DNA of 38,995 bases. Source: Marinifilaceae bacterium (GTDB taxonomy: Bacteria > Bacteroidota > Bacteroidia > Bacteroidales > Marinifilaceae). Numbering within the stretch: position 1 is the stretch's first letter; each line of letters begins with the position of its first letter. The position numbers and the translations under genes were made by a program. Shown here one piece after another: positions 1-38,995 of the stretch. The stretch lies in contig JAFGYE010000069.1 in NCBI GenBank assembly GCA_016936255.1, forward strand, positions 1 to 38,995, written 5' to 3'. The notes below the pieces were generated by a model. That model searched no databases. It was not told where the DNA came from and was given only the letters and a program-made list of their open reading frames with translations.

Positions 1-124
1 TCGCTTTTCAGCTAAGGGGTCAGTATCCGCCGGATTGTCACTCTTTTTGACTTCTCCCTACGCAGGAAAAACCTTGTTTTCCGATCCCGATTTCAGGGGG
101 TCAACATGATCCGGAATATCCATC
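1..124 (+). mobile_element. Probable right end of an IS21-family insertion sequence (remnant)
   Basis: Codons 1-15 read Ser-Leu-Phe-Ser-stop, which could be the tail of a CDS entering from the left. Two imperfect direct copies of a GGGGTCA...CCGGA unit follow at about 16-42 and 97-121, and the stretch is richer in G+C than the DNA after it. Repeated units of this look are, from memory, typical of the ends of IS21-type (istA-istB) elements in Bacteroidota. No transposase is visible in the window, so the family is an inference. Confidence 0.35.
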
Positions 125-401
125 CCCAGACTTTAAATTTTTGAAGGCTTAAAAAGGATTTAAATGAGCCAAATGTGTTCGTTACATCAGAAAAACAAGT
201 AATAAGCACACGATGCAATCATGCGGTAGCGGGGGGCATTGTTCAATTCTATTTTATCCCTTATTTGGAATTATTCTCGAATCGTATTGAGCGATGGAAA
301 ATAATCTTTTGTTAACTTTAAAAACGAAAGGATAAAACACTTTTACCTTATGGGCAAGGTTAACAGATGGTTAATGATATTTTAGCAGACAATAAAAAAT
401 A
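125..401. other. Gene-free stretch between the IS-like end and the HAD gene
   Basis: No ORF of convincing length or composition is present. The last 100 bases are A+T-rich and probably hold the promoter of the phosphatase gene, but I could not pick a clear TAnnTTTG element. Confidence 0.4.
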
Positions 402-1040
402 ATGAATAAAGCAATTATATTTGATATGGACGGAGTCTTAATTGACTCAGAAAGATTATGGAAACAGGCGGAGAAAGAGGTGTTTACATCTTTGGGTGTA
501 AAAGTAACTGATGAATATTCTAAACAAACAAAGTCAATGACGACCTCTGATGTTACTCAGTTTTGGTATGATAAAAATCCTTGGGAAAACAGAGACCTAA
601 ATACTGCAGAAGAAATGGTTATTTCACGTGTTATTGAATTGATAAAAACGGAAAATTGTCAAATTAAAGGAGTAAAACCATTTATTGAGAAACTAAAAAC
701 ACAGAAGCTCAAAATTGGATTGGCAACAAATTCACCAAATGCAATAATTCCTGTGGTTTTAAAGAAATTAGATATTTTTCATTTATTTGATTCCATTTCA
801 TCTGCGGAGTTTGAAATAAAAGGTAAGCCTGACCCTGCGATTTATTTTAAAGCCGCAGATAAATTAGGGGTTAAACCTGAAGATTGCATCGTTATTGAAG
901 ATTCTTTTACAGGTATGTTGGCAGCAAAAAATGCAAGAATGACTGTTGTTGCTTTCACCAATGGAAATAAAGAATGTGATTTTGAAATAGCAGACTATAT
1001 AATAGAAAACTTTGACGATAAAGAAATTGAATTCATCTAA
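402..1040 (+). CDS. HAD-superfamily phosphatase (HxpB/beta-phosphoglucomutase-like)
   Basis: A 212-residue cytosolic HAD hydrolase, subfamily IA. Motif I is DMDGVL at residues 8-13, with the nucleophile and acid/base aspartates in the DxD pair. Motif II is the ATNS segment near residue 108. Motif III is the Lys of KGKPDP near 142, and motif IV is the IEDS near 164. An alpha-helical cap sits between motifs I and II. The closest characterised relatives are sugar-phosphate phosphatases such as 2-deoxyglucose-6-phosphatase (YniC/HxpB) and beta-phosphoglucomutase. The substrate cannot be read from the sequence. The gene stands alone among gene-poor accessory DNA, with an IS-like end upstream and a cassette-like repeat further downstream, so lateral acquisition is plausible. 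Confidence 0.85.
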   Translation: MNKAIIFDMDGVLIDSERLWKQAEKEVFTSLGVKVTDEYSKQTKSMTTSDVTQFWYDKNPWENRDLNTAEEMVISRVIELIKTENCQIKGVKPFIEKLKTQKLKIGLATNSPNAIIPVVLKKLDIFHLFDSISSAEFEIKGKPDPAIYFKAADKLGVKPEDCIVIEDSFTGMLAAKNARMTVVAFTNGNKECDFEIADYIIENFDDKEIEFI

Positions 1041-1571
1041 ATGACAAACAACAAAAAGATAATTAATTTACAATCGAAAAAATCGACGAAAATATACTTC
1101 ACTACCACACAATTTTATCGGGTGGTAAGTAATAAAAACAATAAGTTTCAGTAGTTAAAAGTTCACTATAGGTTTGTTATGAGTCGTGCATTATAAATGT
1201 TACAATCCTGAGGAGTCAACCTTGTAAGTTTTGCTGTAGTAGAATTTTTGGATGTGTTTCCCAGGCGTGATTGAGGTGATGCAGTAAACAGATGATAAAA
1301 TAGTGGGGCAGTGAGGGCTGTTAGAGTTTAAGTGTTCCAAATAAGTACCTCAATTCTATTTGTAAATAAAAGTATTTTCAATTTTCAGATATCCACAAAA
1401 GCGCTGAATAAAACTGACTGAAGACAAAGCGTTTTCTGTGCAGTTACAAGACAAAATGATAAAAAATTAAACGCACAAAAGGTTGTTGCGTTTGACATTT
1501 ACCTATGATAAGCAAACCGGAAGAATTGAGTGAAATTTTGAATAACTTCATCAATGAAATAAATTACCAAT
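1041..1571. other. 531-bp gene-free accessory region
   Basis: Only short, broken reading frames occur, for example 37 codons at 1041 and 36 codons at 1505, and neither resembles a known protein. A 7-bp inverted repeat (AAACGCA/TGCGTTT) lies at 1469-1493, just ahead of the next gene. The stretch looks like decayed or non-coding cassette DNA. Confidence 0.4.
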
Positions 1572-2138
1572 TTGAAAACAGACAAGATACTACACATAAA
1601 AACAAGGACTGAATGGAGAAACTGGCTTCAGCAAAATTTCAATATTAAAAATGAGGTTTGGTTGGTCTACGCTAAAAAGTCAACCGGAGAACAACGGATT
1701 CAATACAATGATGCGGTTGAAGAAGCTCTCTGTTTTGGTTGGATCGACAGCACAAATAAAACCCTTGACAAAGACCACACAATTCAGCGGTTTACTCCCA
1801 GACAATCGAAGAGCAGTTATTCACAGCCCAACAAAGAACGGCTGAAATGGTTAGCTGAAAAAAATCTGATTCATCATTCCTTTCTTAAAACGGTTCAGGA
1901 AATTATTTCAAAAGAGTTTGTTTTTCCTTTGGACATTTTAGATGAAATAAAAAAAGACAAAACAGCCTGGGAAAACTTTAAAGATTTTTCGGACTGTTAC
2001 AAACGAATACGAATTGCATACATTGATAGTGCCAGAAAACGACCCGAAGAATTTACCAAACGACTGACAAATTTTATTCAAAAAACACATAACAACAAAC
2101 TTATTTCAGGATTCGGAGGAATTGACAAATATTATTAA
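1572..2138 (+). CDS. YdeI/OmpD-associated family protein (TTG start)
   Basis: A 188-residue soluble protein with the hallmark opening of the YdeI/OmpD-associated family. It has a TRTEWRNWL helix near residues 11-19, then VWLVYAKKSTG near 30-40, and the AVEEALCFGWIDS core near 48-60. The RFTPR segment and a C-terminal helical region with IAYIDSARKRPEE follow. Relatives have been called bacteriocin-protection proteins, but the biochemical role is unknown. The start is TTG: an in-frame stop lies at 1560-1562 and there is no internal ATG, and the family N-terminus fits this start. It lies between non-coding stretches next to a cassette-like hairpin, and small orphan genes of this family are often found in accessory arrays. 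Confidence 0.8.
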   Translation: MKTDKILHIKTRTEWRNWLQQNFNIKNEVWLVYAKKSTGEQRIQYNDAVEEALCFGWIDSTNKTLDKDHTIQRFTPRQSKSSYSQPNKERLKWLAEKNLIHHSFLKTVQEIISKEFVFPLDILDEIKKDKTAWENFKDFSDCYKRIRIAYIDSARKRPEEFTKRLTNFIQKTHNNKLISGFGGIDKYY

Positions 2139-2189
2139 ATCGTACAATGACAGACTTTACCAGATGATCGAAAAGTGGAACCTAAAGAC

Positions 2190-2290
2190 AACGAACCGCC
2201 AATACATGGTATAGCGCATGCGGGTTTCAGAGCTTTTCGAAGCTTTGTGACCCGTAAAAAGCTTAATGTAGACTGATCAGAAATCACTTC
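2190..2290 (+). repeat. attC-like/cassette-type intergenic repeat half-site with strong hairpin
   Basis: The segment contains a near-perfect hairpin at 2221-2254: CGGGTTTCAGAGCTT, a TTCG loop, then AAGCTTTGTGACCCG. This is 14 of 15 pairs if two G-T wobbles are counted. It is preceded by GCCAATACATGGTATAGCGC. From memory, repeats of this form, ending in a mirrored AACCCGCATG arm, occur between small cassette-like genes in Bacteroidota. The mirrored arm is not visible here, so this would be a half or decayed copy. Assignment as attC-like is an inference. Confidence 0.4.
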
Positions 2291-2371
2291 GTACTTTCTT
2301 GTGGCAACGGGGTAAATTCAGGCAATTGTACCAGACAAGCAGGAACAACACTCCCAGGAACCTAAGGCAGG

Positions 2372-2683
2372 CTAGTTAAATTTATCAGATTTATTGAATT
2401 TTGCTGCCAGTTTACTCAATACAATTACGGCAGCAAGACCACCGCAAAATGATACCAAAGAATTAAGTGCAAACAAGTAAGTATCTACACTACCGGTTTG
2501 CATGATGTCTTGGGGCGAAAATCCTAAGCGGCCTATCGATTTAATGAAAAACACACTGCCGAAAACCCCGGCAATGGTATTTCCAATTAATCCAAACGAA
2601 TATTTTTTGAAGAATAGGCCAGTGCTGTTGGCTCCGATTATTCCAATAAGAATGCTTAGTAAAGAAATCAGCGTATCTGTCAT
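2372..2683 (-). CDS. Small three-helix membrane protein in the cyd operon
   Basis: A 103-residue hydrophobic protein starting MTDTLISLL. A longer frame opens at 2725, but it would overlap the end of cydB, so I prefer the ATG at 2683, 16 bases beyond the cydB stop. It has about three membrane segments (near residues 5-20, 30-48 and 70-90). They are rich in Gly and small residues (GIIGANSTG, GLIGNTIAGVFG, FCGGLAA), in the style of the small GlsB/YeaQ-type membrane proteins. The C-terminus is basic. I do not recognise the family. Its position as third gene suggests co-transcription with the cytochrome bd oxidase, but it is not a CydX, which is about 35 residues long. Confidence 0.65.
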   Translation of the reverse strand: MTDTLISLLSILIGIIGANSTGLFFKKYSFGLIGNTIAGVFGSVFFIKSIGRLGFSPQDIMQTGSVDTYLFALNSLVSFCGGLAAVIVLSKLAAKFNKSDKFN

Positions 2684-2699
2684 AAATTGGCCCGAATAA

Positions 2700-3773
2700 T
2701 TAATGTCCGTAATCCATCTTATCAATTTTTCCGCCCATCAATCTCTTCTGAACAATAAAGTAAACCAAAAGAAGAGCAAAGCCAGCAATACTCCATCCAA
2801 AGGCAACCGACAAAGCATATTCGGTTGTGGCGGTGTTGTATATAGTTAAAGACTCGTTTATACTATTGGTTGAAGGCAGAATTACCGGAAACATCGATGC
2901 CAATGAAGAGGTTATTCCACCAACAATAATCAGCGACGAGCAGGCAAAGGCATAAACATCTTTTTTAAATTTTTTAACTAAAAAAGTGCCAAACAATCCG
3001 CTAAGGTAGATCATCGGAAAAATGAGCAGAAGCGGACGATCTGTAAAATTCGAAAATGGCTGAGGTTTAATGATGTGCCAAATGGATATTGAGAAAACAG
3101 TAAGTAGTAAAAGCACAATATTCAAATTGAAAACTACTGACTTCAGTTTTTCATTAATCGATGACTCTGTTTTTAAGATGATCCAGTTGGCACCATGAAT
3201 GGATAAGGTAACAACGGCAATTATACCAATAACAATTGTGAACCAATCGATAACTCCCGGGTGAATGCCTGCAGGGCTAAAACTGCTGTTCCACAGGGGT
3301 AGGAAAAAGTAGTGTGCTTCGTAAGCCGAAACACCATTTTCGACACCGCCCAAGTTTACACCTCTGATTACATTGCCCAGTGCAATACCAAAAAACAGCG
3401 TTAGCAACAGGCTCGAAACACCAAATGATTTATCCCAAATATCCTTCCACATCTGAAAGTGAAACTGACTTCGTAACTCCAAACCGATTGCTCTGAAAAT
3501 AATAAACCACAGAACAATGATTAAAGGAAGATAGAAACCACTAAAAACAGAGGCGTAAAAGGTAGGAAAAGCCATAAACAGCAATCCTCCGGCTGCTACC
3601 AGCCAAACTTCATTCGAGTCCCAGAAAAGTCCTGCGGCTTTTGCAATTACTTCTTTGTCTTTTTCCTTTTCAGCAAAAAACAAATGAATAATTCCTGTTC
3701 CAAAATCGTAACCGTCCAATATGAAGAATACAGCCAAAACAATAGCTATCATTGTGTACCAAAATAATTCCAT
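2700..3773 (-). CDS. cydB: Cytochrome bd ubiquinol oxidase subunit II
   Basis: A 357-residue inner-membrane subunit of cytochrome bd oxidase, which couples quinol oxidation to O2 reduction at very low oxygen. It begins with the family signature: a first helix running into LDGYDFGTGI (residues 19-28). The W-DSNEVWLVAAGG motif follows near residues 50-63. About eight to nine transmembrane helices are spread over the length, as expected for CydB. It starts two bases after the cydA stop, so the two are one operon and likely translationally coupled. The length is normal and no defects were seen. Confidence 0.95.
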   Translation of the reverse strand: MELFWYTMIAIVLAVFFILDGYDFGTGIIHLFFAEKEKDKEVIAKAAGLFWDSNEVWLVAAGGLLFMAFPTFYASVFSGFYLPLIIVLWFIIFRAIGLELRSQFHFQMWKDIWDKSFGVSSLLLTLFFGIALGNVIRGVNLGGVENGVSAYEAHYFFLPLWNSSFSPAGIHPGVIDWFTIVIGIIAVVTLSIHGANWIILKTESSINEKLKSVVFNLNIVLLLLTVFSISIWHIIKPQPFSNFTDRPLLLIFPMIYLSGLFGTFLVKKFKKDVYAFACSSLIIVGGITSSLASMFPVILPSTNSINESLTIYNTATTEYALSVAFGWSIAGFALLLVYFIVQKRLMGGKIDKMDYGH

Positions 3774-3775
3774 AG

Positions 3776-5107
3776 TTAATGTGTTTGAGTTTCGGGTCCT
3801 TTGTGAATTGTTTTACCAACCAAGACCAGGAACAGTAAGCCCAGCAGCATGTATAAACCAACAAATCCCAATAGGGTAAATAAAGTATTTCCTGATGAAA
3901 CGGTTGGTGAGATTCCATCAACGGTTTTTAATAAACCGTAAACCAGGTAGGGTTGTCGTCCCAGTTCGGCAACATACCATCCGGTCATGTTTGCGATATA
4001 CGGAAAAGGGAATGCAAACATAATGGCCCAAAGCAGAGTATTCATTGTATAGAGTTTTTTTCTCCATAAAAATAAAAGTGCCAGGCCCATTAATCCAATA
4101 AAAATGGTGCCCAATCCTACCATTATATGATAGGAGTAGTAGAGAGCAGGAATATTATCGGGTAATTCTTCTTTTTTAAATTGATCCATTCCCGGAATTT
4201 GCCTGTTCCAATCCTGATAAGTTAAAAAACTTAAGATGTTGGGAACGGCAATTTTGTTGTCTATTTTTTTTTCAACCATATTGGGTTGACCAATAAGTAC
4301 GATTTCGGCACCTGCTTCCTGGGTTTCAAAAATACCCTCCATGGCGGCAAAGGAAGCAGGTTGATATTTGGCTACATTTTTCGCATTCCAATCGCCTGTT
4401 GGTACAGCCACCAGCATGCTCGAAACAAAACCGAAAATAACACCGGTCTTTAAAAATAACTTTCCGTATTCCAGATTCTTATTGCTCAATACATAAAAAG
4501 CACCAATAGCGGCAACAACAAATGATGAGGTGACAACGGATGCAAACTGATTGTGCAAAAAGGCTGGCAGCAACCAAGGATTACTGAATAGGGCTGAGAA
4601 ATTCGTTAATACGTATTTGCCATTCGCTAAAATTTCGTAACCAACAGGATTTTGCATCCAGGCATTGGTTGCTAAAATAAAGTAGCCACTGGCCCAGGAA
4701 CCTAAAAAGACTAAAAACCCTGTTAGAAGGTGCAGTTTTTGCCCCATTAGCTTTTCTCCAAAAATAAAAAGCGCCAAAAAAGAAGATTCGAGGAAAAATG
4801 AAAACAAACCTTCCATCGCCAGGGTTTGTCCGATAATTCCTCCGGTTAATTCCGAGAATTTAGCCCAATTGGTACCAAACTGAAATTCCATTGGAATCCC
4901 TGTTACCACACCCATGGTGAAATTAATGGCAAATATCTTCATGAAGAATTTTGCCGCATTGTTAAACTTTTCAAGTTTAGTTCTTAAATATTTCCATTTA
5001 AAATAGACAATCATTAAAGATAGTCCCATTGTTAATTGTGGAAATATATAGTGAAATGTGATAGTAAATGCGAACTGCAGCCTATCATAAAATATCATGT
5101 CATCCAT
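3776..5107 (-). CDS. cydA: Cytochrome bd ubiquinol oxidase subunit I
   Basis: A 443-residue haem-bearing subunit of cytochrome bd. Expected ligands are visible: His19 in FTITFHY (haem b595), His185 in PAFLHNQ and Met329 in SYHIMVG (haem b558). The acidic pair Glu99 and Glu107 sits in MEGLFSFFLESS, and the GRQP motif lies at 383-386. The protein is much shorter than E. coli CydA (about 520 residues) because the Q loop is short, as in many Gram-positive and Bacteroidota enzymes. An alternative start is Met4, and a palindrome ending only three bases before the first ATG makes Met4 worth considering. Expression is probably raised under low oxygen, but no regulator site was identified. Confidence 0.95.
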   Translation of the reverse strand: MDDMIFYDRLQFAFTITFHYIFPQLTMGLSLMIVYFKWKYLRTKLEKFNNAAKFFMKIFAINFTMGVVTGIPMEFQFGTNWAKFSELTGGIIGQTLAMEGLFSFFLESSFLALFIFGEKLMGQKLHLLTGFLVFLGSWASGYFILATNAWMQNPVGYEILANGKYVLTNFSALFSNPWLLPAFLHNQFASVVTSSFVVAAIGAFYVLSNKNLEYGKLFLKTGVIFGFVSSMLVAVPTGDWNAKNVAKYQPASFAAMEGIFETQEAGAEIVLIGQPNMVEKKIDNKIAVPNILSFLTYQDWNRQIPGMDQFKKEELPDNIPALYYSYHIMVGLGTIFIGLMGLALLFLWRKKLYTMNTLLWAIMFAFPFPYIANMTGWYVAELGRQPYLVYGLLKTVDGISPTVSSGNTLFTLLGFVGLYMLLGLLFLVLVGKTIHKGPETQTH

Positions 5108-5110
5108 ATT

Positions 5111-5135
5111 CTTATTTTTAAACGTTAAAAATAAG
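5111..5135. promoter_or_regulatory. Perfect 11-bp inverted repeat immediately upstream of cydA
   Basis: CTTATTTTTAA and TTAAAAATAAG flank a 3-base centre (ACG). The element ends three bases before the first cydA ATG. It could be an operator in the 5' leader, or an RNA hairpin limiting access to the start. It is wholly A+T-rich at the arms, so the hairpin would be weak. A second, smaller repeat (AAAATGA/TCATTTT, 5163-5183) lies further upstream. Confidence 0.45.
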
Positions 5136-5296
5136 GGTTTTTATTCGTTTTACAGCCAATGGAAAATGATATTTTTTCATTTTATAAACTATCTGCCTAT
5201 TGCCCAGCGGTACTAAGTTTGTATAGGTGACGGATTGTTTTTTTGAATGTGACAGCAGTCTGCTATTTTGTAATTGATTGGGAAGGTTTTTTTGCA

Positions 5297-5331
5297 AACT
5301 CTCCTTATTTTTTTAGATAATAAGGAGAGTT
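5297..5331. other. Perfect 13-bp inverted repeat between the oxidoreductase gene and cydA
   Basis: AACTCTCCTTATT and AATAAGGAGAGTT are separated by nine bases. The element lies 35 bases past the end of the Gfo/Idh/MocA gene. It has no T-run on either strand side, so it is not a classical intrinsic terminator. It could still end that transcript, or act as an operator for cydA, whose start lies 190 bases further on. Confidence 0.5.
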
Positions 5332-5365
5332 CGATGGTGCTGTTATCAGGACTTACTTATAAGGC

Positions 5366-6358
5366 TTACAAATTTCCAAGTATTTTATCCATAACCCAAC
5401 TGGTGTGGGCTGCAGTTTCTCCGGTAGATGGATGCTGAATGTTGCCCAACAGATGCTCCCTCATGTTTTGAACATGGTAAAGCTGTATGTTTTCTGGATT
5501 TTCAATGAATAGTTCTTTCGTACTATTTTCATTTTTTAGCAAGAGTGGGGCATCATCGAATACCGAAAATTCAATTTTACCGCTACTGCCAAATATTTCC
5601 ACTCGATCTTCTCTTTGGCTGCAGCCAAAATTCCAGCTTCCTGTTCCGGTAATGCCACTTTCATGCAACCAGCAAGCACTAACCGCATCTTTCGCATCAT
5701 AAAGGCCTTGCTGGTTTGTGCTGAGGCCAGCTACTGTTTTTATATTCCCCAGCAAATGAATAAATAAGTCGATTCCATGGCTGGCTAAATCGTCGAAGTA
5801 GCCACCTGCCGCTATTTTCGGATCGGTTCGCCAATTGTATTTGCCGGACAGATCCATTTCGTTTGCCGGTTTGCTTAAATGCCAGTTTACATGCCTTATT
5901 TTACCGATTGAATCGTTTTCAAGCCATGTTTTAATTTGTTGGAAACGAGGCAGGGAACGGCGGTAGTAGGCTGCAAATAGAGGCAGATTTTTGGCTTGAA
6001 AAGCATCACAGATTTCAAGACAGTCTTTATGGCTCGGCGCCAATGGTTTTTCAATGCAGCAGATTTTTCCTGCAGAGGCAATTTTAAGTGCATAATATTT
6101 GTGCGAATCGGGTGGGGTTGCAATATAAATTGCGTCAATTTCCTGATCATTAATTAGTTCGTCTGCATTAGCATAGTGTTTGTCAATGTTATGTCTTTGG
6201 GCGTAATCTTTAGCTTTGTTTGCATCACGGCGCATAACAGCATTAATTTCGAATCCTCTTGTTTTTTGATAAGCCGGCCCGCTTTTAACTTCAGTTACAT
6301 CTCCACATCCTAATATTCCCCAGCGAATAGGGTTTGTCTGTATATCTTTATTGGTCAT
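5366..6358 (-). CDS. Gfo/Idh/MocA-family NAD(P)-dependent oxidoreductase
   Basis: A 330-residue cytosolic sugar or cyclitol dehydrogenase-type protein. The N-terminal Rossmann fold has GILGCGDV at residues 14-21. Catalytic-site Lys is in EKP (103-105), followed by the family's AAYYRRSLPRF stretch. The C-terminal alpha/beta domain carries GGYFDDLASHGIDL near 187-200, the position of the usual D-x3-H substrate-side motif. The length is normal. The substrate is unknown. It is divergent from a fucose-isomerase-like gene across 206 bases, which fits a sugar or polyol interconversion pair, although that link is an inference. Confidence 0.88.
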   Translation of the reverse strand: MTNKDIQTNPIRWGILGCGDVTEVKSGPAYQKTRGFEINAVMRRDANKAKDYAQRHNIDKHYANADELINDQEIDAIYIATPPDSHKYYALKIASAGKICCIEKPLAPSHKDCLEICDAFQAKNLPLFAAYYRRSLPRFQQIKTWLENDSIGKIRHVNWHLSKPANEMDLSGKYNWRTDPKIAAGGYFDDLASHGIDLFIHLLGNIKTVAGLSTNQQGLYDAKDAVSACWLHESGITGTGSWNFGCSQREDRVEIFGSSGKIEFSVFDDAPLLLKNENSTKELFIENPENIQLYHVQNMREHLLGNIQHPSTGETAAHTSWVMDKILGNL

Positions 6359-6500
6359 TTTATTTTTTTATAAATATTTGCAACAAGATAAGGGTTTTTG
6401 TTGTGGGAAAATAAGTTGCTTCTTTTTCTTGTTTTTGAATTGTGAGCTGCGAAGCTTACAATTTAGAATGAGTTAAACGATACAAATATTATATGTTTTG

Positions 6501-6508
6501 TATATTTG
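6501..6508 (+). promoter_or_regulatory. Candidate -7 element (TATATTTG) for the isomerase-like gene
   Basis: It matches the Bacteroidota -7 consensus TAnnTTTG exactly and lies 56 bases before the ATG at 6565. No clear TTTG -33 box is seen at the ideal spacing. Confidence 0.4.
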
Positions 6509-6564
6509 AGCGCAACCATTCGTAAATCCCGAAAATCACATTAAAAAAACAATAAACTATTCTA

Positions 6565-7734
6565 ATGATTCAATTACGAGTAAAAATTTTAGCTTTTAAA
6601 GAGGCTGATGCTAAATACCTTGATCTGGGAAAGGAAAGACTTTTAAATACGCTTCCTGAATTTGCTGATCATTTTCAATTTGTTGATGGTGATGCAAATA
6701 TCCTGTTTGTTTTGAGTGGTGGGAGCGAGTACGCTGCGACACAATTGGTTGAGAAGGGAAAGTTTTATCTTATTCTGTCGAATGAATTGGATAATTCGAA
6801 TGCAGCGGCTCTGGAAATTAAAGCGTGGATGAACCGCGAAGGGATAAGTTCTGTATTGCTTTCGAATCCTGAGGAAATGAAGGCCTATATGTCAAAGTAC
6901 ATAGAAGTAACTTCGGCTATTGAAGCTTTAAAGGGAAAGCAGCTGGGGTTAATTGGCAATGTTTCCGATTGGCTGATAGCTTCGGGTGTTGAGAAGAATG
7001 TTTTGATGAGTAAGTTGGGCATCAATTTGAAACAAATTGACTGGAAAAGTCTTTGCAGCTTCGGGGATGCTGAAATTAACAATGATTTTTTAAGCAAATT
7101 TGAATATACAGATCATCAGGAGAAACTGAATGCTTCGAAAATTTACAATATCCTGAAAGATTGCGTTGAGAATGAGAAATTGGATGCCTTAACCGTTGAG
7201 TGTTTTCCTTTGGTTCGTCAGAAATCGGTAACAGCTTGTTTGGCCTTGTCGCTCTTAAACGATCAGCAAATACCTGCAGGTTGCGAAGGCGATTTAGCCA
7301 GTATTGTGGGAATGATGTTTGCCAAAGAAATTTCCGGATCTATTCCGTGGATGGCAAACGTGGCCAAAATATCTGAAGAATCTACTTTGTTTGCTCATTG
7401 TACCATAGGCACTAATTTATTGTCTGATTATAAGGTAACAACTCATTTCGAGACAGGTTTGGGAACGGCAATTCAAGGTATGTACCGTTACAATGACATT
7501 ACCGTTTTCCGTTTCAACAGTGAATTAAACAAGGCTTTTATTACCACTGGCGAGGTTTTGGACCGCCCGAGGTATGCAACAGCATGCCGCACGCAAATTG
7601 AGGTAAAGCTTTCTCTGTCAGCAATAACCAAATTAAAGAAAAACCCTTTGGGCAATCATCACCTGATTCTACAGGGTAATCAGCTTGAAAAACTACAATT
7701 GGCTTGTGGTTTGTTGGGAATTGAATTGGTATAG
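6565..7734 (+). CDS. L-fucose/L-arabinose isomerase-like protein
   Basis: A 389-residue cytosolic protein, shorter than true FucI (about 590 residues). The C-terminal half carries the pattern PAGCEGDLASIVGMMFAKE (near residues 246-264). A metal-site-like AHCTIG and HFETGLGTAIQG follow, all reminiscent of the C-terminal domain shared by fucose and arabinose isomerases. Several Bacteroidota and Firmicutes proteins of about 400 residues have this architecture and no proven activity. The N-terminal half (1-130) is a Rossmann-like region. Whether it isomerises a sugar or binds one is open. The divergent Gfo/Idh/MocA gene supports a role in sugar metabolism. Confidence 0.65.
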   Translation: MIQLRVKILAFKEADAKYLDLGKERLLNTLPEFADHFQFVDGDANILFVLSGGSEYAATQLVEKGKFYLILSNELDNSNAAALEIKAWMNREGISSVLLSNPEEMKAYMSKYIEVTSAIEALKGKQLGLIGNVSDWLIASGVEKNVLMSKLGINLKQIDWKSLCSFGDAEINNDFLSKFEYTDHQEKLNASKIYNILKDCVENEKLDALTVECFPLVRQKSVTACLALSLLNDQQIPAGCEGDLASIVGMMFAKEISGSIPWMANVAKISEESTLFAHCTIGTNLLSDYKVTTHFETGLGTAIQGMYRYNDITVFRFNSELNKAFITTGEVLDRPRYATACRTQIEVKLSLSAITKLKKNPLGNHHLILQGNQLEKLQLACGLLGIELV

Positions 7735-7749
7735 ATAATTCAAAATAAG

Positions 7750-7781
7750 AAAAAGGAACACCATTGGGATGTTCCTTTTTT
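7750..7781. terminator. Bidirectional intrinsic terminator
   Basis: AAAAAGGAACA and TGTTCCTTTTT form an 11-bp stem around a 9-base loop, with T-runs on both strands. It lies between the convergent ends of the isomerase-like gene (7734) and the PAS gene (7826) and can serve both. Confidence 0.85.
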
Positions 7782-7825
7782 CAATTAAAACAGTCTGTTT
7801 TTTTTGAGAGCAGTCGTTTTTACTT

Positions 7826-8332
7826 TTATGAATGATGATTTACGAGACTGCTTATTTTTTCTTTGACAGTAACTAATTCTGTGATGTCTTCCAAAATCAT
7901 AATAATGTATTTTTCTTTCTGATAGGGAAATAATCGAGTGGAAAACTGTAAATGTTTGTCAACCTTTACACCTTCGAAATTGAAAAATGGTTTCGTGATT
8001 TTCTCATTAAAAATAGCCTCATTCCTTACGTAAGAGTTAAGAGCTGAAATTCGTAATTCACAGCTTCTGCACATGCTGGTATTACCACATAGCTTTTGTT
8101 CTTCTATTTGATAGGCACAACCTATTACTTCACCGCATTTACGATACATTAAATTTTCATTTCTTTTATTGGAAAATATGCTTAGTAATGGCTCGTTGTA
8201 AGCTCTCAGCATAAGATCCTTATCCAAGAGCATAATGCACGAATTAATGTTGTTTAAAATCAAATTTAGAAATTCACTTGATTTGCTTAGTGCGCTAAAT
8301 TGCTCATTTGTATGTGTTATGTCTGTTTCCAT
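7826..8332 (-). CDS. Orphan PAS-domain protein with a cysteine cluster
   Basis: A 168-residue soluble protein with a single PAS domain (about residues 20-155) and no kinase, DNA-binding or cyclase output. The frame can be extended to a TTG at 8419, but the ATG at 8332 (METDITHT) starts just before the PAS fold and is preferred. The centre holds Cys66, Cys72, Cys82, Cys88 and Cys91 in the pattern C-x5-C-x9-C-x5-C-x2-C, followed by LR. Similar Cys-rich insertions occur in PAS sensors of sulphate- and metal-reducing bacteria and may bind a metal, an Fe-S cluster or sense redox; here this is inference. It probably works by protein-protein contact. Its neighbour upstream is a YeiH-type transporter. 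Confidence 0.65.
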   Translation of the reverse strand: METDITHTNEQFSALSKSSEFLNLILNNINSCIMLLDKDLMLRAYNEPLLSIFSNKRNENLMYRKCGEVIGCAYQIEEQKLCGNTSMCRSCELRISALNSYVRNEAIFNEKITKPFFNFEGVKVDKHLQFSTRLFPYQKEKYIIMILEDITELVTVKEKISSLVNHHS

Positions 8333-8607
8333 TGCAATTTTTTTATCAATAAAATCATTTGATTTATATCTAATTCGAATAGTTCTATCCAAATTATGAA
8401 ATTTTATGATGATTTCCAAAATATTAATTGTGAATACAATGGGTTGAGATTGATCTTACATAAGTGTAGGTTTGTATTTTTTGTAAACCAAGCCTTATTA
8501 AATTTGATTGGCAGGCTTTCCCAATCATTTGAATTTTGTGCTTGTCGACTTGTGATTTATTGCATCCTTGATTACCGATCCGGATAAATTTGTATGGATT
8601 GTTTGAT

Positions 8608-9531
8608 CTAAAACTGCAGGAAATAAAGTGATGTTCCACCGATTATTACCCAAAGAACAATTCCCAATATAAAAGTATTACTACCTGTTTCCTTAATTTC
8701 AGAAACTGAAATATTTGAACCGATAAACAGCAAAGCGATAATCATTCCTTTTTTGCCTAACAGGTTTAGTTGAGCAAAGACATCCTGCCATTGTGGAAGC
8801 AGGTGAGCAAGTATAATGGCCAATACAAACACACCAATGAACCATGGTATTTTTATTTTTCCTGATTCAGTGTTTTTATTGAAAATTGCAAATACAATTG
8901 AGACTGGAATGATCCAAAGTGCACGAGTTAGTTTAACAGTAGTGGCAATTTCCAATGCCTTTTCTCCATATGCCGCTGATGCACCTACTACTGAGCTGGT
9001 ATCGTGAATGGCAATGGCAGACCAAAAGCCAAATGTCTCCTGACTCATTTCAAAATAATGACCGATAATAGGAAACAGCATCAGTGCGAGAGAATTAAGC
9101 ACAAACACAACAGCCATCGCAAACAAAACCTGCTTGTTCTTAGCATTAATTACCGGCGCTATTGCTGCAATGGCACTGCCGCCGCAAATGGCTGTACCTG
9201 CAGCAATTAATATGGTGGTTGCTTTTTCAACCTTTAAAAGTTTACCCAGCAGCAAACCAATACTGATGGTTGCAATTACCGACATGGCCGTGAAACCAAA
9301 ACCAGATTTTGAAGCTTCTATAACCATGCTTAGATTCATACCAAAACCCATTAGTACAATGGATGCCTGTAAAACCGAAGATGTGTATTTGGTAAATTGG
9401 GCAGTTTTAATACCAAACATAGAAAAGAAGAGTCCGGTTATTAATGCAATAGCTGGTGAAAAACCGGGCATAAAGCAGAGCGCAATACCAATGAAGAAGA
9501 AATAACTTGTTTTTTTTGATGATAGCTGCAT
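8608..9531 (-). CDS. YeiH/UPF0324-family putative exporter
   Basis: A 307-residue polytopic inner-membrane protein with about nine to ten helices. The family motif GTAICGGSAIAAIAPVI lies near residues 111-127. AIHDTSSVVGAS follows near 174-185, and KLTRALWI near 199-206. This family (PSE, putative sulfate exporter; E. coli YeiH) is usually controlled by a neighbouring CysB/YeiE-like LysR regulator, and one is encoded just upstream on the same strand. The substrate is not experimentally settled for the family; sulphur anions are the usual suggestion. Confidence 0.88.
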   Translation of the reverse strand: MQLSSKKTSYFFFIGIALCFMPGFSPAIALITGLFFSMFGIKTAQFTKYTSSVLQASIVLMGFGMNLSMVIEASKSGFGFTAMSVIATISIGLLLGKLLKVEKATTILIAAGTAICGGSAIAAIAPVINAKNKQVLFAMAVVFVLNSLALMLFPIIGHYFEMSQETFGFWSAIAIHDTSSVVGASAAYGEKALEIATTVKLTRALWIIPVSIVFAIFNKNTESGKIKIPWFIGVFVLAIILAHLLPQWQDVFAQLNLLGKKGMIIALLFIGSNISVSEIKETGSNTFILGIVLWVIIGGTSLYFLQF

Positions 9532-9557
9532 TCGTTTTTGTTCTTTGATTACGGAAA

Positions 9558-9565
9558 CAAAAATA
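9558..9565 (-). promoter_or_regulatory. Candidate -7 element for the YeiH-like gene
   Basis: On the minus strand this reads TATTTTTG, matching TAnnTTTG. It lies 27 bases upstream of the ATG at 9531, within the 82-base gap to the LysR gene. No clear -33 box was seen. Confidence 0.4.
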
Positions 9566-9612
9566 CAACGAAATGATAGTTTAAGGAAATCGTAAAATGT
9601 TATTTTGGATAA

Positions 9613-10500
9613 CTAAAAGTTATAGTGAAGAAGAAAGTCAATAAATAAGCCGGGGATTTTTAATTCAGGGCCCTGACGCGTTGCCAGTCTTAGTTTTCGA
9701 TGAATATGCAGTTCACTTACATTTAGTTTGCAAAGACTTTTCAACTGTATTTCCTTCGTAATAGACTTTTCAGATATCAGAGCAATACCATCAAAATCAC
9801 AAAGAAAATTTTTAATTGCTTCGGTACTTCCCAAATGGATTAAGATATTTAATTTTTCGAAATTGATATTTTGTTTTGCAAGTGTTTTTTGAATTACCTG
9901 TAACGTTCCGGAACCTTTTTCACGCAATACCAATGGTATTTCCTGAATGTCGCTTAGTTTAATGTTTTTGCGTTTTGCATATACACTTTGCGTTCCTGTA
10001 ACAGCGATAATTTCATCATCCAGAAAATCCATGTAATTGATGTTGGAATTGGACGTTTCATTTTCGACCAGAGCCAAATCTATTTCATTATCGAGCAGTT
10101 TTTGCTCCATTTCAAAAGAGTTGCCGTTGAATAAATCGAATTTAATCCGGGGATACCGTTTGTGAAAGGATGCAATTACCGATGGAATAAGGTATTGAGA
10201 AATTGTGGAACTGGCACCAATCCGTAAAGAACCATTAAAAGCTTCATTTAATCTGCCTAATTCATATTCCAAATCGCGGTATTGTTGTTTGATCTGTTTA
10301 AGACTGCTGTACATCAATTTGCCGGACTTGGTTAAATATACTTTGTTTCCTTTTCGTTCGAAAAGAGCTGTGTTTAATTTGCTTTCAAGTTCTTTAATGT
10401 GTTTAGTGACTGCAGGTTGGCTAATGAATAGTTCTTCGGCGGCTTTCGAGAAATTTAGGTTTTCTGCCACAGCAATAAATACTTCGTCCCGATAATCCAT
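9613..10500 (-). CDS. LysR-family transcriptional regulator (YeiE/CbbR/CysB-like)
   Basis: A 295-residue regulator. The N-terminal winged helix-turn-helix (1-60) reads NFSKAAEELFISQPAVTKHIKELE, with the recognition helix around SQPAVTKHI. It is followed by the usual long linker helix. The effector-binding domain begins near GSLRIGASSTISQYLIP (about 90-106), a sequence style typical of the YeiE/CbbR branch. Its natural target is the co-directional YeiH-like gene 82 bases downstream. Pairing of this LysR type with yeiH is common, although the genes are more often divergent. It starts three bases after the upstream gene's stop, so it may be translated from a shared transcript. Confidence 0.9.
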   Translation of the reverse strand: MDYRDEVFIAVAENLNFSKAAEELFISQPAVTKHIKELESKLNTALFERKGNKVYLTKSGKLMYSSLKQIKQQYRDLEYELGRLNEAFNGSLRIGASSTISQYLIPSVIASFHKRYPRIKFDLFNGNSFEMEQKLLDNEIDLALVENETSNSNINYMDFLDDEIIAVTGTQSVYAKRKNIKLSDIQEIPLVLREKGSGTLQVIQKTLAKQNINFEKLNILIHLGSTEAIKNFLCDFDGIALISEKSITKEIQLKSLCKLNVSELHIHRKLRLATRQGPELKIPGLFIDFLLHYNF

Positions 10501-10503
10501 GTC

Positions 10504-11127
10504 TTATCTTTTTAGTTTTGTTTTCAGCCATTTCCATGGGAATAGTATGGATACATTTTTTTTGTACATCCGGTACTGTTCACCGTATTCTAAAACTAGT
10601 TTTTTTTCTTCCAGATAGCAACCGACAATCAAATAAATGCTGAATGCTGCGTTTACAATTAGTGCCGCGCTATCTAAATTTCTTGCCCATATAAATAAAA
10701 AAGTTGCCGTATACCAAGGATGGCGAATTACACCAAGAATTCCCGCAGTGCTTATATTTCCATCATCTGACATGGTTTTGTGATGCTCTTTTTGCTGAAT
10801 CTGGCGAAAGCCCAAAAAGGACGATAGATCGTATGAACGGGAACCGGCAAAAAACAAGTAGAAGCAGAGCAGGAGAATCAAAACACGAACAAGCATAAAA
10901 TTACCGGGCCAGGAAAAAATTATCTCGCTTTTTATTGAATAGGAATACCAAACCAATGGCAAAAAGGTGATTAGTGAAAATAGATTATAGAGAATCCGGT
11001 AAGTTCTAAAATGTTTGCCAAGTTTAGGTTTTATATAGCTGATGAACGGATTCGAAATTAAACTGCTGTGAAAAAAGCACCATAACAATAAAAATATAAA
11101 AAGCAGAATATGTTGTGTTGAAATCAT
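10504..11127 (-). CDS. ICMT/NnrU-like membrane methyltransferase-family protein
   Basis: A 207-residue integral membrane protein with about five helices. The C-terminal half has GVIRHPWYTATFLFIWARN (near residues 145-163) and LEEKKLVLEYGEQYRMYKKNV. This is the RHP...E-x-L-x-x-x-Y-x-x-Y pattern of isoprenylcysteine carboxyl methyltransferase-like and NnrU-like proteins, which bind S-adenosylmethionine in the true enzymes. A longer frame opens at 11160, but a terminator-like hairpin (11139-11169) covers those codons, so I take the ATG at 11127. The substrate is unknown. It lies directly upstream of the LysR gene (3-base gap). Confidence 0.7.
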   Translation of the reverse strand: MISTQHILLFIFLLLWCFFHSSLISNPFISYIKPKLGKHFRTYRILYNLFSLITFLPLVWYSYSIKSEIIFSWPGNFMLVRVLILLLCFYLFFAGSRSYDLSSFLGFRQIQQKEHHKTMSDDGNISTAGILGVIRHPWYTATFLFIWARNLDSAALIVNAAFSIYLIVGCYLEEKKLVLEYGEQYRMYKKNVSILFPWKWLKTKLKR

Positions 11128-11138
11128 TGCGTAAAAGT

Positions 11139-11169
11139 AGGAAATAGATTTCGCTTTCATCTATTTCCT
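11139..11169 (-). terminator. Probable terminator of the metal-efflux operon
   Basis: AGGAAATAGAT and ATCTATTTCCT form a perfect 11-bp stem with a 9-base loop, 44 bases past the adaptor gene stop. On the minus strand it is followed by ACTTTTACG, a weak T-run. It separates the efflux genes from the ICMT/NnrU-like gene. Confidence 0.6.
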
Positions 11170-11212
11170 GCTCCTTGAGTGAAGATATTCTATCTTTCGA
11201 TACCGGTTTGTT

Positions 11213-12337
11213 TTATTCAACCGATATGTTGTACACTCCAATAGTTAATACTTTAGCAAGATTTTTCGGATCTAAAATCTCGGAGAAGCCATTTGATTCG
11301 CTTCCAATTTTTATTTTTTCCTTGCGGAGATAATAGTTTTCCTGATCACTTTTAGCCAGGACAAAAACGTAACGGTCGGAGCCTGATTTAAGTATTGCCT
11401 TGCTTGGAAGTGCTTCTGAATCTTTTTGATTTGTAATGATTTCGGTCTCGACGAATGAACCTTTGTATAATCTGCCCTGATGTTTTTTCTCAATTTCAGC
11501 CAGGCAGAGAATTGTTTTTGTTTCTGAATCTATTCCGTTTCCAATAGCACTTAAATGGGCCGTAAATACCTCATTTGGATTGCTGAGAGTTTTAAAATAC
11601 AATTTCTGTCCAATTTTTAGCTGATGAATGTTTTTTTCAAATACCGAAATTTGAACCTGCAATTGATTGGGATCAACAATTTCGATCAAAGATTTTTGCT
11701 GTTCGGTAAATTGACCAAGAATTAGATTGTATTTGGTGATACAGCCATTTATTGGAGCTGTTATGGAGAGATAAGAATAAAAATAACCTTCTTTTATTTT
11801 GTTTGGATCGAGCTGTAAAACCTGCAGTTTTAACTTTAAACTCTCGTATTTTGCTTTTGCAGCCTTGTAATTACTCTCAGAGGAAATAAGATCTTTTTCT
11901 GCACCTATCTTCTCCTTGTGCAAGGCCAGATTTCTCTCGTAATCAGCTTTTATACCTGAAAGTATTGCTGAGGTTTCGGCAAAATCCTGCTGAAGAGATA
12001 TCAAATCGCCCGATTCAATAGTGCACAGCAACTGACCTTTCTTGATGCAATCTCCTACAGTGAAATGAATACTTTTTACAATTCCGGAAATGGGGGTGCT
12101 TAGGTTAGCGATACCATTGGGAGGAGCTGTAATGTATCCGTTGCATGAAACCATATCTTCAAAACATTGGGTACTTACAGTACCAATTTCCATTTTGTCT
12201 GAGATGAACTGTTTTTGGGAAATTTGAATTAATTGTTCCCCTTTATCTAGGATAGGATTAATGGGAGTTGTTTTTTGTCTGCATGCAAAAAAGCTGATGG
12301 ATAGCAGTATATAGGTAATGATGTTGATTTTTTTCAT
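11213..12337 (-). CDS. RND efflux periplasmic adaptor (HlyD/CusB/CzcB family)
   Basis: A 374-residue membrane-fusion protein that bridges the inner-membrane pump and the outer-membrane channel. The N-terminus has a hydrophobic signal ending SFFAC near residue 19, so it is probably a lipoprotein anchored to the inner membrane. A split biotinyl-lipoyl domain follows (PISGIVKSIHFTVGDCIKKGQLL near 85-107, returning at SITAPINGCI near 193). Between these halves lies an alpha-helical hairpin (about 110-185). A beta-barrel domain and a membrane-proximal domain complete the fold. It begins 10 bases after the stop of the pump gene, so the two form an operon. Confidence 0.9.
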   Translation of the reverse strand: MKKINIITYILLSISFFACRQKTTPINPILDKGEQLIQISQKQFISDKMEIGTVSTQCFEDMVSCNGYITAPPNGIANLSTPISGIVKSIHFTVGDCIKKGQLLCTIESGDLISLQQDFAETSAILSGIKADYERNLALHKEKIGAEKDLISSESNYKAAKAKYESLKLKLQVLQLDPNKIKEGYFYSYLSITAPINGCITKYNLILGQFTEQQKSLIEIVDPNQLQVQISVFEKNIHQLKIGQKLYFKTLSNPNEVFTAHLSAIGNGIDSETKTILCLAEIEKKHQGRLYKGSFVETEIITNQKDSEALPSKAILKSGSDRYVFVLAKSDQENYYLRKEKIKIGSESNGFSEILDPKNLAKVLTIGVYNISVE

Positions 12338-12347
12338 GATGTGAATT

Positions 12348-15300
12348 TTATTTGCTTAAATAGTTGGCCTCAAGAGCAAGATAATTGTATTGAGAAAGAT
12401 TGTCAAGATAGTTCAGGGTCAGGCTTAAGGCATTTTCGATGCTTGCCACAAATTGGAAAAAGTTCATTTCGCCCATTTGATATGATTTTTCAGCCATCCG
12501 AATAATTTCAGTGCTTAATTTCTGACCGGAATCTTCGTAGTTTTGGAGTGATTCCTCATATTTCATTAATTCGATTCGTAATTCTTCCTGTTTAGATTTA
12601 CGGCCGATTAGAAAATCATTTTGCAGGTTTTGATTGATGTCTATAGCAATTTTATTTGCTTTAATACGGGCTTTTTGTTCACCGAAAAATAGTGGAATTG
12701 CCAAACCAATCTGAAAACCTTCGTAGGTTTGTGCCGCAGAATAATTATTGTTTCCCCGGTAGTAGCCCAACGAAATATCAGGAAGAAGTTTGTTTTTCTC
12801 TAAACCCAGCAGAGCATATTCTTGTTCCCCCTGCAGCTTCATTATTTGTATATCGGAACCCGATTCAATAAGATTATTTTCAAGAGGAATTCTTTTCAAA
12901 TCCTGCATGGGAACAGTAAATGTGCTATTCTGCTGCAAAATTGCATTCAATTTTTGATCAGCAATATCCATATCGTGTTTTAATTGTTGGATGTCCATTG
13001 CTATTTGTTGCTGCTTGGCTTTGGCATTTAATAAATCCATCTGGCTGATATCTCCTTTTTCAAATCTGAGCTCAGCATTTTTTCTGAAATTAGAATACAA
13101 GGAGTCTATTCTGAGAAATATATTTTGTTTATTTTTTAAATAAAGAATGTGGAAATAAGCTTGCGAAACTTCTTTGGCTGTTATCTGTTTTTTTCGATCA
13201 TAGCTGATTTTTGCTATGGATATATTTCTTTTAATCACCTTTAATTGTGAGGTGTAAACACTCGGAAAGCTAAAGGTTTGTTCTACGCCAAAAATTTTGA
13301 GAGGATGACCGTTTTCAGCAATGTTGTTTTGATCGTATTCATAGTAAAACAATGTTTTATCAATAGTAAAGGCAGTTGCTTTTAAAGCTTCGCTTTGTTT
13401 TACTGAAAGAGCAAAAGCTTGCAGCTGTTTGTTATTGTCCACCGCAATTTGAATTGCATTTTCAAGATTCTGATCTTTTGTCTGTCCTGCTGCCGAAAGC
13501 GATAAAAAGGCAATTAGAATTCCAGTGATTGCAGATTTTGACCGGATAAACCGAAGTGGTCTGAATTTGATTCCAATTACATTGTAGAAAATTTCGAACA
13601 GCAAAGGCAAGGCGATCATAGTGAGCATGGTAGAAGTAATGAGACCTCCGATAACAACTGTTGCTAACGGACGCTGTACTTCTGCTCCGGCACCTGTTGA
13701 AATTGCCATTGGTAAGAATCCCATTGCTGCGGCTGCCGCTGTCAGCATTACCGGGCGCAGCCGGTCTTTTGTGCCTGTAAGGATCAGTTCCCGCATGTTG
13801 GTCATTCCTTTCTCCTGCAAATCTTTTAGATGTTCAATCAGCACAATACCATTTAAAACAGCAATACCAAAAAGCGCAATAAAGCCTATTCCCGCCGATA
13901 CGCTAAAAGGCATGCCTCTTATCCATAAAAAAAGAACACCACCAACAGTCGATAGAGGTACTGCAGTAAATATCATAACGGCATCCCTGAACGATCCAAA
14001 AGCGAAGTGCAGGAAGATAAAGATCAGCAGCAAGGCAAGTGGAACTGCGAAAAGCAGGCGTTTGCCGGCATTTTGTAAATTTTCAAACTGACCGCCGTAA
14101 ACAATGTAATTTCCCGGCTCCAGTTTAATTGTTCCTTCAATTCTGCTTCGTATGTCATTAACTACCGATTGTAAATCACGATTGCGGACATTTACACTTA
14201 CCGACATCATTCGATGTGTGTTTTCACGTGATATTTTTGCAGGTCCTTCGGAAAAAGAGATGTCGGCCAATTCATTCATTGGAATTTGATTTCCATTTGG
14301 CAGAGGAATCATCAATTGTTGAATGTTTTCGATTTTTACCCGACTTTCTTTTTGAAGTCGAACCACCAAATCGAAACGTTTTTCGCCCTCGAAAACACTA
14401 CCGCTTGATTCTCCGCCAAAAGCCATTGCCAGATAGGAATTCAGAGTTTGCATATCCAATCCGTAATGAGCAATTTTATTTCGTTTGTAAACCACACTCA
14501 TTTGTGGTAAACCTTCTGTTTTTTCCATAATGATGTCTGCAGCACCAGGAACATCTTCAATCAATTTTTTAATCTCGCCGGCTTTATTATTTAAATAAGT
14601 CAAATCTTCACCGAATATTTTAATCGCAATATCGGCACGAACGCCGGTGATTAACTCATTAAAACGCATTTCTATTGGCTGTGTAAATTCATATTCAACG
14701 CCGGGAATTATTGAAAGAGCCTTTTTAAACAAGTCAGCAAGTTTTTCTTTGCTCTTAGCAGATGTCCATTCTTGTCGGGGTTTCAATTTAATTATCATAT
14801 CTACTTCTTCCATCGACATGGGATCTGTAGGAACTTCGGCGGCTCCAATACGACAAACAATTTGATCTACTTCCGGAAAACTGTCGATTAGAATATTTTC
14901 CATTTGGGTGCATATTTCAACGGTTTTGGATAAAGAAGTTCCGGTTTTTAGAACAGGTTGAATCACAAAATCACCTTCGTCCAGAGTGGGAACAAATTCA
15001 CCGCCCATTTTCGAAAATAAAACCCCTGTAAAAACAAGGGCGGTTAGTGATGCACCCAAAACAATCCTTTTGTGACCGCAAGACCATTTCATCGCAGGAG
15101 TATACGATCGATAGGTTAAATTCATGATTTTATCTGCCAAATTCCATTTGCCTTTCTTTTCGGGCTTTAAGAAAAGGGAAGAGGCAACGGGAAGCCATGT
15201 AAAACCTAAAATCATTGCGCCGATTATTGCAAAACTAAACGAAAGAGCCATTGGTCTAAACATTTTGCCTTCTACACCCTGCAATGACAGAATCGGGATA

Positions 15301-16691
15301 AAAACGATCAGAATAATGATTTGTCCAAAAATGGCCGAGTTCATCATTTTAGATGCTCCCGTAAAGGTGATCTTGTCGATAAGCGTTTTTTGCTCTTCTT
15401 TGTCTGATTGATTAAATTCATCTGTTTTTGCATTGATTCGAATGGCAATGTATTCCACTATGATAACGGCTCCGTCAATTATAATTCCAAAATCGAGAGC
15501 TCCCAAACTCATTAAATTGGCATCAATGCCAAAAATGTACATCATCGAGAGGGTGAAGAGAAGTGCCAAAGGAATCATGGAAGCAATAACTAATGCAGAT
15601 CTAATATTACCAAGCAAAACAACAACTATCAGCATTACAATCAGGCAACCCAAAATTAAATTTTCAACAACTGTAGTCGTTGTTTTTTCTATTAATTCAC
15701 TTCGTTCCAATATTGGATTAATGAAAACACCTTCGGGTAAATTTTTCTGTATTTCAGCAACTCTTTCTTTTACTTCTTTGATCACCAGTTTCGAGTTGGC
15801 ATTCTTCAGCATCATAATCTGGCCCAGAACTTTTTCCCCCTGACCGTTTGCTGTAATCGCTCCAAATCGATTGGCATAACCAAAATGAACGTTGGCAATG
15901 TCTTTAACTACAATTGGAATGCCTTGGTTATTTTTAATAAGGATATTTTCAATATCCTGAATGGACTTTACCTGCCCGTCGCCCCGGATAAAGTAGGATT
16001 GATTTGTTTTTTCGATGTATGCACCGCCGGAAATGCTGTTGTTGTTTTGTAAGGCTTCAAAAACCTCCATCAGGTTTAGATCCATGTATCTCAATCGGGT
16101 TGGATCGATGGCTACTTCGTATTGTTTTAGAAAGCCTCCCCAGCTGTTTACTTCAACCACACCGGATATTCCGGATAATTGTCTTCTTACGATCCAATCC
16201 TGAACGGTTCGTAAATCCATTGCAGAGTACCGGTCTTCAAATCCTGGTTTTACATCCAGAATGTATTGGTAAATCTCACCCAATCCAGTGGTAATCGGGC
16301 CCATCTCAGGTGAACCAAAACCTTCGGGTATATTTGCTGAAGCTGATTTGATTTTTTCAGCAATTAGTTGGCGGGGAAGGTAGGTGCCGATATCATCATT
16401 AAATACAATAGTGACCACCGACAAACCAAATTTCGAAATGGACCTGATTTCTTCCACTCCGGGAAGATTTGCCATTTCCAACTCAACAGGAGCTGTAATG
16501 AATTGCTCGATTTCCTGAGTGGAAAGATTTCCGGAAGTCGTAATTACCTGAACCTGATTGTTGGTAATATCGGGAACAGCACCAATCGGGATTTTAAATA
16601 TGGCATACAAACCAAATAGAGCAATGGATAGGGTGAAGAGTATTACAATGAGCTTGTTTCGGATGCTGAAATTGATAATCTTTTCTAACAT
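12348..16691 (-). CDS. CzcA/CusA-type heavy-metal RND pump fused to a TolC-like outer-membrane factor
   Basis: A 1447-residue fusion. Residues 1 to about 1045 are a complete heavy-metal RND proton antiporter. The first helix is followed by PIGAVPDITNNQVQV, and the second helix block carries DFGIIIDGAVIIVE (400-413). That DFG-x3-DGA pattern is associated with divalent-cation pumps (Co, Zn, Cd, Ni) rather than Cu/Ag pumps. A hydrophobic stretch at about 1053-1070, ending SAAGQ, resembles an internal signal peptide or thirteenth helix. Residues about 1075-1447 are a TolC-type outer-membrane factor with long helices and the repeated alpha-barrel pattern. This fusion is known from Bacteroidota annotations. 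Together with the adaptor it supplies all three parts of a tripartite efflux system. The exact metal is not determined. Confidence 0.93.
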   Translation of the reverse strand: MLEKIINFSIRNKLIVILFTLSIALFGLYAIFKIPIGAVPDITNNQVQVITTSGNLSTQEIEQFITAPVELEMANLPGVEEIRSISKFGLSVVTIVFNDDIGTYLPRQLIAEKIKSASANIPEGFGSPEMGPITTGLGEIYQYILDVKPGFEDRYSAMDLRTVQDWIVRRQLSGISGVVEVNSWGGFLKQYEVAIDPTRLRYMDLNLMEVFEALQNNNSISGGAYIEKTNQSYFIRGDGQVKSIQDIENILIKNNQGIPIVVKDIANVHFGYANRFGAITANGQGEKVLGQIMMLKNANSKLVIKEVKERVAEIQKNLPEGVFINPILERSELIEKTTTTVVENLILGCLIVMLIVVVLLGNIRSALVIASMIPLALLFTLSMMYIFGIDANLMSLGALDFGIIIDGAVIIVEYIAIRINAKTDEFNQSDKEEQKTLIDKITFTGASKMMNSAIFGQIIILIVFIPILSLQGVEGKMFRPMALSFSFAIIGAMILGFTWLPVASSLFLKPEKKGKWNLADKIMNLTYRSYTPAMKWSCGHKRIVLGASLTALVFTGVLFSKMGGEFVPTLDEGDFVIQPVLKTGTSLSKTVEICTQMENILIDSFPEVDQIVCRIGAAEVPTDPMSMEEVDMIIKLKPRQEWTSAKSKEKLADLFKKALSIIPGVEYEFTQPIEMRFNELITGVRADIAIKIFGEDLTYLNNKAGEIKKLIEDVPGAADIIMEKTEGLPQMSVVYKRNKIAHYGLDMQTLNSYLAMAFGGESSGSVFEGEKRFDLVVRLQKESRVKIENIQQLMIPLPNGNQIPMNELADISFSEGPAKISRENTHRMMSVSVNVRNRDLQSVVNDIRSRIEGTIKLEPGNYIVYGGQFENLQNAGKRLLFAVPLALLLIFIFLHFAFGSFRDAVMIFTAVPLSTVGGVLFLWIRGMPFSVSAGIGFIALFGIAVLNGIVLIEHLKDLQEKGMTNMRELILTGTKDRLRPVMLTAAAAAMGFLPMAISTGAGAEVQRPLATVVIGGLITSTMLTMIALPLLFEIFYNVIGIKFRPLRFIRSKSAITGILIAFLSLSAAGQTKDQNLENAIQIAVDNNKQLQAFALSVKQSEALKATAFTIDKTLFYYEYDQNNIAENGHPLKIFGVEQTFSFPSVYTSQLKVIKRNISIAKISYDRKKQITAKEVSQAYFHILYLKNKQNIFLRIDSLYSNFRKNAELRFEKGDISQMDLLNAKAKQQQIAMDIQQLKHDMDIADQKLNAILQQNSTFTVPMQDLKRIPLENNLIESGSDIQIMKLQGEQEYALLGLEKNKLLPDISLGYYRGNNNYSAAQTYEGFQIGLAIPLFFGEQKARIKANKIAIDINQNLQNDFLIGRKSKQEELRIELMKYEESLQNYEDSGQKLSTEIIRMAEKSYQMGEMNFFQFVASIENALSLTLNYLDNLSQYNYLALEANYLSK

Positions 16692-17045
16692 ATGCGTACT
16701 TTGTAGATTAATGATTTAAGGCTGTCTGAGTCTGTTTTCGAGATGCGGATCGGAGCAATAAGATTTAGACTATGGTCTTATTCAACGATAAGATAATCAG
16801 CTTTTTTTGATCGAACTAAAAGATTGAACCAAAAGATATAAATGAGTGGGATAATTCACACATATATTGATGGGTACTGTTGCCTGTAAAAAGAAAAAAA
16901 AAGATTGCATTCAATATTTAATTTATTAAAAGGGCAAAATGTAAAAAGTACAAGAATACCTTTGTTTTATCCATTTATGAATGAGTTTTCCTTACCTAGC
17001 TTTGTTGAGTAAGAAATAGTAAATGTGTAATTAAAAGAAGAAGAA
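16692..17045. other. 354-bp divergent intergenic region with an operator-like repeat
   Basis: It separates the efflux operon (minus) from the azoreductase (plus) and holds no ORF. A 7-bp inverted repeat (AATAAGA...TCTTATT, 16757-16782) lies 66 bases upstream of the pump start and contains an inner AGAC/GTCT pair. It is a candidate site for a metal-responsive regulator. The rest is A+T-rich. Confidence 0.4.
16997..17004 (+). promoter_or_regulatory. Candidate -7 element (TAGCTTTG) for the azoreductase gene
   Basis: It matches TAnnTTTG and lies 41 bases before the ATG at 17046, with a TTTA at roughly -33 spacing. A second match, TACCTTTG, lies at 16957-16964. Confidence 0.45.
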
Positions 17046-17681
17046 ATGAGCAGAAAATTTTTATATGTCAGCGCAAATCCGAAAGATGAAAAGGATTCAT
17101 ATAGCTTAAAGGTAGGGAGAGCTTTTATTGAGCAATACAAAAAGCTAAATCCTAACCACGAGGTTATAGAACTTGATTTGTTTAAAACAGATGTTCCTTA
17201 TTTAAATGCTTTGGTTTTTGACGGCTTTTCCAAGTTGCAGAATGGTGGAAGCTTAAACGATTTGGATCAAGAGCAGATGCAGCAGATTGGAAATCTAAAT
17301 CAACTTTTGGAACAATTTATGGAAGCTGATGCCTATGCCTTTGTTAACCCGATGTGGAATTTCTCTATTCCTCCTGTTCTAAAAGCATATATTGATGTCA
17401 TATTACAGGCAGGAAAAACATTTCACTATACTGAAAATGGTCCGGAAGGATTGATGAAAGGAAAGAAGGCTGTTCACATTCAAGCATCAGGAGGAGTTTA
17501 TTCAAATGGGGCGGGAAGTGAAATGGATTTTTCGCATCGTTATTTAAAAACAGTTTTGGGATTTATTGGAATATCAGAATTGAAATTTGTTCCTGTTGAA
17601 GGAATTGCAATGGGACAGGATGTTACTGAAATTGAGAAACTGGCAAAAGAAAAAGCGATTGGATTAGTGTCTGAATTCTAA
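17046..17681 (+). CDS. azoR: FMN-dependent NADH-azoreductase/quinone reductase
   Basis: A 211-residue flavodoxin-fold protein of the AzoR family, which reduces azo compounds and, more physiologically, quinones by two electrons. The N-terminal strand is followed by the FMN-phosphate loop region (SANPKDEKDSYSLKVGRAF, residues 9-27). The conserved NPMWNFSIPPVLKAYIDVILQAGKTFHY block starts near residue 101. A C-terminal ASGGVYS segment near 153 completes the FMN site. The length matches the family (about 200). It is divergent from the metal efflux operon, and such enzymes often serve in electrophile or thiol stress defence. The gene symbol is by family resemblance. Confidence 0.88.
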   Translation: MSRKFLYVSANPKDEKDSYSLKVGRAFIEQYKKLNPNHEVIELDLFKTDVPYLNALVFDGFSKLQNGGSLNDLDQEQMQQIGNLNQLLEQFMEADAYAFVNPMWNFSIPPVLKAYIDVILQAGKTFHYTENGPEGLMKGKKAVHIQASGGVYSNGAGSEMDFSHRYLKTVLGFIGISELKFVPVEGIAMGQDVTEIEKLAKEKAIGLVSEF

Positions 17682-17727
17682 TTGCACAATTGAAAAATAG
17701 AATTTTTAGAGATTTTACTTAAATTGT

Positions 17728-17765
17728 GTGCGGGTTGATTATCCTTTGGGAATATCTTCCCGCAC
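17728..17765. terminator. Hairpin after the azoreductase gene, possible terminator
   Basis: GTGCGGG and CCCGCAC form a perfect 7-bp G+C-rich stem around a 24-base loop that can itself partly pair. It begins 47 bases after the stop codon. There is no clear T-run, so the terminator role is tentative. Confidence 0.45.
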
Positions 17766-17852
17766 ATTCGTGCATTAAATGGGGTAATTTTGTTAAAATT
17801 CCTTTAATTGTAAGCTATCCGGCACGCTTTATTTTTATGTAGATGTAAAAAC

Positions 17853-17868
17853 AACTACTTTAGTAGTT
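17853..17868. promoter_or_regulatory. Palindrome upstream of the GAF-domain gene
   Basis: AACTACT and AGTAGTT flank two bases. The element lies 30 bases before the ATG at 17899 and overlaps a weak -7-like sequence (TACTTTAG), so it could be an operator. Confidence 0.4.
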
Positions 17869-17898
17869 CTTAACAGTACATGGCTAAAAAACAAAATC

Positions 17899-20268
17899 AT
17901 GAAGTTGGATCAGTTGAAATTAAATATAGATCGTATTCCATTCAAAAAATCACTGAGTTTTCTTCCTTTAAATAATAAACTAAAGGAAGAACAAAGAAAT
18001 GGAGCCGGAAATGATTTACAAGCAAAAATTATTTTGGATTTAGTTGACAGGAATCCTGATTTGGTTAGACCCGATTTTAATATTGAGGATGTTGGTAAGT
18101 ATGAGGATGAGATTCATACAATAATGTCGTATTTTTTCACACCATCTCAATACAAAAAAGATATAGGTGTTGCGGCCAGCCCGTTCGACGATCATAATTT
18201 TTATTTCACGCCAAATTATCTAAAAATTCATAGTGATCAGAATATTGAAATTGAACATGTTGAGCAGAAGAATCAGGATAAATGTTATCTGACTTTTACA
18301 AAGTTAATTTATGCATACCTGATGATTCTTCCCAAATTCTATAATTTCAAATTAGATATGGATTATCTGTTTTTGTATCGTATGACAGATAAGTTGAATG
18401 GTTTGGTGAAGTATTACAAATTGGAGTATGATGAGTCATGCATCGAAATAACTTATAAAGGAAATTTGCCAGAAGTTTCAGAGAAGGATATTAGAGAAAT
18501 GATTAACGATCCAATGAATATGGATTTTTGGCTGAAGACGATTCCATTGGATAATTTTACTTTTTGTGGATTTATGTCATTCAAATATGTAGATGTTACT
18601 CAGATCGAAGTAATCTCATCATTAAAATCTCAATTGCTGGAAAAATCTTCAATAATTAACAGGGCTAACTTTGATGCTCTCGAACAGAATATCCGCTCAT
18701 TATTAACTCTGCCAAATTTAAATTTAGGTGTGCTTGCTTTGGGAATGGTTCAAGGCAATGTTGAAAATCCTTCTAATTTTTGGCACGGATTCATTGATCC
18801 TAATAAATACATGTGCGAAGCATACCGGGGAACGATATATCAAGAGGCAGGTTTATCCGGTTATCCTGTTTTGATTAGTGACCTTACTACCAGAGAGAAT
18901 TTACAACCTGTTGAACAAGAGTTGTTGAATTTAGGTATTAAAAATATTTGTATTATTCCTCTTTATTACGAGGGAGAGTTGGTGGGCATGATGGAATTGG
19001 GATCAACAAAGGCTTTTGATATCAATTTCACGAAACTGCGTGTGATAAAAGATATCATTCCGGTATTTTCTATCGCCGTTCATCGGACGAGTGAGGAATT
19101 AAAAAATAGGATAGAGGCTACAATTAAAGAAGAATGTACAGCAATACACCCAAGTGTAGAGTGGCGGTTTCAGCAGGCGGCCAGTAATTTGTTGGCCAAA
19201 AGAGATTTGGATGATCTGGTGCAAATGGAAGAAATCGTTTTTCGGGAAGTATATCCATTGTACGGAGCCATTGATGTCCGTCATTCCTCGGTGATTCGAA
19301 ACCGGACAATTCAGGATGATTTGGTGGAACAATTACAACTGGCACGTGAAGTTTTGAAAGAAGCATTTTTGGATTGTAAAATGCCTGTTTACGATCAGTT
19401 AATATACAAAATTGACTATTTCATTGATGGGATTGAAAAAGGACTTTCTTCGGGTGATGAAATGAACGTTCTTAGTTTTATTCGTCATGATGTAGAATCC
19501 CTTTTTCCGCATTTTAAAGAGAATGGATCTGCTTTAACTGCTGCGATTGCAGAATACAATAAAAATATTGATCCTGACTTACATATAGTTTACAAACGAA
19601 GAAAAGATTTTGAAGATAGTTTAGGAATGATTAATGATTGCGTTATCTCTTATCTTGAAAAAGAGGAAGAAAAAGCGCAGAAGATGTTCCCTCATTATTT
19701 TGAGAAATACCGCACAGATGGTGTAGAGCATAACATTTATATCGGACAGAGTATTTCATCACAAAAAACATTTGATCGAATCTATTTAAAGAATCTTCGC
19801 TTGTGGCAGCTAATTGTAAGTGCCGGATTATCCCGGAAAACAAGTGCTTTAAAAAGTTCATTGCCGATTGAACTGGAAACTACAGGTTTAATTTTAGTAC
19901 ATAGCCAACCTTTGGCAATAAGGTTCAGACAAGATGAGAAAAAATTTGATGTGGATGGCGCCTATAATATTCGTTATGAGATTGTTAAGAAAAGAATTGA
20001 TAAGGCAGTTATAAAAGGAACCAGTGAGCGCCTTACTCAGCCTGGAAAATTAGCAGTAATATTTAGTCAGGAATCTGAAATGGCAGAGTATCAAAGGTAT
20101 TTGGAGTATTTGGTTGCAAAGGGCTACTTTGAGAATAATATTGAACATTTGGTGTTGGAAGATCTGCAAGGAGTGTATGGCTTAAGAGCATTGAGAGTGC
20201 AAATAAAGAATGGTGAAGAACCGAATGAAGTGCTGACTGTTGCGAAGGAATTGAAGCTGAACGAATAA
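17899..20268 (+). CDS. Large GAF-domain protein of unknown function
   Basis: A 789-residue soluble protein without signal peptide or clear membrane helices. The central region, about residues 245-410, looks like a GAF domain. It has LLTLPNLNLGVLALGM near the start and NICIIPLYYEGELVGMMELGS near 340-360, the usual strand pattern for ligand-binding GAF folds. The N-terminal 240 residues and the C-terminal 380 residues match nothing I recognise; the latter are helical and charged. No kinase, phosphatase, cyclase or DNA-binding output domain is visible. It is followed after 63 bases by a patatin-type outer-membrane protein on the same strand, so the two may be co-transcribed. Confidence 0.6.
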   Translation: MKLDQLKLNIDRIPFKKSLSFLPLNNKLKEEQRNGAGNDLQAKIILDLVDRNPDLVRPDFNIEDVGKYEDEIHTIMSYFFTPSQYKKDIGVAASPFDDHNFYFTPNYLKIHSDQNIEIEHVEQKNQDKCYLTFTKLIYAYLMILPKFYNFKLDMDYLFLYRMTDKLNGLVKYYKLEYDESCIEITYKGNLPEVSEKDIREMINDPMNMDFWLKTIPLDNFTFCGFMSFKYVDVTQIEVISSLKSQLLEKSSIINRANFDALEQNIRSLLTLPNLNLGVLALGMVQGNVENPSNFWHGFIDPNKYMCEAYRGTIYQEAGLSGYPVLISDLTTRENLQPVEQELLNLGIKNICIIPLYYEGELVGMMELGSTKAFDINFTKLRVIKDIIPVFSIAVHRTSEELKNRIEATIKEECTAIHPSVEWRFQQAASNLLAKRDLDDLVQMEEIVFREVYPLYGAIDVRHSSVIRNRTIQDDLVEQLQLAREVLKEAFLDCKMPVYDQLIYKIDYFIDGIEKGLSSGDEMNVLSFIRHDVESLFPHFKENGSALTAAIAEYNKNIDPDLHIVYKRRKDFEDSLGMINDCVISYLEKEEEKAQKMFPHYFEKYRTDGVEHNIYIGQSISSQKTFDRIYLKNLRLWQLIVSAGLSRKTSALKSSLPIELETTGLILVHSQPLAIRFRQDEKKFDVDGAYNIRYEIVKKRIDKAVIKGTSERLTQPGKLAVIFSQESEMAEYQRYLEYLVAKGYFENNIEHLVLEDLQGVYGLRALRVQIKNGEEPNEVLTVAKELKLNE

Positions 20269-20331
20269 TAGTTTATGGTGCCAGTATTTTTAAGAAAAAA
20301 AATTAAAACAGAATATAAGTAGAATAAATTT

Positions 20332-22542
20332 ATGCAATTTAAATCTTTATGTCTTAGTCTGGTTTTGTCCACAATAAGTTTCTTGAATTTTGCTCAATCG
20401 GCAACAGATAGTTTGCCCAATAAAGCTCGTCCCAAAATAGGGCTTGTTTTAAGTGGTGGTGGTGCAAAAGGTTTTGCCCATGTTGGTGTTCTTAAGATTA
20501 TAGACGAATTGGGTATTCCGATTGACTATATCGCCGGTACTAGTATGGGAGGTTTAATAGGAGGTTTTTATTCAATTGGATATTCAGCTGCGGATATTGA
20601 AAAAATTATTTTAAGTCAGAATTGGGAAGACTTACTCTCAGATAATGTGTCGCGAAAATTTGTACCTATTTATGAGAAAAAGGATTTTGAAAGATATATT
20701 CTTTCATTTCCTATTAAACCGAAAGGAATTCAATTGCCAAGCGGTATTGTTAGGGGGCAAAATGTGATCAATTTATTTGAACGGTTAACGATTGAATATC
20801 ATGACCAAACGGATTTTAATAAGTTACCCATTCCTTTTTTATGTATCGCTACTGATTTGGAAACGGGAAATGCTGTAGTTCTGGATAAAGGTTATCTGCC
20901 ACTGGCTATGCGTGCAAGTATGGCTATCCCAACTTATTTTTCTCCGGTAGAGATTGATGGTAAATTATTAGCTGACGGAGGAATGATTAATAACTTCCCG
21001 GTAAAGGAATTGATTAAGATGGGTGCAGATATCATCATTGGAGTTGATGTTCAGTCTGGAGTTAAATCTAAAAAGGAATTAAAATCTCTTTTGGATATTA
21101 TAAATCAAACTGTTTCTTTGATGGCATTGAATAATTTTAAGGACAATCTGAAATATTGTGATATCTATATTAAACCTAAAATAGATGAATACACAGTTGG
21201 TAGTTTCCAGGATGCAGATTCACTAATTCACAGAGGAGAAGCAATAGCACAAACATTTATTCCAACCTTGCTGGATTTAAAGAAGAAATATAATCTGGAA
21301 AAGACAAAATTGAAAACATACGTTCCTCCGTGCGATTCATCTACCTATTTTATTAAAGATATAGAGGTTGAGGGATTAAATGAAGTGAGTTATTCGCTGT
21401 TATATGGTAAGTTGAATTTGGAAATGAATAGTAAGGTTAGTTTACGAAAATTACAGGACGGGATAAATCGGGTATATGGCAGCCGGTATTTCGATCGTGT
21501 TGATTTTCATATGAAAGGAACAGAAGAAAAAACTCTTTTGATAAGTGTAAAGGAACGAACAACCAAGAGATTTAATGTAGGACTGCATTACGATAGCGAT
21601 AACAATGCCGCAGTATTGCTAAATACAACATTTCGGAATAAATTAAAAAGTGGATCACGTTTATCCTTTGATTTGAAATTAGCAGAAAATCCCCGGTTTA
21701 AAACAACTTATACAATTGACAATGGTTTGAAGCCTGGCTTAAATGTAGAAGCTGAATTTAATGATTCTGAGGTATATGCTTTTGAGGATGGGAAAAAACT
21801 GGCAAGTTATGACTTTAACTACCTTAAATTTGATGTAAATACACACTCGATACTTCGGGAATCATATTCTTTTGGATTGGGAGGAAAGATTGAATATTAC
21901 AATATTAATTCTGAATTCACAATTCCCGGGGAAGTGGATGCACGGGATGAGGATTACTTTTTTACATACTACGCATTTCTAAATCTTGATTCCCATGATA
22001 AGGCTTATTATCCAAAGACCGGAATGAGTCTTTATGGAGAATACAAGTTAGTAACAAATAATGGATTTGAACTTGATGGTATGAATCGGCCGGCATCGGT
22101 GGCTTATCTTAAGTTTCAAAAGGCAATTAGTCTAAGTTCGGCATTTACGGTTTATCCAAAATTTTATGGCAGGGTAGTATGGGGTAAAAACATACCTAAT
22201 TTTTATATGTCTTATACAGGAGGAATCGATCAAACAGATTATTTTGATATTCAAATGCCCTTTGTTGGTTTGGAACGCATGGAGATGGCTTCAATAAATT
22301 CTTTTGTTTTTCGGGCCGATTTTCAATATGAATTATTTCGGAATAATTATTTAATTCTGAAAACCAATGCGGGCAAATTGGTTGAAGATGTTAATGATGC
22401 GTTAACCCATGGAGAATGGATTAAAGGAATCGGACTAACGTATTCATACAATAGTTTAATTGGCCCCATAGAAATTTCCCTGATGTATTCTGATAAGAAA
22501 AATGGTATTTCAAACTATGTGAATTTAGGCTTTTGGTTTTAA
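20332..22542 (+). CDS. Patatin-like phospholipase fused to a BamA/FhaC-like outer-membrane barrel
   Basis: A 736-residue exported protein. The signal peptide is residues 1 to about 21 (ending NFAQ). The patatin domain (about 34-300) is complete: oxyanion loop SGGGAKG (41-47), nucleophile Ser71 in GTSMGG (69-74), and catalytic Asp215 in DGG. A POTRA-like segment follows (about 345-420), then a C-terminal beta-barrel of the surface-antigen/Omp85 type (about 425-736) ending in an aromatic residue. The layout resembles the type Vd autotransporter/patatin PlpD, in which the barrel anchors or exports the lipase. The substrate is presumably phospholipid. The next gene also encodes an outer-membrane barrel. 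Confidence 0.88.
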   Translation: MQFKSLCLSLVLSTISFLNFAQSATDSLPNKARPKIGLVLSGGGAKGFAHVGVLKIIDELGIPIDYIAGTSMGGLIGGFYSIGYSAADIEKIILSQNWEDLLSDNVSRKFVPIYEKKDFERYILSFPIKPKGIQLPSGIVRGQNVINLFERLTIEYHDQTDFNKLPIPFLCIATDLETGNAVVLDKGYLPLAMRASMAIPTYFSPVEIDGKLLADGGMINNFPVKELIKMGADIIIGVDVQSGVKSKKELKSLLDIINQTVSLMALNNFKDNLKYCDIYIKPKIDEYTVGSFQDADSLIHRGEAIAQTFIPTLLDLKKKYNLEKTKLKTYVPPCDSSTYFIKDIEVEGLNEVSYSLLYGKLNLEMNSKVSLRKLQDGINRVYGSRYFDRVDFHMKGTEEKTLLISVKERTTKRFNVGLHYDSDNNAAVLLNTTFRNKLKSGSRLSFDLKLAENPRFKTTYTIDNGLKPGLNVEAEFNDSEVYAFEDGKKLASYDFNYLKFDVNTHSILRESYSFGLGGKIEYYNINSEFTIPGEVDARDEDYFFTYYAFLNLDSHDKAYYPKTGMSLYGEYKLVTNNGFELDGMNRPASVAYLKFQKAISLSSAFTVYPKFYGRVVWGKNIPNFYMSYTGGIDQTDYFDIQMPFVGLERMEMASINSFVFRADFQYELFRNNYLILKTNAGKLVEDVNDALTHGEWIKGIGLTYSYNSLIGPIEISLMYSDKKNGISNYVNLGFWF

Positions 22543-22614
22543 TAAATGATCGGCCGCAATTTGGTGGCTTTATAGTTTGATCTTACTTTTTTTTCAACGG
22601 ATAAACCTTATTTT

Positions 22615-23673
22615 ATGAACAAATACATTTTATTTTTGACGATATTTTTTTGCAGTATTTCAAGTGGTGTGTTCAGTCAGGATATGGCTGATGCTTTAAA
22701 GTGCGAATGGAATTCTGGAATAATTGGAACGGGCCCGGTTCGTGGCCTGGAAATGTCTTATCATGCAAATACAAATTATAACATCCGGTCGTCTTCGGAT
22801 GTGTATGGAAATGGAAAATCTGAAATTGACTACAATCGTGTTTTTACAACAAAGCTGCGTTTTCCGATACTTCTAAATCAAAAATTGAAAATTGCCGGTG
22901 GCATAGAGTATAGTGATGAAGAATTTCATTTTGATGATATTCCGGGCAATAATTACTCTTTGTATAAAAGTCTGAATGATAAAAACCTGAAGAGTGTTGG
23001 AGGCAGCCTTTATCTTACAGCTCAGCTAAAAAGGAATATGTTTTTCATGTTTCGCTTCAATGCCAGGTTAAAAGGTGATTACTGGAAAGAGCATATAGGT
23101 GATGTGAGTAAGTATACTTTTCTGAAAATGGAGATGTCGCCTATAATTGGGTGGAAAGTTAGTCCTAAAAAATCATGGGGAGTTGGTTTGGCTTATTCCT
23201 ATACGTTTGGCGATCCATTGCTGTTTCCTGTTTTTGTTTACAATCATTCTTTTGCTGATAAATGGGGTGTTGAAGCTTTACTTCCCGCCAGAATAAAATT
23301 GCGCTATCAACCATCAAAACTTTGTTTTATCAATGCAAAAGCAAGATTGCAGGGGGGCAGTTACAGCATTCATTTTAACGATCCCGAATTGAATGATTTT
23401 AAGACACTGGAGTTAAGAAGAGCTGATTTGAACTTTTCTTTGGAAATAGAAAAAGGAATTACAGACTGGTTGTGGACTTCTTTTGAATGTGGTTACCGAA
23501 CCAATATTAATTTTGATGTTACCAACAGTAACCATGCATTTAGTTTATCCGGCAGCAAGTTGACAAATGAGAACAATATCATTGATTCCACCGTTGGAGG
23601 AGGAGCATTTTATAATCTCTCGGTATTTATTGTGCCCTCAAAAGCAATTCTGAAAAAGATTGGTTTAAAATAG
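22615..23673 (+). CDS. Outer-membrane beta-barrel protein (DUF6268-like)
   Basis: A 352-residue protein with a signal peptide (residues 1 to about 22, ending GVFSQ). The remainder alternates hydrophobic and polar residues in strands punctuated by turns, with many aromatic residues (YSDEEFHFDD, MFFMFRFNARLKG, WGVGLAYSYTFG). This is typical of an outer-membrane barrel. It resembles proteins annotated as DUF6268 in Bacteroidota, a match made from memory. It begins 72 bases after the patatin gene on the same strand and may be co-expressed. No specific function can be inferred. Confidence 0.65.
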   Translation: MNKYILFLTIFFCSISSGVFSQDMADALKCEWNSGIIGTGPVRGLEMSYHANTNYNIRSSSDVYGNGKSEIDYNRVFTTKLRFPILLNQKLKIAGGIEYSDEEFHFDDIPGNNYSLYKSLNDKNLKSVGGSLYLTAQLKRNMFFMFRFNARLKGDYWKEHIGDVSKYTFLKMEMSPIIGWKVSPKKSWGVGLAYSYTFGDPLLFPVFVYNHSFADKWGVEALLPARIKLRYQPSKLCFINAKARLQGGSYSIHFNDPELNDFKTLELRRADLNFSLEIEKGITDWLWTSFECGYRTNINFDVTNSNHAFSLSGSKLTNENNIIDSTVGGGAFYNLSVFIVPSKAILKKIGLK

Positions 23674-23680
23674 AACCGAA

Positions 23681-23731
23681 AAGGACGACATTCTTTCTGC
23701 CTGGTCTAAAATTAGAAAGAATATCGCCCTT
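23681..23731. terminator. Long bidirectional terminator-like hairpin
   Basis: An 18-base stem with two mismatches (AAGGACGACATTCTTTCT against AGAAAGAATATCGCCCTT) encloses a 15-base loop. It sits between the convergent ends of the barrel gene (23673) and lysA (23742). The position supports a shared terminator, although the T-runs are poor. Confidence 0.7.
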
Positions 23732-23741
23732 ATTGTTTAGT

Positions 23742-24899
23742 TTAGTTTAGTTCGTTTGAAAATATCGATGGCGCAATATCCCTTAAATTGTATCTGGATG
23801 CCATTGCTTCACCATAAGCACCAGCGGTGCGAATTGCAATTAAATCGTTTCTTTTTGTAGCCGGCAAGCTGACTAATTTGCCAAAGCAATCGGATGATTC
23901 ACAAATAGGTCCAACCACATCATAATTTTCAGTTTCACCATTCGAAGTCAGGTTTTCAATTTTGTGATAAGCCTGATAAAGTGCAGGGCGCAGCAATTCA
24001 GTCATGCCGGCATCTAAAATTGCAAATTTGGTTTTCACACCATTTTTCACGTATAAAACTTTGGAGATTAAGCTGCCGCATTGCGCCACCATTGATCTTC
24101 CCAATTCGAAATGAAGTTTTTGATTTGGTTCCAGATTCAAAAACTCATTAAAAATGCCAAAAAAGGTGACAAAATCAGGGATCGGATTCTGGTCTGGATG
24201 CTTGTAGTCTACCCCATAACCACCACCAACATTGATATGATCAACAAAAATTTGGCGGTCGGAAAACCACTGCTTAATTTCATTGATACGAAGGCATAAG
24301 CCTTTGAACACACTCAAATCGGTAATTTGAGAGCCAATGTGAAAGTGCAGACCAATTAACTCTATGTTTTTATAGGATGCAAGACCTTCCAGAACGCTGT
24401 CAAATTCCCATCGGCTGATCCCAAATTTATTTTCTTCAACTCCTGTTGTGATGTAATGATGCGTATTTGCATTAACATTTGGGTTGATACGAATTGCAAT
24501 TTTTGCAATTTTATTGGTTCTTTCTGCCAGTTCATTAATCAATTCCATTTCGGGTATCGATTCGCAGTTGAAACAGAAAATATCGGAATCTAATGCGGTT
24601 TGAATTTCCTGATCGGATTTTCCAACACCGGCATATACAATTTTATTCGATGGATATCCTGATTCCAGAGATCTCTTTATTTCATTTCCACTTACGCAAT
24701 CGGCACCAAATCCATACGACTGAATTTTGGTCATAATTTTCGGATTGGCATTCGCTTTTACTGCATAATGAACATGATATCCATATTTGGATGATTCTCT
24801 TTTAACAATCTCCAAAGTGTTTTGAAGAATCTCCATATCGTAATAGTAGAACGGAGTAGGTATGTTTGAGAATTCGTTGATTCTTGAGCTGTTAAACAT
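23742..24899 (-). CDS. lysA: Diaminopimelate decarboxylase
   Basis: A 385-residue PLP enzyme of fold type III that converts meso-diaminopimelate to L-lysine, the last step of lysine synthesis. The PLP Lys is Lys48 in HYAVKAN. Further conserved pieces are HFHIGSQI, the glycine-rich NVGGGYGVDY loop, the FELGRSMVA segment, the CESSD motif and GAYGEAMASRYN at the C-terminus. The length is slightly short for LysA (about 400-420). It starts 26 bases after lysC, so both are probably made from one transcript and would share the upstream attenuator candidate. Confidence 0.93.
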   Translation of the reverse strand: MFNSSRINEFSNIPTPFYYYDMEILQNTLEIVKRESSKYGYHVHYAVKANANPKIMTKIQSYGFGADCVSGNEIKRSLESGYPSNKIVYAGVGKSDQEIQTALDSDIFCFNCESIPEMELINELAERTNKIAKIAIRINPNVNANTHHYITTGVEENKFGISRWEFDSVLEGLASYKNIELIGLHFHIGSQITDLSVFKGLCLRINEIKQWFSDRQIFVDHINVGGGYGVDYKHPDQNPIPDFVTFFGIFNEFLNLEPNQKLHFELGRSMVAQCGSLISKVLYVKNGVKTKFAILDAGMTELLRPALYQAYHKIENLTSNGETENYDVVGPICESSDCFGKLVSLPATKRNDLIAIRTAGAYGEAMASRYNLRDIAPSIFSNELN

Positions 24900-24925
24900 G
24901 ATAAAAAAAATTGTGGAAACAACAA

Positions 24926-26236
24926 CTAAAATAAATGATTACTTAATACCTGAAGGGCTGCTACTTTATTCTTCTGATCTACCAAAACGGAAATATTGTG
25001 TTTGCTGCCTCCGTAGGAAATCATTCGCAAAGGAATAGATTCAAGTGCTTCCAGTACCTTTTTAGCACTGCCTGCTGATTCGGATATAAAATCACCAACA
25101 ATACAAATTATCGATTGATTCTGATCTATCTCTACAATGCCAAATTTCAATAATTCCGCTTCTATTTCAGAGAGATTCGTATCATCATCTATTGTGAGCG
25201 AAATGGCTACTTCCGAGGTGGTTATCATATCAATCGGAGTCTTGTATATCTCGAATATTTCGAATACTTTTCGCAAAAAACCATAGGCTAAAAGCATTCT
25301 TCCCGATTTAATTTTTACTGCCGTAATTCCATCTTTTGCAGCAATTGCCTTAATTCCTTTTCCAACCAAATCGTCGGTAATTAAAGTTCCTTCGTCCGAT
25401 GGACTTAGTGTGTTCTTTAAACGAACAGGAATGCTCCATTGCTTGCATGGCATGATGCTGGAAGGGTGCATAATTTTAGCCCCAAAATAAGCAAGCTCGG
25501 CAGCTTCGTCAAAAGACAATTGTTTAAGAGCCTTGGTATTCTCAACAAAGCGGGGATCGTTGTTGTGAAAACCATCTATATCGGTCCATATTTGAACCTC
25601 TTCCGATTGCAGGGCTGCACCAATTAAAGATGCTGAGTAATCACTTCCACCACGCTTTAAATTATCAATCTCACCATATGTATTTCTACAGATAAAACCT
25701 TGAGTAATAAAAAGTTTCTGGTTAGGATATTGAGCGAGTTCACGTTCCAGATTTTCTTTGATATAGTATGAATCAGGTTCTCCGTCCTTATCAATCCGCA
25801 TGAAATTCAGAGCTGGCAGAAATACCGAATCTACACCAATTTCAGTCAAATAGTAATGAAAAAATGCAGTTGAAATTAATTCCCCCTGTGCAAGAATTGC
25901 TTTCTCCTGAAGTGCCGTAAAGCTGCGGTAAACAAAATTGCGGATGTAATTAAAATGAGATGTGATCAACTCATTCCCTTTGTTTTTGCCATTTGTGGTA
26001 GTAAATAGTTCCTCAATCCGCACTCTGTATTTTGCTTCCAACTCAGTGATTTTCTCATCCGCTTGTTCCATCTCCTTTTTGTACAAAAGATCGGCTATCT
26101 CAACAAGAGAATTCGTTGTTCCGGCCATGGCTGACAGAACTATAATTCTGGATTCATCACTTTGAACCAGTTGCGCAAGATTTTTAATTCTTTCGGGCGA
26201 TCCAACTGAGGTACCGCCAAATTTTAAAACTTTCAT
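24926..26236 (-). CDS. lysC: Aspartate kinase (monofunctional, lysine-type)
   Basis: A 436-residue aspartokinase that phosphorylates L-aspartate, the first step towards diaminopimelate and lysine. The N-terminus has KFGGTSVGS (residues 4-12). RGGSDYSASLIGAAL near 194-208 and WTDIDGFHNNDPR near 216-228 are the usual kinase-domain signatures. Two C-terminal ACT domains (about 300-436) with TSEVAISLTI and a short SYGGSKHNISVLV segment indicate allosteric control, most likely by lysine. It has no homoserine dehydrogenase domain, unlike ThrA. It is placed with lysA, preceded by a Lys-rich leader ORF and a terminator-like hairpin. Confidence 0.93.
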   Translation of the reverse strand: MKVLKFGGTSVGSPERIKNLAQLVQSDESRIIVLSAMAGTTNSLVEIADLLYKKEMEQADEKITELEAKYRVRIEELFTTTNGKNKGNELITSHFNYIRNFVYRSFTALQEKAILAQGELISTAFFHYYLTEIGVDSVFLPALNFMRIDKDGEPDSYYIKENLERELAQYPNQKLFITQGFICRNTYGEIDNLKRGGSDYSASLIGAALQSEEVQIWTDIDGFHNNDPRFVENTKALKQLSFDEAAELAYFGAKIMHPSSIMPCKQWSIPVRLKNTLSPSDEGTLITDDLVGKGIKAIAAKDGITAVKIKSGRMLLAYGFLRKVFEIFEIYKTPIDMITTSEVAISLTIDDDTNLSEIEAELLKFGIVEIDQNQSIICIVGDFISESAGSAKKVLEALESIPLRMISYGGSKHNISVLVDQKNKVAALQVLSNHLF

Positions 26237-26331
26237 TGATTAATAATTTTAGTTTTGCCATTTCTTTCTGAAATGGAAGGTGTTATAAGCTATAAATACA
26301 CATTATGAGCTTGTGGTTTTTTATTTTTCTC

Positions 26332-26361
26332 AAAAAAAGCCTGCAGAATTTCTGCAGGCTT
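26332..26361 (-). terminator. Candidate attenuator terminator upstream of lysC
   Basis: On the minus strand AAGCCTGCAGAA and TTCTGCAGGCTT form a perfect 12-bp stem, followed at once by a run of seven T. This is a textbook intrinsic terminator, but it sits about 96 bases before the lysC start rather than after a gene. It begins 45 bases past the stop of the Lys-rich leader ORF. The upstream gene's stop (26570) is over 200 bases away, so it is better read as an attenuator than as that gene's terminator. Confidence 0.8.
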
Positions 26362-26406
26362 ATATCTCTTATCCGATAGCTTTACATCAATTCACATCAT
26401 ACAACG

Positions 26407-26463
26407 TCAAGAACGTTTATTGCGTTTATAATGTTTCTTGTATTTTAATGCAATTGCCATCAT
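26407..26463 (-). CDS. Lysine-rich leader peptide of the lysC-lysA operon (candidate)
   Basis: An 18-codon ORF reading MMAIALKYKKHYKRNKRS, with tandem ATG codons at 26463 and 26460 and a TGA stop at 26407. Five of the ten residues from position 7 to 16 are Lys. It is followed by a perfect hairpin plus U7, then lysC and lysA. This is the arrangement of translation-coupled amino-acid attenuators (compare thrL and hisL), with the residue that matches the pathway product. Lysine starvation would stall the ribosome on the Lys codons and prevent termination. An upstream RNA arm (CAAGAA in the Lys codons, TTCTTG at the stop) could form the pause hairpin. The peptide is too short for normal gene calling. 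Chance is possible in A-rich DNA, so the match to lysC is the main support. Confidence 0.65.
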   Translation of the reverse strand: MMAIALKYKKHYKRNKRS

Positions 26464-26569
26464 TTATTTCTTTTTTTATTTGACGGGGTAAAGTTGTGTA
26501 AAATTATTTATTAATCCAACCGAAATTGTTCAGATTGTTAAAATATTAACTAATAAAGAAATAATTATA

Positions 26570-26914
26570 CTAGAACAAGATCCCATTCCAACCCCAGAAA
26601 CCTCTGGGAACATCCATAAATTCAATATAAACCCGGTCTTTTGCTATCTCTAACTTTTCGGATGCTAAACAGGCAAATTTATTCGATAGATCTTTTGTTT
26701 TAGTATCAGGCAAACCGATACTTTTTAATTGCAGAAACAGTGAAGGCTCTTCGCTGCCGCCAAGAGTCATTTCAACTTTTGGAGCAAATGCAGTCATTAC
26801 GTATTTTTCAGGTTTACCTAATTCCATAGATATTAAAGTTGAGCATTCTTTTAGAAAGATTTGTTGTTCTTTGCTTGAAAAGCTCTTGTTTGTCTGAACT
26901 TTTAAATAAGGCAT
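26570..26914 (-). CDS. MIF-like tautomerase-family protein
   Basis: A 114-residue protein with the size and fold pattern of macrophage migration inhibitory factor/phenylpyruvate tautomerase. It begins Met-Pro (MPYLKVQTN), so the catalytic N-terminal Pro would be exposed after Met removal. The central MTAFAPKVEMTLGGSEEPSLFLQLKSIG segment and the C-terminal DRVYIEFMDVPRGFWGWNG match the trimer-forming strands of the family. The biological role of bacterial homologues is unsettled; they may tautomerise keto-acids. It lies in a run of minus-strand genes beside an ArsC/Spx-like protein and LysR, with a 133-base gap, and could be transcribed separately. Confidence 0.82.
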   Translation of the reverse strand: MPYLKVQTNKSFSSKEQQIFLKECSTLISMELGKPEKYVMTAFAPKVEMTLGGSEEPSLFLQLKSIGLPDTKTKDLSNKFACLASEKLEIAKDRVYIEFMDVPRGFWGWNGILF

Positions 26915-27047
26915 AGCTAAAGTTTTAAGATTAAAATTACTCGCGAATGTTAACAGATGAGTCTTATTTTTATCAAGAAAAAATATTTGGTTAAGACATT
27001 CAAGTTATTACTAAATAAGAGAATAACAAAATTAGTGAAATACTTCT

Positions 27048-27404
27048 CTATTTTGCCTGCAGCTCTTTTTTAGCACTTTCCACTACTTTTTTAGCGTTTC
27101 CTACAAAGATTTTACTTCCAATAATTATGACTGGTCTTTTTAAAAATGTGTACTCGTTTAAGATGTAATTTTTGTATTCTTCTTCGCTTGGATTTTTATC
27201 TTTTAAATTGAGTTCCTTGTATTTTATTGCCCTGCGACTGAACAAGCTCTCGTAGCTTCCGGATAATCCGGCCATCAGATTTAGCTGCGCTTCCGTTATC
27301 TTTTCTGTTTTTATATCCTGTAGTATAAAACCGGCATCCGGATTTAGTTCTTTAATTATTCTCTTACAAGTTGAACAACTTGATAGATGATATATTTTTC
27401 TCAT
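27048..27404 (-). CDS. ArsC/Spx-like thioredoxin-fold protein
   Basis: A 118-residue small soluble protein of the ArsC/Spx/YffB superfamily. It has a CSTC motif (Cys10 and Cys13) at the start of the first helix. The LKRPVIIIGSKIFVG segment (about 88-102) is the usual cis-Pro region near the active site. Whether it reduces arsenate, acts as a redox regulator like Spx, or does something else cannot be told. It does not belong to the arsRC-acr3 cluster, which carries its own, unrelated arsenate reductase. It starts 17 bases after the LysR stop, so the two are probably co-transcribed. Confidence 0.8.
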   Translation of the reverse strand: MRKIYHLSSCSTCKRIIKELNPDAGFILQDIKTEKITEAQLNLMAGLSGSYESLFSRRAIKYKELNLKDKNPSEEEYKNYILNEYTFLKRPVIIIGSKIFVGNAKKVVESAKKELQAK

Positions 27405-27421
27405 AGTCCTTGTTTATATTG

Positions 27422-28321
27422 TTACTGATTGGTGTTATTGGTAATAATCTGAATTATTTCTTCGGCCTGCTTTAGGTTTTTACTTTGCATTTGTAAGGCA
27501 AAGTATTTTGTGGAATAAGTCGTTTTTACTCCCTGCCATACTTCTTTAATTTCTTTTTTCTCAATTAAATCTTTACACATACTAAAAGGCAATAAGCACA
27601 ATCCATTGTTGTGTTGAATGGCATCGAGGATAGCATTCAAATTAGGGATCACGTATCTTGGTCTGAAATAAGGATGCTTCTTAAAATTATCAGCCCAAAA
27701 TGATTTTATGGTTTCCATTTTGTGAGAATAAGAATACCAATCTTGCTCAGAGAGCCACTTCTCGGCTTCATCCATTTTTCTTTCATATATGAATTGATTA
27801 AAAGGAATTGTATTTAAATTTTTACTGCTGATAAGAAGTAATTCTTCTTTGCAGAATGGAGCGTATCTTATATCCTTATAATTACTTTGATCTGTGGTGA
27901 TGAGTAAGTCAAGTTGTTTCCGAAACAATTTATCCTGTAATTCTTCTGTTTCACCAAAAAGAAATTCTACATCCATTTCAAGTTGGTTTAAAATTGGGGC
28001 AAAGGCATAGTGGAATACTTCCAGGTACATTCCAACCTTTATTTTTGGCCTGTTTAATAGTGTTTTTCGCTTAAAATTCTCTTCGGTTTTTTCAAGTTGA
28101 ATAATTGCCTCTTCAATCTGATTGTACAATTGAATTCCATTGGGGGTAGGAAGCATTCTTCGTGGTTTTCGCTCAAACAGCTTAACTCCCATATAAGCTT
28201 CCAGCGAAGATAGTTGCTGACTAACACCAGGTTGGGTAATCAGCAAACTTTCTGCAGCACCGGTTAAGGTGCCACGTTCATAAATAGCTTTAAAAGTTCG
28301 GTACCATTCCAGATTCAACAT
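27422..28321 (-). CDS. LysR-family transcriptional regulator
   Basis: A 299-residue regulator with an N-terminal winged helix-turn-helix (GTLTGAAESLLITQPGVSQQLSSLE, about residues 17-41). The C-terminal effector-binding domain follows after a linker helix. It is divergent from the DJ-1/PfpI and YqhD-type genes, with 93 bases between the two ATG codons. That gap contains a perfect 10-bp palindrome (28334-28355) and a -7 element. Divergent LysR regulators usually control the neighbouring genes and themselves, and the neighbours here deal with reactive aldehydes. The ArsC/Spx-like gene follows it, so it may belong to the same response. Confidence 0.88.
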   Translation of the reverse strand: MLNLEWYRTFKAIYERGTLTGAAESLLITQPGVSQQLSSLEAYMGVKLFERKPRRMLPTPNGIQLYNQIEEAIIQLEKTEENFKRKTLLNRPKIKVGMYLEVFHYAFAPILNQLEMDVEFLFGETEELQDKLFRKQLDLLITTDQSNYKDIRYAPFCKEELLLISSKNLNTIPFNQFIYERKMDEAEKWLSEQDWYSYSHKMETIKSFWADNFKKHPYFRPRYVIPNLNAILDAIQHNNGLCLLPFSMCKDLIEKKEIKEVWQGVKTTYSTKYFALQMQSKNLKQAEEIIQIITNNTNQ

Positions 28322-28333
28322 GTGGTATAAATT

Positions 28334-28355
28334 TTTTTATATAAATATATAAAAA
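28334..28355. promoter_or_regulatory. Palindrome in the LysR/DJ-1 divergent promoter (operator candidate)
   Basis: TTTTTATATA and TATATAAAAA are perfectly complementary around two A bases. The element lies 13 bases upstream of the LysR ATG and about 30 bases upstream of the -7 element of the DJ-1 gene. It is A+T-rich, as LysR-type T-N11-A boxes often are. Confidence 0.5.
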
Positions 28356-28385
28356 GAATAACTTTTTTTATAGAAAAGCAGGCTT

Positions 28386-28393
28386 TAACTTTG
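28386..28393 (+). promoter_or_regulatory. -7 element (TAACTTTG) of the DJ-1/YqhD operon
   Basis: It matches TAnnTTTG exactly, 22 bases before the ATG at 28415. The -33 region is a T-run without a clear TTTG, which suggests that an activator is needed. Confidence 0.5.
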
Positions 28394-28414
28394 TTTAAAT
28401 AATAATTGAGAATC

Positions 28415-29086
28415 ATGAGTAGAGTTTTATTTGCAGTAACCAGCCATTTTAAAGATGCTTCCGGTTGGGAATCTGGTTGCTATGTGTTGGAAGTTGCAGT
28501 TCCGTATTTTTATTTGGTGAAAAACGGAGTGGAAATTGATTTTGTTTCTCCTAAAGGTGGAGCTGTTCCTGTAAAGCAATGCGATTTGGATGCAGCGAAA
28601 GTGAAATCTTTTTTTGCAGATAAAACGGCAAGTGAAAAATTTTACTCTTCAAAAGTTCCTGAGGAAATTGATTCGAATGACTATGATGCGATTTATTTTC
28701 CGGGAGGACACGGAGTTGTTTTTGATCTGCCAACCTGCGGGAAAATTGCAAGGATAGCAGGAGAAATTTACGATAAAGGCGGGGTGGTTTGTGCAGTTTG
28801 TCATGGGGGTGCAGGATTGCTTAATGTAAAGTTGGCTGATGGTTCGCTCTTGATTGAGGGTAAAAATCTGACTGCTTTCAGCAATAAGGAAGAGGAGGCT
28901 ATTGGAATGGATAATAAAGTGCCTTTTTTGTTAGAGACAGCCTTGATTGAAAAAGGTGCAAATTATTCTTGTGCAGCAAACTGGCAAGAGTACGTTGTGG
29001 TTGACGGAAGACTAATTACAGGGCAAAATCCTGCTTCTGATTTAGAAATGGCAAAAGAACTGATGAAATTATTAAAGGAAAAATAG
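28415..29086 (+). CDS. DJ-1/PfpI-family protein (Hsp31/glyoxalase III-like)
   Basis: A 223-residue cytosolic protein of the class I glutamine amidotransferase-like fold. The nucleophile is Cys129 in AVCHGG (about 127-132), the elbow of the DJ-1/Hsp31 family. An upstream GWESGCYVLEVAVPYFYL block (17-34) is typical of the Hsp31-like branch, whose members convert methylglyoxal to lactate without cofactor or act as chaperones. The frame can be extended to a TTG at 28406, but the ATG at 28415 is preferred. It is the first gene of an operon with a YqhD-like dehydrogenase (24-base gap), divergent from LysR, which points to aldehyde defence. Confidence 0.85.
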   Translation: MSRVLFAVTSHFKDASGWESGCYVLEVAVPYFYLVKNGVEIDFVSPKGGAVPVKQCDLDAAKVKSFFADKTASEKFYSSKVPEEIDSNDYDAIYFPGGHGVVFDLPTCGKIARIAGEIYDKGGVVCAVCHGGAGLLNVKLADGSLLIEGKNLTAFSNKEEEAIGMDNKVPFLLETALIEKGANYSCAANWQEYVVVDGRLITGQNPASDLEMAKELMKLLKEK

Positions 29087-29110
29087 ATTAACTAACACAA
29101 CTAAAATAAG

Positions 29111-30262
29111 ATGGAAAATTTTGATTTTTACAATCCGGTAAACATTCTTTTTGGAAAAGGAAAAATTGCAGAAATAAACAAGCACATTTCTAAAGATGCT
29201 AAGATTTTAATGACTTATGGTGGTGGCAGTATTAAGAAAAATGGTGTTTACGATCAGGTGATGGATGCCTTAAAAGCTTATGAGATAATTGAATTTGGAG
29301 GGATTGAACCGAATCCTCATTTCGAGACTTTAATGAAGGCTGTTGAAATAGTTAAAACTGAAAAGATTGATTTTCTTCTTGCCGTGGGGGGCGGATCTGT
29401 TTTAGACGGAACAAAATTTATTGCCGCGGCAACCTACTTTGAAGGTGATGCCTGGGATATCCTGGCTAAGCGGGCGCCAATTACCAAGGCAGTTGAATTG
29501 GGTGCTGTTTTAACTTTGGCAGCCACAGGTTCCGAAATGAACAATGGTGGTGTTGTTACAAGGGCAGCAACAAAGGAGAAAATGGCATTTGGAAATCCAT
29601 TGCTGTTTCCAAAATTTTCAGTTTTGGATCCCGAAACAACTTATTCGCTGCCTAAACGACAAATTATTAATGGTATTGTGGATGCTTATGTTCATGTAAT
29701 GGAACAATATCTCACTTATCCGGTTAATTCTCCGGTTCAGGACCGCTTTGCAGAGGGAATACTTCTTACTTTATTGGAAGAAGGACCAAAAGCATTGGCT
29801 TCGGATACTCCTGATTACGAGAACAGGGCAAACCTAATGTGGGCAGCTACAATGGCTTTAAATGGTTTAATCGGAATGGGAGTGAAAAGCGACTGGGCAA
29901 CTCACATGATCGGGCATGAGCTGACGGCTTTCCATGGTATCGATCATGCAGTGACTTTGGCTATTGTTTTGCCGGGATTACTGACTCAATTGAAAGAGAA
30001 GAGAAGTGAAAAATTGCTTCAGTATGCCGAAAGGGTTTGGAACATTACCGAAGGTTCTGATGAGGAGAAAAAGACTCTTGCCATTGATAAAACAGAAGCT
30101 TTCTTCAATCAGGTTGGAATTAAAACCCGTTTGAGTGAACACAATGTGGGTCAGGATAGTATTGATGTTATTGCAAAACGTTTTGAAGGAAGAGGTTATG
30201 TAGGCATGCTTCCTGATGTTGAAGTTAAAGATGTTGCTGAAATTTTAGAGGCACGTTTGTAA
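29111..30262 (+). CDS. Iron-containing alcohol dehydrogenase (YqhD/BdhA-like)
   Basis: A 383-residue NADPH-dependent aldehyde reductase-type protein of the group III iron alcohol dehydrogenases. The cofactor loop is GGGSVLDGTK (93-102). The expected metal ligands are Asp191, His195, His265 and His279, the last two in DWATH and GIDHA, with the same spacing as in E. coli YqhD (Asp194, His198, His267, His281). The sequence GHELTAFHGIDHA is nearly that of YqhD. The enzyme probably detoxifies reactive short-chain aldehydes. It is co-directional with the DJ-1 gene and ends at a strong terminator. Confidence 0.92.
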   Translation: MENFDFYNPVNILFGKGKIAEINKHISKDAKILMTYGGGSIKKNGVYDQVMDALKAYEIIEFGGIEPNPHFETLMKAVEIVKTEKIDFLLAVGGGSVLDGTKFIAAATYFEGDAWDILAKRAPITKAVELGAVLTLAATGSEMNNGGVVTRAATKEKMAFGNPLLFPKFSVLDPETTYSLPKRQIINGIVDAYVHVMEQYLTYPVNSPVQDRFAEGILLTLLEEGPKALASDTPDYENRANLMWAATMALNGLIGMGVKSDWATHMIGHELTAFHGIDHAVTLAIVLPGLLTQLKEKRSEKLLQYAERVWNITEGSDEEKKTLAIDKTEAFFNQVGIKTRLSEHNVGQDSIDVIAKRFEGRGYVGMLPDVEVKDVAEILEARL

Positions 30263-30283
30263 GCTTTTATTTCAATCATAAAT

Positions 30284-30315
30284 AGGCTGTATCTTTACTG
30301 GTACAGCCTTTTTTT
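30284..30315 (+). terminator. Intrinsic terminator of the DJ-1/YqhD operon
   Basis: AGGCTGTA and TACAGCCT pair around a 10-base loop and are followed by a run of seven T. It starts 22 bases after the dehydrogenase stop. Confidence 0.85.
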
Positions 30316-30347
30316 GTGTTAAGAAATTGTGAAATCTATTCATTTGA

Positions 30348-30385
30348 TTTGTGATAACGAAATCCATGACGTATGTTTGCGTCAT
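30348..30385 (+). promoter_or_regulatory. arsR promoter with an operator wrapped around the -7 box
   Basis: TTTG at 30348-30351, a 20-base spacer, and TATGTTTG at 30372-30379 form a full Bacteroidota-type promoter. The -7 element is exactly bracketed by ATGACG (30366-30371) and CGTCAT (30380-30385), a perfect 6-bp inverted repeat. A repressor dimer bound there would block polymerase, as expected for ArsR. The ATG of arsR lies 33 bases on. Confidence 0.7.
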
Positions 30386-30418
30386 TAGAAGTAGGAAAAA
30401 AAACTTTGTATTGAAAGA

Positions 30419-30748
30419 ATGAAAAAATTAGAACTTTTTGGGTTAGAACAACAAAATATTGCTGCTTTGGCAAAGGTTTTGGCACATCCGGCAAGAATTG
30501 CCATTCTGCAATTTTTAGCGGCAACTCCTACCTGCATTTCGGGAGATATATCTGACTTTCTTCCCTTGAGCAGAACAACGGTGTCTCAGCATTTGAAGGA
30601 ACTTAAATCGGCCGGATTGATTCAAGGGGAAGTGGAAGGACTAAAAATAAAGTACTGCCTGAATAAAAAAGGCATCGAAACGTTGAGAAAGTTGTTTAAT
30701 GATCTTTTGACTCAGATTACTCCTGAAGAAGAAAAGAATTGTTCGTAA
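30419..30748 (+). CDS. arsR: ArsR/SmtB-family metalloregulator
   Basis: A 109-residue winged-helix repressor. The helix-turn-helix is around LSRTTVSQHLKELKSAGLI (residues 50-68), with HPARIAILQFL (27-37) as the preceding helix. Possible As(III) ligands are Cys39 in TCISGD, Cys81 in KYCLN and Cys108 near the C-terminus. The classical ArsR CVC pair in the recognition helix is absent. It is the first gene of the arsenic cluster and lies behind a promoter with an overlapping palindrome, so autorepression is expected. There is a 168-base gap to arsC. Confidence 0.88.
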   Translation: MKKLELFGLEQQNIAALAKVLAHPARIAILQFLAATPTCISGDISDFLPLSRTTVSQHLKELKSAGLIQGEVEGLKIKYCLNKKGIETLRKLFNDLLTQITPEEEKNCS

Positions 30749-30916
30749 ATAAGTAATATAAATCGGAATGTGAAAAGGGCTGGCAGAATACTGAAATATT
30801 CTCATATACAGACCCCCACATCTTATATCTAAATAAGAAATATGAAACGTTCATGATTATGTAATTCATAATTCATGAGAAGTTCCATTTAAGCGTAAAA
30901 TAAAAAATATAAACAG
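30749..30916 (+). other. 168-bp arsR-arsC intergenic region with inverted repeat
   Basis: It contains CATGATTATG (30852-30861) and CATAATTCATG (30867-30877), which pair over ten positions with one bulged base. A shorter GAATA/TATTC repeat lies further upstream. The gap is unusually wide for an operon. The repeat may be a second ArsR site or an internal promoter control. Confidence 0.4.
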
Positions 30917-31339
30917 ATGAAAGTATTGATTTTGTGTACTGGAAACTCATGCAGAAGTCAGATGGGTGAGGCAATATTAAGAGAGATTAATCCGGACTTG
31001 GAAGTTGTTTCGGCAGGTACTAAAATTGCAGATCGGGTGCATCCTTTGGCGGTGAAAGCTATGGCTGAAATAGGAGTTGATATTAGCTCACTTCGACCAA
31101 AAATGGTCGATGAATTCTTGGAAGATGGAGTTGATTTCCTAATCTCAGTGTGCGGTGGAGCAAAAGATGCTTGTCCTGCATTTATTGGACCCGTTGGTAC
31201 TCGCTTACACATTGGTTTTGACGATCCGGCTTATGCCGAAGGAACAGAAGAGGAAATTTTTAATGTATTCAGACGCGTACGCGATGAAATTCGCAGGGAT
31301 TTCGCAAAATTTAATGAGGAATACATCCTAAAAAAATAA
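30917..31339 (+). CDS. arsC: Thioredoxin-coupled arsenate reductase (low-molecular-weight phosphatase fold)
   Basis: A 140-residue enzyme that reduces arsenate to arsenite. The P-loop is CTGNSCRS (Cys7 nucleophile, Cys12). Cys79 and Cys86 in VCGGAKDAC form the redox relay, like Cys82 and Cys89 of S. aureus ArsC. The FDDPA segment (103-107) supplies the general acid. It is followed after three bases by the acr3 gene, so arsenite made here is handed to the exporter. Confidence 0.92.
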   Translation: MKVLILCTGNSCRSQMGEAILREINPDLEVVSAGTKIADRVHPLAVKAMAEIGVDISSLRPKMVDEFLEDGVDFLISVCGGAKDACPAFIGPVGTRLHIGFDDPAYAEGTEEEIFNVFRRVRDEIRRDFAKFNEEYILKK

Positions 31340-31342
31340 AAC

Positions 31343-32416
31343 ATGGGAGCTTTAAACAAGAAATTATCGTTTTTAGACAGATATCTTACCGTATGGATAT
31401 TTGCAGCCATGGCAATTGGTGTTGGAATGGGGTATTTTTTTCCTGCCATGTCTGGATTTTGGAACAAATTATCGGTGGGAACAACCAACGTTCCAATTGC
31501 TGTCGGATTGGTGATCATGATGTATCCACCACTTGCAAAAGTAAAATATGAAGAGCTAAAGGATGTTTTCAAAAACCGGAAGATATTGATTCTTTCATTG
31601 GTTCAGAATTGGATCTTGGGTCCGGCTTTGATGTTTGCTTTGGCCATTGTTTTTCTTCAGGATTATCCGGAATACATGAAAGGATTGATACTGATAGGTT
31701 TGGCCAGATGTATTGCGATGGTAATTGTTTGGAATGATTTGGCAAAAGGAGATCCTGAATATGCCGCCGGTTTGGTTGCCTTTAACAGCATTTTTCAGGT
31801 ATTGTTTTTTTCTGTTTATGCCTATGTATTCATTACTGTACTGCCCGAATATTTTAACTTACAAGGTTCTGTCGTAGATGTTTCCATGGGTGATATCGCA
31901 GAAAGTGTAATGATCTATTTGGGAATTCCATTTTTTGCCGGAATGATCACCAGATATTTTGGAATTAAAACAAAAGGCAAGGATTGGTACCAGAAAAAAT
32001 TTATACCTAAAATAAGTCCTCTTACCCTATTTGCTTTGTTGTTCACCATATTTGTGATGTTCTCGTTAAAAGGAGAATACATTGTTCAGCTGCCATTTGA
32101 TGTGGTTCGAATCGCAATTCCACTGGTCATTTATTTTGTGATCATGTTTGTGATTTCCTTTTTTATGGGAAAGAAATTTAAAGCAGGATATGCCAAAACA
32201 GCGAGTTTATCTTTTACCGCAGCAAGTAATAATTTTGAATTGGCCATTGCAGTAGCTATTGCTGTTTTTGGTATCGATTCAGGCGTTGCATTTGCAGCAG
32301 TTATTGGACCATTGGTTGAAGTACCGGTATTAATCGCCCTGGTAAATGTTTCTTTAAAGTTGAAAGACAAGTATTTTAATGGAAAAATTGATGTTGTTAA
32401 ATGTGCTGATAATTAG
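31343..32416 (+). CDS. acr3: Acr3-family arsenite exporter
   Basis: A 357-residue inner-membrane carrier with about ten transmembrane helices, exporting As(III) using the proton-motive force. The conserved Cys123 lies in [12 protein letters not shown] (121-131), the essential Cys of Acr3 proteins. [17 protein letters not shown] near the end carries the conserved Glu of the family. The length is normal. It is the last gene of the ars cluster and ends at a strong terminator. Confidence 0.93.
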
Positions 32417-32443
32417 CAATTGACAGGCTCTCTTAAATCAAAT

Positions 32444-32480
32444 AAAAAGTCACGGTTCGTATTGAATTGTGACTTTTTTT
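32444..32480 (+). terminator. Intrinsic terminator after acr3
   Basis: AAAAAGTCAC and GTGACTTTTT are perfectly complementary over 10 bp with a 15-base loop and a T-run. The position, 28 bases after the acr3 stop, fits. Confidence 0.88.
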
Positions 32481-32493
32481 ATGCTTAATCATA

Positions 32494-32525
32494 TTGAATT
32501 CAATCGGTAATATTCCTTATATTTG
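32494..32525 (+). promoter_or_regulatory. Promoter of the two-component system
   Basis: TTG at 32494-32496, a 21-base spacer, and TATATTTG at 32518-32525 match the Bacteroidota -33/-7 pattern. The ATG of the kinase is 20 bases further on. Confidence 0.55.
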
Positions 32526-32544
32526 AAATGCAAAAAACATTTAT

Positions 32545-34089
32545 ATGATTAAACCTGGATTGAAAATTGGCATTTTACTTACTCTGATATTGGTTCTGCC
32601 ATCCTTGTTTTTCTCTGCCTACGAGATTAGTAATATAAGCCAAAACGAGGCAGTTATTGATTCTGTCTACTCCAGTCAGTTAGAGTCCATTTTATTTTCT
32701 GTCAATCAGTATTCCGATGATGTGATCAGCGGTTGGGCCAATCAGCTCGATAAAGGAAAATACGGACTTGAAAAGGAAATGGAATTACTGGCCGCAAAGA
32801 ATTATTCGATAGATGCTTTTTTTCTGATCGATTCATTAAAACAAAAACTCTTTCCCAAAGATGAAATTTCTGAAGACAGCCTTACGAATTTGGCTGGAAA
32901 CCTGAAATATGCTTTTGCTCAAAATCTAAGCGAAATTGAAAGATTACAGCAATACATCAAAAGCGGTTATCAGAAAATTGGGGTTATGGAATTTAACAGG
33001 AAAGGCAAAAGTCTGTTTGCATTTGCTAGAATTGTTGATTCTTTATCTGTGGAAACAGTATTCCTGCTTGTTGATACCGAGAAGTTTATTCGGGAGAATT
33101 TGGGGCCGAAAATTCAGGGGATTGCCCAAGACAAGTTTTATATTTCGGTAATTGATAAAAATCGAAACACCGAAATTTATTCCAATGTTGTTTACGACGA
33201 GGACGAAAAGAACATTCAGCAACGCAGGCAGATTTGGCTCTTCCCGGCTTACGATTTGGGCATTCAGATGAAAGGAAATACCATTGAAGATTTAGTGCGG
33301 GAAAGAACAAAAACCAATATAATGATGCTGATCGTGATGGATCTGATTCTTTTGCTGGGTGCATGGTTTGTTTATCGGAACATTCGGCAGCAAATGAAGC
33401 TAACCCAATTAAAATCAGACTTTATATCAAATGTATCGCACGAAATAAGAACGCCGTTAGCACTGATAAACATGTATTCGGAGACCTTGGAAATGGGACG
33501 CCTGCCATCTGAAGAAAAAAAGAAGGAATATTATAAGGTGATTAACACCGAGGCAAATCGTTTGTCGAACATGGTGAATAACATTCTTAATTTTAGTAAA
33601 ATTGAAAGCGGTAAACGGGAATATCATTTTAAGGAAGCGGATATTAATGCCGAAATAGAAACAATTCTCGAAAATTACGGACAGCACCTTCATAAAAAAG
33701 GCTTTGAAATTAAATTTGAAGCTTTCGATGAGTTACCAAAGCTAATTATTGACAAAGAAGCCGTTTCCGAAGCAATGATCAACTTGATTGATAATGCTGT
33801 AAAATACTGTGGCGGGAGCAAGAGGATTGAGATTAAATGCCATACCGACCTGGAGTTTGCCTATATAAATGTGATCGATTTTGGAATAGGGATTTCGAAA
33901 AAAGATCAGCCCTTGATTTTCGATAAATTCTATAGAGTGAGTTCGGGTGATTTGGCCAATAAGGTAAAAGGTTCGGGAATTGGTTTGAGCATTGTAAAGC
34001 ACATTATGGATGCACACAATGGACGCATCACGGTTCAGAGTTCAAAAGAGGGCGGAACTTGTTTTACGTTAAGTTTTCCTCTGAAGTAG
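32545..34089 (+). CDS. Membrane sensor histidine kinase
   Basis: A 514-residue kinase. The first transmembrane helix is at about 7-26. A periplasmic sensor region of about 235 residues without recognised domain follows (about 27-258). The second helix is at about 259-277. No HAMP domain is evident: the DHp domain starts almost at once, with phospho-acceptor His299 in SNVSHEIRTPLAL. The catalytic domain has the N box (NLIDNAVKY), then IDFGIGI (G1), the F box (DKFYRV) and GSGIGLSIVKHIM (G2). The partner response regulator gene starts 30 bases on. The signal is unknown. Confidence 0.92.
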   Translation: MIKPGLKIGILLTLILVLPSLFFSAYEISNISQNEAVIDSVYSSQLESILFSVNQYSDDVISGWANQLDKGKYGLEKEMELLAAKNYSIDAFFLIDSLKQKLFPKDEISEDSLTNLAGNLKYAFAQNLSEIERLQQYIKSGYQKIGVMEFNRKGKSLFAFARIVDSLSVETVFLLVDTEKFIRENLGPKIQGIAQDKFYISVIDKNRNTEIYSNVVYDEDEKNIQQRRQIWLFPAYDLGIQMKGNTIEDLVRERTKTNIMMLIVMDLILLLGAWFVYRNIRQQMKLTQLKSDFISNVSHEIRTPLALINMYSETLEMGRLPSEEKKKEYYKVINTEANRLSNMVNNILNFSKIESGKREYHFKEADINAEIETILENYGQHLHKKGFEIKFEAFDELPKLIIDKEAVSEAMINLIDNAVKYCGGSKRIEIKCHTDLEFAYINVIDFGIGISKKDQPLIFDKFYRVSSGDLANKVKGSGIGLSIVKHIMDAHNGRITVQSSKEGGTCFTLSFPLK

Positions 34090-34119
34090 AAAAACAAAAG
34101 AGATATAAAATTATAAAAG

Positions 34120-34806
34120 ATGAAACCAATATTAATTGTGGAAGATGAACCCGGCATGTTGATGGGATTGAAAGATAATCTGGAGTTTGAGGGATATCAG
34201 GTTGATGTAGCCGATGATGGTGAAATTGGACTGGATAAAATCTTAGGAAATGAATATTCTCTGGTGCTTTTGGATGTAATGCTTCCGAAAATTTCGGGAT
34301 TTGATATTTGTAAACAAGCCCGTAAAAAGGGAATTTCTACACCAATAATTTTGCTGACCGCGAGAGGTGAGGAAATTGATAAAGTTTTGGGCTTGGAGTT
34401 TGGCGCTGATGATTACATCACCAAGCCATTTAGTTTGCGCGAATTACTGGCCCGAATACGTGCAGTACTAAGACGCACCGAAAATAGGGTAGAAAGCAAA
34501 AATGATCATTTAGTTGAAATCGGAAAATTATCAATTAATTTCTCCTCCTTCGAAGGATTTGTTGATCAGCAGGAAATGAAAATGTCGCACAAAGAAGTTG
34601 AGATATTGAACTATTTGTGGGACAATAAAAATACAATCGTAAGTCGTGATGATCTTTTAGACCATATTTGGGGAACAGAATATCAGCCAACATCCCGAAC
34701 CATTGATAATTTTATTCTGAAGCTGAGACATAAGATTGAAGTGGATCCAAACCATGCAAAAATAATATTAACCGTGCACGGTGTTGGATATCGACTGGTG
34801 GTTTAA
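34120..34806 (+). CDS. OmpR/PhoB-family response regulator
   Basis: A 228-residue regulator. The receiver domain (1-120) has the acidic pocket EDE (8-10), phospho-acceptor Asp52 in LLDVML and the conserved Lys of TKPFS near 102. The winged-helix DNA-binding domain (about 130-228) carries LSINFSSFEGF, the MSHKEVEILNYLWDN helix and TVHGVGYRLVV at the C-terminus. It is the cognate partner of the kinase just upstream. Likely targets include the co-directional secreted-protein genes that follow the 436-base gap, but no binding site was recognised. Confidence 0.92.
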   Translation: MKPILIVEDEPGMLMGLKDNLEFEGYQVDVADDGEIGLDKILGNEYSLVLLDVMLPKISGFDICKQARKKGISTPIILLTARGEEIDKVLGLEFGADDYITKPFSLRELLARIRAVLRRTENRVESKNDHLVEIGKLSINFSSFEGFVDQQEMKMSHKEVEILNYLWDNKNTIVSRDDLLDHIWGTEYQPTSRTIDNFILKLRHKIEVDPNHAKIILTVHGVGYRLVV

Positions 34807-34807
34807 G

Positions 34808-34837
34808 AAAGTCGAAAGGTCGAAAAGTCAAAAAGTC
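34808..34837. repeat. Degenerate short tandem repeats (GTCGAAA-like)
   Basis: Consecutive units AAAGTCG, AAAGGTCG, AAAAGTCA and AAAAAGTC follow directly after the response regulator stop. Such arrays are common between genes in Bacteroidota and have no assigned role. A diverged copy (AGGTCAAAAG) lies near 34860. Confidence 0.5.
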
Positions 34838-34881
34838 TTGAAGGGTCTAATTGTTGATAGGTCAAAAGTTTTAGTAATATC

Positions 34882-34955
34882 CATTGCCCCGTGCTTTAGC
34901 TCGGGGGTCAAGGAAAAAGTATCAAGTATACATTGCACCGTACTTTAGCTCGGGG
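34882..34955. repeat. Pair of REP-like palindromic repeats
   Basis: Two 25-base direct copies, 34882-34906 and 34931-34955, differ at only two positions. Each contains CCCCG-T-GCT-TT-AGC-T-CGGGG or its close variant, a hairpin of eight pairs with one mismatch. This resembles REP sequences associated with RAYT (IS200-like) transposases. No transposase is in the window. Confidence 0.6.
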
Positions 34956-35242
34956 TTTGTAAAAATAAAAAGCTGTAAATAAAAGTTTCCTTTAGGGGAT
35001 TTAGGGGTAGTTTAATAGTTGTTAACGTTCAGAAAATTATAGTTTTTTTCTTTTAACCTATCTACTTTAACCTTAAAACACAACTGATGACAATTGATGA
35101 CATCTTATAACCTGGGGGTGACACAAATGATTTTTCAGCAGCCTAATTTTACCAATAGAAAGTTAAGATAGATTGAATGGTGGGCGTACGACTCCATTCT
35201 CTTTTACAAACTAAAACAATTGGTAATTTAAAATTTAGGGTG

Positions 35243-35611
35243 ATGAAAACGATAAGAATAGCATTTTTCGCATTGGCATGTTTACTATTAACAGCAAATT
35301 TGGGAATGGCAACAACTCCCGATAAACAAAAAATAGAGAAAGAAAAAAGTATGTTACTCAATAAAATCCAGAAATCAGTAGCACAAACAGATTTTGCAGA
35401 TTTAATCGACCTTGGAGAATCTGAATCAATAGTTTTGCGTTGCACAATAAATGAAAACAATCAGGTTGTGGTGAGTAAAGTAATTGGTTTTAATGAAGAA
35501 CTGAAAAAAGCCGTTCGCAAAACAATGGAGGATGCAAGAATTAAGGCGGTTCCCGGTCTGGTTGGTGAAGAATTAGCCCTTCAGGTTAAATTTAAAATGC
35601 TGAGATGGTAG
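35243..35611 (+). CDS. Small secreted protein of unknown family
   Basis: A 122-residue protein with a signal peptide (residues 1 to about 23, ending MATTP). The frame is open back to 35177, but the ATG at 35243 puts the signal peptide at the N-terminus and is chosen. The mature part has a charged helix (about 25-55). A C-terminal domain follows, of beta-strand, helix and strand (SIVLRCTINENNQVVVSKVIGFNEELKKAVRKTMEDAR and on). It weakly recalls the TonB C-terminal or POTRA-type layout. Function unknown. It is the first of a run of secreted-protein genes after the two-component system, 36 bases before the next. Confidence 0.7.
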   Translation: MKTIRIAFFALACLLLTANLGMATTPDKQKIEKEKSMLLNKIQKSVAQTDFADLIDLGESESIVLRCTINENNQVVVSKVIGFNEELKKAVRKTMEDARIKAVPGLVGEELALQVKFKMLRW

Positions 35612-35633
35612 ACCAAAAGTGTTTGTATAAATT

Positions 35634-35640
35634 AGAGGAG
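35634..35640 (+). promoter_or_regulatory. Unusually strong ribosome-binding site
   Basis: AGAGGAG lies seven bases before the ATG at 35648. Most genes in this window have only A-rich leaders, so a canonical site stands out and supports this start. Confidence 0.5.
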
Positions 35641-35647
35641 ATAAGAA

Positions 35648-36724
35648 ATGAATAGTATGATCTATAAAAGCCAAATTCTGAAAGGATGTATTCTACTTCT
35701 GTTTTTGATTTTTCAAGTGGGTACGATACAATCCGAGAATCTGAAAAGGCTGGTGAATCTGGAAGGGAACTGGAAATTTTCCATTGGGGATGAACCGGCA
35801 AGAGCCATCCCCAATTACGATGATTCAGATTGGCAAAATGTATTTGTTCCCAATAGTTGGGAGGAAAATGGTTATAAAGATTACAATGGTTTTGCCTGGT
35901 ATCGTAAAAGTTTTCAAATAAGAGAGTTCTATAACAGAAAGTACCTTTATTTATACATGGGCTATATCGATGATGTGGATGAAGTGTACCTGAATGGGAA
36001 ACTGATTGGTGCATCAGGAAATTTTCCGCCGCGAATGAAAACAGCATACGATATCCCCAGAATGTATCCTGTTCCAACAGATTTACTTCGTAAAGATGGT
36101 GAAAACATAATTGCAGTGCGGGTTTATGATGGAATTCTGAATGGAGGAATCACACAGGGACCAGTAGGTATTTTTATTGATAAAGATCAGGAGAGAATGG
36201 ATATAGACCTTACGGGATACTGGGATTTTGAATGCCGAAATTCTGTTGACCAGGGAAATTTAAAGTGTGTAACTTATCGAAAAGGGAAAATATTTGTTCC
36301 CGGATTTTGGGAAGCCCGAGGTTATAATGATTTAGATGGCAAAGCCAGGTATAGCAAAGAATTCAATTACCCATCGGATATGAGTACTTCGGGAAAAGCA
36401 TTGATTTTGGGTGTGATTGATGACCTGGATGAGGTGTATTTAAATGGAGAAAAAATTCGGTGGATTGGATATAAAAGAGGAGGAAGTTGGTCAGGAAATT
36501 CGTACCACAGCACTTTTCGGGCTTATCCAATACCCAAAGGCGTATTGAAGAGCAGTGGCATGAATGTGATAGAGGTGATGGTAACCGATTATACGGGACC
36601 AGGCGGAATTTATAGCGGACCCATTGGAATCACCAATATAGAATTGGCTGAAGAAATGGTAAAAAGAGAACACAAGAACAACCGATCGAATCTGGAGAAG
36701 TTTTTTGATTATTGGTTTGATTAA
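35648..36724 (+). CDS. Secreted protein with two GH2-type jelly-roll (sugar-binding-like) domains, copy 1
   Basis: A 358-residue protein with a signal peptide (1 to about 30). Two repeats of a GH2 N-terminal-type sugar-binding jelly roll follow, at about 36-178 and 184-331. Each has the pattern GxWxF, then VPxxWExxGYxDxxGxAxY, then IDDVDEVYLNG (107-117) or IDDLDEVYLNG (257-267). They end in NVIxVxVxD and GGIxxGPxGI. No TIM barrel or other catalytic domain is present, so it is more likely a binding or structural protein than a glycosidase. The C-terminal tail (about 332-358) is charged. It is a paralogue of the next gene. Confidence 0.8.
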   Translation: MNSMIYKSQILKGCILLLFLIFQVGTIQSENLKRLVNLEGNWKFSIGDEPARAIPNYDDSDWQNVFVPNSWEENGYKDYNGFAWYRKSFQIREFYNRKYLYLYMGYIDDVDEVYLNGKLIGASGNFPPRMKTAYDIPRMYPVPTDLLRKDGENIIAVRVYDGILNGGITQGPVGIFIDKDQERMDIDLTGYWDFECRNSVDQGNLKCVTYRKGKIFVPGFWEARGYNDLDGKARYSKEFNYPSDMSTSGKALILGVIDDLDEVYLNGEKIRWIGYKRGGSWSGNSYHSTFRAYPIPKGVLKSSGMNVIEVMVTDYTGPGGIYSGPIGITNIELAEEMVKREHKNNRSNLEKFFDYWFD

Positions 36725-36792
36725 TTGCTGCAATAATTTGGGGGCTGTACAATAGCCTAAACTGCTTTGTAAATGGTGCAAATAAAGAAAAT

Positions 36793-37821
36793 ATGAATAG
36801 AATGGGTGAGCATATAATTCAATGGATGAAGTTTCTGTTTGTAATGATGGTAGTTTGTGTATTTAACAATGAAATTACAGCACAGGATTATCAGAAAATA
36901 GTCGATTTAAACGGTCGTTGGGAATTCTCAATTGGAGACAATCCGAATTGGGCAGATCCTAATTATGATGATTCGGACTGGGAGAGGGTTGATGTTCCTT
37001 CGGCATGGGAGAATCAGGGATTTTATGGTTACGATGGATTTGCATGGTACAGAACCAATTTTAGTTATGCAGGTTCGGTAAAAGGGCAGAGTCTGTTTCT
37101 TAAGTTGGGAAATATTGATGATGTGGACGAAGTCTTTATCAACGGAAAACGAATCGGTCAAACCGGCAGTTTTCCTCCTCATTTTTCTACAGCTTACAAT
37201 TCGAATCGGGTGTACAATATTCCTTCGGCCTACCTGCGCGAAAAGAATGTGGTAGCCGTTCGTGTTTACGATGATTTGGGAGAAGGAGGCATCATCCGAG
37301 GTGATATTTCAGTAGTGATCGACCGAAGTGCAATACCCGTTGATATTGATTTACAGGGCAGGTGGAAGTTTAAAACGGGGCGTTATGCACATGAAGATCT
37401 GCAAAATGTACCCAATTGGGATGATATCATTGTTCCCGGATTTTGGGAGAATCAGGGCTATAAAAATTACGACGGTTATGCCTGTTATGCTCTCGATTTT
37501 GTTGCAGACCAAAAGTTTTTAGCCGAAAGAATGGTACTTGTTTTGGGCAAAATTGATGATCTCGATCAGGTAATCGTAAATGGAGTTTTGGTTGGCCAGT
37601 CCGGTGAATTCGATCCCTCAACGGTGCAGCGCTATTCAAATACTTATCAGCAGCTTCGGGGATATTATCTGCCCGTAAATCTGATAAAAAAAGGAGCAAA
37701 CAGAATCGTTGTGCGTGTTTACGACGCCACACAGGGAGGTGGCATCTATACCGGTTCCATTGGCCTGATTTCTCAGGATCATTACATCAACTATTGGAAC
37801 AGCAGAAGAAGACGATACTAG
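36793..37821 (+). CDS. Secreted protein with two GH2-type jelly-roll (sugar-binding-like) domains, copy 2
   Basis: A 342-residue paralogue of the preceding gene. An alternative start is Met12 (36826), after which a clean signal peptide runs to about residue 31 (ITAQ). Two jelly rolls (about 37-178 and 184-330) share GRWEFSIGDNP, the VPSAWENQGFYGYDGFAWYR block, IDDVDEVFINGKRIGQTG (108-125) and, in the second, IDDLDQVIVNGVLVGQSG (254-271). It ends in a basic tail (RRRRY). Within each protein and between them the domains are clearly homologous, so two rounds of duplication are implied. No catalytic module. Confidence 0.8.
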   Translation: MNRMGEHIIQWMKFLFVMMVVCVFNNEITAQDYQKIVDLNGRWEFSIGDNPNWADPNYDDSDWERVDVPSAWENQGFYGYDGFAWYRTNFSYAGSVKGQSLFLKLGNIDDVDEVFINGKRIGQTGSFPPHFSTAYNSNRVYNIPSAYLREKNVVAVRVYDDLGEGGIIRGDISVVIDRSAIPVDIDLQGRWKFKTGRYAHEDLQNVPNWDDIIVPGFWENQGYKNYDGYACYALDFVADQKFLAERMVLVLGKIDDLDQVIVNGVLVGQSGEFDPSTVQRYSNTYQQLRGYYLPVNLIKKGANRIVVRVYDATQGGGIYTGSIGLISQDHYINYWNSRRRRY

Positions 37822-37972
37822 TTATCGCCTTTAATTAGAATTTATGCTTGAAGAAGTGAAAGATCTCCTGTAAAAATCAAAAGTCGTTTAGGAGTAATTG
37901 GTAATGAATAACAACGAACCGAAAACAACAGATAAATGATATGAAGTGTATTGTTCTGAAAAAAATGACATT

Positions 37973-38995
37973 GTGATAAAGAAACAAATAAAACGAATAC
38001 TCAGAATAGCATTTATTCTTGCAGGCATATCCACTTTGTGGTTCGTACCATGGATTTTGGTAAAGGCCTGGATTTTGCCACTGCCTGATACGGTTCAGGA
38101 ACAAGTAAACGAAGCCATTGATCATGGATTTGATGGAATGATTGTTTATGTAGATCAAGCCGGGAAGCCACCGGAATTTTATGCCGCAGGCTGGCATGAC
38201 CGAAAAAACAAAATTCCTGCCTGCCCGCAGGCATTATTCAAGATTGCCAGCATTACCAAGCTATACATCGCTGTTGCTGTTGCTAAATTAGTCAAAGAAG
38301 GACGTTTGTCCTTGGATAAAACACTCGCTGATTACTTTCCGGAACTTGCGGGAAGAATTGAAAATGCTGATAAAATTACCTTGAGAATGATGGTGCAGCA
38401 TCGAAGTGGCATTCCCAATTTTATAGACCATCCTGATTATTGGAAAAAACCGCCCAAAAACAGACAGGAAACACTTGAATACGCACTGGACTTACCCGCA
38501 GACTTTGAACCAGGTGAAGATTATGGCTATTCAAATACCAACTATATGTTGATTGAGGATCTTATTGATAAAGTGCTTGGTTATAGTCATCAGCAATATG
38601 TCAAGGAGGAGATTTTGATACCTCTCAAGCTCAACAATACATTTGGTTCGCTTCATGAAGTAGATATAAACAATGTGATGAGTGGCTATTACGTTGGAGT
38701 TGAAGAGGATCTAAAAACAGAATATACAGGTTTAATGCTGGCAACAGCAGAGGATGTGGGTAAATTCTTAAGAGCTTTAAATGATGGTTCAGTGTTTAAT
38801 GAAGGGGAACAGGAAATCTATTCCTCCATTTACGTGTACGAACATACAGGTCTGCTTGTTGGCTATCAGAGTATTGCCAAATACCACAAAGACATTGATA
38901 CAGTTGTCATTCAATTTAATAATACAACCAACTTTGATGGATATGACTGGAATTTAGCGGAAATCATATACAATCGTATTGTAAAAATAGTGAGA
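37973..38995 (+). CDS. Class C beta-lactamase-family serine hydrolase, cut by the window end
   Basis: 341 codons are open to the last base with no stop, so the C-terminus is missing. The start is GTG at 37973; another GTG at 37946 is possible, and no ATG is in frame nearby. The N-terminus has an uncleaved or signal hydrophobic helix (about 9-30). The three active-site motifs of the class C/DD-peptidase-like family are visible: Ser93-Ile-Thr-Lys96 (SxxK), Tyr186-Ser-Asn188 (YxN), and His291-Thr-Gly293 in place of KTG. Members act as peptidases, esterases or lactonases in the envelope, and the substrate here is unknown. It follows the two jelly-roll genes by 151 bases. Confidence 0.85.
   Translation, partial: MIKKQIKRILRIAFILAGISTLWFVPWILVKAWILPLPDTVQEQVNEAIDHGFDGMIVYVDQAGKPPEFYAAGWHDRKNKIPACPQALFKIASITKLYIAVAVAKLVKEGRLSLDKTLADYFPELAGRIENADKITLRMMVQHRSGIPNFIDHPDYWKKPPKNRQETLEYALDLPADFEPGEDYGYSNTNYMLIEDLIDKVLGYSHQQYVKEEILIPLKLNNTFGSLHEVDINNVMSGYYVGVEEDLKTEYTGLMLATAEDVGKFLRALNDGSVFNEGEQEIYSSIYVYEHTGLLVGYQSIAKYHKDIDTVVIQFNNTTNFDGYDWNLAEIIYNRIVKIVR

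Follow-up and report, generated by a model that had tools for sequence, protein, structure and literature searches.

A candidate lysine leader-peptide attenuator ahead of lysC-lysA in Marinifilaceae bacteria

Sequence comparison and RNA folding indicated that the minus-strand region 26463-26332 of the window, i.e., the whole 38,995-nucleotide stretch of Marinifilaceae DNA analysed here, is very probably a ribosome-mediated transcription attenuator which senses charged lysyl-tRNA. A candidate lysine attenuator had been proposed for this region in a sequence-only reading, and both approaches support it, with lysine-dependent termination itself standing as a prediction. The attenuator reading is strengthened because a leader with swapped codons before thrA shares the spacer and the terminator, and because a Lys leader was also found in Flavobacteriaceae. 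The layout described earlier was borne out: an 18-codon ORF (ATG at 26463, stop codon 26409-26407) has five Lys in ten codons, its stop lies 45 bases before the stem of the hairpin, and lysC and then lysA follow, with 95 bases from the T run to the lysC start at 26236 (Table 1). The hairpin had been described as a perfect 12-bp stem with U7; the seven U are present, but the stem has 11 pairs instead of 12. The region holds a short ORF with codons for the pathway product, whose translation is indicated by its conservation, and an intrinsic terminator, read from the sequence, between this ORF and the genes which make that amino acid. The best model for LysC was lysine-sensitive aspartokinase 3 (379.7 bits, below its cut-off of 455). 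The protein is 89% identical to LysC of a Labilibaculum MAG, and the family of the window includes Labilibaculum, Marinifilum and Ancylomarina.

Table 1. Coordinates of the leader elements and of the downstream genes in the window
Feature	Coordinates	Strand	Basis and remarks
Leader ORF MMAIALKYKKHYKRNKRS with TGA stop	26407..26463	-	Candidate regulatory Lys codons 7, 9, 10, 13, 16
Segment 1, protector 5' strand: GAUGGC 26461-26456 and UUGCAUUAA 26453-26445	26445..26461	-	Fold; GAUGGC pairs with 26380-26375, UUGCAUUAA with 26390-26382
Segment 2, GAAUUGAUGUAAAGCUAUC	26375..26393	-	Partner of segment 1 in the protector, or of the terminator loop and 5' arm in the antiterminator
Segment 3, antiterminator 3' strand GAU..AGC.UGCA..AAUUC	26346..26366	-	Fold; helices GAAUU 26393-26389 with 26350-26346, UGUA 26386-26383 with 26356-26353, GCU 26380-26378 with 26360-26358 and AUC 26377-26375 with 26366-26364
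Intrinsic terminator, 11-bp stem AAGCCUGCAGA/UCUGCAGGCUU, loop AAU, seven U	26332..26361	-	Sequence; arms 26361-26351 and 26347-26337, loop 26350-26348, seven T down to 26332
lysC, aspartate kinase, 436 aa	24926..26236	-	TIGR00657, 297.6 bits (cut-off 208.7)
lysA, diaminopimelate decarboxylase, 385 aa	23742..24899	-	TIGR01048, 378.4 bits (cut-off 297.9)

Conservation of the leader ORF, its Lys codons and the hairpin upstream of lysC had been suggested as a check, and it came out positive in 22 of the 56 family genomes. Matches to LysC were obtained in 39 of 40 relatives, some of them not orthologues. A covariance model (R1), built from 13 leaders with the terminator stem as its only structure, matched at 94 bits or more in those 22 genomes, and in every one of these strong matches the next downstream gene was lysC, 76-100% identical to that of the window. 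The 34 family genomes lacking a strong match count against the attenuator; among those inspected by eye, lysC mostly lay close behind another gene and the terminator was absent, and a different leader was present in genera g11 and g14. Three of the weak R1 matches were located before thrA, and the others inspected (L139, L140) were not leaders of this kind. Across 21 distinct leaders the ORF encoded 17-25 aa and its stop position shifted; the distance to the downstream CCT in the terminator 5' arm was 98-107 bases from the ATG and 55-62 bases from the last core Lys. Frame 0 was open from the ATG through the core in all 21, as compared to 2.2 expected by chance when the 51 upstream bases were shuffled, and the other two frames were open in none. 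Lys was invariant at three codons (K-x-x-K-x-x-K) in 21/21, AAA and AAG occurred in a ratio of 9:12 at the first of them, and the N-terminal half was variable. From its sequence the leader peptide looks like a ribosome sensor rather than a functional small protein. The stretch AAACRCAAUAAAC (26427-26415, codons 13-17) was nucleotide-invariant in all 21 leaders, its Lys and Asn codons showing no synonymous variation; this exceeds coding need and counts against the attenuator.

The region before lysC differed at several other loci. The leaders before lysC in the sister genera g11 and g14 (L016, L020, L213-L216, L220, L224) were of the YK[QH]MM type, conserved and accompanied by a terminator; they contain only one or two Lys and several Met, which is counted against the attenuator, and they are possibly sensors of changed specificity. 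L022 of genus g2 carries a distinct leader, MLPVQLINMKNEYKQKKYLLL, with 4 Lys of 21 and a short terminator. The gap between terminator and lysC was 244 bases in L032, a Marinifilum MAG, versus 71-103 in most others, and two Bacteroidales MAGs (L083, L094) share a similar element, GTGGATGAGGAAGGTCTCCC..ATGACG, before lysC.

An unbiased count was made from 187 lysC loci, which supplied 166 distinct upstream regions of enough length, and a terminator-like hairpin was found in 46 of the 166. A Lys-rich ORF (at least 4 Lys and at least 20%) preceded the hairpin in 27 of these 46 regions, where 1.5 were expected after shuffling. The 27 regions, 17 of the window type, nine of the Flavobacteriaceae type and one (L100) probably spurious, are not 27 independent events, as nearly all come from two lineages; about five true leaders with three Lys, e.g., L012, L088 and L130, fell under the cut-off. 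It could be argued that the hairpin is merely the terminator of the upstream gene and the small ORF a product of chance, an explanation which we regard as extremely improbable. The hairpin does stand about 210 bases beyond a 114-aa ORF (26914-26570) on the same strand, which matched no family and which we take to be MIF-like, and this gene adjoins the leader in the window-type genera other than g17. In g17 (L012, L088, L123, L128, L130-L132), however, no copy of this gene was detected in the flanks examined while leader and terminator remain, and the view that the hairpin serves solely to terminate the upstream gene was rejected on this ground. The preserved frame with Lys at three codons in all 21 leaders and the occurrence of the same spacer and terminator before thrA also argue against this explanation.

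Ten pairs of the terminator stem were identical in all 13 aligned leaders and the eleventh in 12 of the 13, and RNAalifold returned it as the sole structure of the 13 whole leaders. The region 26500-26237 folded with a z of -4.2, none of 200 shuffles being equally stable, and the terminator contributes much to this value. Only weak antiterminator candidates had been noticed before; this gap is largely filled, as a conserved antiterminator and a protector pairing were found by computation. These two pairings are computed to be mutually exclusive uses of the spacer, and the antiterminator takes part of the terminator: segment 1 sits inside the ORF ahead of the Lys codons, and segment 3 is composed of part of the terminator 5' arm, the loop and the first bases of the 3' arm. 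Strands of the same leader paired better than strands exchanged between species, at -13.55 versus -11.43 kcal/mol for the protector (3 of 5000 permutations as good) and -7.99 versus -6.98 kcal/mol for the antiterminator (3 of 20000), with 16 of 25 leaders taken as representatives in statistics which ignore relatedness. Over 18 distinct segments the seven core antiterminator pairs were paired in 96.8% of cells, as against 22-49% when slid, and no two-sided base change was seen in these seven pairs or in an earlier candidate helix, which counts against the attenuator. In an uncontrolled count, one outer pair was U-A in 6 of the 18 segments and A-U in 5, the other 7 being unpaired at this place. 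The gain of single antiterminator folds over shuffles was modest, also a point against the attenuator, with 9 of 200 shuffles as good for the window and 1 to 67 of 200 across the 22 correctly anchored leaders; the mean z was -1.47 over 24 leaders, of which two (L113, L116) were mis-anchored. The remaining leaders, of both the Lys and the Thr kind, folded into similar antiterminator shapes, except that L137 and L138 lacked the middle helix. The terminator 5' arm of L131 and L132 is changed such that it mispairs in the terminator and pairs in the antiterminator. An alternative in which the spacer would pair with no more than the loop and the 3' arm of the terminator, good in some genera and poor in the window's own genus, was dropped in favour of the longer antiterminator. 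The pause hairpin suggested earlier did not hold up, since in a count confined to exact matches CAAGAA and TTCTTG occurred together in only 2 of 22 Lys leaders, both from the window's species.

The following course of events is proposed for the attenuator. When lysine is ample, the ribosome would reach the stop codon, segment 1 would bind segment 2 as the protector, and the terminator would form before lysC-lysA. When lysine is scarce, the ribosome would stall at the first Lys codons (7-10) and mask segment 1, and segment 2, once freed, would pair with the 5' arm and the loop of the terminator before the 3' arm has fully emerged. With the antiterminator formed, RNA polymerase would continue into lysC-lysA. 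In the ribosome-masked folding the nascent RNA ended four bases into the 3' arm, a footprint of 15 bases either side of the first base of the A-site codon was kept unpaired, and transcription was assumed to start 22 bases before the ATG. The terminator probability of the window was 0.99 in the free state. It fell to 0.05, 0.10 and 0.14 when the ribosome occupied Lys 7, 9 and 10, and was 0.73, 0.98 and 0.93 at Lys 13, Lys 16 and the stop, respectively. At the aligned Lys 10 the mean drop over 21 leaders was 0.611, as compared to -0.003 in spacer-shuffled controls, the largest of 25 shuffled-set means being 0.072.

Some of the folding results count against the attenuator. The drop was small in L114, L123 and L130 (0.11-0.17) and absent in L131 and L132, in which the antiterminator prevails even without a ribosome, and a ribosome at the invariant last Lys codon (16) did not free the antiterminator. 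A ribosome at the stop also reduced the terminator in some leaders, e.g., L117, L122 and L130. Averaged over the whole ORF, Lys codons (0.37, n=91) did not differ from other codons (0.41, n=332), since the protector is opened by a ribosome anywhere in the first half. Once the 3' arm was complete (+10), 8 of the 9 leaders run favoured the terminator in every state, L131 being the exception; because the completed terminator wins at equilibrium, the outcome must be decided kinetically. No switch was obtained with three leaders from fen MAGs that contain KK codons (L034, L037, L038), their mean drop being 0.04 and that of the shuffled sequences 0.07. The need for kinetics and the failure of last-Lys stalls to free the antiterminator would suit another explanation, in which the position of the ribosome acts through translation coupling, either by reinitiation or by exposing a processing site, and not by termination. 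The same is true of four loci from distant Bacteroidota (L051, L066, L067, L072), which have a short KxKxK ORF, e.g., MKFNFQIKCKCKWLSCH, before lysC and no canonical terminator there that could be seen by eye. We consider translation coupling exceedingly unlikely for the window, as it has to contend with a canonical terminator with seven U whose 5' arm and loop are occupied by the antiterminator.

The leaders before thrA bear on what the leader peptide reads. In three genomes of genus g17 the same spacer and terminator were found before thrA, and the peptide is rich in Thr and Ile: MNFTLTTTTIITMGSIITMPRSSCGIT in L137, a near twin in L138, and MNSALTTYMDQTTGTSIMMPCSSCGIM in L136. The start of the L137 peptide was set by alignment, and an in-frame ATG exists three codons upstream. 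The thrA gene of L136 encodes bifunctional aspartate kinase/homoserine dehydrogenase I, and those of L137 and L138 have 84-85% identity to it over 488 aa. The genome of the window also has a 31-codon ORF before thrA, in which Thr occurs 9 times, Ile 4 times and Lys not at all; this ORF resembles those of the relatives L142-L151, and its downstream structure differs from the lysC type. Lys codons stand before lysC-lysA and Thr/Ile codons before thrA; therefore, the leader peptide tracks the downstream pathway. The thrA leader of the window's own genus (L141-L148) has consecutive Thr codons at its end, where a small hairpin lies at the stop (CCCTTTAGGGGG); no U-rich terminator was seen there by eye, and the mechanism of this leader may differ from that of the lysC type.

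In other phyla the textbook means of controlling lysine genes is a riboswitch, and a new lysine riboswitch, i.e., a metabolite-binding leader RNA with an incidental ORF, was weighed for the window as well. The invariant core AAACRCAAUAAAC and the nearly invariant terminator stem, both conserved beyond coding need, would be expected of such an element. It is nevertheless very unlikely, given that the N-terminal half varies while its frame is kept, that Thr/Ile codons replace Lys before thrA while the spacer is kept, and that no Rfam family reached threshold. This search covered 4227 families over the whole window and included the lysine riboswitch RF00168, T-box and Bacteroid-trp. RF00168 provides the kind of lysine control that is predicted for the window leader, and it matched neither the window nor any of the 56 family genomes, in which stricter filters were used; the control search was positive in 4 of 14 known genomes. 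A lysine riboswitch or other Rfam RNA was likewise rejected for ten relatives, whose 24 matches were all below gathering scores. Three weak minus-strand matches to BTncRNA_FopS in L012:3267-3876 were also below the gathering score. The scores of a TAnnTTTG promoter box did not exceed those of shuffled sequences, and the absence of a promoter box above chance level counts against the attenuator.

A second lineage of Lys leaders was found in one other family, in which 17 of 120 genomes have a window-type LysC, eight of them (genera g37, g176) with a Lys leader and nine (genus g170) without one. This family appears to be Flavobacteriaceae, because the upstream sequence of L198 is that of L110, a Flavobacteriaceae entry. 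Together with Flavobacterium sp. HSC-61S13 (L090), in which lysA adjoins lysC, nine Flavobacteriaceae-type leaders are available; lysA was not found near lysC in L232. Their peptides are like MILSNLKKxKKQNLRRTS or MMNTWIIKKGKKQYLRRTS, and each is followed by a terminator with at least 7 T. In all nine, the terminator probability was 0.0 when the ribosome stood on the last Lys codon and 0.6-0.8 when it had reached the stop, and the mean drop from the free state was 0.57, as compared to -0.03 for shuffled sequences. In L192 and L194 the terminator was low even when free (0.06 and 0.07), which counts against the attenuator. UCGUGA, spanning the stop codon of these leaders, has its complement in UCACGA, which lies in the loop and the 3' arm of the terminator.

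Regulation by classical attenuators is textbook knowledge for Thr, Trp, His, Leu, Ile/Val and Phe. The attenuator of the E. coli thr operon (thrL), like the ribosome-mediated trp, his, leu and ilv attenuators, consists of a short ORF rich in codons for the product, a spacer with two exclusive pairings, and a terminator before the biosynthetic gene. The leader of the window has the same plan, i.e., product codons, a dual-pairing spacer and a terminator before a biosynthetic gene; unlike the thrL type, it uses lysine codons, occurs in Bacteroidota, and has as its antiterminator a stem with small internal loops that includes the terminator loop. By its sequence and predicted folding it is most likely a classical attenuator with lysine specificity. 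The principle of ribosome-mediated attenuation is set out in the available text of PMC1183508. In the same phylum, the main text of PMC9723704 reports 'strong clues' for leader-peptide attenuation before amino-acid operons of Flavobacterium psychrophilum, and lists pheA and hisG among the 5' elements whose conservation extends to other genera; lysine is nowhere mentioned in that main text, Table S7 lying outside this scope. Bacteroides thetaiotaomicron, of the same phylum too, has long 5' UTRs with short ORFs 'reminiscent of leader peptides' (PMC7366714), as in the window; the available text of that paper contains neither the word lysine nor a worked-out mechanism. Bacteroid-trp (RF01692) is a cis-regulatory RNA of Bacteroidetes according to the available part of PMC2864571, and the window has no Rfam match to it. 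The available text of PMC2965389 has no occurrence of lysine or of Bacteroid and describes no lysine leader, and none is described in that of PMC4833913. No description of a lysine leader peptide was found in the literature searched, a coverage which most subscription papers lie outside.

For the phylum, we see an even chance that recurrent Lys leader-peptide attenuators replace the lysine riboswitch at lysC of Bacteroidota, that the family chassis of spacer and terminator is shared with thrA and the codon cassette sets the amino acid, and that the Flavobacteriaceae form is of separate origin, with the stop codon within the antiterminator strand. A lysine attenuator, in a family where a lysine riboswitch was found in 0 of 56 genomes, would fill a gap among the classical attenuators. 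The occurrence of Lys and Thr cassettes on a common chassis within a single genus would be a natural experiment by which the specificity of attenuation can be tested directly, and the lysine/threonine leader chassis may offer a tunable amino-acid sensor for Bacteroidota.
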